Part shown: positions 1 to 64,000 of the stretch, in pieces
Numbering within the stretch: the first letter of the stretch is position 1
Layout: every line of letters starts with the position of its first letter
Virus record (IMG/VR): IMGVR_UViG_3300046003_007336
Span: 1-64,000 of that record
DNA from: a virus
DNA: 64,000 bases
Reading direction: 5' to 3' (one strand)
Notes under the pieces: model-generated
What the model saw: the letters and a program-made list of their open reading frames with translations, nothing else
Database searches by the model: none
What the model was told of the DNA's origin: nothing
Program-made: the position numbers and the translations under genes

Positions 1-1132
1 GCGCAGCATCCACGAGGGGGCCGCTCATGCCGCTACCACCGATGCCAGCAGCTACTTGGTTGAGAATCGAGTTCCGGTTGATGCCGTTCTGGGCAATACC
101 CGCGATAGCGGCCAGAGATCGGTTGCCAGTCAGCGAGTACGCGATCTCGGCGCCGTTGACACCACGACCGCTGATGAGACCGTTAGCCACGGCCCCGGCC
201 GCATTGCCGAAGTTGAAGTTTCCGAACGAACCCAAAACGCCGCCGATTCCCGAAGACGCTCCGCGCCCTCCAAGGCCCCCTAGGCTCCCAATACTTCCCA
301 GAGCACGCGAGACGCCAGAACCACCGAGGAACGAGCCCAGACCCCCTCCAAGCCCCCCGCTGGTGCCACCCGAAGGCGATACCTGAGCAAGGGGTTGGCC
401 TGGGGTGCCAGATACTTCGATGATGTCGCCATGCAGGCGCACATCAGCAAAGGCCTCCGCAAGCGCGGGGTCGGAATCGATGGCCTGGGGTGCGCCCCCG
501 TTGTCGTAGATCACCGCCTCATAGGCGAGAGTGACCTTGATCGACATGACGTTCATGTTCTCATAGTCAAGGTCTTCGGGGTCGAATGACGTGATCTTCG
601 GGTTCACGAGGTAAACGCGGGTGAACGCGTTTCGGAAGACCTGGAAAATCTCAATGGTGTTGAAGAAAAACTGCGAGTTGACGTCGAGTTCCTCGGGGAG
701 ATCGCGGGCTGGGGTATACCCGTAGCCAGTCTCAACCCCGAGCATAGAGGAATCAAACGAGACGACGTCATAGGCGTAGTTTTCCACCTTCTGGTTAAAA
801 TCCCCGAAGTGATAGCGGGAGTATTCATCCCACATTCTTGTGGCCATGCCATCGACCGTGTCATAGAACGTGACGTTCACCGGCTGGGTTTGGTAGCCAG
901 TGTAGATTTGTCTTTTGCGATTGTATTGATTGATTTCTTCGACCTTTGGCTGAATCTTCGGCTGGTCCATCGCCTTGACGAGGAAGCTGAGGTCTTTCTG
1001 CCAGTAGGATTCGCTCTGGACGCCATCGCCGCGCTTGAAGCGCACGAAGAACAGACCCTTCGGCCTCGGGGCTTGTGCGCCACCGAGGTCGAAAGTCGTC
1101 GCCGCCTGACGTCCGTTACGGATGAAGGTCAT
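1..1132 (-). CDS. tail-tube-like / baseplate-tube structural protein (partial, runs off window)
   Basis: Reading the minus strand from the ATG at 1132 gives an uninterrupted frame to base 1, so the C-terminus is outside the window. About 230 N-terminal residues form a beta-rich domain (WQKDLSFLVKAMDQPKI, KRQIYTGYQTQPVNVTFYD) that resembles phage tail-tube folds. It is followed by a Gly/Ser-rich stretch (GGLGGGLGSFLGGSG) and an Ala-rich helical part. It follows the tail tube gene by 13 bases, and the spacer GGGCAACGCCC is a perfect hairpin between stop and start. A gp48/gp54-type tube-baseplate role or a second tube protein is inferred from position and fold only. Confidence 0.6.
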   Translation of the reverse strand, partial: MTFIRNGRQAATTFDLGGAQAPRPKGLFFVRFKRGDGVQSESYWQKDLSFLVKAMDQPKIQPKVEEINQYNRKRQIYTGYQTQPVNVTFYDTVDGMATRMWDEYSRYHFGDFNQKVENYAYDVVSFDSSMLGVETGYGYTPARDLPEELDVNSQFFFNTIEIFQVFRNAFTRVYLVNPKITSFDPEDLDYENMNVMSIKVTLAYEAVIYDNGGAPQAIDSDPALAEAFADVRLHGDIIEVSGTPGQPLAQVSPSGGTSGGLGGGLGSFLGGSGVSRALGSIGSLGGLGGRGASSGIGGVLGSFGNFNFGNAAGAVANGLISGRGVNGAEIAYSLTGNRSLAAIAGIAQNGINRNSILNQVAAGIGGSGMSGPLVDAA

Positions 1133-1145
1133 AAGGGCGTTGCCC

Positions 1146-1730
1146 TTAGGTCATCAGCGGGCCGGTGCCGATTTGCGGGTTCAGCGGCATCAGGCCACCT
1201 TCCTGCGTCGCGTTGTCGTAGCGAATTGACAGCGTGATGGTCATCGGGTCAGCAGTCTGGTAGTCGAACGTGTCGTATTCCATGTTCTCAATCCAGCAGC
1301 CTTCGATGAACCACGTTTCCAGAACGGCATCGTCGCCACCATCCAGCGTTTCGATGAACATCTGGAACTTGTAGTTCGAGCCCGACAGAGCGGACGTCTG
1401 GGTGAAATGGTTGATCTGCTTCTGCTCCTGGTGGCCGCAGAGCTTCGACACCGAGTTGGTGACGTCATCACGGAGAACCAGGGAGATGGAGTTCCAGGTG
1501 TGCTTACCAGCGTAGTAAGCAACCGAGTTGTAGGAGTGAACCTCAACTGCGTTCTGAGCAATCGTGGGACGTCCGACAGTGTTGACCTGTTGAGACAGTT
1601 CGATGCCGCCAGCGACGGGACCGAAGTTGATCACGCGGACGCGGAACTTGTGCTTCGCTTTGGGTTGCAGAATGCCGCCACGGCCCTGACCACCACCGAG
1701 CGGCACACCGAAGTTCATAAGTGTAGCCAT
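1146..1730 (-). CDS. tail tube protein (T4 gp19-like)
   Basis: 194 residues, a usual length for a contractile-tail tube subunit. The protein is beta-rich (KFRVRVINFGPVAGGIEL, YAGKHTWNSISLVLRDD) and ends in an acidic/Thr segment (DYQTADPMTITLSIRYD) typical of tube subunits. It polymerises inside the sheath to make the DNA conduit. Shine-Dalgarno GAGG lies about 11 bases before the ATG and a late-type box CATAAATAC lies about 33 bases upstream. The sheath gene is 1.3 kb upstream on the same strand, the T4-like order sheath then tube, although here a plus-strand insert separates them. Confidence 0.75.
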   Translation of the reverse strand: MATLMNFGVPLGGGQGRGGILQPKAKHKFRVRVINFGPVAGGIELSQQVNTVGRPTIAQNAVEVHSYNSVAYYAGKHTWNSISLVLRDDVTNSVSKLCGHQEQKQINHFTQTSALSGSNYKFQMFIETLDGGDDAVLETWFIEGCWIENMEYDTFDYQTADPMTITLSIRYDNATQEGGLMPLNPQIGTGPLMT

Positions 1731-1762
1731 GTAGTAAACCTCGCAAAAGAGAGTTGTTGCGA

Positions 1763-1771
1763 GTATTTATG
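1763..1771 (-). promoter_or_regulatory. late-type promoter box
   Basis: Minus-strand CATAAATAC, matching the T4 late -10 (TATAAATA). It lies about 33 bases upstream of the tail tube start with a Shine-Dalgarno between. The same box precedes the sheath, neck and fibre genes here. Confidence 0.6.
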
Positions 1772-1817
1772 ATCATGACTTAAAGTCGTAGTTTTACGGC
1801 GTCAAATAAATAAGTCT

Positions 1818-2294
1818 ATGAAATATGTAGATTTTCTCCTCACCGAAGCCGGTTTCGGCAATGGAACCTGGGGAGGAGCTTGGATTACCGTCGATGGTCA
1901 ATACCTTCCCTTGGTCAATACCGAGGATGAGGTCATGCACCACAAGCACATCCTGGAAGACTATTTCCCCGAACTCGACGACATGTTCTACGATCTATGG
2001 GATGAGGACGACGAGGTCTACGGTGAGGAAAGCGTCAACTACGCCATGGGCAAGGGCTGGCTCCGCGTCCGCACTCAGGGCATGGGAGAGAACGCCGAGT
2101 TCAACGTCCAGATGACAGTCAAGCCGAGTCGGGCCGCTCTCAAGACCCTTAAGGGTCATCTGGCAAACAACCACTACGGTTCCTATTTCTTCGACCACGA
2201 GACCGGCGAGGGCGGCGGCAACGCCAATGGCCTCCGCTGCGAAGAGCCCGAGGAACTCCTCCGGGCCATCAACCAGTTCTATTTCGCTGTGTAA
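1818..2294 (+). CDS. acidic hypothetical protein
   Basis: 158 residues, not recognised. The acidic centre (YDLWDEDDEVYGEE) is followed by an alpha/beta stretch with a Gly-rich loop (DHETGEGGGNANGL). The box ATAAATAA ends four bases before the ATG and no Shine-Dalgarno is visible, so a late leaderless message is likely. It diverges from the tail tube gene. Codon use matches neighbouring phage genes. Confidence 0.75.
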   Translation: MKYVDFLLTEAGFGNGTWGGAWITVDGQYLPLVNTEDEVMHHKHILEDYFPELDDMFYDLWDEDDEVYGEESVNYAMGKGWLRVRTQGMGENAEFNVQMTVKPSRAALKTLKGHLANNHYGSYFFDHETGEGGGNANGLRCEEPEELLRAINQFYFAV

Positions 2295-2298
2295 TTGC

Positions 2299-2326
2299 TT
2301 GACAAGTTTTCTCGGCCTGCTACTCT
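2299..2326 (+). promoter_or_regulatory. host-like sigma70-type promoter
   Basis: TTGACA (2299-2304), 16-base spacer, TACTCT (2321-2326). It lies in the gap after the previous stop and upstream of the GTG start at 2356, and could also drive the structured RNA downstream. Confidence 0.6.
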
Positions 2327-2355
2327 CTACTTCTCAGTAGGAACGGAGAAGAATC

Positions 2356-2697
2356 GTGGCCACCAATACGCAACGCTCGAAAGCCAGTCGGCGTGTCTGG
2401 GGCTGCCTCCGCGAAGTCGCCGGGCCCGATGAAGGGTTCGAGATGAAGAACGACCAACTCAACTATGAGGTCAACAAGTTCGGCATCAACGTCGAGCACG
2501 ACAGCCTCGGCCGCGCCGAAGAGATTCAGGATGGCACCATTGGCCTGCTGCGTCTTCAGGGTTGGGACGTCGAGAAATCGAAGACCGACGTCGTCCTCCT
2601 GGCGCCGAATGGCGTGCGGGTGTCGATGACCAAACCGTTCAGCCTCGACCAGTTCGGTCGTCCTGGCGGCGGCAAGTTCACCATTTCCGTGTCGTAA
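2356..2697 (+). CDS. small basic hypothetical protein
   Basis: 113 residues from GTG 2356, chosen because GGAGAAG stands 5-10 bases upstream and follows a clear TTGACA promoter. The protein alternates short strands and helices (YEVNKFGINVEHD, TDVVLLAPNGVRVSMTKP). No family recognised. Its stop lies 7 bases before the cloverleaf-like RNA, so both probably share one transcript. Confidence 0.7.
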   Translation: MATNTQRSKASRRVWGCLREVAGPDEGFEMKNDQLNYEVNKFGINVEHDSLGRAEEIQDGTIGLLRLQGWDVEKSKTDVVLLAPNGVRVSMTKPFSLDQFGRPGGGKFTISVS

Positions 2698-2704
2698 AGT
2701 GCGA

Positions 2705-2783
2705 TGGCGTGCCACAGTGGGTGATGAACCCATCTGTGGTTCCAGAGAATCAAAGTCTCTGGGGGTCGGGCCGACCCACGCCA
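2705..2783 (+). ncRNA. cloverleaf-like structured RNA, not a canonical tRNA
   Basis: Four nested stems are visible. P1 TGGCGTG (2705-2711) pairs with CACGCCA (2777-2783). P2 CCACAG (2712-2717) pairs with CTGTGG (2734-2739) and encloses TGGGT/ACCCA. P3 CCAGAGA (2742-2748) pairs with TCTCTGG (2756-2762) around a 7-base loop ATCAAAG. P4 GGTCG pairs with CGACC around GGC. The arrangement is a four-way junction of tRNA size, but there is no T-loop or D-loop consensus. It is downstream of a + strand promoter and gene and upstream of a terminator, so + is the likely strand. Function unknown. Confidence 0.5.
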
Positions 2784-2821
2784 CCGCTGCCCTGCCGGAT
2801 TTGTGAGTAAACTCTCACGCT

Positions 2822-2897
2822 CTCGTCGATCACCCGGATGCTAGCCGGATGATATCTTTATGCGTTCGCTTCCGCCTCCTAGTCACCCATCGACGAG
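2822..2897 (+). ncRNA. second structured domain closed by a 9-bp stem
   Basis: CTCGTCGAT (2822-2830) is perfectly complementary to ATCGACGAG (2889-2897). Inside, CCGG-ATGCTAG-CCGG (2834-2848) can form a smaller hairpin. Downstream AGGGCCGAGGCCCT (2909-2922) is another hairpin. No ORF of phage-like composition covers 2698-2967. It is probably part of the same non-coding transcript as 2705-2783. Confidence 0.4.
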
Positions 2898-2967
2898 CTT
2901 ATAGGTTCAGGGCCGAGGCCCTAGTCCGACGATTTTATGTATGCTCCCAGCATGCAGCAGTCAAACA

Positions 2968-2993
2968 AAAAGGGCCGGTTTCCCGGCCCTTTC
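2968..2993. terminator. bidirectional terminator
   Basis: AGGGCCGGTTTCCCGGCCCT (2971-2990) is a perfect GC-rich hairpin flanked by A5 on the left and T3 on the right. On the minus strand the loop is GAAA and a T-run follows, so it ends the sheath transcript. On the plus strand it would end the 2356 gene and structured-RNA transcript. Confidence 0.75.
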
Positions 2994-3014
2994 TGCTCTC
3001 ACGAGAGACTTGGT

Positions 3015-5855
3015 TTAGAGAGTATCGCCCGAGTTGCGAATACGCACGGGGATGTAGATGAACTCGATGGCCTTCATTGGCTTGATCGCGATGTCAATCC
3101 AGAGTTCGTTGCGGTCACGACGCTCCGGGGTGTTGTTCGATTCATCGCAGACAACCGCGAAATCTTCGAGACCACGAAGTGCAACGAGACCAGTCAGGAA
3201 GCGTTCGACCGTGATGCGAGCGGCGTCGCGGGTCTGCGCGTCGTTCGGCTCATAGAGGAAGGCCTTGACCAGCTTGTCGAGGTTGAAGCGCAGGTAGTTG
3301 TCCAGACGGGCAACGTTGATGCGATCACGCGAGCTATCCAGCGAGTAAAGGGTCTTCTGTCCGAACGTGATCAGTCCACGGCCGGGCTCGGCATAGAACG
3401 GGTTGATCTTGTTCGTGTAGAGGACGTCGCGCTGACCCTGGTTGAGCAGGACCGAGCGGAACTCACCTTCGGCAGTCAGGAAGCCGACCGAGGTCGCACC
3501 ATCGACGACGCCGCGCTGGTAGCCAGCCGGTGCCATCCACGGGTAGGAGACTTGGTCGTTGTAGGCCATGACGCGCAGAGCGAGCGACGACGGCGGGACC
3601 ATGATTTCGGTTCCGTCGAGGTTGGTGCTCAGTCCCCACGGGTAGTAGAGGCCGACGTAAGGGTCGTTCGAGGTCAGGCCATCTTCGCCGTTCGACGCAG
3701 CGAGGTTGGTGTTCTTCGCCCAAGCATTGATCGCGGTTCCCGTGGGAGCCAGACGGGCCGGGGTGTCAGCAACGATGAACGAAACTTCGCGCTGGTCCTT
3801 GTTGAGGACGATCAGTTCGTCGATCAGTTCCGGGTAGCCCGGAGCAGCGATCAGGTTGAAGTAGGCGGCTTCCGAGCGGGCTTCTTCCGAGGCAGCAACC
3901 GCAGCAGCCATGGCACGGACGACCATGACGCGCTGAGCCTTGCGGCCCATGTAGGGAGAGCCGTCGAGACGGTTGCCCGAAACGGTGACCCAACGACCGG
4001 TGCTCGTAAGCGCGGGGAACTGGTATTCGTCATCACCGACGTCGTAGCCGACTTGGCTGTAGTTGGTGTTGGCGTCGTAGTTGCCTTCCGCGAAGTATTC
4101 GGGGTTCCACTCTTTGACGTTGTACGTCGAGAAGCGGGTGTTGAAGAGAAGCATATCAGCAGGATATGCGCGAGCGTCCGGGGCATCGGGGTCCAGGAAG
4201 TCCGACTTCAGCATGTCCGCCATGACTTCGGAGTTGTATTCGTAGTCATCCGCGTTCGGCATGCCGGTGAAGGCGGGGCCGGAATCCGCACGAGCATCAG
4301 CGAAGACGATGCCGAACGGCGTGGTCTGGTCGGCGTTGTTGACCAGTTTCCAACGCAGCGCAGTGGCGTCGTAGCGATAGATGCGCGGGTAGTTTTCCAG
4401 GTCTGACGAGTTAATCCACAGGTCATTGGCGACCAGCGGTGAACCATCGCTTTGCAGAAGCGGGGCCGAGCCGGAGATGATCGGACCAGCGGGGTCCGTG
4501 GTCGGGTAGGCGGTGCCGTAGGCGTGCCACTGCTGGCCGTCGCCGACCATGATGTCGGCACGGAAGTCAGAGGAGAACCACATGGTGCCAGCGGCAGGAG
4601 CCGATGACGGAGCAACCGCGCTACGCTGGTAGTCCAGAGCAGCCCACGCAGTGCCGGACCAACGACGAAGGCTGATCGCCCCCGTGGCGATGTCGAAGCC
4701 AGCGTAGATGGTTCCAGCAATCGGGCTACCCATGGCAGCGATAGCAGCCGTGTCAGCAGCCGGGTTGTTCGAGACTGCTTGGTTGTAGTCGAAAGCGTAG
4801 AAGGGAACGTCGAGGACGACCCACTGGCCAGTCGTTGCGTTGTAGCGACGGACCTTCCAGGCGGCACCACGGTTCGGGGCCGAGAGCTTGACCCAGACGT
4901 CGCCAGCGCGCGAGGCGGCCGGGTATTGCGGGGTGTTGGTGGTCTTGACTTCGATGGCCTTGACGGTTCCGACAGCGAGACCGAGAGCCGTAGCAACGGC
5001 ACCAGCGGTGATGGTGATCACGCCGCCAGCGTTGTTGGTCAGCAACAGGGCGCCTGCGCTGTCAGTTGCGGCGATGTTCGGAACGCTGGCCGAGGTGATC
5101 GCCGAGATGACGTTCGCCAGGGTGGTCGCGCCGGACAGGGTCGCGGTGACGCCGTTGATGACGAGCGTACCGTTCGACGGGATGGTCGGGTTCACGGAGC
5201 CACGGAGGGTGGTCTTGTGTGCAGCCTTCCAGCCGGTCGAGTTGATCTGATGCCAAGCACCGGCAACTTTTTCGTAGATGAAGTTCGTCACCGAAGGAAC
5301 GACAGCGAAATCGCCGTTCTCACCGAAGCCGGTGTCAGCCATGTTGGCTGAGGTCGCGACGACTACCGTCTGGGGTTCCCATGCGAGACCAGCCGAGGAG
5401 TTGCCGTTGGATTGGAAAACGCCCCACTCGGTTTCGGCAGTGTCGTGCCAGTGCGTACCCGAGATCGGGTCACCCTTCGGAGCAGAGTCCGAGGATTCGA
5501 GTTGAGCAAGATCGATGTCAGCGCGCATGATGTAGGCGCGGTTGCTGACGCCGTGGTAGGAATAGGCAGCGTGCAGGCCGTATTCGTTCAGTTCGTGGCC
5601 GTGCAGCGGGGTGCCGCCAGCCATCTTGAAGATCGGGGAGCCGAAGCTCTGGATGAGATCGCGCTGGCTGGTCGTGAGGACCAGTTTACCAGCCATATCG
5701 GGAACCGTATAAGGTGCAATCCCGGTTCCAGACGGTGAGGTCTTGTTAGAGGCGGTCGCGATGACGATGAGGGGAACAGTCCCCGCCCCTGCGCTACCGT
5801 AGAAGCTTTCGTCGATGATCTGAACATCCACGCCCGCTGAGACGAGTATTGCCAT
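3015..5855 (-). CDS. tail sheath protein (T4 gp18-like), unusually long
   Basis: 946 residues against about 660 in T4 gp18. N-terminus MAILVSAGVDVQIIDESF is the usual sheath start. The C-terminal third carries conserved sheath elements (YPWMAPAGYQRGVVDG, LLNQGQRDVLYTNKINP, LWIDIAIKPMKAIEFI). The middle holds extra Ala/Thr-rich beta-domains (about residues 215-300 and 370-480) that probably decorate the tail surface. Start ATG has AGGAG upstream and a late box CATAAATA about 32 bases away. A strong terminator follows the stop. The sheath contracts to drive the tube through the host envelope. Confidence 0.9.
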   Translation of the reverse strand: MAILVSAGVDVQIIDESFYGSAGAGTVPLIVIATASNKTSPSGTGIAPYTVPDMAGKLVLTTSQRDLIQSFGSPIFKMAGGTPLHGHELNEYGLHAAYSYHGVSNRAYIMRADIDLAQLESSDSAPKGDPISGTHWHDTAETEWGVFQSNGNSSAGLAWEPQTVVVATSANMADTGFGENGDFAVVPSVTNFIYEKVAGAWHQINSTGWKAAHKTTLRGSVNPTIPSNGTLVINGVTATLSGATTLANVISAITSASVPNIAATDSAGALLLTNNAGGVITITAGAVATALGLAVGTVKAIEVKTTNTPQYPAASRAGDVWVKLSAPNRGAAWKVRRYNATTGQWVVLDVPFYAFDYNQAVSNNPAADTAAIAAMGSPIAGTIYAGFDIATGAISLRRWSGTAWAALDYQRSAVAPSSAPAAGTMWFSSDFRADIMVGDGQQWHAYGTAYPTTDPAGPIISGSAPLLQSDGSPLVANDLWINSSDLENYPRIYRYDATALRWKLVNNADQTTPFGIVFADARADSGPAFTGMPNADDYEYNSEVMADMLKSDFLDPDAPDARAYPADMLLFNTRFSTYNVKEWNPEYFAEGNYDANTNYSQVGYDVGDDEYQFPALTSTGRWVTVSGNRLDGSPYMGRKAQRVMVVRAMAAAVAASEEARSEAAYFNLIAAPGYPELIDELIVLNKDQREVSFIVADTPARLAPTGTAINAWAKNTNLAASNGEDGLTSNDPYVGLYYPWGLSTNLDGTEIMVPPSSLALRVMAYNDQVSYPWMAPAGYQRGVVDGATSVGFLTAEGEFRSVLLNQGQRDVLYTNKINPFYAEPGRGLITFGQKTLYSLDSSRDRINVARLDNYLRFNLDKLVKAFLYEPNDAQTRDAARITVERFLTGLVALRGLEDFAVVCDESNNTPERRDRNELWIDIAIKPMKAIEFIYIPVRIRNSGDTL

Positions 5856-5887
5856 AGTTGGTTTCTCCTAGAAAAGGTCTTGGTGCC

Positions 5888-5897
5888 TTTATTTATG
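5888..5897 (-). promoter_or_regulatory. late-type promoter box of the sheath gene
   Basis: Minus-strand CATAAATAAA, about 32 bases upstream of the sheath ATG, with Shine-Dalgarno AGGAG in between. Confidence 0.6.
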
Positions 5898-5955
5898 ACC
5901 AGGGTCCGAAACCTTGGTCATTTCAGGCACTGCTTTTCAGAGGAGCAGCGGTGGC

Positions 5956-6531
5956 CTATACTGAGGCTGGTGGGACGTATCCGAGCAAGTCTCGTATGGC
6001 TTTCTTGCCATCTAGGGTGAGTTCTCTGGAGCCAATCCCGGCCCAGACGCCAGTCGGCATCGGCGGTGGCTCATGTATTTCGGCCCACGCCTTAATCCAG
6101 ACGTTCCACCGGTTGGTCTGCTGATCGAAGACGAATGCGGGGCATTCCTCGCCCTCGTGGCGGTCGATGAACATCTGGACGGCCCAGGAAGTGCCGCCCG
6201 TCACCAAGCCGTTCTTGATCGAAGCGACAGCATAGACGGCGTCCGCCCACGCGACCTGATAGTAGTTCCGACGAAGCAGATTGGAGACGAAGTCAGATTT
6301 GACCGGCCAACGGCGGCCGAGGGTACGGTTGGCCACCTGGAGGAATGGGTCCGCTATAGCAAGCTGCTCCGGTGTGAGGACAACGACCTCATCGGCGGGT
6401 GCCAGACTACGATGCCCGGCAAAAGAAAAATGGCGGACAGCCTGTCCGGCCATCCCGGCGCACATGCCGAACTGCAAGTCTGCACCTTCGGCGCCGCCGC
6501 TCAGACAAATGTTTTCTATGTCGGCAATCAT
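5956..6531 (-). CDS. SLOG/DprA-fold nucleotide-binding protein
   Basis: 191 residues from ATG 6531, which overlaps the upstream stop as ATGA. The Rossmann-like signature SGGAEGADLQFGMCAGMAG near the N-terminus resembles the SLOG superfamily (DprA, LOG). The motif NGLVTGGTSWAVQMFIDR and the terminal GVWAGIGSRELTLDGKKAI repeat the GG-x-S/T and GIGSR patterns of this fold. Such proteins bind nucleotides or ssDNA; the phage role is not known. Last of three coupled genes after the dNMP kinase. Confidence 0.6.
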   Translation of the reverse strand: MIADIENICLSGGAEGADLQFGMCAGMAGQAVRHFSFAGHRSLAPADEVVVLTPEQLAIADPFLQVANRTLGRRWPVKSDFVSNLLRRNYYQVAWADAVYAVASIKNGLVTGGTSWAVQMFIDRHEGEECPAFVFDQQTNRWNVWIKAWAEIHEPPPMPTGVWAGIGSRELTLDGKKAIRDLLGYVPPASV

Positions 6532-6878
6532 GACCACGTCAGCGCGAACTCCAGAGCGTCTTTCTCGGCCACGAACGCGAATGGGCAAGGTTGCTCGCCC
6601 ACGCACAGAGAGCCGGGAAGCATGGGGCCGTTCAGGTCCAAGGGCTTTTGAAGTCCGACGCTGTAAACTTCCCCGACGAGTTTCTCCCTCATCCAGTCAT
6701 ACATTTCACCATAGCCGTTCCGGTCGAGCTTTCGGCATTCGACAAAGAATGCACCCATATCTTTCAGGTACTCTATGGCTTCTCGATGAGTCAGAAACTC
6801 ATCTCCAGATGATGGGAAGGCTTGGTAGAACGTCCCCAACTTCGTTTCTCGGCTGGCTGGAAGCATTCCATCTGTCAT
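6528..6878 (-). CDS. small hypothetical protein with signature C-terminus
   Basis: 116 residues from ATG 6878, overlapping the kinase stop (ATGA). It ends CPFAFVAEKDALEFALTWS, which fits the recurring tail signature of this phage: a hydrophobic strand, x4, D-A, x2, F, x, L, x, W. Coupled between kinase and SLOG protein. Function unknown. Confidence 0.7.
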   Translation of the reverse strand: MTDGMLPASRETKLGTFYQAFPSSGDEFLTHREAIEYLKDMGAFFVECRKLDRNGYGEMYDWMREKLVGEVYSVGLQKPLDLNGPMLPGSLCVGEQPCPFAFVAEKDALEFALTWS

Positions 6879-7543
6879 TGCATGAGGTCCCGAACGGCAT
6901 CCTTGAGGTCTTCTTTGGTGCCGTCGTTGTTGATCACTCGGGTGATCGGATGTCCAATCCACGCCCATTCGCTTTCGTGGGCTTTGGCGTTCAGTGCCTT
7001 GACGCGGCGTTTGAGTTCCATGGCGGTCGGGTTGACGACTTTGCTCTCGAACGGAGAACGACGAATGGTCGTTACGGCCATGGCCTCGTCAAACCAATCG
7101 GGCTCGGGGCCCCGCTTGACCCGCACGGAGGTTCCGCCCATGCGGGTGACGAGATCGATTTCGTTGGGGAAACGTCCGTCGAGAACAACCACCTTGGCAT
7201 CCTGGCCCATGTTGAGGATGCGGCGTTCGACGTTGGTTATCCAGACGTCAGTGTTGAAATGCTGGCGCATCACGTCGGTGCCGAAATTGCGCATCGCCCA
7301 GCGAGGGGTCAGGTGCGGGATGTTGAGTTTCTCGGCCCACCACGGGTCCACCTGTTCCCGCCACTCCCGGCTCTCCGGCGTCACGCCCTCAAGGGCAGCG
7401 CGGTCCCAGCAAAAAATAGCAGCTACGCAGTCTTTGAGACAATCGGCGAAACTGATAGGAGTATAGCCGTAGTCTGCTACAAGCACGTCGCCGACCGTAT
7501 TCTTACCCGAACCCTGAAATCCAACAAGTATGATCTTATTCAT
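6875..7543 (-). CDS. deoxynucleoside monophosphate kinase (T4 gp1-like)
   Basis: 222 residues from ATG 7543. P-loop GFQGSGKNT at residues 8-16; RWAMRNFGTDVMRQHFNTDVW matches the LMQALGTDLI..NFDRMYW region of T4 gp1; LDGRFPNEIDLVTRMGG corresponds to the DTRQDHEMDAARAMGA region; ITRVINNDGTKEDL is the usual C-terminal strand. It would phosphorylate dNMPs to feed phage DNA synthesis. The start is fixed by a promoter whose -10 (CATACT) ends six bases before this ATG, giving a leaderless message, so an ATG 36 bases upstream is rejected. Confidence 0.8.
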   Translation of the reverse strand: MNKIILVGFQGSGKNTVGDVLVADYGYTPISFADCLKDCVAAIFCWDRAALEGVTPESREWREQVDPWWAEKLNIPHLTPRWAMRNFGTDVMRQHFNTDVWITNVERRILNMGQDAKVVVLDGRFPNEIDLVTRMGGTSVRVKRGPEPDWFDEAMAVTTIRRSPFESKVVNPTAMELKRRVKALNAKAHESEWAWIGHPITRVINNDGTKEDLKDAVRDLMQ

Positions 7544-7742
7544 GGACGCAGTATGGAGAAACCATACTGTCCGAGTCAAAATACATGTTGGGAAAAATGG
7601 GGAGGGTTTCCACCTCCCCGCTCACCGGCCGTCCGAGGACCGCCGAATGATCTGCTCGCCTAGCAGCAAGCCACCCCAGCACAAACAGGAGAACAATCCA
7701 GCCTAAGGCCGTCAGTTTGGAGGTTCGGGGGCCAACTTCCAT
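7536..7742 (-). CDS. small membrane protein
   Basis: 68 residues. One hydrophobic segment (LGWIVLLFVLGWLAA, residues about 13-27) is followed by a polar tail. Start ATG 7742 is supported by TTGTGT-N17-CATATT ending five bases upstream. It overlaps the kinase start by eight bases, and the kinase promoter lies inside its coding sequence. No family recognised. Confidence 0.6.
   Translation of the reverse strand: MEVGPRTSKLTALGWIVLLFVLGWLAARRADHSAVLGRPVSGEVETLPIFPNMYFDSDSMVSPYCVHE
7550..7579 (-). promoter_or_regulatory. promoter giving leaderless dNMP kinase mRNA
   Basis: Minus-strand TTGACT-N18-CATACT-GCGTCC-ATG. The distance from the -10 box to ATG is six bases, so transcription should begin at or next to the start codon. 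Confidence 0.6.
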
Positions 7743-7747
7743 GTGGA

Positions 7748-7776
7748 AATATGCCCGATTTAGTTCACCAACACAA
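7748..7776 (-). promoter_or_regulatory. promoter giving leaderless mRNA
   Basis: Minus-strand TTGTGT-N17-CATATT-TCCAC-ATG. Confidence 0.45.
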
Positions 7777-7837
7777 GAGGTTTTTTCGTCATCATTGGGT
7801 GGGTCCTCTAGACAACCTCGTATTGACTAAATACTAG

Positions 7838-8404
7838 ATGAAAGAGAAAACTACTGATCTAACGGGGATGGACTTTGGTCTATGGAAAGTAGTTGGGTTC
7901 CACGGCTATGTAAATCGGAACGCTTACTGGAACTGTGTTTGCCGTTGTGGTCTTGAAAAAGAAGTGAAAGCCCAGTTCCTCAAAAGCGGTTCAAGCCGAA
8001 AATGCCAGACTTGTGCAAAAGAGCCGCGCGAATGGAAGTCGGTCCCTCCGTCCAGATGGTCGCGCATTCTCAGAAACGCTGAGAAAAGAAACATTCAGGT
8101 CGAGATTTCCGCCGACGAGGCGTGGGCGCAGTTCATTCTCCAGGAGAAAAATTGCGCCCTCTCTGGCCTACCACTAGAGCTTAATGGACGATCTAAGTGT
8201 TCCGCTTCTCTCGACCGTATAGACAGCACTCGCGGATACGCTCACGGCAATGTCCAGTGGGTTCACCGGGACATCAACATGATGAAGCATGTGTTTGACC
8301 AACAGCACTTCGTCGAAATGTGCCGTCTAGTTGCTATTCGTGATGATCAGCGTTCTGGAACGGCGGCAGTGTTTTCATGCGCGCGACAATCTCGTCCAGA
8401 TTAA
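7838..8404 (+). CDS. HNH homing-type endonuclease with N-terminal zinc ribbon
   Basis: 188 residues. The N-terminal half has CRCG and CQTC Cys pairs spaced like a zinc ribbon; the C-terminal half contains CALSGLPLEL, SLDRIDSTRGYAHGNVQWV and NMMKHVF, the HNH layout of free-standing phage homing nucleases. Codon use is more AT-rich than its neighbours, and the last 70 bases run antiparallel into the phosphoesterase gene, both signs of recent insertion. The box CTAAATAC ends three bases before the ATG. Confidence 0.8.
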   Translation: MKEKTTDLTGMDFGLWKVVGFHGYVNRNAYWNCVCRCGLEKEVKAQFLKSGSSRKCQTCAKEPREWKSVPPSRWSRILRNAEKRNIQVEISADEAWAQFILQEKNCALSGLPLELNGRSKCSASLDRIDSTRGYAHGNVQWVHRDINMMKHVFDQQHFVEMCRLVAIRDDQRSGTAAVFSCARQSRPD

Positions 8405-8891
8405 CCGGCTTGAAATCCCAACAATCGACGCCGATGTCAAGCTGTTGGCTGTTTCCCGGCAGCGAGCCATGGGAGTGCCCATAAAGCTGGAGGGCGCCAT
8501 GATGGCTTCGGTTGAACACCGTCATTTTGTAGTGGCACAGAACCACATTGTATTTTGTTCCGTCTGAGGTTCGGTCCTTGATCTCCTTCAGGGGAGACGA
8601 GGACTTCCACATCGGGTGATTGCGGAGCCAGTCGGCGTCGTGGTTGCCCCAGATGAGATGCAGATTGCGGCAGTTGATCTGGTCGAGAAGCGGCATGATG
8701 CGCTCCTCCTTGGCGAACGTGATGTCACCGCCGAAATACAGGGTGTCGCCACGACCGACCCGCTCATTGATGTTGCGGATGATCGTCGCGTTCATCTCCT
8801 CGACGCCAGCCGGGCTCTTCTCGAAGGGACGCTTCGAGTACAGGATGACGTTCTCGTGGAAGAAGTGCGGGTCGCTGAGATAGAAGTTCAT
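8334..8891 (-). CDS. calcineurin-like metallophosphoesterase
   Basis: 185 residues from ATG 8891 (ATGA overlap with the lipoprotein stop). Metal-binding motifs are in order: SDPHFFHEN, GDTLYFGGDITF, LIWGNHDADW, VLCHYK and LYGHSHG. This matches small phage and bacterial phosphodiesterases of the calcineurin superfamily. Substrate unknown. Convergent overlap with the HNH gene. Confidence 0.85.
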   Translation of the reverse strand: MNFYLSDPHFFHENVILYSKRPFEKSPAGVEEMNATIIRNINERVGRGDTLYFGGDITFAKEERIMPLLDQINCRNLHLIWGNHDADWLRNHPMWKSSSPLKEIKDRTSDGTKYNVVLCHYKMTVFNRSHHGALQLYGHSHGSLPGNSQQLDIGVDCWDFKPVNLDEIVARMKTLPPFQNADHHE

Positions 8892-9145
8892 CGGCCCACG
8901 ATCAGAGGTCGGGCGTCGGCGATGACCTCGGGGGTGCACTGGGCACCGGCCATGTTGCCGCTCGGGTAGGTTCCGGTGGCGACGTAAACCAGGAAGCAGT
9001 TCTTGTGCTCCGCGTCGTAGACGTAATAGGACGAGGCGCCGATTTCGGCGGCGCGGCCTGCCTTGCGTTCAGGGCTGTTGTTGTCACAGGAACCCAGAGC
9101 GGCGGCGGCTGCCATCAGGGCAGCGATATATATGATCTTTTTCAT
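8888..9145 (-). CDS. small lipoprotein
   Basis: 85 residues from ATG 9145: MKKIIYIAALMAAAAALGSC is a typical lipoprotein signal with lipobox ALGSC, followed by a short Cys-containing domain (CFLVYVATGTYPSGN, GAQCTPE). The upstream promoter -10 (CATAAT) ends seven bases before this ATG, so the longer ORF start at 9181 is rejected. Probably exported and lipid-anchored; role unknown. Confidence 0.75.
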   Translation of the reverse strand: MKKIIYIAALMAAAAALGSCDNNSPERKAGRAAEIGASSYYVYDAEHKNCFLVYVATGTYPSGNMAGAQCTPEVIADARPLIVGR

Positions 9146-9152
9146 GCCCGGC

Positions 9153-9181
9153 ATTATGGACAACCATAATACTTTGGTCAA
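9153..9181 (-). promoter_or_regulatory. strong promoter giving leaderless lipoprotein mRNA
   Basis: Minus-strand TTGACC-N17-CATAAT-GCCGGGC-ATG, near consensus. Confidence 0.65.
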
Positions 9182-9185
9182 CTAA

Positions 9186-9593
9186 TTATTTGAAGCGGGC
9201 GATCAGGCGTTCTGCATCGCGGTCTACGACGCTGTCGTGAAGGCGATCATATTTGGCATTTCCGGCATGGGCCTGAAGATCGGTGGTCGTTCCCACCGAT
9301 AGCTCTTCGATTTCGAACCGGCCGCCAATCATGGTGTCGAGGAAGCCCATTTCATCCAAGGGGCCACGGACGTCAAGATAGCGGCCATCGGGCATTTTGA
9401 CCCCAGCGTGGTCGATCAGGGAGAACGATGAGTCCGCTGCTCCGTAGGCCCGAACACCCACGATGGGCCAGCCGGTTTTCTCATGCAGGGCCAGGGCCAG
9501 ACGGAAGCAATGACCGTTCATGTAGAGGTCGCGGCGGCGGAACGGGATGTAGGATTCCAAGACCGGCTCGGCCATCATTTCATACAGGCGCAT
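9186..9593 (-). CDS. hypothetical protein with Cys-His-Asp pattern
   Basis: 135 residues. GHCFRLALALHEKTG, then SLIDHAGVKMPDGRYLDVRG, gives Cys, His and Asp in the order of a papain/NlpC-like triad, with the His strand followed by GRYLD. A related order occurs in the protein at 60378-60848. Protease or amidase activity is only an inference. It lies 3 bases after the neck protein stop, so it is probably in the same operon. Confidence 0.65.
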   Translation of the reverse strand: MRLYEMMAEPVLESYIPFRRRDLYMNGHCFRLALALHEKTGWPIVGVRAYGAADSSFSLIDHAGVKMPDGRYLDVRGPLDEMGFLDTMIGGRFEIEELSVGTTTDLQAHAGNAKYDRLHDSVVDRDAERLIARFK

Positions 9594-9596
9594 GGC

Positions 9597-10352
9597 TTAT
9601 CCAATCGTGAACGGCATTCCAATATCGGAATCGACGAAGTTCTTGATCTCGTCTTCCAGACGGTCCATTTCGTCCTTGCCTTCTTGCTTGATCGCGTCGC
9701 CATTGAGGGAGACGCCGCCCTGCGGGCCGCCCAGGTTCTGATAGAGGGAGCGGGCTTCGCCGAGCATGAGTTTGCAGTAGGCGGTGGCGTAGTCACGAAT
9801 CCACAGCTTGGCATACGGGTCTTTCAGCAGCACGGCCAACGGGCGAGTGTTGTGGACGTGAATGGCGACGTTCTCCACGGCGTGGAAAATGCGCTGGAAG
9901 GTGATGCGCGAAGTTGCGGGGTCCCAGGTATACATGACGTCGCGGCCGAACATTCGAGCAGCCTGCTCCTGGAACTGCATGGCGAAGTCGTAGGTGGCGA
10001 GCGTACCGGAGCCCGAGCCACCCAGACCACCTGGGTTTTGAATCATGTAGAGGTTGTTGGTGAACGCGAGGCTGAACGGGTCAACGGCGGCGCCACCACC
10101 GGCTCCACCGATGCCGCGACGATAGACGGACTGGACGGTCTGGACTTCAGGCGGGAGCGTGTAGGTCTGAACCTTGGGCTGGATGTCGAGAAAGACGAAG
10201 CTCTCTTCGACCCCGTTTGAAGATCGCTGGCGGTAGCGGTCTTCGGCATTCTGGATGGCGTAGTCGTAGTGTTCGGGGTCGAGTTCGACGTCGATCATCC
10301 CGGCACCAAGGCGAAGTTGAATACCCTTGATCAGTGTTTCGCGAGCGTCCAT
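9597..10352 (-). CDS. neck / head-completion protein (gp13-like)
   Basis: 251 residues from ATG 10352. The start is chosen because a late box lies upstream of it inside the longer frame and GGGGAG precedes it. N-terminal ETLIKGIQLRLGAGMIDVELDPEHYDYAI, central IQPKVQTYTLPPEVQTVQSV and C-terminal YATAYCKLMLGEA..GGVSLNGDAIKQEGKDEMDRLEDEI follow the organisation of T4-like neck proteins. It would join head and tail during assembly. Assignment rests on pattern memory. Confidence 0.6.
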   Translation of the reverse strand: MDARETLIKGIQLRLGAGMIDVELDPEHYDYAIQNAEDRYRQRSSNGVEESFVFLDIQPKVQTYTLPPEVQTVQSVYRRGIGGAGGGAAVDPFSLAFTNNLYMIQNPGGLGGSGSGTLATYDFAMQFQEQAARMFGRDVMYTWDPATSRITFQRIFHAVENVAIHVHNTRPLAVLLKDPYAKLWIRDYATAYCKLMLGEARSLYQNLGGPQGGVSLNGDAIKQEGKDEMDRLEDEIKNFVDSDIGMPFTIG

Positions 10353-10373
10353 GTCATTCTCCCCGTTGGTAGG

Positions 10374-10383
10374 GGTATTTATG
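10374..10383 (-). promoter_or_regulatory. late-type promoter box
   Basis: Minus-strand CATAAATACC, about 23 bases upstream of the neck protein ATG at 10352 with Shine-Dalgarno GGGGAG between. Confidence 0.6.
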
Positions 10384-10407
10384 AGTTCGGCTCCCAAAAG
10401 TATTTCC

Positions 10408-10435
10408 TTGACAAGAAATCATTGGCCGCTATGTT
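10408..10435 (+). promoter_or_regulatory. promoter giving leaderless mRNA
   Basis: TTGACA-N16-TATGTT-GATCAC-ATG (10442). Confidence 0.65.
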
Positions 10436-10441
10436 GATCAC

Positions 10442-10735
10442 ATGTCGCACAAACATTTCTCCCCCAGCACCAACATCTATACGGGTGGCTCGCGGAGCAC
10501 CACGTTCATCTGCGAGTTCTGCGATCACCGCACCCGGATGACGACCCAGGATGACAGCCGTTTCTGTGGCATCTGCTACGAACTGGCTGGTGTCGAGAAT
10601 TCCTTCAACGACGACGGCATCGCCGAGTGGGTGATCAAGGCCCGCGACATGCTTCTGCGCAAGATCGTGAAGCGGGGCGGCAACGTCGAGAAGGTCAAGG
10701 CGTCCTTCAAAGCCCTGTTCGAGGCCAAGCTGTGA
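10442..10735 (+). CDS. small zinc-finger protein
   Basis: 97 residues. CEFC and CGIC pairs separated by 17 residues form a four-Cys zinc knuckle. The C-terminal basic helix (KARDMLLRKIVKRGGNVEKVKASF) could bind nucleic acid. Leaderless start at 10442. First gene of a three-gene unit coupled by GTGA to the next. Confidence 0.7.
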   Translation: MSHKHFSPSTNIYTGGSRSTTFICEFCDHRTRMTTQDDSRFCGICYELAGVENSFNDDGIAEWVIKARDMLLRKIVKRGGNVEKVKASFKALFEAKL

Positions 10736-11199
10736 ACCGCGCCGCCGCGCTCATGATGCAGCAGGCCGCCGAGAAGAAGGCGTCTGCGGCCAAGTTCGCC
10801 CTGATCTCCCATCAGGCATTCCGCGCCATGTATCTGGTCACCACCCGCCAGAACATCCTTCGCGTTCTCGAAGAGCGCAAGATTGAGCGCACTCCTGAGA
10901 ACTCCGAAGAGTTGGTCAAGCACATGGACCGACTGATGGTCATCATCGAAGACTACTATGTCATTCGGGAGAATGATTTCTTCCGGCACAACGAGGCATT
11001 TGCGCGAGTCATTCGCCCGTCCATCGTGCTCGACAAATCCGTCCCCGTCATCGACCTCGGCGGAAAATGGGAAGACCTGTCGCAGGTTCCCAACATCTGT
11101 GTGGTCTGGGCGGCTCTGACCGATCTCTTCAAGCGCGGTATGCCGAGGAACAACCGCGTCGATGCCTACATCGAGAAGTACAAGAACTACATCCTCTAA
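10732..11199 (+). CDS. helical hypothetical protein
   Basis: 155 residues from GTG 10732, overlapping the previous stop (GTGA). Mostly alpha-helical with a charged N-terminal stretch (MMQQAAEKKASAAKF). No family recognised. Confidence 0.7.
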   Translation: MNRAAALMMQQAAEKKASAAKFALISHQAFRAMYLVTTRQNILRVLEERKIERTPENSEELVKHMDRLMVIIEDYYVIRENDFFRHNEAFARVIRPSIVLDKSVPVIDLGGKWEDLSQVPNICVVWAALTDLFKRGMPRNNRVDAYIEKYKNYIL

Positions 11200-11217
11200 C
11201 CACCCCCGGAGTCACCC

Positions 11218-11661
11218 GTGTCCTACGGCTATGAAGAAAGCGAAGAAAACATCATGAAATACATCATCTCCGCCATCGTTGGCGTCATCCTCCTGGCCGT
11301 CATCGGTCTGGCGGGCTGCCCGACCTACAACGTCTACGCCAGCCAGATGTCCGGCCGCGCCGCCTACGTGAAGGCCGAGCAGGACCGGCGCGTGAAGGTT
11401 CTCGAAGCGCAGGCCGCGCTGGATTCGGCCCAACTGAACGCGCAGGCCGAGGTCGCCCGCGCTCGCGGCACCAACGAGGCCAACCGCATCATGTCGGACA
11501 GCCTCGGCGGCCCCGACAACTACCTGCGCTGGTCCTACATCAACATGCTGCAAGAAACGGCGGGCAGCGGCGACCGTCAGATCATCTACCTGCCCACCGA
11601 GGCTGGGATGCCGATTCTGGAAGCTGGGCGCCGACCCAACGCCCGGCCCGCCGCCGAGTAA
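11218..11661 (+). CDS. membrane protein resembling an SPFH/Band-7 C-terminus
   Basis: 147 residues from GTG 11218 with GGAG upstream. One membrane segment (IISAIVGVILLAVIGLAG) precedes a coiled-coil of Ala/Glu heptads (EQDRRVKVLEAQAALDSAQL) and the tail EANRIMSDSLGGPDNYLRW and IIYLPTEAGMPILEAGR. These resemble the C-terminal part of prohibitin-type phage proteins but lack the band-7 domain itself. Likely inner-membrane scaffold; role inferred. Confidence 0.65.
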   Translation: MSYGYEESEENIMKYIISAIVGVILLAVIGLAGCPTYNVYASQMSGRAAYVKAEQDRRVKVLEAQAALDSAQLNAQAEVARARGTNEANRIMSDSLGGPDNYLRWSYINMLQETAGSGDRQIIYLPTEAGMPILEAGRRPNARPAAE

Positions 11662-11683
11662 ACCCGTCTCCCCGAAAGGAACT

Positions 11684-11710
11684 GGCCCTGCCGAAAGGCG
11701 GGGCCTTTTC
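11684..11710 (+). terminator. Rho-independent terminator
   Basis: GGCCCTGCC-GAAA-GGCGGGGCC-TTTT hairpin with a T-run, directly after the 10442-11661 operon. Confidence 0.75.
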
Positions 11711-11712
11711 TG

Positions 11713-11741
11713 TTGACCAGAATCATAGAGTCGCGCATAAA
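11713..11741 (+). promoter_or_regulatory. promoter TTGACC-N17-CATAAA
   Basis: It follows the terminator and would drive a leader of about 150 bases before the gp14-like start at 11896. Confidence 0.45.
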
Positions 11742-11895
11742 GATCGGGCCCACGGTCCTAGGCCGGAACGGCTGGTGATGCGTCATCAGTGCGCTTGCGG
11801 GCAACTAAGCTCCAGAGATGGAGTCGGGAAAATGGTGGGGGTCGAATAGGACCGGCAAACTTCTAGGGCGGCCCCCATCTATTCCTAAATACGGG
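11742..11895 (+). other. short non-coding leader with hairpins
   Basis: No convincing gene. It contains TGATGCGTCATCA (palindromic hairpin) and a GGGGGT/GGCCCCC pairing. A frame from ATG 11818 joins the next gene but starts upstream of the late box at 11885. May be an untranslated leader or a small RNA. Confidence 0.35.
11885..11892 (+). promoter_or_regulatory. late-type box adjacent to start codon
   Basis: CTAAATAC followed by GGG and ATG 11896; predicts a leaderless late message. Confidence 0.5.
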
Positions 11896-12951
11896 ATGCC
11901 CAGACTCAGTATTTGGAACTCCGGTAAGAAAGGTGCGAACTACACCTTCATCGACCGCCATATCTCTCAGTACGTGTTCGCCTCGGGAACGGCGGCTTAC
12001 GTGCACCTCTACGTGGGTGTTCATGAGCAGGGACCGGACGCTCCGGCGAGCAACGTCAAGGACATCCAAGACGTCATCCTGATGGAGAATCGGGACCGCA
12101 AATACTCCAGCGAGGTCTACGAGCTTCGCGCCATGTATAACGTCAACGACCTCGACTTCGACATGAAGGGCTTCGGCATCTTCCTAACCAACGATACGAT
12201 CTTCATCGAGTTCCACCTCAACGACAGCATCGCGCAACTGGGCCGCAAACTCATGTCCGGCGATGTCATCGAACTCCCCCACCTTCGCGACGATGCCGGG
12301 CTCGACCAGAGCCTCCCGGCTGCGAACAAGTTCTACGTCATCACCGACGTGAACCGTGCCTCTGACGGCTACTCTCCGACGTGGTATCCCCATCTCCTGC
12401 GCGCCAAATGCGAGCCCATGGTGGCCTCCCAGGAGACCGCAGACATCCTCGAAAAACAATCCCGCAACCCGTTCGGCCTCACGGACGGCAAGCTCGAAGA
12501 CATCCTGTCGTCCATCGGGCGCGAGATGAACATCAACGAGCAAGTCATCGAGTCAGCCAAGAAAAGCGTGGGTGGCCGCAACTTCGAAACCCGTCACTTC
12601 TACGTCGTCCCCGGCGACGAACAGACCAGCCAGCTTCCGTGGGTGTTCGCCGGAGATGGTGTGCCCCCCAACGGTGCCGAGACCCTTGGTGCAGGAAACC
12701 GCTTCCCCCTGCAATGCGAGGAAGGCGACTACTATCTCAGGACCGACTACTCGCCCCACAATCTGTTCCGTCGCGTCGGCACCCGCTGGGTCTCGCAGGA
12801 GATCGATTATCGCGAAGGAACCTGGAGCGTCGCAAGCCGCACCCTCAAGGATTTCATCAACAATACCAAGAAGCACACGCATGCCGATGGTATCGAACGC
12901 GATGAGAAAATCGAAATCCACAAGGCCGCCGTCGTCCGCGCCGATCTCTGA
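11896..12951 (+). CDS. neck protein (gp14-like)
   Basis: 351 residues from ATG 11896. The middle resembles T4-like gp14: SSEVYELRAMYNVNDLDFDMKGFGIFLTND, then a domain with KLMSGDVIELPHLRDD, NKFYVITDVNRASDG and WYPHLLRAKCEPM, the layout of damage-sensitive neck proteins (flexible loop, GD-x-I-x-x-P, KF-x-V, Y-x-L-x-C). It would form the head-tail connector with the gp13-like protein. The C-terminal third (after residue 215) is extra. The start is set by the late box. Confidence 0.6.
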   Translation: MPRLSIWNSGKKGANYTFIDRHISQYVFASGTAAYVHLYVGVHEQGPDAPASNVKDIQDVILMENRDRKYSSEVYELRAMYNVNDLDFDMKGFGIFLTNDTIFIEFHLNDSIAQLGRKLMSGDVIELPHLRDDAGLDQSLPAANKFYVITDVNRASDGYSPTWYPHLLRAKCEPMVASQETADILEKQSRNPFGLTDGKLEDILSSIGREMNINEQVIESAKKSVGGRNFETRHFYVVPGDEQTSQLPWVFAGDGVPPNGAETLGAGNRFPLQCEEGDYYLRTDYSPHNLFRRVGTRWVSQEIDYREGTWSVASRTLKDFINNTKKHTHADGIERDEKIEIHKAAVVRADL

Positions 12952-12959
12952 TATTTTCG

Positions 12960-12988
12960 TTGACCAAATAGACTGCCGCTCGTATAGG
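12960..12988 (+). promoter_or_regulatory. promoter for the six-gene paralogue operon
   Basis: TTGACC-N17-TATAGG-TGGCGGC-ATG (12996); predicts a leaderless first gene. Confidence 0.65.
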
Positions 12989-12995
12989 TGGCGGC

Positions 12996-13352
12996 ATGAC
13001 GACTCTGCAAAAAACGCGCCCTGGCGACTACGTGCTTTGCATGTGGCCGAAAAACTTCGAGTGGCGTGCCTATCGAGTTCGTAGCATCGTGGGTGGAGAA
13101 AAAGAATCCTTCCGTTCCGATCTTGAGTTCCGCCCCCAGACCAGCGCGTGGGCGTCAGAGTCCGTGATGGTTCGCACCGCCGAGTGCAGCGTGCGCAATT
13201 TCGGTCAGATCGAAAGCGGCGAGACCCCCGACGAGATGAACGTCATCCTGAAGGAACTTTCGGCCGCGTTGACCAACATGCGCGATGAGCAGAAGCGGGC
13301 CCGCGACCGCTATGTGGTTCTCGTTTCTCTCCTGCTGCCACCACCACAATGA
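12996..13352 (+). CDS. tandem paralogue family A, member 1
   Basis: 118 residues. Layout shared by six consecutive genes: an N-terminal G-D-Y-V-L-x-hydrophobic strand followed by W-x-x-Y (GDYVLCMWPKNFEWRAYRV), a variable middle, and a C-terminal helix rich in Ala/Arg/Lys ending in Leu repeats (LVSLLLPPP). Function unknown. Coupled by overlap to member 2. Confidence 0.7.
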   Translation: MTTLQKTRPGDYVLCMWPKNFEWRAYRVRSIVGGEKESFRSDLEFRPQTSAWASESVMVRTAECSVRNFGQIESGETPDEMNVILKELSAALTNMRDEQKRARDRYVVLVSLLLPPPQ

Positions 13353-13711
13353 TCGCCCTGTACCCCAAGGACATCGTTCCTGGATGCATTCTGATCTTCA
13401 TGAACTGCAAGGCGGGGACCTGGGCGGCCTACCGGGCTTCGACAGCGGATATTTCCGACTACGGCGCCGAACTCATCGAGAGCAGCGGCCAGCGGTGGGA
13501 CCGCGCTTCGTCGGCACCGCCGCCTCGCAGCATGAAGCTCACCATCAACCCCTACGACAGCAACTGTTCGATTTTCTCTGCCGACGATGGCGAGTCCATC
13601 TTGCCGGTCATCCGGCAGGCATTCGCAGAGAAAAACAAATCGGTCGCGGAGGCCGAGGGCAAACTGCGGCTTAAGCTCGCCCTGACGGTTCCGGGGTTCG
13701 AACTCTCATGA
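13349..13711 (+). CDS. tandem paralogue family A, member 2
   Basis: 120 residues starting ATGATC (overlap ATGA). N-terminal DIVPGCILIFMNCKAGTWAAYRA repeats the G-x-hydrophobic...W-x-x-Y element; the C-terminal helix is EGKLRLKLALTV. More diverged than its neighbours. Confidence 0.65.
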   Translation: MIALYPKDIVPGCILIFMNCKAGTWAAYRASTADISDYGAELIESSGQRWDRASSAPPPRSMKLTINPYDSNCSIFSADDGESILPVIRQAFAEKNKSVAEAEGKLRLKLALTVPGFELS

Positions 13712-14106
13712 TCACCGTGGACGATCTAAAGGCACGGCGGAAAGAAGAGCTTGCGCTGAATCGCTTCCCAAGGGAACTCGTCGGTCGCATCAAGACCGGC
13801 AACATGATTCTGACGGTAAACCAGGACTGGTGGAGCCTCGACGTCGTCACGCGCTCCCCCAACATCGACGACGCGAACGGGCGGTGGATGAAGGGTTTTC
13901 GAATTGAAGGAAGCCGCCCCCAGCAGGAACAAATCTACATCGACTCACGAGCCATCGTGGGCATATACGATGATGAGGGGCCCGCTGAGCATATCATCGA
14001 GATGATGAGGGTGGCCCATGCTGAACTCATGGAGACGGTGCGCCCCGCTCGTGAAAAATTCCACACCGTGGCTGCCCTGATGGGGACGGAGGCACGCCGT
14101 GGATAA
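13708..14106 (+). CDS. tandem paralogue family A, member 3
   Basis: 132 residues. KTGNMILTVNQDWWSLDVV is the strand-W-strand element; AHAELMETVRPAREKFHTVAAL the C-terminal helix. Starts ATGA over the previous stop. Confidence 0.65.
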   Translation: MITVDDLKARRKEELALNRFPRELVGRIKTGNMILTVNQDWWSLDVVTRSPNIDDANGRWMKGFRIEGSRPQQEQIYIDSRAIVGIYDDEGPAEHIIEMMRVAHAELMETVRPAREKFHTVAALMGTEARRG

Positions 14107-14458
14107 TATTCGGACTTGGCCCGAGGTCGCAGTGGTCCGCCCCGGTCAATACGTTGTCGTCGCCAATACGGACGGCGATTGGAACATTGTTCAAGCCGCG
14201 TCTCTCGACAATGGCGACGTCCGTTGCAACACAGATTTCTCGTCTCCAGAAGACAACACGCTAATGGATGTGGACCCCGATTACTATGGTCACGGTGACC
14301 CGGTGGTTTTCATGCAAAACGTTCTGGCCGTGTCCGACACTCTTGCGGAAGCCCAGGAAATCGCCGAGAGTGTAGAGGAAGCGCGCCTCCGCTACGTCCA
14401 AGAGATCAAACCGTCGCGCGATAAACTCCACTCGAAACTGTTGTTGCTTAAATGTTGA
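14099..14458 (+). CDS. tandem paralogue family A, member 4
   Basis: 119 residues from GTG 14099, overlapping member 3 by eight bases. RPGQYVVVANTDGDWNIVQA and the C-terminal EIKPSRDKLHSKLLLLK align with members 1, 3 and 5. Confidence 0.65.
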   Translation: MDNIRTWPEVAVVRPGQYVVVANTDGDWNIVQAASLDNGDVRCNTDFSSPEDNTLMDVDPDYYGHGDPVVFMQNVLAVSDTLAEAQEIAESVEEARLRYVQEIKPSRDKLHSKLLLLKC

Positions 14459-14823
14459 TTGAACGTCTCCCCGTCGAGAAATCCCGAGAGAACCTCCACG
14501 AGGGAAACTTCGTCTTGATCATCGACGACAAGCTGCAATGGAATTTCTATCAGTGTAAGCGGCTCTTCAACGCTACCCTGTCCAAGGCTTTCTTGGGTGG
14601 CCACTGCCGGTTCACTCGCCCGAACATCAACCCCCATGGTGCGAAATCCAATGAGGGTGATGAACAGACCATGATCGCGATGGCAGCCCTCGTGAAGATC
14701 ATCCCGACCGAGGAAGAGGCCGAAAATCTCTACGACGGTATGATGGCCGCCCACGAACGTCTGGAAGCGGAGACCAAAGGCCCGATGGCCAAGTTTGCGG
14801 CGGCGGTGCGCCTGCTCGTATGA
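14452..14823 (+). CDS. tandem paralogue family A, member 5
   Basis: 123 residues. HEGNFVLIIDDKLQWNFYQC and AHERLEAETKGPMAKFAAAVRLL are the shared N- and C-terminal elements. Overlaps both neighbours by 4-7 bases. Confidence 0.65.
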   Translation: MLIERLPVEKSRENLHEGNFVLIIDDKLQWNFYQCKRLFNATLSKAFLGGHCRFTRPNINPHGAKSNEGDEQTMIAMAALVKIIPTEEEAENLYDGMMAAHERLEAETKGPMAKFAAAVRLLV

Positions 14824-15173
14824 CGTTCTCTGGCGATGACGTGAAGAATCGCTGTGTCATCTGCGTTGATGACACCGGTCAGTGGGGAATCTTCATTACG
14901 GAGGACAAGGTGTTCTCGAAAGCGATTGGCCGGAACACCAAAAAGACCACCGTCATCATGATTCATAAGCATCTCCACGGCACCGTCGTGAAGGGGATGC
15001 GGATGAACACGACAACCGGCCAGTGGTGGGCCCCGGTCGATAAAATCGCAGCCATTATTGACCGCAAGGACGTCGGCCAGCACGTCACCTACCTCAAGGA
15101 GGCCGAACTGGCTCTCAAGGATGCCCGCAAGGCCTTTCTGATGAAGGCCATGCTGGTGAGCCTCACTCCATAA
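14820..15173 (+). CDS. tandem paralogue family A, member 6
   Basis: 117 residues. KNRCVICVDDTGQWGIFIT and the C-terminal AELALKDARKAFLMKAMLVSL complete the family. Last gene of the operon before a hairpin. Confidence 0.65.
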   Translation: MTFSGDDVKNRCVICVDDTGQWGIFITEDKVFSKAIGRNTKKTTVIMIHKHLHGTVVKGMRMNTTTGQWWAPVDKIAAIIDRKDVGQHVTYLKEAELALKDARKAFLMKAMLVSLTP

Positions 15174-15176
15174 AAA

Positions 15177-15208
15177 ATGGGGGCGGCCGAAGCCACCCCC
15201 TAGAGTTT
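15177..15208 (-). terminator. terminator of the 15880-15230 unit
   Basis: Minus-strand GGGGGTGGC-TTCG-GCCGCCCCC-ATTTTTT: UUCG-capped hairpin with a T-run, between convergent units. Confidence 0.75.
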
Positions 15209-15229
15209 TAATCCGATGCTACGGAAAAG

Positions 15230-15880
15230 TTAGCCGACCCGAGCCGCGCCGGTCTTCTTGGCAGCCGTGGCCTTCTTGGCAGGCGTGGCGGTCTTGACCG
15301 CTTCCACCACCGGGGCCGGACGCAGAGAGGCGTCATGGCTGTAGGCGGCGGCCCGCTTGGTCGCGGCGATGGTCTCAAGGTCAATCGCTTCAGCCAGGAG
15401 ATTGGCGGCGATTCGCTTGCTGGCGTCCGAGGAATCATTCTCGGCCGTCTGACCATAGGGATTGTACTTCGGTTCCTGCGGAACCTCAGCCGGGGCTTCC
15501 GACGACAGCGGCATGGCGTCGCCGTTTTCGGACATCTGTTCCAGAACCTTGCGGAGCGGGAACGGCATGTTCGGCATCGGCATCATGATCACGTTGTCCA
15601 CCGGGGTGGCGTGCAGGAGACCAGCTTCGTGCAGGACTTGCAGGAAGTGGCTTCCCGTCTCGGGGACCATGCGCCGACCCAGAACATGGGCCAGGATTGG
15701 CGTCGATTGCGCTTCGGGGCTCTCCAGAATGGACATCAGGGGAGCTTCGATGCGTGGCGGAAGGCTGTCCGTGGCTACGACGAGCGCGTAGTCAGGACGG
15801 TCGGGGATTTGCATGAACACCACGACGCACCGTTGATCGGTGTTGCGGAGTTTCCCGACGTGCTTCTTCATGCCCGACAT
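15230..15880 (-). CDS. conserved phage protein with histone-H1-like tail
   Basis: 216 residues. N-terminal half (KHVGKLRNTDQRCVVVFMQI, PDYALVVATDSLPPRIEAPL) is a compact alpha/beta domain I do not assign. The C-terminus is low-complexity Lys/Ala/Thr (TPAKKATAAKKTGAARVG), like H1-type DNA-binding tails. Start TGATG-coupled to the upstream gene. Confidence 0.7.
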   Translation of the reverse strand: MSGMKKHVGKLRNTDQRCVVVFMQIPDRPDYALVVATDSLPPRIEAPLMSILESPEAQSTPILAHVLGRRMVPETGSHFLQVLHEAGLLHATPVDNVIMMPMPNMPFPLRKVLEQMSENGDAMPLSSEAPAEVPQEPKYNPYGQTAENDSSDASKRIAANLLAEAIDLETIAATKRAAAYSHDASLRPAPVVEAVKTATPAKKATAAKKTGAARVG

Positions 15881-16119
15881 CAGGCGCCTTCACCTGGAGC
15901 GACGGGGACAGCCACGCTGGCGACGAAGCGAGCGAGCTTCTCGCGGGTTTCGAAGACTGAGGTGATGACTTCCCAGCCCTTGAATGCGCCCTGTTGGCAG
16001 GCGTAGTCAATCGCCGCGATGGCGGACTGGATGTCGTTGATGCTCAGTTGGGGGGAGGGAGCGGAGGCCTGATCGACCTGGGTTTCGCTCACAACGGGGG
16101 TAGTCTTTTTGGTAGCCAT
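15880..16119 (-). CDS. small conserved T4-like phage protein
   Basis: 79 residues. Disordered N-terminus, then SINDIQSAIAAIDYACQQGAFKGWEVITSVFETREKLARFV, matching the pattern (L-x-D-I...ID-x-A-x-x-GAF-x-x-E...L-x-x-F) of small proteins found widely in T4-like myoviruses. Shine-Dalgarno AGGAG about 15 bases upstream; promoter at 16153-16182. Confidence 0.7.
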   Translation of the reverse strand: MATKKTTPVVSETQVDQASAPSPQLSINDIQSAIAAIDYACQQGAFKGWEVITSVFETREKLARFVASVAVPVAPGEGA

Positions 16120-16152
16120 AGTATTGGTAAAACTCCTAAGGAATATTCACCA

Positions 16153-16182
16153 ATACTAGGCCACCTATACTTGAGTTGTCAA
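16153..16182 (-). promoter_or_regulatory. promoter TTGACA-N18-TAGTAT
   Basis: Minus strand, about 33 bases upstream of ATG 16119, with a Shine-Dalgarno in the leader (not leaderless). Confidence 0.6.
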
Positions 16183-16184
16183 AA

Positions 16185-16733
16185 TTATCTTTCAACAACA
16201 TTGATCAATTCTGGCTTCCATCCCAGGTAATAGCCCCACGATTCGTGTGGAACGTAGATCGGATACTGTTGAGCCTTCTCAACCATCTCGTAGTAAGACG
16301 GAACATAGGGCTCACGCATCGGCCTGATCTTGGTATTCGTCGCCCGCGCGAGGTTGCACGGTCCACAAGCGGCCGAGATGTTAGCCCAGTTCTTGGGTCC
16401 GCCGTGCGACCTGGGTTGCACGTGGTCCATGGTGAGCTTGGTCTCCGGGAAGACCTCGCGGCAATACTGGCACGTGAACCGGTCACGAAGGCACAGGTTG
16501 TGCTTCGAGAACGAGACATGACGCTTGTATTTCTTGTAGGTCGTGTTGACCAGAACAGCAGGCACGTGGAACTGGGCACGGGGGCTGCGCACAATCCAAT
16601 CCTCGTAGACGTGCAGGACTTGGGCGCCGTCTTCGTAGATTGTCTTGATCGCTCCTTGCCAGTCCTTCGCCTTGATGGGGAGAAGGTTCATCGGAGAACC
16701 GTCTGCGTTGAGGATTAGGGTGTGCTTTTTCAC
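16185..16733 (-). CDS. HNH endonuclease (McrA-like)
   Basis: 182 residues from GTG 16733 with GAGGAG upstream. N-terminal LNADGSPMNLLPIKAKDWQGAIKTIYED and central FTCQYCREVFPETKLTMDHVQPRSHGG, WANISAACGPCN are the HNH core with two CxxC zinc pairs. Similar proteins are common in bacteria and phages, as free endonucleases or packaging-associated nickases. Late box GTAAATACC about 60 bases upstream. Confidence 0.85.
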   Translation of the reverse strand: MKKHTLILNADGSPMNLLPIKAKDWQGAIKTIYEDGAQVLHVYEDWIVRSPRAQFHVPAVLVNTTYKKYKRHVSFSKHNLCLRDRFTCQYCREVFPETKLTMDHVQPRSHGGPKNWANISAACGPCNLARATNTKIRPMREPYVPSYYEMVEKAQQYPIYVPHESWGYYLGWKPELINVVER

Positions 16734-16787
16734 CGCAGCCTCCTCGTCTTTACGTGCTTGTTGGTCATTTTCATCTTCCAGACTGTT

Positions 16788-16797
16788 GGTATTTACC
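16788..16797 (-). promoter_or_regulatory. late-type box upstream of the HNH gene
   Basis: Minus-strand GGTAAATACC; a 14-codon reading frame (MKMTNKHVKTRRRLR) lies between box and HNH start and may be a leader peptide. Confidence 0.4.
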
Positions 16798-16823
16798 GGT
16801 CCAGAAGTTGCAATAACTTGGAC

Positions 16824-17969
16824 CTAGTGCATGTTGTAGTTCAAGTGGTGAAGTCCGTTTTCAGTGAATCGGAAATCTGCTGTTGAGAGGTGGCCCCCTT
16901 TACCGGAGCCGGTATCGAGGAATACGGCTCGACCGCCATTTTCGTTGGTGCACACATACGGCGACATCATCGACCGAATGTCGTGGCCGACCATGACGGT
17001 CTTGCCTGCGGGAATGGAATCCACCCAACGGTATGATCGGACTGGTTGATCGGGTTTCGAGAGATGGTCGTCGATCTCGCCAAAGAATGCGGCGTTCTCA
17101 ACAGTCCTATCAATCTGGCCTTCGTCCCACAGAGCCGAGTGAGCGGCTCCGTGAACAAAGATCACATCGCCAATCTGCCGGAATAGTCGTGAGCGGGAAT
17201 AAAGGCCCCGAAATCGTCCGAGCCACCGAGATTTCGCGGTGTCTCCGAGAGCGGATAGGGCGTTCGTGGTGACACGGTTTCCGTTGCTGAGACGAACCCG
17301 CTGACCGTCTGCCCAGCGCATGATTTTGCGCTCGTGGTTTCCGACCACGAGTTCCGCTTCTCCACGCATGACAAGACGATAGACTTCATCACCAACTTCC
17401 AGTGTCGAGGCTCCATAATCCAAAATGTCGCCGAGGAAAAGCATAAAATGGTTCCGGTCTCGGGCCCACTTGATCACGTCGAGCAACGATTGATACATAC
17501 CGTGCACGTCTCCCACCACAGTGATGCCGCTCCAGTTGCTCTGGATTGCCTCCAGGGGGTCCTCCGGCAGGGGCTGGACGGCATGCACATCATGTAGGCG
17601 GAGATCGATCACATCTGCCACTCCATCGCCTCTGGAGGCCTCTGTGTCGGTTCCACCGTCAGTGACGTAAAAGATCGGCACGCCAACCTGGGCAGCCGCG
17701 CTCGTCAATCGAGCCCGCTGACCACGGTCAAGGCTCTCGCCAACAATGACGACCCGCTGACCAATGCGAAGCTTGATAGCCATCCTGCGCTGAACCTCAG
17801 CGAAAATGAGATCAGACAAAGACCAATGGGGTGGAGCATCACCAATGAGGTCTTTCTGAACCTCCGTGGGGTCGATGACTTCATGGCGTGGGAAGATGCT
17901 CACCCACCCCGCGATACGCTGGACGGGCGGCAGAACAACAACCACACAATGAAGAGGCACGATTTTCAT
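16824..17969 (-). CDS. polynucleotide kinase-phosphatase-like protein with degenerate kinase domain
   Basis: 381 residues from ATG 17969 (TATAGT ends six bases before it). Residues about 1-130 look like the P-loop kinase half of bacterial Pnkp (VIDPTEVQKDLIGD, RIGQRVVIVGESLDRGQRARL, AQVGVPIFYV), but the P-loop GxxGxGKS/T is replaced by LPPVQRIAG, so the kinase should be inactive. Residues about 150-381 are a calcineurin phosphoesterase: VVGDVHGMYQSLLD, LFLGDILDYG, LVVGNHERKI, FVHGAAH, MVGHD. Predicted 2',3'- or 3'-phosphatase acting in RNA or DNA end repair. No ligase domain. Confidence 0.7.
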   Translation of the reverse strand: MKIVPLHCVVVVLPPVQRIAGWVSIFPRHEVIDPTEVQKDLIGDAPPHWSLSDLIFAEVQRRMAIKLRIGQRVVIVGESLDRGQRARLTSAAAQVGVPIFYVTDGGTDTEASRGDGVADVIDLRLHDVHAVQPLPEDPLEAIQSNWSGITVVGDVHGMYQSLLDVIKWARDRNHFMLFLGDILDYGASTLEVGDEVYRLVMRGEAELVVGNHERKIMRWADGQRVRLSNGNRVTTNALSALGDTAKSRWLGRFRGLYSRSRLFRQIGDVIFVHGAAHSALWDEGQIDRTVENAAFFGEIDDHLSKPDQPVRSYRWVDSIPAGKTVMVGHDIRSMMSPYVCTNENGGRAVFLDTGSGKGGHLSTADFRFTENGLHHLNYNMH

Positions 17970-17975
17970 CTTTAT

Positions 17976-17981
17976 ACTATA
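17976..17981 (-). promoter_or_regulatory. -10 box of the phosphoesterase gene
   Basis: Minus-strand TATAGT, six bases before ATG 17969; the -35 region is weak (TCGCCC at N17). Predicts a leaderless start. Confidence 0.35.
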
Positions 17982-18033
17982 TATGATGCAGTATCGGTGG
18001 GCGATTTCTTTGTCGGCCAATCCTCTATTATAT

Positions 18034-18062
18034 TTGACCAAGTAGAGCAAAGGATTCTACCT
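18034..18062 (+). promoter_or_regulatory. candidate promoter of the 18.1-18.8 kb RNA
   Basis: TTGACC (18034-18039), 16-17 bases, TCTACC/CTACCT. It points into the non-coding region; the -10 is weak. Confidence 0.35.
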
Positions 18063-18815
18063 TCCACCATATCTGGCGTTTCAGAGACAAGGTTTCTGGG
18101 CGCCCGGTATCATATCCATCAGGGGTTAATCGCGGCCAACCCCGCCGCGCGACGCAGACCGGGACGAATTTCGAAGGCCGTAAGGCCGATAGACCGGCGA
18201 GTATGAGGTAGATGGACCAGCGAGACGGATTCGGGGATTAGAACCCCCGTGACGGCAACTCGGCACGACCACTGTGGTCTCGTGTAAAAGTGCACCCCGC
18301 ATACGCTATACGTGTATGCAAAAAAGATGATAGCTCTGTCTTCACGCTTTGACATCTATCGACCCGGCACGATCATCCATTCAGTCATGCCGGGAGCTTA
18401 GAACTCACCCTTCTATAACCGTTTCGATCATAACCTTCGGCCAGCGGACAACCATGGACCGTCGAGGTTAACTTGCCCTGTGCGAGACCTCGCGATCAGC
18501 CATGCCGCAGATCAGGACCCGAAAGATCAAGATATGGTGGCTATAAGCAGGTTTCGGGAAACCACCTGCTGGCGTTTATGCGCCTCGTCACTGAATGGAC
18601 GGCTAGTAAACTCAGGATACTCGCTTCACTCTTCCGCGCTTTCAGTAATTCTCCAATTGCCCCCAAGGAGATTACTGGGGGCGCGGGAGAAAAACGGACC
18701 TGAAATCTAGGATTTGAAAACCATGATGGTCTGTCAGTCTTCGAGATAGAGATGAGGGATGAAGGCGAACGTCAGTGAGCCGGGTCCCTCAGATCAGGGG
18801 TTGAGAGCGAAGCGA
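18050..18815 (+). ncRNA. 766-base non-coding region, candidate large structured RNA
   Basis: No ORF here has phage-like protein composition; the 76-78 codon frames are unconvincing. Perfect or near-perfect hairpins are dense: CCCGGT/ACCGGG (18103/18158) enclosing GGGGTT/AACCCC (18123-18143); GGCC-GTAA-GGCC (18176-18187, GNRA loop on +); CGGGG/CCCCG (18232-18249); CACGA..TCGTG (18263-18283); GCATACGC/GTGTATGC (18299-18319); CCCGGCA/TGCCGGG (18363-18393); CGAGGT/ACCTCG (18463-18492); GCAGGT/ACCTGC (18547-18569); GCCCCCA/TGGGGGC (18659-18682). The GNRA loop and the G-U pair in the 18299 stem favour the + strand. Size and density recall large phage RNAs such as GOLLD or ROOL; identity not established. 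Confidence 0.55.
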
Positions 18816-19451
18816 TCACACCCCTCGCGGAAGTCCAGACCACCGAGTGTATACCGACGAAACCTCGTCGATGTGGCAGTTCGACTCCAAGGCCTTCCCA
18901 TACGGGTCTTCGATCTCGAAAGTTCGAGTGCGAGTCGAATTCCCAGGTTGCCCGGCGAGTTCGAAATTCGTCGGGGTATTTGCCCCCATGGTGCCGACGA
19001 CAGTGCAGATCACGTTGATGTGGTCGATGGGATGATCGGACGTGTTCGTCACAGTGACGGACATCTGGCCCATGTCACATCCCCGGCAGACTTCCGAGAA
19101 CTGGACGTCGGACAACTCAACCGACGTGTTCATGATCATCTGGTAGTTGGCCGGAAGGGGCTGGCGATCAGTGAACGCAGTCAGGTAGAGGTCCCGGCCG
19201 GTGTTAATGACGAACGCCGAAGACATCCAGACCACCGCGACCAGGGCGAGGAAGATCATCGTGGCCCAGAACCCGCCGATCTCAGGCATATTGAACGTCA
19301 TACCGCTCGGGTCATCGTTCTCATAATCGAGACGATTGTCGAAGTTGTTCAGGAACCTGTCGGTGTCCCGCTTCGCCATGCGCTTGCCCTTGTCGGCGAA
19401 CATGGTCGCGACGCCAGCGAAGATCGCCGTGTTGGCCAGCCACTTCAACAT
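18816..19451 (-). CDS. membrane-anchored protein with C-terminal beta domain
   Basis: 211 residues from ATG 19451 (TGATG overlap). N-terminal helix (LKWLANTAIFAGVATMF), charged linker, a membrane segment (WATMIFLALVAVVWMSSAFVI, about residues 80-101), then a beta-rich domain (MSVTVTNTSDHPIDHINVICTVVG) resembling the partner gene's C-terminus. Two Cys (CRGC) and another pair may form disulfides, consistent with a periplasmic location. Confidence 0.7.
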   Translation of the reverse strand: MLKWLANTAIFAGVATMFADKGKRMAKRDTDRFLNNFDNRLDYENDDPSGMTFNMPEIGGFWATMIFLALVAVVWMSSAFVINTGRDLYLTAFTDRQPLPANYQMIMNTSVELSDVQFSEVCRGCDMGQMSVTVTNTSDHPIDHINVICTVVGTMGANTPTNFELAGQPGNSTRTRTFEIEDPYGKALESNCHIDEVSSVYTRWSGLPRGV

Positions 19452-19840
19452 CACAGCACCCTCATCATTTCAAACGATTTCCTGCACGCACTCGGATTCT
19501 CTATGCGGCCCTCGCCGTAGAAACGAACCTCGCCCTCCACGGTCTCGCCAGGATTGACGACCTTGATGAACGGCGTCGAGTTGCCGAAGCGACTGCACTC
19601 GAACCTGATCAGGCGGATTTGTTGTTTGGGCGTGTCATTCCGAACCGTGAAGTGCAGAGTCTGCCCGAAAGCATTGGCGGTGGTGAACACATTGGATACC
19701 ACGACCTTGCGATCATAGTAGGAGTCCCACGGCAACATGACAGCCCTGGTTGCTAGAGCGACCACGCTCAGGACAATAAGTCCGAAGACGATCTGTCGCC
19801 AGAACGCCACCATTAGACCCAAGAGACCAGCAAGAACCAT
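19451..19840 (-). CDS. membrane-anchored protein with C-terminal beta domain (paralogue)
   Basis: 129 residues from ATG 19840, chosen because the promoter -10 lies just upstream and AGGAAGG precedes this ATG. N-terminal membrane segments (MVLAGLLGLMVAFWRQIVFGLIVLSVVALA) are followed by a beta domain (LHFTVRNDTPKQQIRLIRFECS, NPGETVEGEVRFYGEG) like that of the next gene. The two coupled genes look like a duplicated pair with periplasmic Ig-like domains. Role unknown. Confidence 0.7.
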   Translation of the reverse strand: MVLAGLLGLMVAFWRQIVFGLIVLSVVALATRAVMLPWDSYYDRKVVVSNVFTTANAFGQTLHFTVRNDTPKQQIRLIRFECSRFGNSTPFIKVVNPGETVEGEVRFYGEGRIENPSACRKSFEMMRVL

Positions 19841-19862
19841 GTTCAAAACCTTCCTTGACCTC

Positions 19863-19890
19863 ACTCTATCGTGAAATTATGTCTTGTCAA
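19863..19890 (-). promoter_or_regulatory. promoter TTGACA-N16-TAGAGT
   Basis: Minus strand, upstream of the membrane-protein pair; a short leader with Shine-Dalgarno follows. Confidence 0.6.
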
Positions 19891-19997
19891 GAAAATAATA
19901 CTTGACTTCGTGTTTGGGTTCCGATAACCGGGCCGGTTTTTTCGGTGAACGAGAATATTGACCAAACCTCTGATGACCTGTCAGAGTAAATACAGAC

Positions 19998-20471
19998 ATG
20001 TTCCTACTCTCAATCCTCACGGGCGGTGCCCGCCTATTCACAAACAAATCGACCATGCCCTTCATGATCGGTGGCATCTTGATTGCCCTGGTCCTCGGTG
20101 CTGGCGTCTGGGGTTGGAGCACGATTGCTGATCTCCGCCGCGACAAGGTCGAAACCGCTCTCAAGACTGAGAATGAAGACCTTCAGGAAACAGTGGCGGA
20201 ACACAACGCCATGATTGCCCGGATGTCGGCTGCTCAGGCGGACTTCGAAAATCGTGTCGGTCTGATCGCCAATGAGATGGAAGGCCTGAACCGCCAACTG
20301 TCCCGCAATGTGGTCCGCCGCCAGCAGACCTATGACAGCCTTACGGCTCCCACGGTTCCGGGTCAGCCCGTCAACACTGCTGACCTGGAAAGCCGCGCCA
20401 ACACGGGCATGTCATCGCTTTTCGGCGAACTCGAAACCCACAGCCAGGAGGTCGCCAATGCGCCCCGTTAA
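19998..20471 (+). CDS. inner-membrane spanin (Rz-like)
   Basis: 157 residues. One N-terminal membrane segment (MPFMIGGILIALVLGAGVWGW) is followed by a long coiled-coil (KTENEDLQETVAEHNAMIARMSAAQADFEN) and a disordered C-terminus, the i-spanin layout. The next gene starts inside its 3' end and encodes a lipoprotein, the classic overlapping spanin arrangement. It would fuse inner and outer membranes at lysis. Late box GTAAATAC ends four bases before the ATG. Confidence 0.7.
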   Translation: MFLLSILTGGARLFTNKSTMPFMIGGILIALVLGAGVWGWSTIADLRRDKVETALKTENEDLQETVAEHNAMIARMSAAQADFENRVGLIANEMEGLNRQLSRNVVRRQQTYDSLTAPTVPGQPVNTADLESRANTGMSSLFGELETHSQEVANAPR

Positions 20472-20865
20472 ACTGATCGCCATTCTCGTGGCCTCGACCG
20501 CACTCTCTGGATGCGGCGGCCTGTTCGGAGGTGGACGTTTCACTCTACCCTCCTTGGTCGAAAACAAGCCCGTCCCGATCACCATCGTGCAACCCACGCC
20601 GATGGAACTCAACGACGTCACCTGGAAGGTCTACACGCCGGAGACCCTCGCCGCTGAGGTTCAGCAGGCGCCGACCGGCACTGTTTATTATGTCCTCACC
20701 CAGGACGAGTACAATGTGCTGGCCATGAACCTGTCCGAGATGCGCCGCTACATCGAAGACCAGTCGGCGGTGAACGCCACGCTCATTAACGCGATCAAGA
20801 TCAATGAGGGTGAGCGAACTCCCGCCGTTGAAGTCTCGCCCCCCGCCGCCCGTCCCGCGCAGTGA
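20458..20865 (+). CDS. outer-membrane spanin lipoprotein (Rz1-like)
   Basis: 135 residues from ATG 20458 with AGGAG upstream; overlaps the i-spanin by 14 bases. Signal and lipobox: MRPVKLIAILVASTALSGC. The mature part is Pro-rich (NKPVPITIVQPTPMELNDV, PPAARPAQ). Longer than lambda Rz1 but consistent with a periplasm-spanning partner. Confidence 0.65.
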   Translation: MRPVKLIAILVASTALSGCGGLFGGGRFTLPSLVENKPVPITIVQPTPMELNDVTWKVYTPETLAAEVQQAPTGTVYYVLTQDEYNVLAMNLSEMRRYIEDQSAVNATLINAIKINEGERTPAVEVSPPAARPAQ

Positions 20866-21677
20866 ACGACCCCCATAGTGTTCTCGGCGTCGCGCGAGAT
20901 GCAGATGCCGCGACGATCAAATCCGCCTATCGGAAACTTGCCAAGAAGTGTCACCCGGACCTCCACCCAGGTGACGACAAGGCTGAGGCGCGCTTCAAGG
21001 AAATTACGGCCGCCTACGATGCCTGTATGAAACCGCAGGGCCAGAGCGGACAGCAAGGCCAGCGCGAATGGGCCAACTACGACAACATGTCTGGCTTCAA
21101 TCGGGCATCGTTCGAGGAAATGTTCCGTCGCGCCGGTTTCAACGTCGAGCCGACCCTTGACGTCAACGCTGTCTGCGCGATCTCGCTTGAAAACGCTTTC
21201 TCCGGCTGTGAGATCGACGTCCAGATGCAGAGCACGGGTCAGGTTAGACGCGTCACCATTCCGATGGGGGTGCAGGATGGCCACCGTCTCAAGGTGTCGG
21301 GTGGCGGACGTCAGGGGCCGAGCGGCGTGGGTGACCTCATCCTGACCGTCCGGGTGCAGCAACATCCTGTCTGGGGTCGCGAGGGCGACGTCCTCATCCG
21401 TACTTTCGAACTGGACGCCCTGACCGCCGTAGTCGGCGGCAAGGTCATGGTCGAGACCATGGAGGGCGAAATCGTCGAGGTCGAGATTCCGGGGGGCATG
21501 CAGCACGGCGCCTATGTGATGGTCCCAGGTCGCGGAATGCCTCACGGGACGATGAATGCCCGTGGAGACATGGCAATTATCGCACAGATTGTGGTTCCCC
21601 AAAAAATTGGCCCAGAACACGCTAAAACGATCAAACGGCTGAAAGATTTATTGGCGGCCTCGAAAAAATCGGCATAG
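20862..21677 (+). CDS. DnaJ/CbpA-like co-chaperone
   Basis: 271 residues from GTG 20862 (GTGA overlap with the spanin stop). N-terminal J domain with HPD (VLGVARDADAATIKSAYR, KCHPDLHPGDD), no Gly/Phe-rich linker and no zinc domain, then the two C-terminal beta-sandwiches of the DnaJ family (SLENAFSGCEIDVQM, RVTIPMGVQDGHRLKVSGGG, GDLILTVRVQQHPVWGREGDV). A class-II J-protein that should stimulate host DnaK. Close to a phage ClpA homologue. Confidence 0.9.
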   Translation: MNDPHSVLGVARDADAATIKSAYRKLAKKCHPDLHPGDDKAEARFKEITAAYDACMKPQGQSGQQGQREWANYDNMSGFNRASFEEMFRRAGFNVEPTLDVNAVCAISLENAFSGCEIDVQMQSTGQVRRVTIPMGVQDGHRLKVSGGGRQGPSGVGDLILTVRVQQHPVWGREGDVLIRTFELDALTAVVGGKVMVETMEGEIVEVEIPGGMQHGAYVMVPGRGMPHGTMNARGDMAIIAQIVVPQKIGPEHAKTIKRLKDLLAASKKSA

Positions 21678-21732
21678 GGTTCTCGAACACGGGGAGGCAT
21701 TTTGCTCCCTGTCGGTGTGACGAGTTTATTTT

Positions 21733-22374
21733 ATGCATACGGTTGGTGATTTTGATACCCACGCATCCATCCCCTACTACCCGACCCGCAAGCCCTACTG
21801 GGGCCGTTTCCCATACCGGGTGTCCATCCTCATAGACACCAAGACGGCTTCACAATACCGCAAGCTCGGCCCGCACTGGCTGGCCCACAAACGCAAGCAG
21901 CTTCTGGGCGGCGTGGCCGGGGCCGAATCGGCTGACAAGATGACGTGGCTGGCGGGCGGCGTAGCGTTTTTCTTCGATGACGCCGAGGTGGCCAAAACTT
22001 TCATCGACGCCAACGTGACCATCATCGAAGACGTGCATCGCCCGGTCGGCGGCCAGGAAGCCGTCATGGCCGACCCCAAGGTCCGCGTGCAGAAAAATCT
22101 CTACTGGCTCCAGTTCCGATACAAGATCAGCTTCAACGTCAAAACCTACCTTCGCGACGACTCCCGCGTGGCCGAGCTTGACGAATGGGCCCTGACTGAG
22201 TTCCCGTTCGATGACACGGACGGGCGCGGCCTCTATAGCGTATCGGACATCCGCACCCTCTACCTTCGGGACGAGCGCGACATTCTCCTTACCCAACTGA
22301 TGGTTGGCCATCATGTCAAGGATATCGAGAAGGTTATCCTGTTTAGCGAACTCGGCAGCGACAACGAGATTTAA
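21733..22374 (+). CDS. hypothetical protein with internally repeated halves
   Basis: 213 residues. Two similar segments: YWGRFPYRVSILID followed by MTWLAGGVAFFFDDAEVAKTFI, and YWLQFRYKISFNVKTYL followed by LYLRDERDILLTQLMV. Each is a strand ending in F-x-Y-x-V/I-S then a D-E/D-x-x helix, related in form to the small signature-tail proteins of this phage. Function unknown. A hairpin (GGGAG/CTCCC near 21693) precedes it. Confidence 0.7.
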   Translation: MHTVGDFDTHASIPYYPTRKPYWGRFPYRVSILIDTKTASQYRKLGPHWLAHKRKQLLGGVAGAESADKMTWLAGGVAFFFDDAEVAKTFIDANVTIIEDVHRPVGGQEAVMADPKVRVQKNLYWLQFRYKISFNVKTYLRDDSRVAELDEWALTEFPFDDTDGRGLYSVSDIRTLYLRDERDILLTQLMVGHHVKDIEKVILFSELGSDNEI

Positions 22375-22385
22375 TCGAACTTTTC

Positions 22386-22413
22386 GGTTGCCAGATTTTC
22401 ATTTTGCTCTATA
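22386..22413 (+). promoter_or_regulatory. promoter of the clpA-like gene
   Basis: TTGCCA-N16-TATACG; leader of about 40 bases before the TTG start. Confidence 0.45.
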
Positions 22414-22455
22414 CGTTGGGGCAATCCGTTTCACCGCTTATTTGCGAGAAATACC

Positions 22456-24774
22456 TTGAACTCAGATTCCAGCCATCCCGAACTCATTCGCTTCGCGTCG
22501 CAGATGGTGGACATCGCCCGTCGCCAGAAGCACGAAGCCGTCATGCTCGAACACGTCGTCATGACGTGCTTGAAGTCGGACGACGTCATCGAAGCCCTCG
22601 AAAAGCTGGACGTGGACGCCGAGGATGTCGAGGACGACCTGATCAACTATTTCAAGTCGGGCTACATCCCGCAAGTCCAGAATGCGAACCCGCCGCTCAG
22701 CACCACCGTCAACGAAGTGCTGTCGCGTGCCGCCCACTCGGCGAAGTCGCAGAGCCGCGCCGTCACCGGTCTGGATATCCTCGTGAAGGTGTTCGGCTAT
22801 ACGGCCGAAGACAGTTTCGCCGTCGAGGTTCTGACCAAGAACGGCCTGACGGGCTTCAAGCTGTCCAACTACATGGGCGAAGCCTCGGGTGAAGACCCCG
22901 CACTGGCCAACGGCAATCATGGCGGCGGCGCGTTCCAGATCACGAACGCCGACGAGGCCCGCATTTTCCTCGCCAAATACTGCGAGAACCTCAACGACCG
23001 CGCCAAGGAGTCGAAGATCGACCCCCTGATCGGTCGCGAGGATGAAGTCGCCCTGATCGTGCAGATCACGGCCCGTCGCACCAAGAACAACGCCATCCTG
23101 GTCGGTGAACCCGGCGTCGGCAAGACCGCCATCGCGGAGGGTCTGGCCAAGCAGATCGTCGAGGGCAACGTGCCCGCCATTCTGGCCAACGCCGAAGTGT
23201 GGAGCCTCGACGTCGGCGCCCTGATGGCCGGAACGAAATACCGGGGCGAAATGGAAGAGCGTCTGAAGCAGACGATCAAGGCGTTCGAATTCATCGACGA
23301 ATCCATCGTCTTCATCGACGAAATCCACACCATCATGGGTGCGGGCGGCGGCGGCTCCGCGCTCGACATCGCCAACCTGCTGAAGCCCGCCCTGTCCAAG
23401 GGCACGCTGCGCTGCATCGGTTCCACGACCTTCGAGGAGTTCCGCAAGCACTTCGAGAAGGACCGCGCCTTGCTGCGCCGGTTCAAGCGCGTGGACGTCA
23501 ACGAGCCCTCGCTCGAAACGACCAAGCTCATCCTGGCCGGGCTGAAGTTCAAATACGAAGAGTTCCACGGCGTCACCTACACCGACGAAGCCATCGACGC
23601 GGCGGCCGATCTCACCTACCGGTACATCAACAATGCCCTGCTGCCCGACAAGGCCATCGACATCATGGACGCCGCTGGTGCGGCCCAGAAGGTTCGTGGC
23701 GAGGAAGGCCTGAAGGTCATCACCCTCGGTGAGATCGAGACCGAAGTCGCCAAGGTGGCCCGCATCCCGCTCAAGACCATCGCGGAAGACGAGACCGACA
23801 AGCTCACCCATCTGGAAACCGATCTCCAGAAGAGCGTGTTCGGCCAGGACAAGGCCCTGACCGCCCTGTGCGACGCCGTGTTCGTCACCCGCGCCGGTCT
23901 GCGCGACACCAACAAGCCCTCGGGCTCGTTCCTGTTCGCCGGTCCCACGGGCGTCGGCAAGACCGAGGCCACGCGCCAACTCGCCGACACGCTGGGCGTG
24001 CCGCTGATCAAATACGACATGTCTGAGTTCATGGAGAAGCACACCATCTCCAAGCTGATCGGTTCGCCTCCGGGCTACGTTGGCTACGAGGACGGCGGCG
24101 CCGGGTCGGGCAAGCTCGTCAACGACATCGAGACGCACCCCTACTGTGTCCTGCTGCTCGACGAAATCGAGAAGGCTCACCCGGACATTTATTCGATCTT
24201 CCTTCAGGTCATGGATGACGGCGTCCTGACGTCCTCGTCCGGCAAGAAGGTCGATTTCCGCAACGTCATCATCGTCATGACGACGAACGCGGGCGCGTTC
24301 GAGCAGAGCCGGAACACCATCGGTTTCGGGGTGCAGACGGGCGGCGACCCCATGGAGGCGATCAAGCGGCTCTTCACGCCGGAGTTCCTGAACCGCCTCG
24401 ACGCCATCGTGGGCTTCAACCGCCTGTCCCAGGAGCACATCCTGAAGGTGGTGGACAAGTTCCTGCTCAAACTCGCCGAACAGGCCGGGGAGCGCGGCGT
24501 TACCATCGACGTCGGCCCGGAAGCCCGCACGTGGCTGGCCAAGCACGGCTTCGACGACAAGATGGGCGCGCGTCCGCTCAACCGGTCCATCCACGACCAC
24601 ATCAAGACGCCGCTCAGCCGTCAGATGACCATCGGTGATCTGAAGTTCGGCGGCACCGCCACCGTGACCGTGGACGGCGACAAGCTGGTCATCACCTCGG
24701 TGGCGGCCCCGGCCAAGCCGGTCATCGTTCCGGTGATCGAAGCCGAAGAAGAGAAGAGCGCGGTCTCGGTCTAA
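22456..24774 (+). CDS. clpA: ClpA-type AAA+ unfoldase
   Basis: 772 residues, full length for ClpA, from a TTG start. Clp N-domain (about 1-145: IRFASQMVDIARRQKHEAVMLEH) is followed by two AAA modules: Walker A GEPGVGKTAIAEG and Walker B VFIDEIHTIMG; second Walker A GPTGVGKTEATR, Walker B LLLDEIEKAHPD, sensor TTNAGA and arginine-containing NRLDAIVGF. The loop RNTIGFGVQ matches the IGL/IGF element that docks ClpA on ClpP, so it should recruit host ClpP. No ClpP gene is in the window. Very high GC third positions, like its neighbours. Confidence 0.92.
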   Translation: MNSDSSHPELIRFASQMVDIARRQKHEAVMLEHVVMTCLKSDDVIEALEKLDVDAEDVEDDLINYFKSGYIPQVQNANPPLSTTVNEVLSRAAHSAKSQSRAVTGLDILVKVFGYTAEDSFAVEVLTKNGLTGFKLSNYMGEASGEDPALANGNHGGGAFQITNADEARIFLAKYCENLNDRAKESKIDPLIGREDEVALIVQITARRTKNNAILVGEPGVGKTAIAEGLAKQIVEGNVPAILANAEVWSLDVGALMAGTKYRGEMEERLKQTIKAFEFIDESIVFIDEIHTIMGAGGGGSALDIANLLKPALSKGTLRCIGSTTFEEFRKHFEKDRALLRRFKRVDVNEPSLETTKLILAGLKFKYEEFHGVTYTDEAIDAAADLTYRYINNALLPDKAIDIMDAAGAAQKVRGEEGLKVITLGEIETEVAKVARIPLKTIAEDETDKLTHLETDLQKSVFGQDKALTALCDAVFVTRAGLRDTNKPSGSFLFAGPTGVGKTEATRQLADTLGVPLIKYDMSEFMEKHTISKLIGSPPGYVGYEDGGAGSGKLVNDIETHPYCVLLLDEIEKAHPDIYSIFLQVMDDGVLTSSSGKKVDFRNVIIVMTTNAGAFEQSRNTIGFGVQTGGDPMEAIKRLFTPEFLNRLDAIVGFNRLSQEHILKVVDKFLLKLAEQAGERGVTIDVGPEARTWLAKHGFDDKMGARPLNRSIHDHIKTPLSRQMTIGDLKFGGTATVTVDGDKLVITSVAAPAKPVIVPVIEAEEEKSAVSV

Positions 24775-24789
24775 CCGAACTGCAAACGG

Positions 24790-24818
24790 CAGGTGGGAGG
24801 TCGCGGGGGCCTCCCACC
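24790..24818 (+). terminator. 9-bp GC hairpin after clpA-like gene
   Basis: GGTGGGAGG..CCTCCCACC, perfect stem; no T-run follows, so termination is uncertain. Confidence 0.4.
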
Positions 24819-24838
24819 GGGGATAATGACTTCCGCTG

Positions 24839-25057
24839 GTGCACACTGTGCCCCTCACATTGAAGAATGCTGCCGACAAGCTGGTCGGTCCAATATTTTC
24901 TTGGAAAAATCAGCAAGGTCAGATGACCGTCGTGGATATGCGGAATGTCTCCGTGATCTTCGAGAACAATCTCCTGATATCCGGGGTGTGGTTCAACCCG
25001 CACGCCTACACGCACAAGGAACTACTCGACCTCTGGGACGAGTGGCGCGGCAAATGA
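24839..25057 (+). CDS. small hypothetical protein
   Basis: 72 residues from GTG 24839 (a second GTG at 24848 is also possible). Contains a strand-rich core (MTVVDMRNVSVIFENNLLISGVWF) and a C-terminal helix LLDLWDEWRGK. Not recognised. Confidence 0.55.
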   Translation: MHTVPLTLKNAADKLVGPIFSWKNQQGQMTVVDMRNVSVIFENNLLISGVWFNPHAYTHKELLDLWDEWRGK

Positions 25058-25142
25058 CTTCACCTGGGGCGTCGTTATTGGCGTTCCGGGCATCTACATA
25101 CTTGACCTCAGACCGGGCCCGCCCGGAGAAATATTTTTCGAA

Positions 25143-25550
25143 ATGGACATCACCCTAGCCCGCAAGCTGATCGCCAAGGGCGCCATCCGCCAGAAGACCG
25201 AGATCGACGCCAAGTTCCGGGGCGTCGGCATCGACGGCAAGCGTTCTGCCCTCACACAGGGGACCTTCTTCATCAAGGGCGCCCGCATGACCGTGGACAA
25301 CCTCATCTTCGAGGCCGTAAACACCCAGGATGGCGACACCATCCGCATCGACGTCAACGACATCTACAAGGTCGATGGCATGGAGCCATCCCGTTTCGCC
25401 CAGATCAATGGTCTGGACGGCGACGGGGAGCCGGTGAAGCCGGGCAAGCGTCGTGGGCGGCGGACCAACGCAGAGAAGGCCGCCATGGCGGCTGCCGCCG
25501 AAGGCCTGTCAGACGATGATGACGATGATGATTTCGAGGATGACGCATGA
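25143..25550 (+). CDS. small protein with basic patch and acidic tail
   Basis: 135 residues. Compact N-terminal domain, then KPGKRRGRRTNAEKAAMAA and an Asp-rich terminus (SDDDDDDDFEDDA). A TTGACC and a CCGGGCCCGCCCGG hairpin lie just upstream, so a promoter or regulatory hairpin is possible. Could be a nucleic-acid-associated protein. Overlaps the next start. Confidence 0.65.
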   Translation: MDITLARKLIAKGAIRQKTEIDAKFRGVGIDGKRSALTQGTFFIKGARMTVDNLIFEAVNTQDGDTIRIDVNDIYKVDGMEPSRFAQINGLDGDGEPVKPGKRRGRRTNAEKAAMAAAAEGLSDDDDDDDFEDDA

Positions 25551-25753
25551 CCGATCTCAAAGAACTCCTTCAAGCCAGAGACGAAGCCTTGAAGGCCCGC
25601 GAGGAAGGACGCGTCCTCGTGTTCCCCAAAGGCGTCTCGCTCGACGAAGCCAAGCACATCCACGCGAAGTTCCTCGAAGCCGGTGGAGGCAATATCCAGT
25701 TTCCCGATGATGAGGAGATTCGAGACTGGCTCCTGTTCGGAGATCAGGTCTGA
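25547..25753 (+). CDS. small hypothetical protein
   Basis: 68 residues, ATGA-coupled to the previous gene. GRVLVFPKGVSLDEAKHIHAKF and IQFPDDEEIRDWLLFG suggest a small alpha/beta fold. Function unknown. Confidence 0.65.
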   Translation: MTDLKELLQARDEALKAREEGRVLVFPKGVSLDEAKHIHAKFLEAGGGNIQFPDDEEIRDWLLFGDQV

Positions 25754-26019
25754 AAGTTCTGAATAAAAAGAAGGTCGGGGTTCCTCCGGGCGCGGTCTAC
25801 ATCGGCCGGGGCTCACCGTGGGGGAACCCCTTCGTCATGGGGCGGGATGGTGACCGAGACGCGGTCATTCGGAAGTTTGAGACCTACGCGCGTGACCGCC
25901 TATCCCGTGAGCCCGATTGGTTCTCCGCCCTACGGGGGCATGATCTCGTATGTTTCTGCGCGCCCCTGGCCTGCCACGGCCATGTGATCGCGATTCTGAT
26001 TGAGGAAGAAGGCGCATGA
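25750..26019 (+). CDS. DUF4326-family protein, apparent CTG start
   Basis: 89 residues. VYIGRGSPWGNPFVMGRDGDRDAVIRKFETY and LRGHDLVCFCAPLACHGHVIAIL are the conserved DUF4326 motifs (GRGSPWGNP; CxC-P-x-x-CHG, a probable metal site). The only start that keeps the conserved N-terminus (KVLNKKKVGVPPGAV) is CTG 25750, overlapping the previous stop as CTGA, mimicking the ATGA coupling used elsewhere. An ATG at 25837 would delete the signature. Confidence 0.75.
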   Translation: MKVLNKKKVGVPPGAVYIGRGSPWGNPFVMGRDGDRDAVIRKFETYARDRLSREPDWFSALRGHDLVCFCAPLACHGHVIAILIEEEGA

Positions 26020-26321
26020 ACAATTACGTTCAGGTGTGGGACGACGCTGATCATGTTTTCAAGATCGCCGAACTCGTGTCCGCTGGCTGGCATCTCATCT
26101 ACGCCGAAATACCCTACGGGCGAATGGAAACCGCGAAGACATGGTGTTCGGCAGCGGGCGAGGACGTTCTGCTGATCGGAGAGTTTGTCGAAGACAACGG
26201 CGAGGAAGACGAAGAAGAGGAAGATGAGGTCTACGAGATAGACCCCAACACCAGGGTCCGACACATTCTGCTGATCAAAGACAAACTGCGCGCCGCGCAG
26301 TTCTGCCTAGAGTTCCTCTAG
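26016..26321 (+). CDS. acidic small protein, signature-tail family
   Basis: 101 residues, ATGA overlap. Acidic stretch (EDNGEEDEEEEDEVYEID) then RHILLIKDKLRAAQFCLEFL, the recurring C-terminal strand-helix signature (x-A-x-F-x-L-x-F). Convergent with the next minus gene. Confidence 0.7.
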   Translation: MNNYVQVWDDADHVFKIAELVSAGWHLIYAEIPYGRMETAKTWCSAAGEDVLLIGEFVEDNGEEDEEEEDEVYEIDPNTRVRHILLIKDKLRAAQFCLEFL

Positions 26322-26827
26322 GAAAAAATGCGGGACATGTTGGCCGGGAACAGAGACAACTCTTCGGGCGTGACGTCGATCACGGCGACGTCCTGCGCAT
26401 CCTCGATATCGCGGATGGCCCGCTTGAGGCCGATGTAGCCGCTGTCGTCCTCGGACAGCTTGTCCATCAGAGCCGCGACCGCGTTCTGGCATGCGTCCAT
26501 CACGCCGCCGTCGTCGGCGGACTTGCACGCCTGCGGGGCGAACGGGTCATTCTCTTCATCCTCATCGTGGAGGAAACGCTTGATGGCGTCCTGTGGAATC
26601 TCCACACCCATCCGCCACAGCGATTCGGTCTCGCGCTGATCATCCTGGAGGTTGACCATCCCGGTCAGCCGTTGGGACACGAGCGCGGCGAACATCCTGG
26701 TGGACATCGGGATACCCATGACGCACGCGAGCATGATGGTCTCGCTACCGTCCGAGTAGGCACGAAAGCGCGCATCCTCGGCGAGGTAGGAGGTCAGAAG
26801 CTCGTTGTTGATCGTCTTAATAAGCAT
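26318..26827 (-). CDS. hypothetical protein
   Basis: 169 residues, helical, with an acidic segment (LHDEDEENDPFAPQ). Overlaps by 11 bases the nucleotidyltransferase-like gene upstream, so coupled translation is likely. No family recognised. Confidence 0.65.
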   Translation of the reverse strand: MLIKTINNELLTSYLAEDARFRAYSDGSETIMLACVMGIPMSTRMFAALVSQRLTGMVNLQDDQRETESLWRMGVEIPQDAIKRFLHDEDEENDPFAPQACKSADDGGVMDACQNAVAALMDKLSEDDSGYIGLKRAIRDIEDAQDVAVIDVTPEELSLFPANMSRIFS

Positions 26828-27413
26828 CCTGGTCCAGTTCGATCATGAAGTTCGCTCCCACGTGTTTCTCCTGCAATCCGTCCACGATCTTGCCCAACGT
26901 TCCAGCCTCGGGAGTGAACCCGCTGCGGCAGTATTTGGCCAGCCGGAACATAGATTTCCGAGCGGGCCCGAGCAGTCGAAGAACCTTACGCTCGCAGTCC
27001 AACCATGCTTCGTCTCTTCCCAGAACGGATACACCATCTGTGGCAAACCGGCAAACACTAAAATCGAAGTCGTCGAAGAGTTCATTCAGGCTTTCGAAGT
27101 AATTGCTCGTGATTAGCTGAATGCGGACGCCCCTGACCTTGAACTGATGGAAAGCCTTTGTGATCACCTCGTCATACAGGGTGTGATAGGCGTCGGTGAA
27201 CCATTTCATGGTTGCCTTGTATTGGTCCTCGTTGGCGAAGAAGATGTCGATGTCCGAGTTGCCTCGTTCGAGATGTTGGGAAATCTTCATCGCGGCACCA
27301 CCCGCGACCCACGGCCCCTTCTCGTAGTCGATGAAGTCCATTTCACTAATAACGCTGGTGAATATTCCAGTCATCGTAATCGGCTTGGTGGTGCATCCCT
27401 GAAGGGTGTTCAC
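26817..27413 (-). CDS. nucleotidyltransferase-fold protein
   Basis: 198 residues from GTG 27413. VAGGAAMKISQHLERGNSDIDIFF carries the GG..(x)10-12..D-x-D signature of the polymerase-beta-like NTase superfamily; a further IQLI strand and DFDFSVCRF (possible third carboxylate) follow. Related phage proteins exist; the acceptor substrate is unknown. Confidence 0.7.
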   Translation of the reverse strand: MNTLQGCTTKPITMTGIFTSVISEMDFIDYEKGPWVAGGAAMKISQHLERGNSDIDIFFANEDQYKATMKWFTDAYHTLYDEVITKAFHQFKVRGVRIQLITSNYFESLNELFDDFDFSVCRFATDGVSVLGRDEAWLDCERKVLRLLGPARKSMFRLAKYCRSGFTPEAGTLGKIVDGLQEKHVGANFMIELDQDAY

Positions 27414-27440
27414 AAAAAATCTCTGAGAAAAATCTACTGC

Positions 27441-27450
27441 GCATAAATAT
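27441..27450 (+). promoter_or_regulatory. late-type box of the fibre operon
   Basis: GCATAAATAT, 26 bases before ATG 27477. Confidence 0.55.
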
Positions 27451-27476
27451 CGGGTCTTCTACATTGGTGTCAAAAT

Positions 27477-28823
27477 ATGTCTCTGCCGAACATCACGCTT
27501 CTATCGTCAACCCAGGGTGAAGTTAGCGTCACCGGTTCCGCCAAGCGTGCTAGCGGGTCGTCCCGCTCTGTCGGCAGCCTCTATACTGTCGTCATCACAT
27601 CTCTGAACCTTCAGGGTCGCGTCTACATTGAGGGAACTCTCGCGGCTTCGCCGACCGAGTACGACTGGTTCGCTATCCCGATGCCGGACTCGGACACCCC
27701 CTACATTGAGTTCCCCGAAATTCTCGGCGGCAACACCAGCGGCGCCCAAAACGTCGGCTTCAATTTCAAGGGCAATCTGGTCTGGGTTCGCGCTCGTCTC
27801 GACCGAGAGCACATGGACCTGGACGGCCTCTCCGAGCAGGCCCTGGCAGCCTACGGGTACATCGACCAGATCGTCATGAACACCGGTTCGTGGGTATCCG
27901 AAGACGGTCTCCCCGCATCCATCGTGGATGGCGGCGTCGGCGTTACCTCGGTGCGGGGCAACAACCTCGGCACGGGTGAGCGCATCTATACGAGTTCGGT
28001 CGGTCAGGCCAACGTACTCCTCAACTTCAAGACCCTGGTCGCTGGCAGCAACGTCAGCATCACGTCGAACGCGAATTCGATCACGATCAACTCCACCACC
28101 GATGGCTCTGGTGGTGGCGGAGATTCGGGACCAGTCTCGTTCCTGGACCTCACCGAGGCCCCGAGTGCGTTTGCGAATGGTATTGTGGCCGGTCGCAACG
28201 GCGATCTTGAGTTTCTGTCCGCTCCCACCGCAGCGAACCAGTCATTGCGCTGGAACGGCTCCGCCTATTACTGGGCCAACCCGGACGCCCAGTCCCCGAC
28301 TAACCTCATCATCAAGGACGACGGCACCGTGGTGACCAACACGGGGGGCGAGATCAACTTCGGCTCTGGTCTGGCCGTCCAGAACGTCGGCGGCGTCCCG
28401 CTCGTCACGGTGCCGGTGGGCTCAGCGGCTACCGCCGACCGCGAATACGTCATGCTCCAGTACACTGCTGGTAGCTCGGGCAACCTCAATTCGGTCGATG
28501 CCATCATCTCGCAGACGAGCGGCGTGACCGTCACGATCATCGACCCGGTCAACTGCGTAGTCGAGTTCACTTTTGCAAACCGCCAGTTCCCACCGTCATC
28601 CATCGCCCTTATGGGTCAGGCCCAGCAGACCAACGATTTCATTTTCTCGAACGTCAACCCCAGCATCGGCACCCGCAAGATTCGCGGTGGCGGTTCAGCG
28701 GCTTCGCCGACCCTGCTTGGTTCTTTCGCAGGCCCGATCACCCTCCAGATTCGTATGTCAGACGTCTCGGCCAGCGCAGCGGTTGGTCAGCGGGCCAAGG
28801 CCGTCGTGATGTTCAGGTTCTAA
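27477..28823 (+). CDS. virion fibre/baseplate-associated structural protein
   Basis: 448 residues, beta-rich, Ser/Thr/Gly/Asn-rich (SNVSITSNANSITINSTTDGSGGGGDSG). A central unit (FLDLTEAPSAFANGIVAGRNGDLEF, LRWNGSAYYWAN) is typical of tail-fibre repeats. First gene of a late operon of fibre proteins. Probably trimeric and part of the adsorption apparatus; the exact T4 counterpart is not clear. Confidence 0.65.
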   Translation: MSLPNITLLSSTQGEVSVTGSAKRASGSSRSVGSLYTVVITSLNLQGRVYIEGTLAASPTEYDWFAIPMPDSDTPYIEFPEILGGNTSGAQNVGFNFKGNLVWVRARLDREHMDLDGLSEQALAAYGYIDQIVMNTGSWVSEDGLPASIVDGGVGVTSVRGNNLGTGERIYTSSVGQANVLLNFKTLVAGSNVSITSNANSITINSTTDGSGGGGDSGPVSFLDLTEAPSAFANGIVAGRNGDLEFLSAPTAANQSLRWNGSAYYWANPDAQSPTNLIIKDDGTVVTNTGGEINFGSGLAVQNVGGVPLVTVPVGSAATADREYVMLQYTAGSSGNLNSVDAIISQTSGVTVTIIDPVNCVVEFTFANRQFPPSSIALMGQAQQTNDFIFSNVNPSIGTRKIRGGGSAASPTLLGSFAGPITLQIRMSDVSASAAVGQRAKAVVMFRF

Positions 28824-28832
28824 GGAACACCT

Positions 28833-30803
28833 ATGAGTTATTTTGACGTCCCGGCCAAAGTTCTTGAATGCTTCGTTGAAACCCAGACAGGTGAAGAGTT
28901 CTGGCCGTTCGATGATGGCACCAACGACCCGTTCTGGCGATTTGGTCGCTCACCGAGAGACTTCCGGTGGAAGCTCACCATGCGAGTCACCGAACAGCGT
29001 CATAGCAGCCACAAAACCCGCGACCCCTATGTCTACAACGGCATGGATATCAAGGTCGGCGACTACGTCGCGAGTGCAACAGATGGCGTGGCCGTTCGAG
29101 TTGTCCGCATCGACCGCAAGACCGAAGACAGCGTGGTGTGCGTCGTAGAAGACGTTTTCCGCTACAACACCTTTCGGGACACCGCAGGGCTGGGTAACGG
29201 TATCTTCTCGTCCCCGACATCGGCCGTTGTATTCGAGGCCAACGATGCGGGCGTGCCCGTTGTTGACCCTCTCCCGGCATCCGGCGTCGGGCCCACGTTC
29301 TATGCCAACCTGATGTCGCGTTTCCAGAACCTGGAGAAAAACTCACACTTCCTGCTCTGGAAACCAAACCACGGCTTCGAGGTCGGCCAACTTGTGTCGG
29401 CGGACGCGGACAACAACTCCTTCGCCTTGACCGACGACGGCAACCCGTTCCTGGTCGGTCGAGTGTCGTTCGTCTATGGCGACAACCACTTCACCATCAA
29501 CCCCATCCAGAAAATCATCGATAATCTCGACAGCCTCGTCGGCGCGGTCGGCGATGTCCTCTACGCGGACCCCACAGTTCCGGGCGGCGTGACCATCAAC
29601 GAGGGCACGAACGCGGTCATGATCAAGCTCAGGGAACTCTCTGAGACTGAAATTATAGGAACGGTCATCGACGCCAGTACCGATGACGGCAACGCCATGC
29701 TGGTCAACGGCGTTGAGGTCCATATACCAGATGGCTCCATGGAGGCATTCTGTGAAGCTATCAACGATTCGACTGATGATCACGGCGTGACTGCTCGCGT
29801 GGCGCCGATCTCGACAGTCTCCAAGACGGTCATTGATCTCATCAATACCTTTTACGACGAACCCCTGCTGGCCATCGACCGTTCTGGGCCCGGTCGCCCT
29901 TCGGCCACCATCAACGGCGTCGTGGTCGAGTTCGACACAACCCGTATCGGGGAACTCAAGTATGATGAAACGCTCGCCACCGCCGAGGACATGGCAGAAG
30001 ACATCAATGCAGCCAACATCCCAAACCTGAAGGCTTCGTTTGTCGGCGTCTCTCTGGTTCTCACCCATGAACTCGGTTCGCCGATCAACATCACGAACGT
30101 TTCGCCGGATGCTCGCTCGCACAATTTCGCGGGCTCGAACTCTGGCTCCGGCCTTCGCATGGCGGAGTTCCCCGTTGAGGGAGAATACGTCCGTCTTGCC
30201 GCCATAGACGCTCGGGCAATCAACCTCGCAAACCTGATCGGAGACCCGGTCGATGATTTCGGTCTCTACAGTGTCGAGAACGGCGTCAAGGCCGCCGCCC
30301 TTTACGTCGAGCAAGGCATTCGTCAGGCCAGCAACCTCATGGTCCCCGACATCGCGTCCAGGAATGCCCTCGTGGCCATCCCTGGCGATCAGTCTTACGT
30401 GATCAACAAAGGCGATGGTGAGTGGGGCCAGTATATCTACGATGGTTCCCAGTGGCGCATGACGACCTCACAGGAAACCTCCAAGGTTGATTCGGACACC
30501 TACTCGGCCGAGGTCATGAACTCCACGGCCACGGTCGCTCTGGGTGAAGTCGGTGCCGGTTGCAAAGTCACCACGGTGATGATCGAGGTCACCCACGCAT
30601 TCGCGTCTTCGGCCACGATCTCGGTTGGAGACGCGGCCAATAACAGCCGACTAGCCGCCAATGATCACATCGACCTCTCCACGGTCGGGACCTATGCGGT
30701 TACGCCTAGCTACATCTACTCTGTTGACACCACGATCAACGTTTACATCACCGCCGCACTGTCCAACACTGGCCGCGCCATCGTGAGTATTACCTATCAA
30801 TAA
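28833..30803 (+). CDS. tail fibre / structural protein
   Basis: 656 residues. The N-terminal region (ETQTGEEFWPFDDGTNDPFWRFG) probably docks to the virion; the middle is repetitive beta structure with two INDSTDDHGVTA/INAANIPNLKA-type units. The last about 90 residues (VMIEVTHAFASSATISVGD..INVYITAALSNTGRAIVSITY) match the C-terminus of the next gene's product, so both share a tip domain. Confidence 0.65.
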   Translation: MSYFDVPAKVLECFVETQTGEEFWPFDDGTNDPFWRFGRSPRDFRWKLTMRVTEQRHSSHKTRDPYVYNGMDIKVGDYVASATDGVAVRVVRIDRKTEDSVVCVVEDVFRYNTFRDTAGLGNGIFSSPTSAVVFEANDAGVPVVDPLPASGVGPTFYANLMSRFQNLEKNSHFLLWKPNHGFEVGQLVSADADNNSFALTDDGNPFLVGRVSFVYGDNHFTINPIQKIIDNLDSLVGAVGDVLYADPTVPGGVTINEGTNAVMIKLRELSETEIIGTVIDASTDDGNAMLVNGVEVHIPDGSMEAFCEAINDSTDDHGVTARVAPISTVSKTVIDLINTFYDEPLLAIDRSGPGRPSATINGVVVEFDTTRIGELKYDETLATAEDMAEDINAANIPNLKASFVGVSLVLTHELGSPINITNVSPDARSHNFAGSNSGSGLRMAEFPVEGEYVRLAAIDARAINLANLIGDPVDDFGLYSVENGVKAAALYVEQGIRQASNLMVPDIASRNALVAIPGDQSYVINKGDGEWGQYIYDGSQWRMTTSQETSKVDSDTYSAEVMNSTATVALGEVGAGCKVTTVMIEVTHAFASSATISVGDAANNSRLAANDHIDLSTVGTYAVTPSYIYSVDTTINVYITAALSNTGRAIVSITYQ

Positions 30804-30830
30804 AACAGCGTCTAACATTCCTCTCATTTG

Positions 30831-30840
30831 CGTAAATAGA
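30831..30840 (+). promoter_or_regulatory. late-type box
   Basis: CGTAAATAGA, 25 bases before ATG 30866, with GAGGGAG Shine-Dalgarno between. Confidence 0.5.
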
Positions 30841-30865
30841 GAGATACTATTACTGAGGGAGCGGC

Positions 30866-33037
30866 ATGTCTTCTACTAAGAATTTCGGTGTGGATGGCAT
30901 TGGTTCGAATGTCCAGTTCGGCAAGGGCGGCTCTCGAATCGCCAATGACAGCGGAAGCCTGAAAGTCCTGAACCCATCCGGCGCCGCATTGGCGACACTC
31001 CGAGTCGCGTCTCCGGTTGCCGATGAAGACGCGATCACGTTTCTGCTCCACAAAAACGATCTCGGGACGATCAAGACCAACGTTGGCCTCGACGGCAACG
31101 GGCATTATGTCGCGAACACGTTCTCATCCTATATTGCGTCCGCCACTTCGTTCAAGACCGCAGATGACGCTCTGGACGGCGCGCTTGCCGCGCTTCAGAT
31201 CGAAGTCAACTCTATAGAGACCGGGACGGGCCTCAACGCGAACGGGACCCTGACCGTTCCTGGCTCCACCTATCTCGCCAACTCGACATCACTCCTTAAC
31301 GCGATCACTAAACTGGACACCGCTCTGAACACCGTTCAGGGCGAGTTGAACGTCACCCAAACCGGCGTCGGACTATCTACGAGCGGCACCTACGTGGTGC
31401 CGACTGGAACCAACTATCTTTCGGGCTCGACCACCCTGGCCTCGGCGACCATTCTTCTGGATACGGCCATCTTCGCCGTTCAGGGCGAACTCAACGTAGT
31501 CGAAACTGCGGTTGGTCTCGGCGGCGATGGCACCCTTCCTGCCTGGACGACCCCGAACTACATCAGCGGTTCGACCTCTCTCATCCAGGCCATTTCGTCA
31601 CTCGACGATCAACTCAAGTCCACCAACGACACCCTGACCTCAATGGGTTCCGCGCTCTCGTATCGCGGAACCGTGGCGGGCGGCGCCGCAGAAATTTCCG
31701 CGTTCGATCTCGATACCCTGTCCGAGACTACCGGCTCGTATTACAAGGTCTCGCAATCTGGTCATTTCTCTTATGACGGAGGAGACACGTTCTTCGCCAA
31801 CGTCAATGACGGTATCGTCAAGAACATGGACGGTGGTTGGGATATCATCGACAACACCAACGCGGCTGTCTTTGGTTCGTCAAACCGCATCGCCGTCACG
31901 GGCTCGCTAGATGATGGCTTCACGGTCGATATATCGTCCTCCTACGTGGGCCAGTCATCAATCACCACGCTGGGCACCATCACGAACGGCGTCTGGAACG
32001 GAACCGCTATCTCGGCCGTGCGCGGCGGCACCGGCCAGACCGTCTACGCGGTTGGCGATATTCTGGTTGCGACGTCCACGACTGCTCTGGAGAAACTCCC
32101 CCGTGGTTCTGCCAAGCAACAGCTTCGCATCAATAGCGCAGGTGAAACTCTCGAATACGCCGATCTCATTGCTGCGGACGTTGCGTTCTCGGATGGCTCG
32201 TACACAGCCACGAACGCATCGACGGCCCTGATTGAAGTCCGCACCAAGGTCAACGCGGTACAGACCGGCGCCGGTCTGACCAGCGCGGGAGACTTCGTAG
32301 CGAACACGTCCACTACCTACATTGCTGCCGCGACCTCGCTCAAACAGTCCGACAATCTTCTCGATGTAGCCATTTCCACTCTTGCGACCACGGTTGGGAA
32401 CATGACGGAGGCGGAAATCTTTTCTCCGAACACGTTCTACTCTGTCAAAACGACCAACACCCAGACGGAGTTCTACGGCAATGTCAACGCGGCCAAGGTT
32501 CTGGTCGGCAAGGTGGTCTCGGGGAACAACACCAACACGCGTTTCTCCATCGACATGGCGACCGCTGGCCGCGCCAAGCTGGCTGTCGAGAGCGGCACCC
32601 TCTCCAACGCAGACCTCGCCCTGGTCCCGCTCGGAACCGGTTCCATTGATGCCAGCGGCGCCCGGATGACCAATCTCGCCAACGCGACCCAGAACGCGGA
32701 CGCCGTGAGCTTCGGTTTCGCAAAATCGACCATGACCTCATATAAGACCGTGGCTTTCACGGAAGCCAACGCACCCGTCTCGCTCGGGACCCTGAACGGC
32801 CTCGTCAAGCGCGTCATCGTGCAGATCAACGATGCGTTCGCCGCCCCCTCCGGGGTGACGGTGGGAACGTCCGGGAACACCTCCCTTCTTGTCACTGGCG
32901 CCGACATCGACCACTCCGAAGAAGGTATCTACATCGTAGACGTCATCGCCTCGGTGAACGCAGTGGTCTCCGTTTACATCTCCGGGTCCGGTGCGGGCAC
33001 CGGCACGGTGATCGTCGAATATCTCGCGAGTCAATAA
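30866..33037 (+). CDS. tail fibre protein with repeated 45-residue modules
   Basis: 723 residues. At least five copies of a module G-x-G-L-x(2)-G-T-x-V...Y-I/L-x(3)-T-S-L-x(2)-A-x(2)-L-D-x-A-L-x(2)-V-Q-x-E-L lie between residues 70 and 260, with another near 470. The centre has the fibre cassette SSITTLGTITNGVWNGTAI then RGGTGQTVYAVGDI. The C-terminal domain (VKRVIVQINDAFAAPSGVTVG) is shared with the preceding protein. Adsorption fibre. Confidence 0.75.
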   Translation: MSSTKNFGVDGIGSNVQFGKGGSRIANDSGSLKVLNPSGAALATLRVASPVADEDAITFLLHKNDLGTIKTNVGLDGNGHYVANTFSSYIASATSFKTADDALDGALAALQIEVNSIETGTGLNANGTLTVPGSTYLANSTSLLNAITKLDTALNTVQGELNVTQTGVGLSTSGTYVVPTGTNYLSGSTTLASATILLDTAIFAVQGELNVVETAVGLGGDGTLPAWTTPNYISGSTSLIQAISSLDDQLKSTNDTLTSMGSALSYRGTVAGGAAEISAFDLDTLSETTGSYYKVSQSGHFSYDGGDTFFANVNDGIVKNMDGGWDIIDNTNAAVFGSSNRIAVTGSLDDGFTVDISSSYVGQSSITTLGTITNGVWNGTAISAVRGGTGQTVYAVGDILVATSTTALEKLPRGSAKQQLRINSAGETLEYADLIAADVAFSDGSYTATNASTALIEVRTKVNAVQTGAGLTSAGDFVANTSTTYIAAATSLKQSDNLLDVAISTLATTVGNMTEAEIFSPNTFYSVKTTNTQTEFYGNVNAAKVLVGKVVSGNNTNTRFSIDMATAGRAKLAVESGTLSNADLALVPLGTGSIDASGARMTNLANATQNADAVSFGFAKSTMTSYKTVAFTEANAPVSLGTLNGLVKRVIVQINDAFAAPSGVTVGTSGNTSLLVTGADIDHSEEGIYIVDVIASVNAVVSVYISGSGAGTGTVIVEYLASQ

Positions 33038-33050
33038 CGGGGCTCCCTGA

Positions 33051-33060
33051 CATAAATACG
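33051..33060 (+). promoter_or_regulatory. late-type box
   Basis: CATAAATACG, 22 bases before ATG 33083, GGGAG Shine-Dalgarno between. Confidence 0.6.
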
Positions 33061-33082
33061 TCTGACGTATTCAGGGAGAACC

Positions 33083-33631
33083 ATGAAAGTATTTGATACT
33101 CGAAACTCGGGCGGGTCTTTGGTCGTTCTTGGCCAGTCGCTCGTGCTCCCGAAGGAAACCCTTGACGGGACCGCGACTATTCACGGTGCCCTGCGCTATA
33201 ATTCATCTCTTAACCGGGTCGAGTTCCGATCATCCGGCAACGCGTGGAACCCTCTCGCCAGCGATGCTTCCACCTGGGAAAACTGGACACCGACGATCAC
33301 CACGACTGTCGCTGCTGGCTCGGGTTTCGCCTACACGGTCGTGTCGGCCCGCTACACCGTCCTGAACAAGCTCGTTGTCGCCACGTTCACGGCCACCATC
33401 ACCAACCTGGGCACGGGACCATCTGCTTCTGGGTTGGTGAATGCGACGATGCCCTTCGTGGCAGCGTACCCCGCATGCGGGCAAGGCTCCGAACCCGGCA
33501 TCACCGGCCACTTCCTTCAGGCCAACATGTCGTCTGCATCTAACCTCTTGACGATCAAGAAATACGACGGCTCGTCGCCAGTCGTCCTCAACGCCCAGAT
33601 TCGGGCCACCATTACCTACGAGGCCCAGTAA
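33083..33631 (+). CDS. small fibre-tip-like protein
   Basis: 182 residues. N-terminal cassette LDGTATIHGALRYNSSLNRVEFRSSGNAWNPLAS is common in phage fibre and spike proteins; the rest is a beta domain (TWENWTPTITTTVAAGSGFAY...ITNLGTG) seen in receptor-binding tips. Probably distal fibre or adhesin. Confidence 0.6.
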   Translation: MKVFDTRNSGGSLVVLGQSLVLPKETLDGTATIHGALRYNSSLNRVEFRSSGNAWNPLASDASTWENWTPTITTTVAAGSGFAYTVVSARYTVLNKLVVATFTATITNLGTGPSASGLVNATMPFVAAYPACGQGSEPGITGHFLQANMSSASNLLTIKKYDGSSPVVLNAQIRATITYEAQ

Positions 33632-33633
33632 GC

Positions 33634-34176
33634 ATGTCCAGAGCAGCCCCAGCCCGAAAGCCCGCGACCCGCAAGGCGCCGCCGAAGGTTGTTCCGGCTC
33701 TTCCCAAGACCCCTTTCTGGTATTCCTGGCGCCACCTTGCCGCCTACATCTACCTCTTCATCTGCTTCTTCGATTTTGTCGCCATGCCGGTCTATTACGA
33801 GTTCGCCCACAAGCCTCTCTCGAAGACCGAACTCGTGCGACTGGTCACCGGTCTCGACCCCACCAATCAGGTTCAGGCCATGCAGATTATCTCGACCGAG
33901 CAGCGTTGGGAGCCCCTGACCCTCGGCGAGAGCGGCCTATTCCACCTCGCCTTCGGCGCCATCCTGGGTGTCGCCGCGTGGACCCGTGGTAGCCAGCGTG
34001 GCTCCAGCAGCCGCCCCGGCTATTTCGACAGCTACGCTGGCGGCGAGCGGGGCGATGACGATTTCGAGTTCGAAGAAGAAGAAGAACCCGCCCCGACCCG
34101 CAGTCGCGTAGATCGTTCCGCCGAAACAGCCGATGGTCTCGACCCGTTTGCTGACAATAGCGGAGGAAACACATGA
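33634..34176 (+). CDS. holin-like membrane protein
   Basis: 180 residues. Basic Pro/Lys N-terminus (RKPATRKAPPKVVPALPK), two hydrophobic segments (LAAYIYLFICFFDFVAMPVYY; GLFHLAFGAILGVAAWT) and an acidic tail (DFEFEEEEEPAP). This resembles the small 2-3 TM holin-like proteins of GTA and T4-like phages. The late operon position fits lysis timing; function inferred. Confidence 0.5.
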   Translation: MSRAAPARKPATRKAPPKVVPALPKTPFWYSWRHLAAYIYLFICFFDFVAMPVYYEFAHKPLSKTELVRLVTGLDPTNQVQAMQIISTEQRWEPLTLGESGLFHLAFGAILGVAAWTRGSQRGSSSRPGYFDSYAGGERGDDDFEFEEEEEPAPTRSRVDRSAETADGLDPFADNSGGNT

Positions 34177-34817
34177 CCCAACTACCCCTCGACGTGGCCC
34201 AATATATCAGCCTCATCAGCGCAGAGCCGCTCGCCGAAGACGTGTCTCGTCTGTGGTTCCACTGCGTGTGCGAGAACGCCCCGTCCGGCGTCGTGACCAC
34301 TCTCCAGTGTGATTCCGGGACCGAACTCAAATCGGTCTGCATGGTGGCCCGCAAAACCGAAGACGGGACCTCCTACGTGGTTCCGGTCACCCGCGCCCTG
34401 GCCGAGCGCGAAGTCGAACGCGTGGTCAACGCTTTCACCGAAGCCTACGACGGCGACTTCGACATTGAAGCCACCACCGTGCCGCAAGGCCAGTTGACTT
34501 CCAAGGACGCGGGCCCCTCGCTCGACATCGACGAAGAACACTATAAGGAACTTTGCGCCGCGTGGGCAAAGCGGAAACACAACGAGTGGGTGAAGTCCCG
34601 CACGGAATCCGGCTGGCGTTTCGGGCAACGGGTCAGCCTGAAAGACAAGACCCATCCGCTGCTGCGCCCGTGGGATGATCTCCCAGCGACCGCCCGCCAG
34701 ACCGACATGGACGAACCTCAGGAACTTCTCGATCTCATCGACGCCCACGGATACGTCGTGGTGACCAAGTCCGACCTCGAAACCCTGATGGGGCTTGTCC
34801 GTCGCGCCAAGATGTAG
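34173..34817 (+). CDS. RyR-domain protein
   Basis: 214 residues, ATGA overlap with the holin-like gene. The C-terminal segment IDEEHYKELCAAWAKRKHNEW...SGWRFGQRVSLKDKTHPLLRPWDDLP...ELLDLIDAHGYVVV matches the RyR repeat (HxxW...GWxxG...KxHPxLxPWxxL...G), found in ryanodine receptors and in some phages and conflict systems. The N-terminal half is alpha/beta and unassigned. Role in phage unknown. Confidence 0.75.
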   Translation: MTQLPLDVAQYISLISAEPLAEDVSRLWFHCVCENAPSGVVTTLQCDSGTELKSVCMVARKTEDGTSYVVPVTRALAEREVERVVNAFTEAYDGDFDIEATTVPQGQLTSKDAGPSLDIDEEHYKELCAAWAKRKHNEWVKSRTESGWRFGQRVSLKDKTHPLLRPWDDLPATARQTDMDEPQELLDLIDAHGYVVVTKSDLETLMGLVRRAKM

Positions 34818-34933
34818 GGTGCGACATTCCGCCACACATGTTGTGACGTCAGCGGAACTTGCGGAAGAAACGGAGATCGACTAGATAGGCATCACGGTCA
34901 CCTTGATCGTGTGTCTTTCGACGGAGTTCTTTA

Positions 34934-35311
34934 ATGACACGCACTCGCCCATCTTCACCCTTCGACACCAGCGACGCCCGCTGCAAGTTCCCGGTCTTCG
35001 GCGCCACCTGCGACGCGGCCCTGACGAAATCTGGCCGCACCGCGTCCGACATCGCCCGCGAATGCAAGATTTCGCCCGAGATGATGCGCGCCTATCGCCG
35101 GGGCTTCGCCTACCCCATGGATTCGACCCTGGCCAAGCTGGAAGCCGCCCTCGGCGTCACGCTGTCCGACAAGCCCAGGACCGGCATCATGGTTCGCGAC
35201 GTCGATCTGGCCACGCTGGACGCCATCGCCGCGCTGGCCACGGGTGCCGCGCAGGTTTCCCGCGACGGTGACCAGTACGTCTTCACCGTCCGGGTTCCTG
35301 CGGCGGCATAA
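34934..35311 (+). CDS. XRE-type HTH protein
   Basis: 125 residues. SDIARECKISPEMMRAYRRG..YPMDSTLAKLEAALGV is a Cro/C1-type helix-turn-helix; a short C-terminal beta unit (QVSRDGDQYVFTVRVP) follows. Likely DNA-binding regulator. GGAG Shine-Dalgarno upstream; a terminator follows. Confidence 0.7.
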   Translation: MTRTRPSSPFDTSDARCKFPVFGATCDAALTKSGRTASDIARECKISPEMMRAYRRGFAYPMDSTLAKLEAALGVTLSDKPRTGIMVRDVDLATLDAIAALATGAAQVSRDGDQYVFTVRVPAAA

Positions 35312-35348
35312 TCCCCTCGGGGAGTTCGGTGTGGTGCTGAACGGAAGA

Positions 35349-35372
35349 GGCGGGGCGAAAGCTCCGCCTTTT
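35349..35372 (+). terminator. Rho-independent terminator
   Basis: GGCGGGGC-GAAA-GCTCCGCC-TTTT after the HTH gene. Confidence 0.75.
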
Positions 35373-35375
35373 CAT

Positions 35376-35405
35376 TTTGGTTTCCCAAAAGAGTGTGCAT
35401 ATACT
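35376..35405 (+). promoter_or_regulatory. promoter giving leaderless ligase mRNA
   Basis: TTTGGT-N18-TATACT-GCGTAC-ATG (35412). Confidence 0.5.
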
Positions 35406-35411
35406 GCGTAC

Positions 35412-36776
35412 ATGGACGCATCAGACATCATCGAACGCCTTGCGGCAGAACCAAGCCGCACCGGCAAAGAACAAATTCTCTATGACGCGTTCCAGAACGG
35501 TCACCGAGACTTCTTCATCGGCGCACAACTCGCCTACGACGCTCTCGTGAGCTTCGGGGTCAAGAAAGTCGCCAGCATCGAAGAGCCCGACGATGGCGAC
35601 CCCGGCACCTATACGTTCAAGGACTTCCTCGAACTCGCCGATGATCTGGCCAACCGCCGTCTGACCGGCCACGCCGCGCGCGACGCCATCAACGACGCCG
35701 CCAGCCGCTGCAACATCCGCACATGGCAGACTTTCTACCGCCGCGTTCTCCTGACGGATTTCAAATGCGGGTGCGAGACTTCCACGATCAACAAGATTCT
35801 GAAGAAGCTCAGCCAATCGAACCCCGAGGCTGAGAAATACATGGTCCCGGTCTTCGGCTGCCAGTTGGCCAAGGACGGCGCCGACCCCGCGCACGAGAAG
35901 AAGATCAAGGGCGTGCGGATGCTGGACGTCAAGCTCGACGGCGTCCGCCTCATCACCGTTCTGGACAAAGAAGCCGGAATGGTCACCCAGTTCAGCCGCA
36001 ACGGCCACGTCGTCGAGACTTTCGCTGAGGTCCGCGAGGCCCTGATGGGCCTGCTCGACGAACTGCCGGGCAGCGTCGTCCTCGACGGCGAGATCACCGC
36101 AGCATCCTTCCAGACGCTGATGACCCGCCTCCAGCGCAAGGTCGGCAAGAACACCGTCGAAGCCAAGCTGGCCCTGTTCGACATCATCCCGCTCGAAGAT
36201 TTCCGCAACGGTTTCTGCGCGACCTCGCAGCGGGAACGCCACGCTCACCTGATCTCGCTGGTGACCTCCGGCCTCCTGAAGGCCAAGACCGGCACTCTCT
36301 GCTACGTCGTGCCCAAGATCGAACTCGATCTCGACACGCCCGAGGGCCAGGAGGCTTTCGCCGAGTTCAATCGGCAAGCCATCGAAGCCGACTACGAAGG
36401 CATCATGATCAAGGACCCCGAGGCCGCCTACGAGATCAAACGCTCTATTGCGTGGCTGAAGATGAAGCCCTTCATCGAAGTCAGCCTGACCGTGACGGAA
36501 CTCCAACAGGGTGAAGCGGGCTCGAAATACGCCGACGTTCTCGGTGCCCTGATCTGTGAAGGCCGCGAAGACGGTAAGGACATTCGGGTCAGCGTCGGCT
36601 CCGGCATCACGGATGCGGAACGGAAGCTGTGGTGGAACAACCCCGGCCTCGTGAAGGGTTTCATCGCTGAGGTTCGCGCCGATTGCTTCAGCAAGGCACA
36701 GGACGGAGAAATCTGGTCGTTGCGTTTCCCCCGCCTGAAGGGCTGGCGCGGCCGGGTCGCTGGTGAGAAGCTCTGA
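35412..36776 (+). CDS. ATP-dependent DNA ligase (T4 gp30-like)
   Basis: 454 residues from ATG 35412; the upstream in-frame extension from 35244 is rejected because it crosses a terminator and promoter. The nucleotidyl-transfer motif DVKLDGVRLI (Lys in KxDGxR), SVVLDGEI (motif III), LALFDIIPL (IIIa), DYEGIMIKDP (IV) and WLKMKPF (V) are in order. The N-terminal helical domain resembles T4 ligase. Seals nicks in phage replication. Confidence 0.9.
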   Translation: MDASDIIERLAAEPSRTGKEQILYDAFQNGHRDFFIGAQLAYDALVSFGVKKVASIEEPDDGDPGTYTFKDFLELADDLANRRLTGHAARDAINDAASRCNIRTWQTFYRRVLLTDFKCGCETSTINKILKKLSQSNPEAEKYMVPVFGCQLAKDGADPAHEKKIKGVRMLDVKLDGVRLITVLDKEAGMVTQFSRNGHVVETFAEVREALMGLLDELPGSVVLDGEITAASFQTLMTRLQRKVGKNTVEAKLALFDIIPLEDFRNGFCATSQRERHAHLISLVTSGLLKAKTGTLCYVVPKIELDLDTPEGQEAFAEFNRQAIEADYEGIMIKDPEAAYEIKRSIAWLKMKPFIEVSLTVTELQQGEAGSKYADVLGALICEGREDGKDIRVSVGSGITDAERKLWWNNPGLVKGFIAEVRADCFSKAQDGEIWSLRFPRLKGWRGRVAGEKL

Positions 36777-37191
36777 GGTCAGGTGGGCCCCTCGGGCTAC
36801 CTTCAAGGAAACCGGCAGCGTGGACCTGAGCGGCTACTTCAACGATTTCTGGCCTTGTGACCACTGCGCCGCCGCGACCGGTTATGTCGGCCTAGGCGAT
36901 GCTGACCACTATGCGCGCACGCCAACGCGCATGATGCATGAGGAAGAGTTCCTCCCGATGATGGCGGCAAGGGGGTGGACTCGATTCGATTTCACCCGAA
37001 GGGAATGGCGCCCTACGCCGACGACCATGACTTTGCGCCTGAAGCCGTGGACGGTTATCCAACCTGTGCACTATTTCGATATGGCCAAGTTCCCTGATCT
37101 CAACGGAGACCATGACCCCATCCTGGTCTTCATGTCTGACCCCGAGGAATATTCTCGGCTGTTCTTCACACTAGGAATGCCCAATGGATAA
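36763..37191 (+). CDS. small hypothetical protein
   Basis: 142 residues from GTG 36763, overlapping the ligase by 14 bases. Contains CDHCAAATGY and ends HDPILVFMSDPEEYSRLFFTLG, a form of the C-terminal signature (hydrophobic strand, F-x-S-D-x-E...L-F-x-x-L). Function unknown. Confidence 0.65.
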   Translation: MRSSEVRWAPRATFKETGSVDLSGYFNDFWPCDHCAAATGYVGLGDADHYARTPTRMMHEEEFLPMMAARGWTRFDFTRREWRPTPTTMTLRLKPWTVIQPVHYFDMAKFPDLNGDHDPILVFMSDPEEYSRLFFTLGMPNG

Positions 37192-37501
37192 TCTCACCGA
37201 TAGCGCAGTCGCGTGGATAGTAGACCCGTTGGGGGACTATACGCCGGGGCGCGGCAAGGAGATCGTCGATTGGTTGGATGCTTGGGGGAAACCATTTTTC
37301 CCCTCTGGTCGCTACTATATGCTCAAGCAGCACGGTGACATGATCTGGGCTGGCTACAAGTTCCATATCGGTCTCGCGACCGAAGAAGACGCCGACGAGT
37401 TCATCACGCGCTGGGGCGGATTCAAGTCTCCTGGTTCGGTGGCCAACGGCTCCTTCGTCACTGAGCCCGCGAACGCATGGGACCAATTCGGCCGTGGGTA
37501 A
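37184..37501 (+). CDS. signature-tail family protein
   Basis: 105 residues. Contains YKFHIGLATEEDADEFITRWGG, the strand-loop-helix signature (F-x-I-x-L-x(4)-D-A-x-x-F-x-x-R-W), followed by a 30-residue tail. Starts eight bases inside the previous gene. Confidence 0.65.
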   Translation: MDNLTDSAVAWIVDPLGDYTPGRGKEIVDWLDAWGKPFFPSGRYYMLKQHGDMIWAGYKFHIGLATEEDADEFITRWGGFKSPGSVANGSFVTEPANAWDQFGRG

Positions 37502-37997
37502 AATCTACACCACGGCGGAGGCTCAATCCCGTGCCCTGTTCCTGTTCCAGAAACCGACCCGACATATGTCGAACTGGACAGGCGACATTGAGCGCGAATT
37601 CCCGCACGTGGCCTCGATTCACCAGAGCTATTTTGTCGTTTTCCAGGACTACCGGGACGACGATCAGTTCACGCCGATCACGCACCGAGACACCTACCTC
37701 TTCGTTGAAGAGAACTGCGCCCACGACGCCATCATGCGCCACACCGAGGTGGAGTTCTATTTCACGCCGGATTACAAGGTCAGAGAGGCACAGAAGAAAT
37801 TCGTGTCCAGCTACGAGATGCGCCAGTCGGTGAAATCAGGCTGGGTGGAGTTTTTCTTCCGCTCCCACTCCGACCTCCTATTGTTCGTCCTTCATTTCGG
37901 AGAGGTGTGCTCGATCAGAGATGATCTCGTGCATCCGAACCGCAATTTCTCCGACACTGAACGGGCCTCTATTTCGAAGCACTCGGTGCTGTTTTAA
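37494..37997 (+). CDS. signature-tail family protein
   Basis: 167 residues from GTG 37494. WVEFFFRSHSDLLLFVLHFGEV carries the signature strand-helix near the C-terminus. The N-terminus is alpha/beta. Overlaps the previous stop. Function unknown. Confidence 0.65.
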   Translation: MGKIYTTAEAQSRALFLFQKPTRHMSNWTGDIEREFPHVASIHQSYFVVFQDYRDDDQFTPITHRDTYLFVEENCAHDAIMRHTEVEFYFTPDYKVREAQKKFVSSYEMRQSVKSGWVEFFFRSHSDLLLFVLHFGEVCSIRDDLVHPNRNFSDTERASISKHSVLF

Positions 37998-38080
37998 TTT
38001 TGAATCTCGCCTACCAAAAAACGTAGGGTGTCTTTGCCGGTCCAGTCGGGCCGGATATTTCAAAGGACACTTTACTCCCT

Positions 38081-38338
38081 ATGGCACTGAACAATCTCTC
38101 CCAGGACGACCAGCGCAAGCTCAACGAGTTCATGGACGCTGGCCTGCGCATCCTGCAAGACCAAGCTGACCTCCGTGAAGGTCTGTCGGAAAAGGCGAAA
38201 GACCTCGCCACCCACCTGGACATCAAGCCCGGCCTTCTGATGAAGTCGCTGCGCTCCGCCTTCAAGCAAACCCTGGCTGCCGACAAGGAAGTCATGGAAG
38301 GCGTCGAGGACATCCTCGAAATCACTGGCCACGCCTAA
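38081..38338 (+). CDS. DsbA-like dsDNA-binding protein
   Basis: 85 residues, all helical: DDQRKLNEFMDAGLRILQDQADLREGLSEKAKDLATHLDIKPGLLMKSLRSAFKQ. It fits the DsbA family of T4-like phages, small proteins bound near late promoters, in length and pattern (two helices, linker, L-x-x-K/R basic helix). Probably present in many copies. Shine-Dalgarno is weak. Confidence 0.6.
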   Translation: MALNNLSQDDQRKLNEFMDAGLRILQDQADLREGLSEKAKDLATHLDIKPGLLMKSLRSAFKQTLAADKEVMEGVEDILEITGHA

Positions 38339-38343
38339 GGAGC

Positions 38344-38366
38344 GGGGGCGGGGAAACCCGCCCTTC
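38344..38366 (+). terminator. GC hairpin after the dsbA-like gene
   Basis: GGGCGGG-GAAA-CCCGCCC-TT; short T-run. Confidence 0.55.
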
Positions 38367-38371
38367 ATCCC

Positions 38372-38743
38372 ATGCAGAGGCCGACGCGCGCGGACGCTAT
38401 CCGCATCATCCGTGAAATGCTCTCAACGAGGCGAAACCTTATGGGCGATATGACTGGTGAGCAGGAGACCGCCTTCCTGTTCGCCGACGACTGGACCGTC
38501 GTCGCCGACTGCTCGAACCTGACGGATTGCCACTGGGCGCATGAAGTCGTGATGACGGTCGCCGAACTTCACCAGACGCTGGGTCATCACAAGTGGTGCG
38601 TGGCCAACTGCGAGGAAAACTGGTCGTCTTATCGACAAAATCTCCGCAGCATGCAGAACAGAAACGTGATTTTTACTTTCCGTTCCCCAAAGGATGCCAC
38701 GAAGTTCATTCTCCGTTTCTGTGATCAAGTGGTTCACAATTGA
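38372..38743 (+). CDS. signature-tail family protein
   Basis: 123 residues. Ends NVIFTFRSPKDATKFILRFCDQ, a clear F-x-F-x(3)-D-A-x-x-F-x-L-R-F signature. The core contains several Cys/His (DCSNLTDCHW, HHKWCVANC), possibly a metal site. Function unknown. Confidence 0.65.
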   Translation: MQRPTRADAIRIIREMLSTRRNLMGDMTGEQETAFLFADDWTVVADCSNLTDCHWAHEVVMTVAELHQTLGHHKWCVANCEENWSSYRQNLRSMQNRNVIFTFRSPKDATKFILRFCDQVVHN

Positions 38744-38745
38744 TT

Positions 38746-38775
38746 TTGATTCCAGAGTAATGAAACAACTACTAT
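38746..38775 (+). promoter_or_regulatory. promoter giving leaderless mRNA
   Basis: TTGATT-N18-TACTAT-GGAGTC-ATG (38782). Confidence 0.55.
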
Positions 38776-38781
38776 GGAGTC

Positions 38782-39171
38782 ATGAAACCTCACTTCCCTT
38801 GGATGCTCGAATGGACCGCCGACGACGTCGAGTGGGGGTTCTTGTCTGAGTGCAAGACCTTCGATTCCGCCTACGTCTTCGTGGACGCCATGACGTTCAA
38901 GATTCCAGTGGGGCTCTCACCTGTTCACGCCGAGGCTATCGGAATGGATGAACCCCTGCTGGCTTGTTACGCCAAGCCCGAGGACGACGACTACGATGTT
39001 CTGGTTTGGTGCGCGGACAACTGCCGTGGACGGTGGGGCGCGGTCGGCGAAGAGCAATGGGTTTCAATCACCCGTGGCGAGTTCGCCCTCATTGTGAAGT
39101 TCGAAGATCAAAAGGACGCCGCGCTCTTCCGGCTCTCCTTCAAAAACGCCGAAGAGTTCGAGACCGCCTGA
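38782..39171 (+). CDS. signature-tail family protein
   Basis: 129 residues. Contains LIVKFEDQKDAALFRLSFKN, the signature with D-A-x-x-F-R-L-x-F. Leaderless start; stop overlaps the polymerase ATG (TGATG). Confidence 0.7.
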   Translation: MKPHFPWMLEWTADDVEWGFLSECKTFDSAYVFVDAMTFKIPVGLSPVHAEAIGMDEPLLACYAKPEDDDYDVLVWCADNCRGRWGAVGEEQWVSITRGEFALIVKFEDQKDAALFRLSFKNAEEFETA

Positions 39172-40865
39172 TGTCTTATGTCGATGCAATGTATGACCGC
39201 GCCAAGGACATCATCCACGTTGTGGAGCGCGTCAATGGTGAGCGAATCTATCGCGAGGACCGGGTAGAACACGTCTTCTACTACGGCCACCCGATGGGGA
39301 CCCACAAGTCGATTTTCGGCGACCCCTGCAAGCGATTCGCCATTCAGGATGGTCGCAAGTTCCGCAGCGAGGTCTTCAAGAAAAAGAAAGCCGGGGTCGA
39401 AATCTTCGAATCCGACATCCGCCCAGAGTTCCGCTATCTGGCCGATCACTACATGGGGGCCGAGACCCCTATCCTCAATGTCGGCTTCTTCGACATCGAG
39501 GCCGACTTCGATCTCGAACGCGGCTTCGCTCCGACCGATGACCCGTTCAACGCCGTGACGGCGATCACGCTGCACATTTCCAGCATGGACCGTCTCTTCA
39601 CCCTGGCCCTCATCCCCCCGACCATGACGCTCGAAGAGGGCATCGCCATCGGGGAGAAGTTCGAAGACACGATGATCTTCGACGATGAAGCGGAGATGCT
39701 GAGCAGTTTCCTCTACCTGATCGAAGACGTCGATGTCCTCTCGGGCTGGAACTCCGAAGGCTACGATATCCCCTACTTGGTCAACCGGGTGAAGCGTCTG
39801 CTCGGCAACGAGGCGTCAAAGCGTTTCTGCCTCTGGGATCAGTTCCCCCGCACGCGCGAGTACCTGAAGTTCGGCAAGGCCTTCAACACCTACGATCTCG
39901 TGGGCCGAGTTCACCTCGACTATCTGCTCCTCTATCAGAAGCACAACCCGCAACAGCTTCACAGCTACCGGCTCGACTACGTGGCTGAGATTGAAGTCGG
40001 GGACAACAAGGTCCCCTACGAGGGAACCCTCGACGATCTCTACAAGAAAGATTTCGAGAAGTTCATCGACTATAACCGCCAGGACGTCGCCCTGCTGGTC
40101 AAGATTGACGCGAAGCGGAAGTTCATCGAGCTAGCCAACCAGATCGCGCACTCAAACTGCGTGTTGCTGAAGACCACGATGGGCTCGGTGGCTCTGGTCG
40201 AGCAGGCGATCATCAACGAGATGCACAATCTGGGCTTCGTCGTGCCAGACCGGGTTCGCGAAGAAAAGCAGGAAAGCCTGCGACCAAAGCTGGCTCCGGC
40301 CGAAGACGATGATGAAGACGAGGATGAAGACGATGAGCGCACGCCCGTCGTCGGTGCCTACGTGGCCAAACCCAAGACGGGCATCCACCGAGAAGTCGCC
40401 TGCGTGGACATCAACTCCCTGTATCCGTCGTGCATCCGCGCGCTCAACATGTCGCCCGAAACCATCTTCGGACAGGTGCGCCCAGATGAGACCATGGCAC
40501 TCGTTCATGAGCGTATTGCGGCCGGGGTTCCGAGAGCAGAAGCATGGGAGGGGTTGTTCTGCACCCTGGAAGTTTCCCATATGATGGACCGGGATGACGC
40601 CCAACTCACGGTGGATTTCGAGGACGGGTCAACGGTTGTGATGACTGGGTCGCAACTTTACGATCTGGTATACGACCCCGCCTCTAGCCTGTGCATAACT
40701 GCAAACGGAACGCTTTTCCGAACCGACAAAGAAGGCATCATTCCCCAGCTTTTGGCGCAATGGTATTCGGAGCGTCAGAGCATGCAGGCGAAGGAAGCTG
40801 CTTTCAAAATTGCAGCCGGTGGCGTCGAGATTGATGACGAACTTGCTGTTTTGCTGGCCAACTAA
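39171..40865 (+). CDS. B-family DNA polymerase, N-terminal half only (T4 gp43-like)
   Basis: 564 residues from ATG 39171. Exonuclease motifs: FFDIEADFDLERGF (Exo I), SGWNSEGYDIPYLV (Exo II), YNRQDVALL (Exo III). Palm motif A DINSLYPSCIRALNMSPETI is present. The ORF stops 40-50 residues before the expected fingers motif K-x(6)-NS-x-YG; neither that nor the YGDTDS motif C occurs anywhere downstream in the window. It must act with a separately encoded C-terminal half, as in known split gp43 genes, or be inactive. Composition becomes more AT-rich at the 3' end. Confidence 0.85.
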   Translation: MSYVDAMYDRAKDIIHVVERVNGERIYREDRVEHVFYYGHPMGTHKSIFGDPCKRFAIQDGRKFRSEVFKKKKAGVEIFESDIRPEFRYLADHYMGAETPILNVGFFDIEADFDLERGFAPTDDPFNAVTAITLHISSMDRLFTLALIPPTMTLEEGIAIGEKFEDTMIFDDEAEMLSSFLYLIEDVDVLSGWNSEGYDIPYLVNRVKRLLGNEASKRFCLWDQFPRTREYLKFGKAFNTYDLVGRVHLDYLLLYQKHNPQQLHSYRLDYVAEIEVGDNKVPYEGTLDDLYKKDFEKFIDYNRQDVALLVKIDAKRKFIELANQIAHSNCVLLKTTMGSVALVEQAIINEMHNLGFVVPDRVREEKQESLRPKLAPAEDDDEDEDEDDERTPVVGAYVAKPKTGIHREVACVDINSLYPSCIRALNMSPETIFGQVRPDETMALVHERIAAGVPRAEAWEGLFCTLEVSHMMDRDDAQLTVDFEDGSTVVMTGSQLYDLVYDPASSLCITANGTLFRTDKEGIIPQLLAQWYSERQSMQAKEAAFKIAAGGVEIDDELAVLLAN

Positions 40866-40884
40866 GCTGAAAAAACACCGCGAG

Positions 40885-40995
40885 ATGAAAAAAAATGTGA
40901 ATGATTTTCTCGGGATACCAGTTTTTCCACTACTGCGAAGATCGCCGCAGATGGTCAACGGGATAAATCAGTATGATGTCTCCTACAACCATTGA
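40885..40995 (+). CDS. doubtful 36-codon ORF after the split polymerase
   Basis: MKKNVNDFLGIPVFPLLRRS start, AT-rich and unlike neighbouring genes. No Shine-Dalgarno. May be remnant sequence at the polymerase breakpoint. Confidence 0.2.
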   Translation: MKKNVNDFLGIPVFPLLRRSPQMVNGINQYDVSYNH

Positions 40996-41137
40996 AATCA
41001 TTAAGCTATTTGTCCAAGTTTGGTTGGGTGGTGCGGCCTTGATGTGGGCCTTCCAGTTCTTCTCTAACAAGGAACCAGACACATTCGACGTGGCATTGTG
41101 GCCTATAAAATGGCTCTATGATCTGCTCTTCAAGTAA
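40973..41137 (+). CDS. small single-pass membrane protein
   Basis: 54 residues, below usual ORF cut-offs: MMSPTTIEIIKLFVQVWLGG then ALMWAFQFFSNKEPDTFDVA and a second hydrophobic patch (LWPIKWLYDLLF). Placed alone before a promoter. Function unknown. Confidence 0.45.
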   Translation: MMSPTTIEIIKLFVQVWLGGAALMWAFQFFSNKEPDTFDVALWPIKWLYDLLFK

Positions 41138-41144
41138 AAAGTAG

Positions 41145-41172
41145 TTGACGACGTCTTCAGTCTGACTATCTT
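41145..41172 (+). promoter_or_regulatory. promoter of the MucR-like gene
   Basis: TTGACG-N16-TATCTT; leader of about 38 bases contains a CTCCC/GGGAG hairpin then GGAG Shine-Dalgarno. Confidence 0.6.
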
Positions 41173-41209
41173 CTCCCAACATGCTCATTAGGGAGCACGG
41201 AGAAGACTG

Positions 41210-41845
41210 ATGACTGACACCACTGCCCCCTCGGGCGAAACCACGAACACCCACATCGGCCTCGTCGCCGACATCGTCGCCGCCTATGTTTCGAACAACA
41301 TCGTGCAGGCGTCGGACCTGGGCACCCTGATCTCGAACGTCGATCAGGCCATGCGCGCCATCGTCGGCGGCACGACCGAGGTCGAGCCCGCCGCCCCCGC
41401 CGAACCGGCCGTGCCGATTCGCAAGTCGATCACCCCCGACTTCCTGATCTGCCTCAACGACGGGCGCAAGTTCAAGTCGCTGAAGCGGCACCTGCGCACC
41501 AAATACAACATGAGCCCGGAAGACTATCGGGCCCAGTGGGGTCTGCCGCGCGACTACCCGATGGTCGCCCCGAACTACGCGCAGGCTCGTTCGGAACTCG
41601 CCAAGTCGATGGGCCTCGGCCGCAAGGCTGGTGAAACCGGCGCCGCCCACTCGGAACGCACCAAGACCGCTCCGAAGGCTTCGGCTCCGAAGGCCGCCGC
41701 CGTGAAGGCTCCGAAGGCCGCCAAGGCTCCGAAAGCCGCCGCGCCGAAGAAGACCGCCTCGAAGGCCGCTCGCCCGGCCAAGACGGTGGAACGCGAGTCC
41801 ACCCAGGCCGCCGCTGATCTGGCCGCCCCGGTTTCCGCCGAATAA
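41210..41845 (+). CDS. MucR/Ros-like regulator with histone-H1-like tail
   Basis: 211 residues. Residues about 75-125 match MucR: ITPDFLICLNDGRKFKSLKRHLRTKYNMSPEDYRAQWGLP..YPMVAPNYAQ. The zinc site keeps C and the first H, has D at the second position, and K where the second His is expected (RHLRTKYN), so metal binding may be altered. Residues about 150-195 are Lys/Ala/Pro repeats (KAPKAAKAPKAAAPKK), absent from host MucR. MucR proteins are H-NS-like global regulators of alphaproteobacteria; the phage copy may silence or compact DNA. Confidence 0.85.
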   Translation: MTDTTAPSGETTNTHIGLVADIVAAYVSNNIVQASDLGTLISNVDQAMRAIVGGTTEVEPAAPAEPAVPIRKSITPDFLICLNDGRKFKSLKRHLRTKYNMSPEDYRAQWGLPRDYPMVAPNYAQARSELAKSMGLGRKAGETGAAHSERTKTAPKASAPKAAAVKAPKAAKAPKAAAPKKTASKAARPAKTVERESTQAAADLAAPVSAE

Positions 41846-41871
41846 TCCATCGGCGGATTTGAGATGAATGA

Positions 41872-41903
41872 CCCCGCTCGGGAAACCGGGCGGGGTTTTT
41901 CTT
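41872..41903 (+). terminator. Rho-independent terminator
   Basis: CCCCGCTCGG-GAAA-CCGGGCGGGG followed by TTTTT, after the MucR-like gene. Confidence 0.85.
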
Positions 41904-41918
41904 AGGTGAACCAAAATA

Positions 41919-41948
41919 TTGCGAGGTCATTCCCGGACAGGGTATTGT
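41919..41948 (+). promoter_or_regulatory. promoter giving leaderless mRNA
   Basis: TTGCGA-N18-TATTGT-CTGTGA-ATG (41955). Confidence 0.5.
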
Positions 41949-41954
41949 CTGTGA

Positions 41955-42569
41955 ATGAGTTCAACCCGTAAAAAGAAGATCGTTGAAGAAGTAGAACAGG
42001 GCGTAGTCCGGTTCGCCCTGCGTGACCCCAACACGGGTCTCTATTGGGATTGCCAGTTCCCCAAGGTTTCACGGAACCGCCGTTTCTACTGGGAGAGCCG
42101 CTCTCCACCCCCGGTGCTGGAACCGGTATTTCAGGCCCAGCCCACCTATCATGCTCGCCGCAACTTTCTGTCCACGATCTACACCAAGTATGAGATCGAG
42201 AGACGCTGTCGGGCCGAGGGGCTGTCCGAGTTGCCCAAGCTCGAAATGGTCGAACTCCGCGCCGTCTTCACAGTGGCCACGACATCCGAAATCGAGATCG
42301 ACGACAACATCATTCAGGCCGAGCGCATCAAACGCATCCACGGCACCGTGGTGGGAGATGCGGCCAACATCCTGGTCCAGAGAGGCGAGCGGTTGGCCGA
42401 TTTCGAATATGCGATCAAGCGCAAGGGCTCGACCTTCCTCCTCCTTCAGGAAAGCATGCCAGAGGCTCGAAACGCCAACATGGTGACCTTCCTCAAGAGC
42501 GAGAAGGATTTGTTCCAGGCCAAGTTGCTCATCTCGGAAAGCATCACCAAGGTCTACAAGCTCAGATAG
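41955..42569 (+). CDS. hypothetical protein
   Basis: 204 residues. Basic N-terminus (SSTRKKKIVEEVEQG), central beta/alpha region, and a C-terminal NMVTFLKSEKDLFQAKLLIS that distantly resembles the signature tail. Not otherwise recognised. Confidence 0.7.
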   Translation: MSSTRKKKIVEEVEQGVVRFALRDPNTGLYWDCQFPKVSRNRRFYWESRSPPPVLEPVFQAQPTYHARRNFLSTIYTKYEIERRCRAEGLSELPKLEMVELRAVFTVATTSEIEIDDNIIQAERIKRIHGTVVGDAANILVQRGERLADFEYAIKRKGSTFLLLQESMPEARNANMVTFLKSEKDLFQAKLLISESITKVYKLR

Positions 42570-42626
42570 CGGTTGCCTTGTAGGCATGATGTGATAAAAG
42601 CGGTCCACCAAAAAAAGGAAACTGAC

Positions 42627-43082
42627 ATGACTGCCCTGATCGAGAAGATCAAGTCCGACCAACTCCAGGCCCGCAAAGATCGCAACCCGGTCGCGACCGC
42701 AGTGCTGACCACCCTCATCGGTGAAGTCAGCAAGGTGGGCCCGGATGGCAATCGCGAGGTCACGGACGCCAAGGTGGTCAAGACCCTGAAGTCGTTCATC
42801 GGCAACATCGACCTCAGCCTCGTCGGAGACCCCGGAGAAGGCATCAAGCCCCTGCCTGAGACTGAAGTCGATACCCGTACCCGCCTGCAAACCGAGCGGG
42901 ACCTCCTGGTCGCCTACGTTCCGCCGCAACTCACCGAGGCCGAACTCCGCGCCGCCATTGCGGGCGTGGCTCCGGGCGAGACCCTGACCATGCGGGACAC
43001 CGGCCGCATCAAGGGCCTGCTGGAAGACCTTCACCCCGGCGCCGTGGACGGCAAGATGCTCTCCATGGTCCTCAAGGGCTGA
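42627..43082 (+). CDS. GatB/YqeY-domain protein
   Basis: 151 residues from ATG 42627 with AAGGAAA upstream. Pattern L-x-x-D-Q-x-x-A-R-K-x(3)-P-V-A-T-A-V-L-T-T-L-x-G-E, then ERDLLVAYVPPQLTEAELRAAI and MRDTGRIKGLLEDLHPGAVDGKMLSMVLK, as in the YqeY family related to the tRNA-binding tail of GatB. It may act on tRNA; the same phage carries tRNAs and an AlaRS core. Confidence 0.85.
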   Translation: MTALIEKIKSDQLQARKDRNPVATAVLTTLIGEVSKVGPDGNREVTDAKVVKTLKSFIGNIDLSLVGDPGEGIKPLPETEVDTRTRLQTERDLLVAYVPPQLTEAELRAAIAGVAPGETLTMRDTGRIKGLLEDLHPGAVDGKMLSMVLKG

Positions 43083-43297
43083 TGGCCAAGAAAACGGCCA
43101 AGATCGACGTCGCGATGTGCGAGCGCGTTGCTGGGTCAACCGGCATGCTCGCCATCGTGGCTGGTCTTCGACAGATGAAAGAGTGGGCGGCCCTTCACGA
43201 CCGGACTTTCAAATACGGAGCCCGCTCGATGAGGTTCACATTTGCGAGTTCGGAAACCGCCGATTCATTTCGCGCCACGTTCGGAGAGGCCGAATGA
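43082..43297 (+). CDS. signature-tail family protein (short)
   Basis: 71 residues, TGATG overlap. Ends MRFTFASSETADSFRATFGEAE, the minimal form of the signature (F-x-F-x-S-x-E-x-A-x-x-F-x-x-x-F-G). Confidence 0.65.
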   Translation: MAKKTAKIDVAMCERVAGSTGMLAIVAGLRQMKEWAALHDRTFKYGARSMRFTFASSETADSFRATFGEAE

Positions 43298-43467
43298 GTC
43301 TGTGGCCCTTCAATCTGTCGCCGAGTTTCTGGACCAACCGGAAGCCCGGCAACGGCAATCGCCGCTACCGGTGCAGTGATAAGACCTGTCCCCACAAGAC
43401 GACCAAGGGCCAACTCAAGGTCAACGGCGGCGTCTGTTTCTCCTGCAAGAGCCCGATAACGCGATGA
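43294..43467 (+). CDS. small zinc-ribbon protein
   Basis: 57 residues from ATG 43294 (ATGA overlap). Two Cys pairs: YRCSDKTC and VCFSC, 20 residues apart, plus His after the first. Probably nucleic-acid or protein binding. Confidence 0.65.
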   Translation: MSLWPFNLSPSFWTNRKPGNGNRRYRCSDKTCPHKTTKGQLKVNGGVCFSCKSPITR

Positions 43468-44075
43468 TCATACTGGGCATGACTGGCGGCATCGGGGTCG
43501 GGAAATCGACCATCACTGCCGTGTTCCGCGCGACGAACATTCCGGTCCTCGACATGGATGCGGTCGTCCACGCCAGCTACGCTTCTGGCGCACACGGCGC
43601 GAAAGTGATCAAGCGACTCTTTCCATCGGCCATGAACGATGACGGGTCGGTCAACCGGACCAAGCTGTCCGAGATCGTCATGAATGACCCCAAGAACCTC
43701 GACGCTATCGAGGAAGGTATGTCCCCGATGATGGCCCTGAAGATGGGTGAGTTCGTCGGCACGCAGTCCCGTCTTCGCGCCCCCTTGGTCGTTATCGACG
43801 CCCCGACCCTGCTCGAAATGGGCTACAACCATTTCATGAGCCGCGTCCTGGTCGTGACGTGTGACCCCGAGGAACAGCGCAGGCGCGTCATGGCCCGCCC
43901 CGGCATGACGGAGGAAAAGTTTGCCTTCATAAACTCAAGGCAAATGCCCGAGGTCGAAAAGCTCAAACACGCCAACCACGTTATCGACACCACGGGTTCC
44001 ATCCAGGAAACTGTTGAAAAAGCCGAACGTCTTCTTGTAGAACTGGCCCTTCTCGACGGAGTAGTAGAGGGGTGA
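43464..44075 (+). CDS. coaE: dephospho-CoA kinase (CoaE-like)
   Basis: 203 residues, ATGA overlap. P-loop GMTGGIGVGKST, the DMDAVVH acceptor segment, LVVIDAPTLLEMG, LVVTCDPEEQRRRVMAR, FINSRQMPEVEK and HVIDTTGS are the CoaE landmarks in order. It would phosphorylate dephospho-CoA to CoA, rare in phages; a changed substrate is possible. Confidence 0.8.
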   Translation: MIILGMTGGIGVGKSTITAVFRATNIPVLDMDAVVHASYASGAHGAKVIKRLFPSAMNDDGSVNRTKLSEIVMNDPKNLDAIEEGMSPMMALKMGEFVGTQSRLRAPLVVIDAPTLLEMGYNHFMSRVLVVTCDPEEQRRRVMARPGMTEEKFAFINSRQMPEVEKLKHANHVIDTTGSIQETVEKAERLLVELALLDGVVEG

Positions 44076-44083
44076 TTTTTTAC

Positions 44084-44111
44084 TTGACGAGTAATACTTT
44101 CCTGTTACCCT
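44084..44111 (+). promoter_or_regulatory. promoter TTGACG-N16-TACCCT
   Basis: Upstream of ATG 44130; the short leader contains GGAGGA Shine-Dalgarno (conventional leader). Confidence 0.6.
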
Positions 44112-44129
44112 AAGAGCAGGAGGAAGATC

Positions 44130-44381
44130 ATGTCTCGCCAAGAAAACGCCGAAATCGCCATCGCAGACGTTATGCTGATGCGCGTGGGTGTTGCTCTCGA
44201 CGAGATCGATTACAGCTTGATGGCCGGGTATGTGGCCAGCCTGCCCTGTGATCGATATTCGGCCGAGGCGCCGACGTTCTTCCGTTCCTATCTGGAAACC
44301 GCGACGTGCGCCCGCCCCGACATCGAGCATTACGATGCCCTTGTCTCCCGCGTGGCCACCGCCTTGGGGAACGTTTACTGA
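44130..44381 (+). CDS. small helical hypothetical protein
   Basis: 83 residues. Not recognised. First of six coupled small genes running to 45630. Confidence 0.6.
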   Translation: MSRQENAEIAIADVMLMRVGVALDEIDYSLMAGYVASLPCDRYSAEAPTFFRSYLETATCARPDIEHYDALVSRVATALGNVY

Positions 44382-44776
44382 TGACCGATGCTGCTCCCGC
44401 CGACACCCGTGTCGTTCTGTCCTTCCCGCTCGGCGAACCCGAAGCGATGACCCTGACCGGCGAAAGCGTCCGTCTGATCAAGACGCTGGAAGACCTCGAT
44501 ATGGCCTCCATTCTGAAAAAGGCCGATCTCCGCCCCTGCACGCGATACGAGGTCGTGATCAGCGTCAAGATGGAGCGCACCACCAGCGGCAGCCTGTGCG
44601 TGTCCGACACCCCGGTGATCGAGGCGGTGCTGCGCGGCTCCGGCGCAGGCCGCAAGCTCGCGAGCCTGCTCCAGAGTGAGGAGCATCCCGACAGCAAAAT
44701 CCACAGGGCATACCGCATCTATTCGTTCTTCGAAGACGGCTTCCAGTCCGTCGTGGAGATTCCGGCCAATGTCTGA
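44381..44776 (+). CDS. hypothetical protein
   Basis: 131 residues from ATG 44381 (TGATG). Mixed alpha/beta, with ASILKKADLRPCTRYEVVISV. Not recognised. Confidence 0.6.
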   Translation: MTDAAPADTRVVLSFPLGEPEAMTLTGESVRLIKTLEDLDMASILKKADLRPCTRYEVVISVKMERTTSGSLCVSDTPVIEAVLRGSGAGRKLASLLQSEEHPDSKIHRAYRIYSFFEDGFQSVVEIPANV

Positions 44777-44915
44777 CGCCATTTTGCTGTCCGCCGCCAT
44801 GGCCCCGCCCATTGTCCTGATTGTGGCCACTTTCTGGGAAATGCGTCCTCGGCTGTCCCCCGCGACGATCACGGCCATGCGCCACGCCGTCGATGAATGG
44901 GAGAGAAACCACTGA
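44769..44915 (+). CDS. tiny membrane protein
   Basis: 48 residues: MSDAILLSAAMAPPIVLIVAT is hydrophobic, followed by a polar helix. Overlaps both neighbours. Confidence 0.5.
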   Translation: MSDAILLSAAMAPPIVLIVATFWEMRPRLSPATITAMRHAVDEWERNH

Positions 44916-45232
44916 TGAAAAACTCTGACCGCCCCATCCGCATCGCCGCGCACATCGAATGCGTCCTCATGGACGAGAGCCGCGAGGTCGAGTCCCGTAG
45001 CGAAGACTACGTCAACAAGAGCGAAGCCAAGGCCTTCGCCCGTGGCGTCTCCAAGGGGTTGTCCGACGCCGCCTCCATCGTTCGGGTCGAGACCGACAAG
45101 GTCACCCGTAGCCCGGCCGCCCTGTTGGCCGACCGCTGCTTCGAAGCTTCCCTGGCTTGTCCGGGAAGCCCGATCTCGGCTCTGCTGGTTGAGGTCGGCA
45201 ACTATCTCGATGTCTCGCAGGCCCGTGGCTAA
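44915..45232 (+). CDS. hypothetical protein
   Basis: 105 residues from ATG 44915 (TGATG overlap). Helical C-terminal part (CFEASLACPGSPISALLVEV). Not recognised. Confidence 0.55.
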   Translation: MKNSDRPIRIAAHIECVLMDESREVESRSEDYVNKSEAKAFARGVSKGLSDAASIVRVETDKVTRSPAALLADRCFEASLACPGSPISALLVEVGNYLDVSQARG

Positions 45233-45467
45233 GCGAATTCGGCGCATCAAGAACAAGGACGGCCTCTATACGCCGTCAGGTTTGAAAGGTCGCCTGATTG
45301 CCGAGGAAGGTATCGGCGTCCTCTTGGAGGAACTCCGCGAACGCGGATATAGCCATTGGGACGCCCATCAACTAATGTTGGATGTCCTACAAGGACCGTG
45401 GGAAACATTCCTCCAAGTTGGCGACATCATTGCAAAACGAGAACCCCTCTCCGACGACGACGATTGA
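45210..45467 (+). CDS. small basic protein
   Basis: 85 residues from ATG 45210, overlapping the previous gene by 23 bases. Basic N-terminus (SRRPVAKRIRRIKNKDG) and acidic end (SDDDD). Not recognised. Confidence 0.55.
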   Translation: MSRRPVAKRIRRIKNKDGLYTPSGLKGRLIAEEGIGVLLEELRERGYSHWDAHQLMLDVLQGPWETFLQVGDIIAKREPLSDDDD

Positions 45468-45483
45468 AGACCGCGACTATCTT

Positions 45484-45630
45484 GTGGCCCGCGACCGCGC
45501 CGACCGCGAACTCCGTCTCGAAGCCTTGACCCTGGCGGTCAAGGTCTGCAACAACGACCCCTACGTGTGCATTCAGATCGCCGCCGACTTCGAGAACTAT
45601 CTGAGGAACGGACTACAAGATGGCGTATGA
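45484..45630 (+). CDS. small helical protein, start uncertain
   Basis: About 48 residues from GTG 45484. An ATT at 45463 would give ATTGA coupling like the neighbours; an ATG at 45382 would overlap the previous gene by 86 bases. Sequence LRLEALTLAVKVCNNDPYVC is helical. Confidence 0.45.
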   Translation: MARDRADRELRLEALTLAVKVCNNDPYVCIQIAADFENYLRNGLQDGV

Positions 45631-45979
45631 AGGCGACCACAGAGAGCCCGTCTACCTGACTTTCGGGGCTCTCGACCGCTTCCCAAGCGATTGCCCGTTC
45701 AGGAGAGATCGCCAGCCCCGCCGTGAGACCATGTCTGCTGAGGCCACCGCGATGGGCTGGGAAACATGCTGCCTGATTCCTCTTCCCGATACGCTGAACA
45801 TGACGAGCATGAAAAGCAGTCTTCGTCGTCTCTACGGCCTTCGGGACGAGATTGACTCCTATAAGGAGGGCAACACGACGTGGCTGCTGAACAACAAATA
45901 TCGAATAGAACTCGGTGGCCATTGGGCCGTGCTGGGCCTCACAGATAGTGACGCCGTGAAATTGAAAATGTTATGGTAG
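45620..45979 (+). CDS. signature-tail family protein
   Basis: 119 residues. Ends HWAVLGLTDSDAVKLKMLW, the cleanest form of the signature (W-x-x-x-G-L-x-D-S-D-A-V-K-L-K-M-L-W). Immediately upstream of the carbamoyltransferase gene. Confidence 0.7.
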   Translation: MAYEGDHREPVYLTFGALDRFPSDCPFRRDRQPRRETMSAEATAMGWETCCLIPLPDTLNMTSMKSSLRRLYGLRDEIDSYKEGNTTWLLNNKYRIELGGHWAVLGLTDSDAVKLKMLW

Positions 45980-45982
45980 AGC

Positions 45983-46897
45983 ATGCATATCCTTTCCGTA
46001 GATCAGTTTGATCGTGCCTTCATAGATCGTCTCTTCTATCGCGCTGGTCGCTACGACCGCCTTTCCGCCAGGGAGCGGCATCGCGAAAGCCCGGCCGCGA
46101 ACAAGCTCCTGACCAATCTCTTCTATGAGCCGAGCACGCGAACGTCCTCGTCCTTTCATGCCGCGATGACGAAGCTCGGCGGCTCCGTCATCCCGATCAA
46201 CGACGTCACGTATTCAAGCGTGTCCAAAGGCGAGACCCTCGAAGACACCATACGGACGATGGCCTCCTACAGCGACGTCATCGTTCTCCGCCACACCGAG
46301 GTCGGCGCCGCTGCTCGCGCCGCTGCCGTGTCCCCGGTCCCGATCATCAACGCCGGGGACGGCGTCGGTGAGCACCCCACGCAAGCCCTTCTTGACCTCT
46401 TCACCATCCTGTCCGAGCAGGACCGTATCGACGGCATCACAGTCACGCTCGTGGGCGATCTCAAGCATGGTCGGACGGTCCACAGCCTGTCGAAGCTCCT
46501 CCGTCTATTCGACGTCCAGGTCAACTTCGTCGCCCCTTCTCATCTCGGGATGCCAGACCAATACACTCGCCCCGAGGATGGTTTCTCCTCAACGCTCGGA
46601 GATTTCATCGACACCTCAGACGTCATCTACATGACGCGGGTCCAGAAGGAGAGGTTCGTGGCGCGCGACCCATGGCCGGGTCAAATCGAGACCGACCCTG
46701 TTCTTGCCGACACCGACTATGGCATCACCGTCGATGACATGAAGGCCGCCAAGCCGACCATGTCCCTCATGCATCCGTTCCCCCGGAACGAGGAAATTCC
46801 AGTCGAAATCGACGCCGACCCGCGAGCGGCTTACTTCCGCCAGATGCGCAACGGCCTCCTGGTCCGCATGGCCCTCCTGGAAAGCGTTCTGGCGTGA
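45983..46897 (+). CDS. pyrB: aspartate carbamoyltransferase catalytic chain
   Basis: 304 residues, normal length. Carbamoyl-phosphate site FYEPSTRTSSSF, the HTEVGAA loop, HPTQALLDLF, GDLKHGRTVHSLSKLL (aspartate domain), VIYMTRVQKERF and LMHPFPRNEEI are all present. It would make carbamoyl aspartate, the committed pyrimidine step, bypassing host control since no PyrI is visible. Three bases after the preceding stop. Confidence 0.92.
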   Translation: MHILSVDQFDRAFIDRLFYRAGRYDRLSARERHRESPAANKLLTNLFYEPSTRTSSSFHAAMTKLGGSVIPINDVTYSSVSKGETLEDTIRTMASYSDVIVLRHTEVGAAARAAAVSPVPIINAGDGVGEHPTQALLDLFTILSEQDRIDGITVTLVGDLKHGRTVHSLSKLLRLFDVQVNFVAPSHLGMPDQYTRPEDGFSSTLGDFIDTSDVIYMTRVQKERFVARDPWPGQIETDPVLADTDYGITVDDMKAAKPTMSLMHPFPRNEEIPVEIDADPRAAYFRQMRNGLLVRMALLESVLA

Positions 46898-47235
46898 TTC
46901 TCTGCGACAACAGCAACCTGCGAGACATCGGCACGGCTGGCTATCTCCTCGATAAGATTGAAGACACATTCCCAGAAGAACGTGTCGGCGCCGGGTCCAT
47001 CAACCAGTGCGTTCTCGAATGGTGCGCCGCAGTTAATGGAACGCCGGATGCGAAAACGACCGACCACGATCAAGAGCACGCCCGCCTGCGAGAAATTCTC
47101 GCCGACGTAGAGCACCTTGGGTACTACTGGGTACGCGATTTTCGACGACGCCATTGCGAACCCAAGTCCCCCGGTTTCTGGGTCATCTACGGCTTGAGCG
47201 ACCGCGACGTCGTCAAGCTGAAGGTAATGTGGTGA
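46894..47235 (+). CDS. signature-tail family protein
   Basis: 113 residues from GTG 46894. Ends WVIYGLSDRDVVKLKVMW. Overlaps pyrB and the next gene by four bases each. Confidence 0.65.
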   Translation: MILCDNSNLRDIGTAGYLLDKIEDTFPEERVGAGSINQCVLEWCAAVNGTPDAKTTDHDQEHARLREILADVEHLGYYWVRDFRRRHCEPKSPGFWVIYGLSDRDVVKLKVMW

Positions 47236-47465
47236 CCGCACCGCTCAGCACGTTCGAAGTCAAGGGAACCGACGCCACTGTGGTGGTCGAGTTCGATGAC
47301 CGCAATTACTTCGATGAGTTCCTTAGATTTTGCGGCATCCTCTATGAGGTGACGGGTAAATACACAACCAGGAACGTCATCGAAGGTGGGGATGAGAAGG
47401 GGGCATGGTGGAAAGTTATCGGCCTGACCGATGCACAGGTTATTCAGATCAAAATGCTGTGGTGA
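47232..47465 (+). CDS. signature-tail family protein
   Basis: 77 residues from GTG 47232 (GTGA). Ends WWKVIGLTDAQVIQIKMLW. N-terminal VVVEFDDRNYFDEFLRFC resembles a second copy of the strand-helix unit. Confidence 0.65.
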   Translation: MTAPLSTFEVKGTDATVVVEFDDRNYFDEFLRFCGILYEVTGKYTTRNVIEGGDEKGAWWKVIGLTDAQVIQIKMLW

Positions 47466-47728
47466 TCAACGTGGACTGGATGCCCAGCAAGCCAGTTGAT
47501 GTCCTTACCGCAGATGGCCCGAGCCGGTGCGTGCTACAGTCGCATACCCGATACACTCACAAGTTCCTCAGGCAAATAGACGAAAAGGAACTCGTCTATG
47601 AAATCCTGGGCCGCGTGGTTGAAGTCATCCGCCATATTGGACGCAATGACCAATGGGTTGTTGCCCACGACGTTACTGACTCGGAAGCCGTGATGCTGAA
47701 AATGATGTGGCCTCTTCTTAAGAAATAA
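47462..47728 (+). CDS. signature-tail family protein
   Basis: 88 residues from GTG 47462 (GTGA). Contains WVVAHDVTDSEAVMLKMMW; aligns along its length with the protein at 49430-49711. Confidence 0.65.
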   Translation: MINVDWMPSKPVDVLTADGPSRCVLQSHTRYTHKFLRQIDEKELVYEILGRVVEVIRHIGRNDQWVVAHDVTDSEAVMLKMMWPLLKK

Positions 47729-47752
47729 TTCGGGTTCTGCTTTGAGTCCGAG

Positions 47753-47758
47753 TAGTAT
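47753..47758 (+). promoter_or_regulatory. -10 box adjacent to start codon
   Basis: TAGTAT-CTAGGG-ATG (47765); the -35 is weak. Confidence 0.35.
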
Positions 47759-47764
47759 CTAGGG

Positions 47765-48151
47765 ATGAAAGACACAAAAGTCATCCAACTGTTCGGCAAC
47801 GCTCCTCCGGTCACCACCTTCATCGTGGAAACCGAAGAAGACGCCCTTCAGAAGTTTTTCGACGCCCTCAAGGAACGTCGTGCGATCTTCGAACACATCA
47901 CCGAAGAAACGCAGATGGATTTTGTTCTCTTCATCAACGCAACGGAGACTTGCCAGTATCGGCAAATCGTCTCCGAGATCATAGCCGACGAACGCAACCA
48001 GGACCCTGTGTCGAACGAACTGTTCCTCACCCGTTTGGTTGAAGACCTCGTCTTCGATGGCGTATCCCCTCCCGGCACCTCCATGGCGGTCTTCGTGGAC
48101 CCGTGGAACACCTATATGGAAGATGTCCGCACGGTCCTGCGAGGCGAGTGA
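47765..48151 (+). CDS. hypothetical protein
   Basis: 128 residues. VETEEDALQKFFDALKER near the N-terminus has the D-A-x-x-F helix of the signature family but in the N-terminal half. Otherwise unrecognised. Confidence 0.65.
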   Translation: MKDTKVIQLFGNAPPVTTFIVETEEDALQKFFDALKERRAIFEHITEETQMDFVLFINATETCQYRQIVSEIIADERNQDPVSNELFLTRLVEDLVFDGVSPPGTSMAVFVDPWNTYMEDVRTVLRGE

Positions 48152-48192
48152 TTTATTTTGCAGATTTTGGACCACCCGGCTAATGAGCAGGA

Positions 48193-48474
48193 ATGGACAA
48201 TCTCTTCCTCGACGTCGAAACCCCTTACGCCGATGTTCGGCGCCAGATGGAAGCGAACTTCTTCGCCACCCGGCAGCCCGGCCAGTATGATTTCTGGGTC
48301 CGCAAGGGTATCCCGACCTGGGGCGCCGTGTCAGTCTTCGACATGCCTCCCCTGCTTGACGACGAGGAGCCCTGCAAGGTGGTCCGCTTCCAGTTTGATT
48401 CTGACAACGAAGCCCTGGCTTTCTACCTCCGCAACGCCAACATCTTGCTCCGCATGGAGGGCATGACGAAGTGA
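48193..48474 (+). CDS. signature-tail family protein
   Basis: 93 residues. VVRFQFDSDNEALAFYLRNANILLRM is the signature followed by a short tail. Similar to the next two genes. Confidence 0.65.
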   Translation: MDNLFLDVETPYADVRRQMEANFFATRQPGQYDFWVRKGIPTWGAVSVFDMPPLLDDEEPCKVVRFQFDSDNEALAFYLRNANILLRMEGMTK

Positions 48475-48731
48475 AAGCCAACAGCGCGGCTATGGGCTTG
48501 CTTCCAACCTTGGCCGATCTCATGGAACGCAATCCAGAGGCCGAGCCCGGCGATCTCGATGTGGCTTTCACTGCGGTGAATCAACCGGCCTTCCGGGAAT
48601 GCGCTCGCTATCTCGGCTACACCCCTGATCATGGCTTCGTCTATCGGCTTCGCTTCCCGACCCGGAACGACGCGCTTGAATATCTCCTCCGGCACAACCC
48701 CAGCTACTGGTTATATCGTGATCATCAATGA
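48471..48731 (+). CDS. signature-tail family protein
   Basis: 86 residues from GTG 48471 (GTGA). VYRLRFPTRNDALEYLLRHNPSYWLYR matches neighbours. Confidence 0.65.
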   Translation: MKANSAAMGLLPTLADLMERNPEAEPGDLDVAFTAVNQPAFRECARYLGYTPDHGFVYRLRFPTRNDALEYLLRHNPSYWLYRDHQ

Positions 48732-48996
48732 GAGCCATGAGCACCTGACGTTGGACCGATCAGATTTCGGACCACCGGGCCCTGATGAATATGACTTCGC
48801 CATCAAGCGAAATTCACCCACCATCAACAACCTGAATGGCGAATGCATCGGTAACTGGGAGATTGACCAGTCTCAGATAGAACGTCGGCGAAACCTCATG
48901 CACGGTTATCTGTACCGGCTCCGGTTTCCTTCAGAGACAGCCGTGCTGGCCTTCTACATGACCCACTCCGACTACGTGATCTGGTTCAGGAATTAA
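48718..48996 (+). CDS. signature-tail family protein
   Basis: 92 residues from GTG 48718. LYRLRFPSETAVLAFYMTHSDYVIWFRN; nearest relative is the previous gene. The ATG at 48728 is in another frame. Confidence 0.6.
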   Translation: MIINESHEHLTLDRSDFGPPGPDEYDFAIKRNSPTINNLNGECIGNWEIDQSQIERRRNLMHGYLYRLRFPSETAVLAFYMTHSDYVIWFRN

Positions 48997-49025
48997 TTGA
49001 CCGGTTTCGGTTTCCCCAATAGGGT
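48997..49025 (+). promoter_or_regulatory. promoter giving leaderless mRNA
   Basis: TTGACC-N17-TAGGGT-GCCGAA-ATG (49032). Confidence 0.65.
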
Positions 49026-49031
49026 GCCGAA

Positions 49032-49436
49032 ATGCAGGAGCCACTCTACAGAACAGGCACGAGCCTCCGTGTCCCATATTTTCGGGATGATCTCCTGCTC
49101 GTGAACTGCACGTCCGAGGATGCGAGCATCGTCGTGCTCGTTATCGCTGATGGGGAACGCGAGGGCATCCTGGCTCGATACACGCCCGTCCTGCGGGGAT
49201 GGGCCTATCAGTTGCACACTCGCTCCTTTGAGCTTCTCTCCCAGCCCCTGCTGGACCCTTATGAAACCGAACCCCGCAATCCCCAACCGGGCATTCGAGA
49301 TGTCTTCGCCACCATCAATGACGTCTGTAAGGGCCGCTGGGGTTTCAACGGGCGTGACATGATCGACGGCGTCGTCACTCTCATTTTCGAGGACGAACGG
49401 GACGCGGCAGTGTTCAGGCTGGCCGACCGATGGTGA
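49032..49436 (+). CDS. signature-tail family protein
   Basis: 134 residues. Ends GVVTLIFEDERDAAVFRLADRW. First gene of a tightly coupled run to 51639. Confidence 0.7.
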   Translation: MQEPLYRTGTSLRVPYFRDDLLLVNCTSEDASIVVLVIADGEREGILARYTPVLRGWAYQLHTRSFELLSQPLLDPYETEPRNPQPGIRDVFATINDVCKGRWGFNGRDMIDGVVTLIFEDERDAAVFRLADRW

Positions 49437-49711
49437 ATGAGATCATTTGGCAAGGAGACCCCGTTCGGGCTCCCCGGTGCGTCCTCTCGACCAAGATCAC
49501 CCACACGGGCAATTCGTCGCCGGACTACCACAGCCACATGGCTGAGCGCGACACCCTTGTCGCCCTCATCGAAGAGCTTGCCCTGAAGTCCTATGCGTCC
49601 GGCCGCCTGCTCTTCAAGCGTCAGGGCGTCGCCCGCTATGACGGCGTGTGGGAAATCTATTGGTTGAGCGACGCCGACGCCATGGCCCTCAAGATCGCGT
49701 GGGAAGGATGA
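49430..49711 (+). CDS. signature-tail family protein
   Basis: 93 residues. Ends WEIYWLSDADAMALKIAWEG. Overlaps the previous stop by seven bases. Confidence 0.65.
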   Translation: MVNEIIWQGDPVRAPRCVLSTKITHTGNSSPDYHSHMAERDTLVALIEELALKSYASGRLLFKRQGVARYDGVWEIYWLSDADAMALKIAWEG

Positions 49712-50133
49712 TTCGCAAACCCTTCAGAGAGATGGTGGGTCTACACAGTTTTGGGGCTGTGGCCGACTGGATTGTCAGTCACCCCCAGGTCTTGATCGAC
49801 AATCAGAACACATCCATGCGGCTCTTTTTCGCAGCCCGGTATGCCGCTCATCTCTCCCCGGTCATCGTCTGCCCGGACTTCGAGATCAAGAAGGTGAGCT
49901 TCAACATGAGACAGCCCGAGGGGCGGTTCATCTATGGGGATATGTTGATCGTGTGGTCGGGGGCCAAAGACTTCAACCCGTTCACCGGATTTGAGAGCAG
50001 TGGTCTCGTTCTGACCGGACGTGGTTGCGCGACCCGCGACGATGACGAAAACCAACGTCACCGGTATGATGTTAGGTTCACGCGCACGGTCTGGCACCGG
50101 ATGATCACTCGCATGATGTTGGAAGCCGAATGA
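49708..50133 (+). CDS. hypothetical protein in signature array
   Basis: 141 residues from ATG 49708 (ATGA). Only a weak version of the tail (YDVRFTRTVWHRMITRMML). Not recognised. Confidence 0.6.
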   Translation: MIRKPFREMVGLHSFGAVADWIVSHPQVLIDNQNTSMRLFFAARYAAHLSPVIVCPDFEIKKVSFNMRQPEGRFIYGDMLIVWSGAKDFNPFTGFESSGLVLTGRGCATRDDDENQRHRYDVRFTRTVWHRMITRMMLEAE

Positions 50134-50516
50134 CGATGCTGCGATTCTATGCTATCGACGAGGACGGTATCGAGATCAGGACCGCTCATCTGATGCGCGT
50201 GAACCCGTTCGGCGCCGAGCACGACAAAAAAAATCGCCCGATTCGAAAAGGGACGTTTGCGCGGTATCGGAGAGGGGTTCCCAATCCCTTCATCTGCGCG
50301 CGGTTTTCCCTCCAGGCCGCCGACTATTATTCTGGGTGCCCCGTAACTCGTGATCGAATTCAGTGGATTCACGACAACACAACCGGCTGCTGGTCGATCT
50401 ATTCGTACACCACGAAGGCCGCCCGCCGCATGGGTTCCTCCAATGATCTTTGGTGGTTCACCTTCGGGTTTCAGGACCGCGCCGATGCCGCCAAATACAA
50501 GATGGTGTGGGAATGA
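50130..50516 (+). CDS. signature-tail family protein
   Basis: 128 residues. Ends WWFTFGFQDRADAAKYKMVWE. Coupled to both neighbours. Confidence 0.65.
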   Translation: MTMLRFYAIDEDGIEIRTAHLMRVNPFGAEHDKKNRPIRKGTFARYRRGVPNPFICARFSLQAADYYSGCPVTRDRIQWIHDNTTGCWSIYSYTTKAARRMGSSNDLWWFTFGFQDRADAAKYKMVWE

Positions 50517-50719
50517 CCTCAATCTGCCTACCGAGTAATCTCTGTGATATCGAGTTCCGACGCGCTGGCACGACCGACGCCGTGTTGAAATGGTGTGAGG
50601 AACACATAGGAAACCGCGTCGAGGTCAAGGCCGAGTGGATTACTCGACGATATGCGCAGGTGTGGATGCATTTCGAGCGCGACACGGACTTCGTCGCCTT
50701 CAAACTAGCGTGGCTCTGA
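50513..50719 (+). CDS. signature-tail family protein (short)
   Basis: 68 residues from ATG 50513 (ATGA). Ends VWMHFERDTDFVAFKLAWL; nearly the isolated signature domain. Confidence 0.65.
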   Translation: MTSICLPSNLCDIEFRRAGTTDAVLKWCEEHIGNRVEVKAEWITRRYAQVWMHFERDTDFVAFKLAWL

Positions 50720-51060
50720 TGGACGAAGATGCAGAAACTGAGATCGAAGCTCTTAAGGCCAAGATCGTCACCATGTTTCACAAGTCTCAAAATTTCTTGC
50801 AAGAGAAAAAAGAGGCCGATGAAGCGGCGAACTTTATGTGGACGGTGCTGAAGAATCTCAACGATGGCTGGCATGCTTTCCATACGGCACCCCTAGACGA
50901 AGACGACAAGAATGCAATTCTCCGCTGGGTTCGCCGCTATGTGGACATGCCAGACCGGACGTGGTGCTATCGAGAGTACGGTTCCAGGATGTCCTTTATT
51001 TTCGCCTTCCGCCACGCCAGTGATTGCGCGAAGGCCAAGCTGATGTTCGATCATGATTGA
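50719..51060 (+). CDS. signature-tail family protein
   Basis: 113 residues from ATG 50719. Helical charged N-terminus; ends SFIFAFRHASDCAKAKLMFDHD. Confidence 0.65.
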   Translation: MDEDAETEIEALKAKIVTMFHKSQNFLQEKKEADEAANFMWTVLKNLNDGWHAFHTAPLDEDDKNAILRWVRRYVDMPDRTWCYREYGSRMSFIFAFRHASDCAKAKLMFDHD

Positions 51061-51295
51061 CGAGAACTCCCACCCGGACCTCCACACAGCCAACCTGCTC
51101 TTGAAGCTCCACAACGTCCCGGCGATCATCAAGGACCGGAGCTATCGGGCCGACCGTGACCCCCGCCCGTATCGGCTCTCCTATGGGCTGGCGCGGTTTA
51201 ACCGTGAGGCAGACAACGCTCGGTCCTATGAGTGGACCCGCGTATACAAGACGCCCGCGAGCCTCCTGGCTGGCGTGAGGAGACTGGTAGAATGA
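51053..51295 (+). CDS. small hypothetical protein
   Basis: 80 residues. Charged and Arg-rich; no signature tail. Overlaps both neighbours. Confidence 0.55.
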   Translation: MIDENSHPDLHTANLLLKLHNVPAIIKDRSYRADRDPRPYRLSYGLARFNREADNARSYEWTRVYKTPASLLAGVRRLVE

Positions 51296-51639
51296 ACGAC
51301 GATTTCATCTACGACGCCGAACTGAAGAGGAACGTCTTTGTCGGCGATCTCGAAAAGTTGAAGGCGTCGTTCATCTGGGACAAGCCACCCGACGATCTTG
51401 ATATCGCCACCTATACGGTTGCTGGTCGAGGCTTTGTCTGGCACGAGCTAAAGCGTGCCGAACTCCATTTGCTTCGGGCCGCGTTCGCGGCTGACACCTT
51501 CGAGGACTTCGAACGCCACATGGCCTCCGCGCAGAAAACGCGGTGGGCGGCCCGCTATGCCCTACCGGTCGATGACTATTTCCACCCAGACGCTGAGGCG
51601 GCACGCCAAAAGACTATCTTGGAGAAGATGCGTCGGTAA
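51292..51639 (+). CDS. hypothetical protein
   Basis: 115 residues from ATG 51292 (ATGA). LKRAELHLLRAAFAADTFEDF is helical; no family recognised. Last gene of the run. Confidence 0.6.
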   Translation: MNDDFIYDAELKRNVFVGDLEKLKASFIWDKPPDDLDIATYTVAGRGFVWHELKRAELHLLRAAFAADTFEDFERHMASAQKTRWAARYALPVDDYFHPDAEAARQKTILEKMRR

Positions 51640-51643
51640 TTAC

Positions 51644-51671
51644 TTGACGTGTGTGTCCAGTAGTGTAAAGG
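51644..51671 (+). promoter_or_regulatory. promoter giving leaderless mRNA
   Basis: TTGACG-N16-TAAAGG-TTTTGGG-ATG (51679). Confidence 0.6.
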
Positions 51672-51678
51672 TTTTGGG

Positions 51679-52113
51679 ATGAAACTCGCGACCTATCAGT
51701 GCCAGTCCTGCAACAAGGATTTCGCCGCCCGCCCGGTTGACCGTGCGCGAGGCTGGGCGCGCTTCTGCTCCAAATCCTGCAAGGGTATTCGGCAGAAACA
51801 GAACGGCGGCACCCTCCCGAGGAAAGCCAAGCACGTGGCCGCGAACAAGACCCGTGCGGCGAACCGCAACGCGGGGATGACCGAGGTTCAAAAGCTTCGG
51901 GCACGCGCCGCAGGAGCCGCTCGCGCACAGGGCGTGGATATCAGGACGTGGTTGGAATACCGGCACACCTACGGGGGCAACCCGCAGTTTGATCGCCGGG
52001 GCAACTACGAGGGTTTCTCGGCTCGGTTCTCTGAGGAGGTCGAATACGACGAGTTCGAAGACCTCTACCGGGACATGAACATCGACAAGGTGGACGACGG
52101 CGGGCATCTGTGA
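51679..52113 (+). CDS. zinc-finger protein
   Basis: 144 residues. N-terminal CQSCNKDF and FCSKSCKG form a four-Cys zinc site of the MYM/TRASH-like pattern; then a basic helix (KAKHVAANKTRAANRNAG) and an acidic C-terminus. Likely nucleic-acid binding. Confidence 0.7.
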   Translation: MKLATYQCQSCNKDFAARPVDRARGWARFCSKSCKGIRQKQNGGTLPRKAKHVAANKTRAANRNAGMTEVQKLRARAAGAARAQGVDIRTWLEYRHTYGGNPQFDRRGNYEGFSARFSEEVEYDEFEDLYRDMNIDKVDDGGHL

Positions 52114-52328
52114 GCGACGTCGAGATCGACCTTATAGTTCGGTCATCCGACCTCAGCTACGGAGTCCTCTCGCGCGAGCGAGAGGAACTCATCCAACTGG
52201 TCCAGCACGTTTCTCCAGGATGGGCGTCCCATTTTGCGCTGCGATGGCCAACTGACCCCACCGAGCCCCGATGGACCGTACTCGGCCTCACCGCCCACGA
52301 GGGAAGCAAGGTCATGCTGCTATGGTAG
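52110..52328 (+). CDS. signature-tail family protein
   Basis: 72 residues from GTG 52110 (GTGA). Ends WTVLGLTAHEGSKVMLLW. Confidence 0.65.
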   Translation: MSDVEIDLIVRSSDLSYGVLSREREELIQLVQHVSPGWASHFALRWPTDPTEPRWTVLGLTAHEGSKVMLLW

Positions 52329-52672
52329 AGGGAACGTGGTTCTGGTCCCACGGCTTCAAAGCCCTTGAGCCCGATCAGGCACCGCGCCCGTTTCGCTATA
52401 CGCTGAGTCAGCTTGAGGCGATGTCATGGGAAGACCAGATCAAGTCATTCCTGTCGAGATGGAACGTCACCGCAGAGGGCGAGGAAAAACCCATCGAGCG
52501 AATGGCGTTCATCCTCGAACACGGTATCAAGTTCCATAGCCATGTGGAACACCTGTCACGCGAAATGGCGACTTTCTACTATGTGAGCGTCCTCCTGCCC
52601 CCACGCCGCGCCGTTGAGTTCACACTCCGGTGGGATTTCTGGATGGAAGACGAATCGCCGGTCCCCAGCTAG
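52322..52672 (+). CDS. signature-tail family protein
   Basis: 116 residues from ATG 52322, overlapping the previous gene by seven bases. FYYVSVLLPPRRAVEFTLRWDFW is the signature, then a short acidic tail. Confidence 0.6.
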   Translation: MVEGTWFWSHGFKALEPDQAPRPFRYTLSQLEAMSWEDQIKSFLSRWNVTAEGEEKPIERMAFILEHGIKFHSHVEHLSREMATFYYVSVLLPPRRAVEFTLRWDFWMEDESPVPS

Positions 52673-52690
52673 GCATAAATCGACGTTGTT

Positions 52691-52700
52691 GAATAAATAT
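52691..52700 (+). promoter_or_regulatory. late-type box
   Basis: GAATAAATAT, 29 bases before ATG 52730 with GCAGGAG between; a second GCATAAAT is at 52673. Confidence 0.5.
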
Positions 52701-52729
52701 GGGTCAACCCCTCTTGCAGGAGACCCCAC

Positions 52730-53137
52730 ATGGTCGATATTACTGATTTCAACGCTGATTGCGCCCGCTCGTCACTTGACGACGTGCTCAAGCACCTTCC
52801 CGGCATCGTCGCCGACGTCTACAACGATTCCGTCGTCACTGTCGCCGGAACCGCCTATACCCTCGACCCCCTGACTTCGGGCAAGGTCATTGAGTTCACC
52901 GCTGGCACCGCCGTAACGGTCACCCTGCCGAACTCGCTGCCGGTCGGCTTCCAAGTCACCGTTCGCCAAGCTGGCGCCGGTCAGGTCGGTTTCGCGGTCG
53001 CTTCTGGCGCAGTTCTCCGCAACCGCGCTTCGCAGACCAAGCTCAACGCCATCTGGGCTGTCGGCGCCCTGGCCGTTCGTGCCAACTCCAACGGAGCCAC
53101 CGCAGAATACGTTCTGAGCGGCGACACCGGAGCCTAA
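52730..53137 (+). CDS. virion decoration-like protein
   Basis: 135 residues. After a helical N-terminus, an all-beta domain: YTLDPLTSGKVIEFTAGTAVTVTLP, GFQVTVRQAGAGQVGFAVASGA, typical of capsid-decoration or fibre appendage modules. Single-gene late unit with its own terminator hairpin. Confidence 0.6.
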   Translation: MVDITDFNADCARSSLDDVLKHLPGIVADVYNDSVVTVAGTAYTLDPLTSGKVIEFTAGTAVTVTLPNSLPVGFQVTVRQAGAGQVGFAVASGAVLRNRASQTKLNAIWAVGALAVRANSNGATAEYVLSGDTGA

Positions 53138-53143
53138 TACCAA

Positions 53144-53166
53144 GAGGGGCACTTCGGTGCCCCTCG
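53144..53166 (+). terminator. UUCG-capped hairpin
   Basis: GAGGGGCAC-TTCG-GTGCCCCTC, perfect 9-bp stem after the decoration-like gene; no T-run. Confidence 0.6.
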
Positions 53167-53170
53167 CCCC

Positions 53171-53200
53171 TTGCACCAATATGGTGTTTCGCCGTAGATC
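53171..53200 (+). promoter_or_regulatory. promoter near start codon
   Basis: TTGCAC-N18-TAGATC-GACT-ATG (53205). Confidence 0.35.
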
Positions 53201-53204
53201 GACT

Positions 53205-53399
53205 ATGGCCAGAATCGATCTTCCGATCAAAACACAAGACCTAAAACAACTCCCCATCGAGTTGGATTTTCTGTGCGATCTCATGCGCTCCTACGAAATC
53301 AGCTATCAGATAGTGTGGCCGCCAAACAAAAACTGGTGGTTCTGGTCTATCAGTGGCCTCGACGATAGCGACGCGACCAAACTGACGCTGCTGTGGTGA
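53205..53399 (+). CDS. signature-tail family protein (short)
   Basis: 64 residues from ATG 53205. Ends WWFWSISGLDDSDATKLTLLW. Start chosen from promoter placement. Confidence 0.6.
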   Translation: MARIDLPIKTQDLKQLPIELDFLCDLMRSYEISYQIVWPPNKNWWFWSISGLDDSDATKLTLLW

Positions 53400-53475
53400 C
53401 CGGCCGGAAATAAATCTCACCACCCGCATTTTTCTTATTGACGCCAAATCGTCCTCGAAGTATAAATAGGACGTT

Positions 53476-53583
53476 ATGTTGATCCTGTTCACCCTCGCTG
53501 CTCTGACCGCAGCCGCTGCCATCGCAGCGGGACAGGCCCCCGTGCGCTTCGCACCAGCCCCGGCTAGCCGACCGCGACCCTAA
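53476..53583 (+). CDS. 35-residue hydrophobic peptide
   Basis: MLILFTLAALTAAAAIAAGQ, then APVRFAPAPASRPRP: signal- or membrane-like segment with Pro/Arg tail. A box TATAAATAGG stands six bases before the ATG and contains AGGA. Could be a real micro-protein under late control. Confidence 0.4.
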   Translation: MLILFTLAALTAAAAIAAGQAPVRFAPAPASRPRP

Positions 53584-53666
53584 AGGGTAGCGGTATATAA
53601 GCAGCCAGGATGGTGATCGGCGCGATGCCGATACGTCCAGCAAAACAATCTAGGAAACGTGGCCTT

Positions 53667-53742
<76 letters not shown>

Positions 53743-53767
53743 CGTCCTAGTATTCACGATGTGTCAT

Positions 53768-53844
53768 CGGGGTATAGCTCAGTCTGGTAGAGCACTCGCT
53801 TTGGGAGCGAGGGGTCAAGAGTTCGAATCCCTTTACCCCGACCA
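53768..53844 (+). tRNA. tRNA-Pro(TGG)
   Basis: CGGGGTA/TACCCCG with C1-G72 and A73 (bacterial Pro identity), anticodon loop TTTGGGA, T loop TTCGAAT, CCA encoded. Confidence 0.95.
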
Positions 53845-53874
53845 CACGTGAATCCTTCAAGGTATCTGCTCAGT

Positions 53875-53948
53875 CGGGGTGTAGCGCAGTCTGGTAGCGC
53901 ACTGGTCTCGGAGTCCAGGGGTCGTAGGTTCGAGTCCTACCGTCCCGA
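53875..53948 (+). tRNA. tRNA-Pro(CGG)
   Basis: CGGGGTG/CGTCCCG, C1-G72, A73, anticodon loop CTCGGAG, T loop TTCGAGT; CCA not encoded. A T-T mismatch lies at 31/39. Confidence 0.85.
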
Positions 53949-53969
53949 CTGAACAGATAGTTTGATCAT

Positions 53970-54026
53970 CGGGGGAGGCCGTGAGAGGCCAGTGCACTGA
54001 GGTGAAAATCCTCCACCCCCCGTCCA
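53970..54026 (+). ncRNA. tRNA-like element A (57 bases, no anticodon arm)
   Basis: CGGGGG/CCCCCG perfect stem followed by TCCA; inner hairpins GGCC-GTGAGA-GGCC and GAGG-TGAAAAT-CCTC (T-arm-like, 7-base loop) with AGTGCACT between. It sits in the tRNA array at normal spacing. Not a functional decoding tRNA as drawn. Confidence 0.4.
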
Positions 54027-54035
54027 AACCATCTT

Positions 54036-54111
54036 GGGGTCTTAGCTCATCTGGTAGAGCGCAACACTGGCAGTGTTGAGGTGGCGGGTTCGAGTCCCGC
54101 AGATTCCACCA
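54036..54111 (+). tRNA. tRNA-Ala(GGC)
   Basis: GGGGTCT/AGATTCC with G3-U70, anticodon loop CTGGCAG, T loop TTCGAGT, A73, CCA encoded. Confidence 0.95.
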
Positions 54112-54116
54112 TTCAT

Positions 54117-54215
54117 GGGCGTGTCGGCGACAACGGGGGCTACCCCGCTAGGCCACCTGCGGTCGGCCCGAAAGGGGGCTTCAGGGAGAGGTGCAAGGCC
54201 TCTCGCGTTCCACCA
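54117..54215 (+). ncRNA. tRNA-like element B (about 99 bases)
   Basis: GGGCGTG can pair with CGCG(T)TCC with one bulged T, giving G1-C72, G2-C71, G3-U70, A73 and encoded CCA. Inside: CGGGG-GCTA-CCCCG, a GGCC/GGCC hairpin with loop TGC, and a T-arm-like GAGAGG-TGCAAGG-CCTCTC. No T-loop consensus. Confidence 0.35.
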
Positions 54216-54248
54216 ACCCCGGCGCAATCCCGCGCCACGAGAACCGAT

Positions 54249-54419
54249 ATGGACAAGAAGACGGAGAAGAAAAAGAAGAAACTGCTAGATCGCATCGCCG
54301 AACTGGAAACCGAACTCCGGCAGTCGCTGGGGAAGAAGGATAGTCGCACCGTCGAGATCGACGTGCCGTCCCAGATGCGGAAGATCGCCGATTTGCAGGC
54401 ACAAGTATCGCGGATGTAA
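54249..54419 (+). CDS. 56-residue coiled-coil protein within tRNA array
   Basis: MDKKTEKKKKKLLDRIAELE and SQMRKIADLQAQVSRM: Lys-rich, coiled-coil, SlyX-like in form. Start ATG 54249; no good Shine-Dalgarno. It ends seven bases before tRNA-Ala(CGC). Confidence 0.55.
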   Translation: MDKKTEKKKKKLLDRIAELETELRQSLGKKDSRTVEIDVPSQMRKIADLQAQVSRM

Positions 54420-54425
54420 ATCCAC

Positions 54426-54500
54426 GGGGATATAGCTTAACGGGTAAAGCGCGCCCCTCGCACGGGCAAGTCTGCGGTTCGATTCCGCATATCTCCACCA
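54426..54500 (+). tRNA. tRNA-Ala(CGC)
   Basis: GGGGATA/TATCTCC with G3-U70, D arm GCTT..AAGC, anticodon loop CTCGCAC on a 4-bp GCCC/GGGC stem, T loop TTCGATT, A73, CCA encoded. Confidence 0.9.
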
Positions 54501-54505
54501 ACAAC

Positions 54506-54577
54506 GGGCGGCACAGCCAGTGCAATGGGAATAAGCTTTCCCAGAAGAGTGGGAGTGGCTCTCCCCTCCGTCCACCA
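54506..54577 (+). ncRNA. tRNA-like element C (72 bases)
   Basis: GGGCGG pairs with CCGTCC giving G1-C72, G2-C71, G3-U70, then A73 and encoded CCA. A hairpin TGGGAA-TAAGCT-TTCCCA stands at the anticodon-arm position (6-base loop), and GGGAG-TGGCT-CTCCC replaces the T arm. tRNA size with Ala-type acceptor, but no T-loop consensus. Confidence 0.4.
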
Positions 54578-54582
54578 AACAG

Positions 54583-54661
54583 GGGCCAGAGAACCACAGG
54601 CGTGGTTCGACGGTGAAGGGGGTCGCTCCTCCATGGGGTTCGATGCCCCACTGGTCCACCA
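54583..54661 (+). ncRNA. tRNA-like element D (79 bases)
   Basis: GGGCCAG/CTGGTCC with G3-U70 and A73-CCA, and a fully canonical T arm TGGGG-TTCGATG-CCCCA. The D arm is replaced by AACCAC-AGGC-GTGGTT and the anticodon arm is a 4-bp CGAC/GTCG stem with a 10-base loop. Overlaps the 5' extension of the AlaRS-like frame. Confidence 0.5.
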
Positions 54662-54690
54662 TTTCAACACCAACATCCTGGGAGGATGCT

Positions 54691-55544
54691 ATGACACTGC
54701 GGGACGCCTAACAGAGACCTACCGGACTTTCTGCCTCGAACGCGGCATTGAGTTTCATGAGGTCAAGAGTGTGAGACCACACGACAACACGACCTTGTTC
54801 TGCCCTGCGGGGATGCAGCAGTTCAAGGAAGACTACCGGGGACATCGTCGCGGGACCGTATCCAATATTCAGTCCTGCATCCGGCTCAATGATCTGGATG
54901 AAATCGGCGACCAAACCCACCACCTAACCTTCGACATGATCGGGCTGTTTTCGTTCCGTGACATGAGCGTTCTGGAGACCATCGATTTCTGGTTCGAATT
55001 CCTCTCCAAGATTGGCATCAAGCCCGACGTGGTCACCATCCACCCGGACAAGATGCTGGACTGGCGAGAACTCTATCGGGGCCGCGACGTAGAAATACGG
55101 CCGGACCCGGAGTGCACGTGGTCGGACGGCGGCATGGGTGGATACTGCACGGAGTTCTACGTCAGAGGCGTGGAGATCGGCAACATCGTGAATACCAACG
55201 GAGATTCAATCGACGTCGGTTTCGGGATGGAACGCCTTCTCTGGGTTCTCGGCGAAGAAACGCCACCGCGTGGGGACATCCTGGTCCGCACCATCGACCG
55301 CATCGTTGAGTCGGGATACCGGCCCAGCGGCAAGCAGCAGGGTCATGTGCTCCGGCGCCTGATCGGGTTGCTGACAGACGAGGGCAGCCATCCCAACCAC
55401 CCCGAGGTCGTCAGCGAGACGTCCAGACGGGTGAAGCTCTCGGAACGCTTCGACCGCCTTTGGCCGAAGCATCAAGACAAGTCGCCAGAGTGGTGGCTGG
55501 ACACCCACGGTATCGTGGTGTCTGAAATGGTCCTCAGGGTGTAG
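54691..55544 (+). CDS. alanyl-tRNA synthetase catalytic core, apparent -1 frameshift at start
   Basis: About 284 residues if translation starts at ATG 54691 (GGGAGG upstream; reads MTLRDA then TAA) and shifts -1 into the long frame at CTA 54708; the long frame has no good start after tRNA-like element D. The frame shows AlaRS class-II landmarks: NTTLFCPAGMQQFK, SNIQSCIRLNDLDEIGDQTHHLTFDMIGLFSF, CTWSDGGMGGYCTEFYV, SIDVGFGMERLLWVLG and VLRRLIGLL. Bacterial AlaRS is about 870 residues; editing and C-Ala domains are missing. The stop lies inside tRNA-Pro(GGG). Confidence 0.8.
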
Positions 55545-55609
55545 CTCAGTGGCAGAGCGCACGGTCGGGAATCGTGAGGCCGGGATTTCAAAATTCCCCA
55601 CCCTGACCA
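55535..55609 (+). tRNA. tRNA-Pro(GGG)-like
   Basis: CAGGGTG/CACCCTG with C1-G72 and A73 (Pro identity), D arm GCTC..GAGC, anticodon stem CACGG/TCGTG, loop TCGGGAA (C at 33 instead of U), T loop TTCAAAA with one T-T mismatch in the stem; CCA encoded. Its 5' ten bases overlap the AlaRS-like stop. Confidence 0.75.
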
Positions 55610-55654
55610 TTTCATCTGAACCTCAGCACATGAGGTCCGAAGATAAATAGATGC

Positions 55655-56083
55655 ATGAAGTCATGCACCAAATGTAAACACATACTCACAGACGATCAGT
55701 TCTCAGCGAAAAATTTGACTAAAAACGCTGCGTGGTGTCGCCCCTGCATCAAGGCATATGATCAGGCCAGATGGTCTGCCGGTTCTCGACGAGAAACCAA
55801 AATCGAACAGACAAAAATTTGTCGCCGAAGAAACCGTCAGCATGTTTGGGACTACCTGACTAGGAATCCATGTCCTTGCGGCGAGACAGACCCCATCGTT
55901 CTAGAATTTGACCACCGCGATGGAATGGAAACAAAACGAGGCAATATATGCGAGATGGCCTCACGGGGCCTGTCGATAGAAACTATCGATGCGGAGATCG
56001 CCAAATGCGACGTGCTATGTGCGAACTGCCATAGACGAAAAACGGCAAAGCAGTTCGGCTGGCACGCCGATCTTATTACTTGA
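55655..56083 (+). CDS. HNH endonuclease, small
   Basis: 142 residues. Zinc pairs CTKCKH, CRPC, then CPCGETDPIVLEFDHRDG and DVLCANCHRRKT: the HNH core with CxxC knuckles. AT-richer codons than its neighbours and a box GATAAATAG four bases before the ATG. Probably a free-standing homing nuclease next to the tRNA island. Confidence 0.85.
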   Translation: MKSCTKCKHILTDDQFSAKNLTKNAAWCRPCIKAYDQARWSAGSRRETKIEQTKICRRRNRQHVWDYLTRNPCPCGETDPIVLEFDHRDGMETKRGNICEMASRGLSIETIDAEIAKCDVLCANCHRRKTAKQFGWHADLIT

Positions 56084-56107
56084 CAAGTATCCCACGGCTG
56101 CTATGTT
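56080..56107 (+). promoter_or_regulatory. promoter TTGACA-N16-TATGTT
   Basis: Upstream of the 56137-57338 operon; the leader contains GAGGA. Confidence 0.65.
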
Positions 56108-56136
56108 GGTCCCTACACAGACCCGAGGAACGCCCC

Positions 56137-56454
56137 GTGGACGCCATCGATTTCCAAGACGCCAAGCTGCGCATGATGCCGACCGGCCAGGAGCGGGAAC
56201 TCGCCCTGATGCTGTGGCGCGCGCAAGCCGAGGTCAAGCGTGCCGAGGAGGCCATGGAAGCCTACTACGCCCCGCTCGTTCATGCCTGCTCGACCCCGGA
56301 AGAGTTGCAGAAGATCATGCCCCGGATGCCCGACGCGGTGTTCAAGGTCTTCGTCTGCGACTATCTCAAATACGGTCGCGACTGGTCGAAGACCCACGAG
56401 GCCAGCGAAGCCGCTCGCATCGCCGCCAACGAAGCCAGGAAGGCCGCCCAATGA
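56137..56454 (+). CDS. helical hypothetical protein
   Basis: 105 residues from GTG 56137 with GAGGAA upstream. Almost entirely helical (ELALMLWRAQAEVKRAEEAM, ARIAANEARKAAQ). First of five coupled small genes. Not recognised. Confidence 0.65.
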   Translation: MDAIDFQDAKLRMMPTGQERELALMLWRAQAEVKRAEEAMEAYYAPLVHACSTPEELQKIMPRMPDAVFKVFVCDYLKYGRDWSKTHEASEAARIAANEARKAAQ

Positions 56455-56621
56455 CCGAAGCCGAACTCCTCAAGATCGAGGACAACGAGGAATTCCTCAA
56501 GGCCCTCGCAGCCACCCTGTCGCCTGCTCTGCGGGAGCGCGTCGTGGATTGCGCCGATTCGCTTGGCAGCTACGCCGCTGACGACTATGACCGCCAACAA
56601 GGAGACGGAACGTGCCGTTGA
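56451..56621 (+). CDS. small acidic helical protein
   Basis: 56 residues, ATGA overlap. EAELLKIEDNEEFLKALAAT. Not recognised. Confidence 0.55.
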   Translation: MTEAELLKIEDNEEFLKALAATLSPALRERVVDCADSLGSYAADDYDRQQGDGTCR

Positions 56622-56869
56622 GACCTGAACTCCAGCCCGCCTTCAATGCCGCACAGGACGAGCGGGACAAATGGCTCAAGGCCGCGCTGAAGCACAAGCG
56701 GCCCAGCGGCGCCCATTCCGACCACGCTGCTCGCGATCTCGAACGCGCCAAGATCGCGCAGAACATCATGAATCGCATCGAGGCCATTCAGCCCATGTCC
56801 GAAGCAGAATCCGCGTATACGGGTCCTGATGCGAAAGCATGGGAACGGTTAGAGGGAGCGACCGGGTGA
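56612..56869 (+). CDS. small helical protein
   Basis: 85 residues from GTG 56612, overlapping the previous gene by ten bases. AAQDERDKWLKAALKHKRPSG. Not recognised. Confidence 0.55.
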   Translation: MPLRPELQPAFNAAQDERDKWLKAALKHKRPSGAHSDHAARDLERAKIAQNIMNRIEAIQPMSEAESAYTGPDAKAWERLEGATG

Positions 56870-57138
56870 TGATCGACCCCAAGGACCCCTGGCTCAAGAT
56901 GGCCGAAGAGTGCCGCAAGATCGGCCCCCGGCCCGCGAACCCCGCTCTGGGCTTCGTCGCCAACCTGATCATTCAGGACCCCGAGATCGTCTCCCGCACC
57001 CACGACGAGGGCTTTGACGCCCGCGTGGCCGGGAAGACGCTGGACGAAAACCCCTACCACCTCGACGGCACCTACGGGTTCTGGCGCACTGGCTGGTTCG
57101 CCGCCGACAGCGAACTCGACCAAGGAGACGAAGCATGA
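56869..57138 (+). CDS. small hypothetical protein
   Basis: 89 residues from ATG 56869 (TGATG; GTG 56866 is also possible). LDENPYHLDGTYGFWRTGWFAAD is a motif seen in small phage proteins of unknown function. Confidence 0.6.
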   Translation: MIDPKDPWLKMAEECRKIGPRPANPALGFVANLIIQDPEIVSRTHDEGFDARVAGKTLDENPYHLDGTYGFWRTGWFAADSELDQGDEA

Positions 57139-57338
57139 GGAGCCTCATCAACAACGTGACCGGCTGGGTCGCGGCACTGCTTGCGATCTTTGGCGTCCTT
57201 GCCATCGCCGATGGTGGCCAGCCGTGGTTTTTTTTCTCCTGCATGGGTGGAGCCGTACTGGCCCTGGTGGTCGGCGTCGGCTCCCGCATCGTGTTCGACC
57301 GCTTCGGCGCCCCCGACATCATCGCGGACGACGATTGA
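57135..57338 (+). CDS. small two-TM membrane protein
   Basis: 67 residues, ATGA overlap. Hydrophobic segments VAALLAIFGVLAIA and MGGAVLALVVGVGSRIVF. Contains a run of eight T. Function unknown. Confidence 0.6.
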   Translation: MRSLINNVTGWVAALLAIFGVLAIADGGQPWFFFSCMGGAVLALVVGVGSRIVFDRFGAPDIIADDD

Positions 57339-57340
57339 TT

Positions 57341-57370
57341 TTCGACTTCCATGAAGGCATTTGCCATAAT
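57341..57370 (+). promoter_or_regulatory. promoter giving leaderless mRNA
   Basis: TTCGAC-N18-CATAAT-GTCTC-ATG (57376). Confidence 0.5.
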
Positions 57371-57375
57371 GTCTC

Positions 57376-57813
57376 ATGGACCTAGAAATCAAAGTAGACG
57401 AGCACGGACAGCGATGGTTGGTTGATGTCCAGGTTCCCTGCGAGCCTAACGATCACCTTCAGTTTTACGGCCACTACGAGTGCCTCGTCCGTCTCGAAGG
57501 CGACGAAGACCCGTTCAGTGGCGAAGGCCGCTGGGAACATTTTGCGCCCCGCCCGTTCTTCTACCTTCAGCGCGTGACCGGCGTCGCCACCGTGAACCAG
57601 AAACGCCGGGCGTTCTTGATGCGGTTCGACTACGAGCGCATCGGCGACCTCATCGACGTGGCTGCCGGTCTGGCCCGCGAATCCTGGAGCATCGTCTCCG
57701 ACTACAGCGAAATCCATTTCTGCTTCGAGAGTGAGCGGGACTGCATGGAATTTTCGCTGTCGTGCCCGGAGACCATCCGCCACGCCGAAAGCATAATAAT
57801 GTTGAATGATTGA
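57376..57813 (+). CDS. signature-tail family protein
   Basis: 145 residues. Contains EIHFCFESERDCMEFSLSCP, the signature strand-helix, followed by a 20-residue tail. Beta-rich N-terminal half. Confidence 0.65.
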   Translation: MDLEIKVDEHGQRWLVDVQVPCEPNDHLQFYGHYECLVRLEGDEDPFSGEGRWEHFAPRPFFYLQRVTGVATVNQKRRAFLMRFDYERIGDLIDVAAGLARESWSIVSDYSEIHFCFESERDCMEFSLSCPETIRHAESIIMLND

Positions 57814-57829
57814 CGATCTGTGATAGTAG
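57802..57829 (+). promoter_or_regulatory. promoter near start codon
   Basis: TTGAAT-N16-TAGTAG-AACCC-ATG (57835). Confidence 0.4.
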
Positions 57830-57834
57830 AACCC

Positions 57835-58320
57835 ATGGTTCACCTGATCAGACGTCGCCCGGAAGTCGCTCCTGTTTCGCGCCTCAACGCCGCGATGGAC
57901 GCAGAGACTGTCTACTTCACGTTCAAATATGACATCTCGGTCGGTGATCGGGCTCTGATCGCCGAAACTCTCGCCGACAAACACTTCGGCTATTCGCTGG
58001 CCGCGTTCCGCATCGAGTGTGTGGATATCGACGACAGTGAGTTCAACGCCGCCATTCGAGTTGATGGCCGCCTTGCTCGCCTGAGCCTCACGCCGCAAGA
58101 ACACATCGTGGTCCTGCTCGCCTATCCGAAACAAGCATCAAACTGGGCGAACGTCCAAGACTCTCTCTTCACCGACACGACTGACGCCATCGACTGGATT
58201 GCTCAGAACACGAAGGGGCTCTGGTCGATGATGCCCGCTATCCTACCTGATCGTCTTGCTCCGGCGTTCTCGTTCACGGATGAGCGAGAGGCCCTGACCT
58301 TCCAGATGACCTTCGGCTAG
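57835..58320 (+). CDS. signature-tail family protein
   Basis: 161 residues from ATG 57835; the GTG at 57820 lies in the promoter. Ends APAFSFTDEREALTFQMTFG. Convergent with the HerA-like gene. Confidence 0.65.
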   Translation: MVHLIRRRPEVAPVSRLNAAMDAETVYFTFKYDISVGDRALIAETLADKHFGYSLAAFRIECVDIDDSEFNAAIRVDGRLARLSLTPQEHIVVLLAYPKQASNWANVQDSLFTDTTDAIDWIAQNTKGLWSMMPAILPDRLAPAFSFTDEREALTFQMTFG

Positions 58321-58321
58321 A

Positions 58322-59668
58322 TCACCCGATTTGGGCGGCGATTTCACTCGACGCCACCTGGAGGTACTGAACAGTCGTCGTGCTCGCTTCCGCAACTGCG
58401 ACGAGGTTCGGGGTCGTCAGAGCCAGCCACCAGCATGCCGTGGTCGCGACAAGCATCACGGCGCGGCTCAACCACCGTCCCTTCGGCTGAACGACCGGCA
58501 CCACAACCGGCACAGCAGGCCGTACAGGGGTGACCGGCGTCGCCGTCTGAACTCGCACAGGCTTGGCGGCTTTCGGTTTCTCAATCGCCTTCGGGTGAGA
58601 GATTATTTTCTCCATATCGATGCGGGTCCGTTGCACCATCTTGGGCACACCGTTCTCGTCCAGGAGGGACACCAGGGCCTCACCAACGCCGAGCGTTTGA
58701 ATCGTCTGGGCGGTGTCGAAGGCCGGGTTCGGCCGGAACGAGGACGCGGCTGCCTTCAGGGCTTTCTGCTCGGTCGGCGTATAGGCCCGCAGCGCGTGCT
58801 GGATGCGGTTGCCGAGTTGGGCGAGCACCGGGTCCGGGATGTCGGCGGGGCTCTGGGTGACGAAGTAGACGCCAACGCCCTTGGAGCGAATCAGGCGCAC
58901 AACTTGCTCGACTTTCTGGAGGAAGGTCTTGGACGCGTTCTGGAACAAGAGGTGGGCTTCGTCGAAAAAGAATACCAGCTTGGGCGCGGGCAGATCGCCG
59001 ACCTCGGGCAGTTTGCGGAACAGTTCACTCAGGAGCCAGAACAGGAACACGGCATAGACGCTCGGCTCGTGAATCAAATCCTCGGCGCGGAGGATGTTGA
59101 CGCCCGGCTTGATGTCGTTGATCGAGAAGTTGGTCTTGCCGAAAAACTTCCCGGCCCCGCCTTCGCGGAGCATCAGGAGCTTGCGCTGAATGGTGGCAAT
59201 CGTTCGGGCATCGACATGGCCGTAGTCCTGAGCCACGGCGGCTTGGTCCTCGACGATGGTATTGAGAACCTTGCGGACGTCCAGCAGGGTTTCCAGCTTG
59301 AGACCGTTCTCCCGCGCGTAGACGAACAAGATCGTGACGACACCTTCCTGAGTTTCGTTCAGATCGAGCAGACGCGAAAACAGCGTCGAGCCAATGTCAT
59401 GGACCGAGACGGTGATTCGTTTGCCCCGCTCCCCGCCCAGGTCCCAGAACACGGTCGGGGTATTGGACGAGATGGCCGACAGGTCGCCCTTCACATCGGG
59501 GGCGAATACGGGCACGCCTTGCTCGGCCAGCCGAATCGCCAGGGTCTGGAGCGTGACGGTCTTGCCGGTGCCGGTCGCACCAGCAACGACCCCGTGGCGG
59601 TTGATGCGGCGGAGCAGAAGGGTTTCATCGCCCTGATCAGATGCGCCAACACGAATGCCAATGGTCAT
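58322..59668 (-). CDS. HerA-like ATPase of the YjgR/DUF853 family, membrane-anchored
   Basis: 448 residues from ATG 59668 with GAGGA upstream. Walker A GATGTGKTVTLQ followed by VPVFAPDVKGDLSAI, Walker B LVFFFDEAHLLF, RSKGVGVYFVTQSPADIPDPVLAQLGNRIQHALRAYT (sensor and arginine region) are YjgR hallmarks. The C-terminal about 90 residues replace the bacterial tail with a Pro/Val linker and one membrane segment (AVMLVATTACWWLALTTPNLV). YjgR proteins are poorly understood HerA/FtsK-type motors; the phage role is unknown. Confidence 0.85.
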   Translation of the reverse strand: MTIGIRVGASDQGDETLLLRRINRHGVVAGATGTGKTVTLQTLAIRLAEQGVPVFAPDVKGDLSAISSNTPTVFWDLGGERGKRITVSVHDIGSTLFSRLLDLNETQEGVVTILFVYARENGLKLETLLDVRKVLNTIVEDQAAVAQDYGHVDARTIATIQRKLLMLREGGAGKFFGKTNFSINDIKPGVNILRAEDLIHEPSVYAVFLFWLLSELFRKLPEVGDLPAPKLVFFFDEAHLLFQNASKTFLQKVEQVVRLIRSKGVGVYFVTQSPADIPDPVLAQLGNRIQHALRAYTPTEQKALKAAASSFRPNPAFDTAQTIQTLGVGEALVSLLDENGVPKMVQRTRIDMEKIISHPKAIEKPKAAKPVRVQTATPVTPVRPAVPVVVPVVQPKGRWLSRAVMLVATTACWWLALTTPNLVAVAEASTTTVQYLQVASSEIAAQIG

Positions 59669-59693
59669 TTTCAGTCCTCGTTTTTCTGTTCCC

Positions 59694-59721
59694 CTTTTAG
59701 ACGAAAACCTCGTTCTGTCAA
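59694..59721 (-). promoter_or_regulatory. promoter TTGACA-N16-TAAAAG
   Basis: Minus strand, short leader with Shine-Dalgarno; lies beside several TTGACA/TTGACATTTGG-like repeats shared with the divergent plus gene. Confidence 0.55.
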
Positions 59722-59790
59722 CATTTGATTGACAAATGAAGCCAACCATTCGGGTTGACATTTGGTTGATTATGCCGTTGATCTATTTGG

Positions 59791-60066
59791 ATGTCGCGCG
59801 AACTCCTTGAAGACGAATACCGTATCCTGATGAAGATCATTTTCCGCCTCAGTGCTGGGCGCGATGATTTCTTCGAGGGCGAGAAGGTCATAGATTGCGG
59901 GTTCGATCTCAAGGTCACCACTATGCCGTCCATGGCGGGCACTCGCTACTGGCTCTTTCAGGCACCGACCTGGACCGCCAACATCCACCTCACCGATTTG
60001 GTCGAGTTCTCTGACGCCGACCAATTTGACCGCGACCTTGTCGCCATCCGGCTCGCAACATCATGA
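59791..60066 (+). CDS. small hypothetical protein
   Basis: 91 residues. LTDLVEFSDADQFDRDLVAIRL near the end loosely matches the signature tail. Overlaps the next start (ATGA). Confidence 0.6.
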   Translation: MSRELLEDEYRILMKIIFRLSAGRDDFFEGEKVIDCGFDLKVTTMPSMAGTRYWLFQAPTWTANIHLTDLVEFSDADQFDRDLVAIRLATS

Positions 60067-60377
60067 AGCCGAAATGGAGAGAAGCCACCGTCGCGGAGAT
60101 CGACATTGCGAGACAGGTCTTTCATCTCGGCGTTACTGCCTCGCGAGGAAGACGCGGCCCAGCTTGGAAAGATGAATGGCACGCCTCCGTGCACCTAAAC
60201 GGCGTGACAGTTCATGTCCGGGGTGGCGACTCGCCGATGTGGGTCTCGGGAGGCTCCGGCAAGACCCGTTGGCGAATATCGCTCGGTGACCGTGCCGGTA
60301 GTTTCTTCGGCGTGCGGGCATTCTGCGAGGAGACGCTGAAACGTGACCTCGCCAAAATCATGCTGGTGATCGACTAG
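60063..60377 (+). CDS. small basic hypothetical protein
   Basis: 104 residues. Beta-rich centre (WHASVHLNGVTVHVRGG), C-terminal helix AFCEETLKRDLAKIML. Coupled to the previous gene. Confidence 0.6.
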   Translation: MKPKWREATVAEIDIARQVFHLGVTASRGRRGPAWKDEWHASVHLNGVTVHVRGGDSPMWVSGGSGKTRWRISLGDRAGSFFGVRAFCEETLKRDLAKIMLVID

Positions 60378-60848
60378 CTATTCGTCGGCGCCGAAGGTCC
60401 CCCAGAGTTTGGGGTCACCATAGTAGGTGTGAATTTCTTCCTGATCGGCCGGGTCCTGTAGGTCCAACACCGCATTGGGTCTGCCGGGAAAAATCTTGGC
60501 CCAACTGTCAATCAGGTAGCGACCGTCCAGAACGGCGAAGTCGTGCCCGTCATAGCCATCGGCGTGAAGGGCAGGGGAGTTTTTCGACAGCACGTATTTG
60601 ATCTCGGCACGGTCACCGTAATGGTCTCGCACCATGCGGGCCCAGTTCGTACAGGTGGCGGCGTATTTGCCGTTGGGTAGATGTGACGCCCCCATATCGC
60701 GCTCGGGGTCGTCGCCTTCTTCGGCATCCGGGTAATGGATGCCCCAGTCCTCATCCTTGTCTCGGCCCCAGTGGGCTTCGAGGTCGGCCTTGCTCTCCGG
60801 CTGTTCTCCCAGGATGCTTTCAACGATGATGTCTGCGTAGGTCTTCAT
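60378..60848 (-). CDS. hypothetical protein with Cys-His-Asp pattern
   Basis: 156 residues from ATG 60848; a late box CTAAATAC ends four bases upstream. N-terminal MKTYADIIVESILGEQPE resembles short T4-type leader segments. CTNWARMVRDHYG then GHDFAVLDGRYLIDSWA places Cys, His and Asp as in papain-like hydrolases. A distant relative may be 9186-9593. Enzymatic role is inference. Confidence 0.6.
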   Translation of the reverse strand: MKTYADIIVESILGEQPESKADLEAHWGRDKDEDWGIHYPDAEEGDDPERDMGASHLPNGKYAATCTNWARMVRDHYGDRAEIKYVLSKNSPALHADGYDGHDFAVLDGRYLIDSWAKIFPGRPNAVLDLQDPADQEEIHTYYGDPKLWGTFGADE

Positions 60849-60852
60849 GGGC

Positions 60853-60860
60853 GTATTTAG
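60853..60860 (-). promoter_or_regulatory. late-type box next to start codon
   Basis: Minus-strand CTAAATAC-GCCC-ATG (60848). Confidence 0.5.
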
Positions 60861-60873
60861 GTGAAAAAAGTTA

Positions 60874-60902
60874 TTGACACATGGTGGAGCTTCAGGCATA
60901 TT
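60874..60902 (+). promoter_or_regulatory. promoter TTGACA-N17-CATATT
   Basis: Near-consensus, ending four bases before ATG 60907; followed by a terminator about 110 bases on. Confidence 0.6.
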
Positions 60903-60904
60903 GA

Positions 60905-61015
60905 TCATGCAGAAAGCGCATAGGCGTGCTTCCTTCTATTTTATTTTTGGAAAAAACCAGCTACCTGATTTGCTGTCTGCACCTGAAAGGGCCCCTCCTC
61001 GGAGCGGGCCTTTTT
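60905..61015 (+). ncRNA. candidate short transcript (sRNA or leaderless mini-ORF)
   Basis: Bounded by the promoter above and a hairpin with T5 at 60986-61015. A 50-codon frame from ATG 60907 runs through the terminator to 61059, so a truncated or non-coding role is likelier than a normal gene. AT-rich 5' part. Confidence 0.35.
60986..61015 (+). terminator. Rho-independent terminator
   Basis: GGCCCCTCC-TC-GGAGCGGGCC with one bulge, then TTTTT. Confidence 0.7.
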
Positions 61016-61032
61016 CAATTCCAGATTATTTG

Positions 61033-61061
61033 GTTGACGAAATAAAGTCACCGGCATAGGT
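61033..61061 (+). promoter_or_regulatory. promoter of the TerD-domain gene
   Basis: TTGACG-N17-TAGGTT, about 25 bases before ATG 61086. Confidence 0.45.
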
Positions 61062-61080
61062 TGTCCTCAAATCGTGAGGA
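61062..61080 (+). promoter_or_regulatory. hairpin sequestering the Shine-Dalgarno
   Basis: GTCCTCA-AATCG-TGAGGAC: a 7-bp perfect stem whose 3' arm contains GAGGA, the ribosome site of ATG 61086. It could be a translational operator. Confidence 0.5.
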
Positions 61081-61085
61081 CTACA

Positions 61086-63236
61086 ATGCAAAACGAACTC
61101 CTGATCAGCCTGTTCAACCGCATCCGCGTCACCGAGCCGACGAGCGGCGAAACCGTTGACCCGACCTGGGTCCATGGGCTGAATCTCGAACTGGGCGTTC
61201 TGGGCTTCACCCTCGACGGTCCCACCATGGACGCCATCAAGGGCCTGTCCAGGGATGCCTTCATCGCCCTTCAGAGCGAAGTCCGCACCGCCGTCGTGAC
61301 CATCTCGGGCACGGGCGTGAACCACCGCGTGCTGTTCAACAAGTTCCCCTACGCGACGCCGGAACAGAACCTCTACATGGCCAAGCGCATTCTGGGTCAT
61401 TTCGATTCCCAGACGGCGTCCAACTATCAGGTGCTGTCGTGCGGCCACGCCATCGACCCCGATCTCTTCAACCTGTCGGATTTCGGCGCGTGCCCGATCT
61501 GCCAGCGTGAGGTTCCCGAACTGGCCTCGAACGAAAACATCCGTCACGACTTCCGCTCCATCACGCCGCTGCGCGTGCTCGGTGCCGCCGATGACGCCTT
61601 CCTTGCGGAGGCCGCCACCGCCCTGCTGGGCCGCACCTCCTCGCTGTCCGTGCAGGAGCGACAGTTCGTCCTTGAGGCCGCCACGTTGGTGGAAATCACG
61701 GGACCGACCCAGACCTTCCGCGAAACCCTGCCGCTCGTCTACGCCGTATCGGGTGTCGAGGGCGTGCGCCCGCTGGTCAACTCGGCCACGGATGTGCTCC
61801 GCATCGCCACGTTCCTGAGCGACGTCAACTCGGACCTGTCGCTGTCCACGAACGTGAAGTTCAAGATCAAGACGCGCGACAAGAAGAACCTCCTGTCGTT
61901 GCTCGACCAGACCGGCAACCTCGGCGAAGACATGATGCGTCATCGCGAGCGGTGGCTCCGCTTGGGCGAACGCCTGAACCCGGCTGCCAAGGTCAACGCC
62001 GCCCGCTATCCGTTCGCCGCCAAGGCCTTCGACGAACTCCGCAACGCGCCCAAGACGATCTCGACGTTCAACCGCGTCGTGGAGAAGAAGACGCGCGCCT
62101 ACCAGATCGACACCGTCCTGCTCGAAACGCTCAAGAAGCGTCCGGGCGAACTGATGCGCCGGTTGGACAATCTGCTCCGTCACGCGGGCGATGACGTGAC
62201 CTCGGCAAAAGTTCTGGCCGCCCTCGACGACGTCCTGCACTCCGTACCGACGAAGCTCATCTTCGACGTGCTGAAATATTTCAACCACCGTCTGTCCGTG
62301 CAGGGTGCGTCCGCCGACCGGGTGTTCTTCCTCAAGGGCGAGAAGACCAAGATGGTCGTCATCCCCGATAACAGGCTGCCGGTCGATGCTACGAGCATCA
62401 CCCTGGCCTGCAACCTGATGCGCGGCGAGCTTCAGCGTCGTTTCGCTAAGCTGCCCCGGATGGGCAAGGTCTTCCTGGCCGAAGACCTCAAGGGCGTCGT
62501 GCTGCCCTTCAACCGTCGCGGCGACTCGGCGACCGCCCAACCGGTCGTGAAGGGTTCGCGGTATCCGATCAACCCTCTGACGGAGGTCGTCCGTCTGTTC
62601 GTATGGTGGAAGGGATACATCGACGTCGATCTGTCGGCCGTCCTGCTGGGTGAGAACTTCGACTACGTCGAGCAGGTTTCCTATACGAACCTGCGCTCGC
62701 GCAAGGTCGTGCACAGCGGCGACGTACAGTCGGCCCCCAACGGAGCCACGGAGTTCATCGACTTCGACATCGCCGATCTGCGCCAGCAGGGCATCCGCTA
62801 CGTCGCCATCGCGGTCATCTCGTATCGCGGTCAGGCCTTCAATGAGTTCCCGTGCTTCGCCGGGTTCATGGAGCGCGACGGGCTCAAATCCGGCGCCCGC
62901 TACGAGCCCGAGTCGGTGCGGCTGAAGTTCGACATCGACACCAACTCGACGTCGCACCTCCCGCTTGCGTTCGACCTCGAAACCCGCGAACTCGTCTTCG
63001 TCGATCTCACCCAACAGGCCGGTCGTCACCAAGGGGTGGCCGGTCAAGGCGACCGCTATGCCGCCGCGACCCGCTCCGTGCTGGAGACCACCCAGCGGAA
63101 GCCGACCTTCCACGATGTCCTGTTCGCCCACGCGTTGGCGCGCGGAACCATCGTCTCCACTCGCGAGGAGGCCGACACCGTCTATGAACTCGACGGTCTC
63201 GATATCGAAGCCATCATGGGGGAGATGCTTGCCTGA
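61086..63236 (+). CDS. TerD-domain protein with RING-like zinc knuckle
   Basis: 716 residues from ATG 61086. Residues about 110-150 have LSCGHAIDP...GACPICQREV, a C-x-H...C-x-x-C knuckle. The middle is helical (KIKTRDKKNLLSLLDQTGNL, NRVVEKKTRAYQIDTVLLET). The C-terminal part is TerD-like: VRLFVWWKGYIDVDLSAVLLGENFDY, SYTNLRSRKVVHSGD, IDFDIADLRQQGIRYVAIAVISYRGQAF. TerD proteins bind calcium and belong to membrane-linked stress or antiphage networks. The fusion is unusual for a phage; role unknown. Confidence 0.8.
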   Translation: MQNELLISLFNRIRVTEPTSGETVDPTWVHGLNLELGVLGFTLDGPTMDAIKGLSRDAFIALQSEVRTAVVTISGTGVNHRVLFNKFPYATPEQNLYMAKRILGHFDSQTASNYQVLSCGHAIDPDLFNLSDFGACPICQREVPELASNENIRHDFRSITPLRVLGAADDAFLAEAATALLGRTSSLSVQERQFVLEAATLVEITGPTQTFRETLPLVYAVSGVEGVRPLVNSATDVLRIATFLSDVNSDLSLSTNVKFKIKTRDKKNLLSLLDQTGNLGEDMMRHRERWLRLGERLNPAAKVNAARYPFAAKAFDELRNAPKTISTFNRVVEKKTRAYQIDTVLLETLKKRPGELMRRLDNLLRHAGDDVTSAKVLAALDDVLHSVPTKLIFDVLKYFNHRLSVQGASADRVFFLKGEKTKMVVIPDNRLPVDATSITLACNLMRGELQRRFAKLPRMGKVFLAEDLKGVVLPFNRRGDSATAQPVVKGSRYPINPLTEVVRLFVWWKGYIDVDLSAVLLGENFDYVEQVSYTNLRSRKVVHSGDVQSAPNGATEFIDFDIADLRQQGIRYVAIAVISYRGQAFNEFPCFAGFMERDGLKSGARYEPESVRLKFDIDTNSTSHLPLAFDLETRELVFVDLTQQAGRHQGVAGQGDRYAAATRSVLETTQRKPTFHDVLFAHALARGTIVSTREEADTVYELDGLDIEAIMGEMLA

Positions 63237-63237
63237 A

Positions 63238-63598
63238 ATGGAAACGGTGGAGATCACGAACGTAGAGCGCGCATTTCTCATTAACGTGCTGGAGGAGGTT
63301 GCTCCTGGCATATCGGATACGCACTCCATCGAGCCGTTTGGGAGTCCCCGGCGTTTACTCCGTGATGGTCGGCGGCATCAACATGACCGCCACGCTGATC
63401 GGAAACCACAAGAAAAATATTGCGACCGAATACATCCTTGAAGGAGACGGGTGGCTTCTATTCTACAGAATCATTGCTGGAGAAACAGACGAAACCACCA
63501 TCGCCACATCTGGTTGTACGATTTCCAACCGAGAACACTACCTCCGTCAACTGGCCATTTTGCGCCTAGCAGGGATTGAACTATGGCCTACACAGTAA
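63238..63598 (+). pseudogene. small gene with apparent frameshift
   Basis: ATG 63238 opens METVEITNVERAFLINVLEE in one frame; the continuation that looks protein-like (VYSVMVGGINMTATLIGNHK, then EYILEGDGWLLFYRIIAGE) is in the +1 frame to stop 63598. The switch falls near GTTTGGGAGTCCCCGG (63338-63353). Either a sequencing slip, a disrupted gene, programmed +1 shifting, or two short genes (the second from TTG 63299 or ATG 63364). Confidence 0.5.
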
Positions 63599-63930
63599 AT
63601 TTCTTCGGCTGGTGCACCGACCAGGGCCACGACAAGGTCTGGGGCTACGTCACTCTCGGCGGTGGCGAACTCTATAATTTCTGGGGCAAGCGCGGCGCCA
63701 AGTTCACTTTCCAGGAGCATCCGGGGTCCTATCGGGATTCCATCATGCTCCAGAAGCGTGCAGCCCAGAAGGTCCGTCGCCGCGCCAATGGCCGCTATGA
63801 CGAGATCGACGTCACCAAGATCGAGACAGTAATCCCCGGCTTCTACGACGAGTTCGAGAAGCAGTTGATGATGGCCAAACTGTTCGACAATTTCTTCGGC
63901 AAGAAACCAGACGAGAAGGACGACGGATGA
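63583..63930 (+). CDS. WGR-like domain protein
   Basis: 115 residues. DKVWGYVTLGGGELYNFWGKRGAKFTFQEH...LQKRAAQKVRRRANGRYDEI has the WG-x-x-G...K...GY order of WGR domains, nucleic-acid-binding modules of PARPs and bacterial regulators. Overlaps both neighbours. Confidence 0.6.
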   Translation: MAYTVNFFGWCTDQGHDKVWGYVTLGGGELYNFWGKRGAKFTFQEHPGSYRDSIMLQKRAAQKVRRRANGRYDEIDVTKIETVIPGFYDEFEKQLMMAKLFDNFFGKKPDEKDDG

Positions 63931-64000
63931 CCTATACGATGACCCTGATGCCTCGCGAAGAGGACGAGGCGACGAAGGCCCGCAACGCCCAGAGGGAAGC
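63927..64000 (+). CDS. start of a small gene (partial)
   Basis: ATG 63927 overlaps the previous stop (ATGA); MTYTMTLMPREEDEATKARN continues past the window edge. Not assignable. Confidence 0.5.
   Translation, partial: MTYTMTLMPREEDEATKARNAQRE

Follow-up and report, generated by a model that had tools for sequence, protein, structure and literature searches.

Evidence for a new family of large structured RNAs in huge phages and in Azospirillum

ROOL, one of the large RNAs of phages, is about 600 nt in size, and RNAs so large and complex are, to our knowledge, few among bacteria and phages. GOLLD, a large structured non-coding RNA of phages and prophages that in many cases exceeds 800 nt, rises during lysis; both GOLLD and ROOL form RNA-only cages, and ROOL is described as carrying several pseudoknots (PMC12286853). 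Phage ICP1 makes a non-coding RNA of about 800 nt, its most abundant transcript, from an ORF-less gap by the lysis cluster (PMC7567579). The window analysed here is a stretch of 64,000 nucleotides, bases 1-64000 of a viral record of 198,512 bases, and includes at 18050-18815 a gap that is almost certainly the gene of one member of a family of structured non-coding RNAs. The homologues support well the view that these large phage RNAs make up a new family; its mode of action we infer.

The gap in the window and its predicted transcript

The gap is bordered on its left by a minus-strand phosphatase gene (Metallophos, NinI-like) with a likely ATG start at 17969, and on its right by a minus-strand ORF of 212 aa that ends at 18816 and has no match in Pfam or PHROG. 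The initial annotation had found no credible ORF in the gap, and this reading holds. The ORFs of at least 60 aa lying wholly within it have 78, 76 and 76 aa, and two further ones enter it from its flanks (17826-18206, 126 aa; 18759-19520, 253 aa, opposite the minus-strand gene). A tblastn comparison of the three internal ORFs and 17826-18206 with 20 homologous regions gave no convincing counterpart of these four (best E 0.009 over 25 aa). Elsewhere in the window, 53644-54041, with tRNA genes inside, is likewise free of ORFs of at least 60 aa, and six tRNA genes at 53667-55609 have anticodons for Ala and Pro only (tgc, ggc, cgc; tgg, cgg, ggg).

A predicted sigma70-like promoter on the plus strand (18033..18063) consists of TTGACC at 18034-18039, an 18-nt spacer with GATTC and a -10-like TACCTT at 18058-18063, from which transcription would start near 18070. 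The site aligns with similar sites of homologues, and TTGAC..GATTCKA occurs once in the 64 kb, at this very place. A loose regular expression (TTGAC/TCGAC..TAnnnT) matches somewhere upstream in 12 of the 21 family members, a count without a chance baseline. The promoter proposed at 18034 in the initial annotation is thus upheld as to its elements, but the TTGACC site is absent from the list of a consensus promoter scanner. The core RNA would run from 18070 to 18718 on the plus strand, both ends being predicted and 11 members having been aligned from the promoter to the downstream motif R2. No terminator for it was found, and the 3' end is not fixed. A 3' hairpin, AGGGGT..GAGCGAAGCGA..ACACCCCT (18792..18828, plus strand), runs into the end of the convergent gene; 32 of its 37 bases are identical in the copy of a 607-kb phage. 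Beyond the core, downstream of R2, 3' hairpins with palindromes of the GAGCGAAGCGA type recur in several members and are possibly a separate repeat.

Members of the family and their distribution

A contig of 107 kb carries an identical copy of the window RNA. The phosphatase gene led to a contig of 607,744 bases (G002), where a weak 24-nt match (E 0.217) marks a stretch poor in ORFs that has the motifs of the window RNA in unchanged order. Motif patterns then gave more members on viral contigs and one in a bacterium, Azospirillum sp. TSH64 (L073), where the core domain is on the minus strand at G008:C1:2303651-2303800. Scans of this kind are biased towards sequences in which the motifs are retained. 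On reading, 9 of 11, 5 of 8 (locus L040 counted), 9 of 17 and 2 of 10 matches were rejected in the viral-contig and other motif scans, as were 14 of 15 in the bacterial-contig scan that gave TSH64; another scan kept 2 of 2. Searches with blastn against phages, and against plasmids with the G008 and G016 copies alone as queries, returned short pieces at E of about 0.2-0.9, or none.

Two covariance models were built, model R1 from 11 training members and model R2 from 21. Model R1 matches the window, itself part of the training set, at 18267-18427 with 93.6 bits. In 11 records it found seven untrained copies within G002, G004, G005 and G006, six of them at 54.7-113.8 bits and one at 27.7; two further matches there, with some 10 bits each (E 3.2 and 3.9), were disregarded. 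Over 145 genomes related to TSH64 it found four copies, TSH64 included (the other three at 87.6-109.5 bits), and over 385 genomes of the class TSH64 only. Model R2, over 398 genomes of the phylum, gave TSH64 and, at 45.3 bits, a truncated copy in G706. Whenever more than 40 genomes were searched, stricter filters applied, with which weak matches are lost. The 5' half of the truncated copy (L138, G706:C14:346495-346633) looks conserved, and its 3' half is replaced by unrelated sequence. No copy was found in Atu_ph07 and Phosso by models R1 and R2, or in PBECO4, PTm1 and an Acinetobacter phage contig by model R2. A match of model R2 in PA5oct (E 0.00235) was rejected, since none of the other motifs was seen and it lies opposite an annotated gene. 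Locus L040, on a 22.7-kb contig, matched the motif pattern but neither model and was left out; its minus strand reads AACTCAGG - hairpin - AAATCTAGG at 2582-2684, with TGTAACCGTT upstream, which may be a remote variant or chance.

Motif scans and the covariance model together give 21 distinct members, 17 viral and 4 bacterial, the latter in Azospirillum sp. TSH64 and relatives. Sixteen of the 17 viral members are on records of 198-608 kb. The viral copies number one in the window, two in G009, three in G002, two in G004, four each in G005 and G006, and one in G007, a contig of 39.8 kb; these are lower bounds because records may be incomplete. Contig G011 is overlapped by the end of the window record (99.8% over 13,279 bases) and is also matched by the first part of G009, a record of 240,363 bases (100% over 1,696 bases). 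As both ends match G011, the window record and G009 are very probably neighbouring parts of one phage of about 439 kb or more with three copies, as judged from a comparison of the ends only. GC content, taken over the stretches read, lies between 36% (G005, G007) and 59% (G009). A FastTree tree of the 21 members joins the intragenomic pairs G002a/b and G009a/b; its deep nodes are weak, and no orthology was assigned.

A conserved fold on the plus strand

The 766 nt of the gap fold with a z of -5.41 on the plus strand vs. -1.62 on the minus strand (20 shuffles), and a 600-nt piece with -4.27 and -2.29; a piece trimmed to 500 nt from 18120 reaches just -1.45 and 0.02. Since the plus-strand value of this trimmed piece is no more extreme than the scatter among 42 other samples of 500 nt from the window (mean z -0.95, sd 1.4, three below -3.5), the fold energy of the single window sequence is weak evidence, and it is the homologues that are decisive as to whether the gap encodes a structured RNA.

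The core domain of the covariance models (18254..18427, plus strand) comprises the GGCnnCTCG region and, on the same strand, a TGTCTT..TTTGACA hairpin (18328-18361), a hairpin of variable sequence, here CCCGGCA/TGCCGGG (18363-18394), and ATAACCGTT (18415-18423). In the 11-member core 91.7% is paired and 23 of 30 pairs show double changes, with a covariation score of 0.601 vs. 0.256 when shuffled and up to 0.205 for slides. The 21-member core, counted over 147 model positions, has 95.0% paired cells vs. 75.7 in shuffles, double-sided change in 22 of 26 pairs and a covariation score of 0.604 vs. 0.235, slid partners giving 0.035-0.149; none of 500 shuffles attains any of these measures. That the core beats its slid versions is partly due to the structure having been derived from the same alignment. 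Despite this shared alignment, the excess of double-change cells (111 vs. 30.6) is large. The large structured RNA suspected in the initial annotation is thereby supported by covariation in 11 and then in 21 homologues. The family is long and multi-helical, shows compensatory changes and yielded no conserved ORF, the attributes of a large ornate phage RNA.

Upstream of the core domain, an H-type pseudoknot (18122..18149, plus strand) pairs GGGGTT (18122-18127) with AACCCC (18138-18143) and CGCGG (18131-18135) with CCGCG (18145-18149). A strict search found such a pseudoknot in 18 of 21 members and nothing in G009a, G006c and G006d; the stems differ in sequence among members (GGGGTT/AACCCC, GGAAG/CTTCC, GGGC/GCCC and others). 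The score in the window is reached by none of 40 shuffles, and that of the 18 members together in 32 of 720 shuffle trials, the weak cases being G002c, G004b and G024 (5-7 of 40 each). A CCGGGAC motif (18159..18165, plus strand) is exact in five of the nine first members. The GNRA-capped hairpin noted earlier is present on the plus strand at 18547..18569, with the stem GCAGGT/ACCTGC, an internal loop and a GG-GAAA-CC cap (loop GAAA at 18558-18561), and the loop of this GG-NNNN-CC hairpin is of GNRA type in 16 of 21 members.

Transcription of the plus strand, as first proposed, is favoured by the promoter-like site, by the fact that 18 of the 21 members fold better on that strand (mean z -4.40 vs. 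-2.71; exceptions G007, G006d and G024) and by a count from the alignment table of 11 members, whose core helices contain 23 G-U vs. 10 A-C cells. For L028, folding is good on the minus strand too (z -4.26). The same three lines, together with the recurrence of pseudoknot and GNRA cap and the presence of 2-4 copies per genome, tell against a DNA element. In that view the gap would be an origin of replication or a site of packaging or recombination, in which hairpins and twin repeats would act as DNA and transcription would be incidental. Such an element would accord with the twin direct repeats that flank a long hairpin and with the integrase or resolvase genes near the bacterial copies, but we consider it very unlikely.

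Twin motifs, genomic neighbours and comparison with known RNAs

Towards the 3' end, a hairpin termed R1 (18605..18621, plus strand; stem AGTA/TACT) carries in its loop the motif ACTCA-X (18610-18616), and its twin R2 reads ATCTA-X (18705..18711, plus strand), with the same X as R1 within the molecule. They are separated by a long hairpin (18631..18689, plus strand) of about 20 bp in the predicted fold; L028 has a long hairpin at the equivalent place. All members have ACTCA-X followed 72-148 nt downstream by ATCTA-X, the core of R2 being altered in G024 and G002c. X starts with GGAT in many members and elsewhere with GGG, GGTAC, TGGT, AGAT, TCAGA or CGGAAAT; it tends to match within one molecule and varies between members. 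R1 and R2 agree at 47 of 64 positions in 16 members vs. 26.3 expected (maximum 41 in 20,000 permutations that do not keep relatedness among members), a count that left out five hand-set members and the bases of the search motif. It replaced a first test (104 of 126 agree, mean 66.4, maximum 87) because the anchors used there included part of X and were set by hand in 5 members. Paralogues with the same X are G004 and G004b as well as G005a and G005c; X differs among G002a/b/c, the G006 copies, G005b and G005d.

Complementarity in the R1 stem over 21 members amounts to 219 vs. 172.9 permuted (maximum 205 in 3000, relatedness again not kept). Besides this stem (z 4.4; about 145 windows, two X copies), no clear partner for X was found in cis. 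The second-best window, 34 nt before R1, has a z of 3.0 (4 of 2000) and is unremarkable because so many windows were tested, and a pairing of X with the TGTCTT loop, suggested at first, was not significant in the window scan. The simplest reading is that the partner of X would act in trans. It is also conceivable, if quite unlikely, that the RNA is a conformational switch and toggles between two folds, the strand 5' of R1 pairing with the tail of either R1 or R2. The R1-tail value above would fit, as would an R2-tail complementarity of 177 vs. 152.0 (1 of 3000 permutations as high), which is not independent because the two tails resemble each other; but several members have no good R2-tail helix, and the identity of R1 and R2 reaches bases beyond the helix.

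In the window, genes for an Rz-like spanin, DnaJ and a ClpA-like protein follow the RNA at a distance of 1.5 kb, and G002b, G004a and G006a lie before a DNA polymerase/exonuclease-like gene (phrog_17, phrog_403). Spanin genes are also near G004b (weak, E 2.4e-4), G005c and G007, a DnaJ gene is near G007 and G006c, and G005d adjoins an endolysin gene. Since the neighbours of other copies differ, there is no constant gene partner. The ClpA-like gene of the window (22456-24774), encoding an AAA+ protease subunit after DnaJ and spanin, has a product about 50% identical to proteins of Atu_ph07 and Phosso.

All four full bacterial copies have integrase or resolvase genes within about 3 kb. The neighbours of G008 are an integrase and then BrxA, BrxB and BrxC (BREX); those of G024 are a resolvase, a methyltransferase, HamB and HamA (Hachiman) and PDC-S71; G031 has an integrase and a resolvase, and G016 an integrase-type arm-DNA-binding protein. 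With such surroundings, the RNA could be a trans-acting regulator or decoy that sequesters a host or defence factor and that islands carry as a counter-measure or bait. We judge this unlikely: islands collect many unrelated genes, and of seven proteins encoded close to the G016 and G031 copies none has a PADLOC match.

The best explanation overall, which we hold to be fairly probable, is a stable, independently transcribed plus-strand non-coding RNA with a core of about 600-650 nt that acts through its fold, combined with the view that it assembles. In infected cells a host-type promoter of its own would drive synthesis of the RNA, which would fold by itself and work through its three-dimensional fold. 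Both X-bearing motifs of a molecule would bind one kind of partner, in all likelihood further copies of the RNA or else a cognate protein, and the outcome would be a symmetric assembly, of RNA or of RNA and protein, as known for GOLLD and ROOL, a different X keeping some paralogues apart. Assembly mediated by the loops we propose tentatively, from the analysis of the twin motifs. Such phages are the probable source from which mobile DNA acquired the rare bacterial copies, and these may disturb phage assembly or take advantage of it, although it is rather doubtful that they act against or parasitise phages. Equally speculative is a new class of RNA machines, in which the sets of paralogues in huge phages, many with their own twice-written address X, would assemble by address with themselves or a cognate target and would have been captured by mobile bacterial DNA for phage conflict. 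A packaging RNA resembling pRNA, or a virion component forming a ring on the portal, would also be phage-borne and structured, and twin motifs could conceivably link its subunits; several diverged copies per genome and a size far above the 174 nt of phi29 pRNA make it highly improbable.

The initial annotation could match the region to neither GOLLD nor ROOL and thought that it may be new. In agreement with this, a search of Rfam (4227 families) gave no bacterial family at gathering or permissive thresholds, and the GOLLD (RF01998), ROOL and HEARO models gave no match at E up to 10 in the window and L028, or at E up to 0.5 in 20 of the 21 member loci (G024, i.e. L120, was left out). Rfam models of introns, RNase P and tmRNA did not match either, and ARAGORN lists no tmRNA within the window. 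Models of miRNA and snoRNA matched below gathering scores only, such as mir-135 in L104 (E 5.8e-6) and mir-3173 in L028 (E 0.02) on the RNA strand of the long hairpin region between R1 and R2; these are read as chance resemblance to such a long hairpin. Among the literature matches listed, from partly broad queries that covered few subscription papers, none described a large RNA from huge phages or from Azospirillum. A divergent GOLLD or ROOL overlooked by the Rfam models would have a similar size class, a phage location and a large multi-helix fold, but with no model match at these thresholds this is a very faint prospect, the family being set apart from both by a model search run without a positive control.

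The family is like GOLLD and ROOL in kind, having tested negative for membership of either by covariance model. With GOLLD it has in common that it is a large structured phage RNA; in contrast to GOLLD, the nearest tRNA gene in the window is 15 kb off and the family has several copies per phage. With ROOL it shares a similar size class, the phage location and a pseudoknot, without a model match, whereas the twin ACTCA-X and ATCTA-X are not mentioned for ROOL in the available part of its description (PMC12286853). The ICP1 RNA is likened to the family by description, several copies here being near spanin genes. A family unrelated to GOLLD and ROOL by model search, and present both in huge phages and in culturable Azospirillum, would make it possible to test directly what purpose such RNAs serve in phages, and the twin X motifs offer a specific hypothesis open to mutagenesis.
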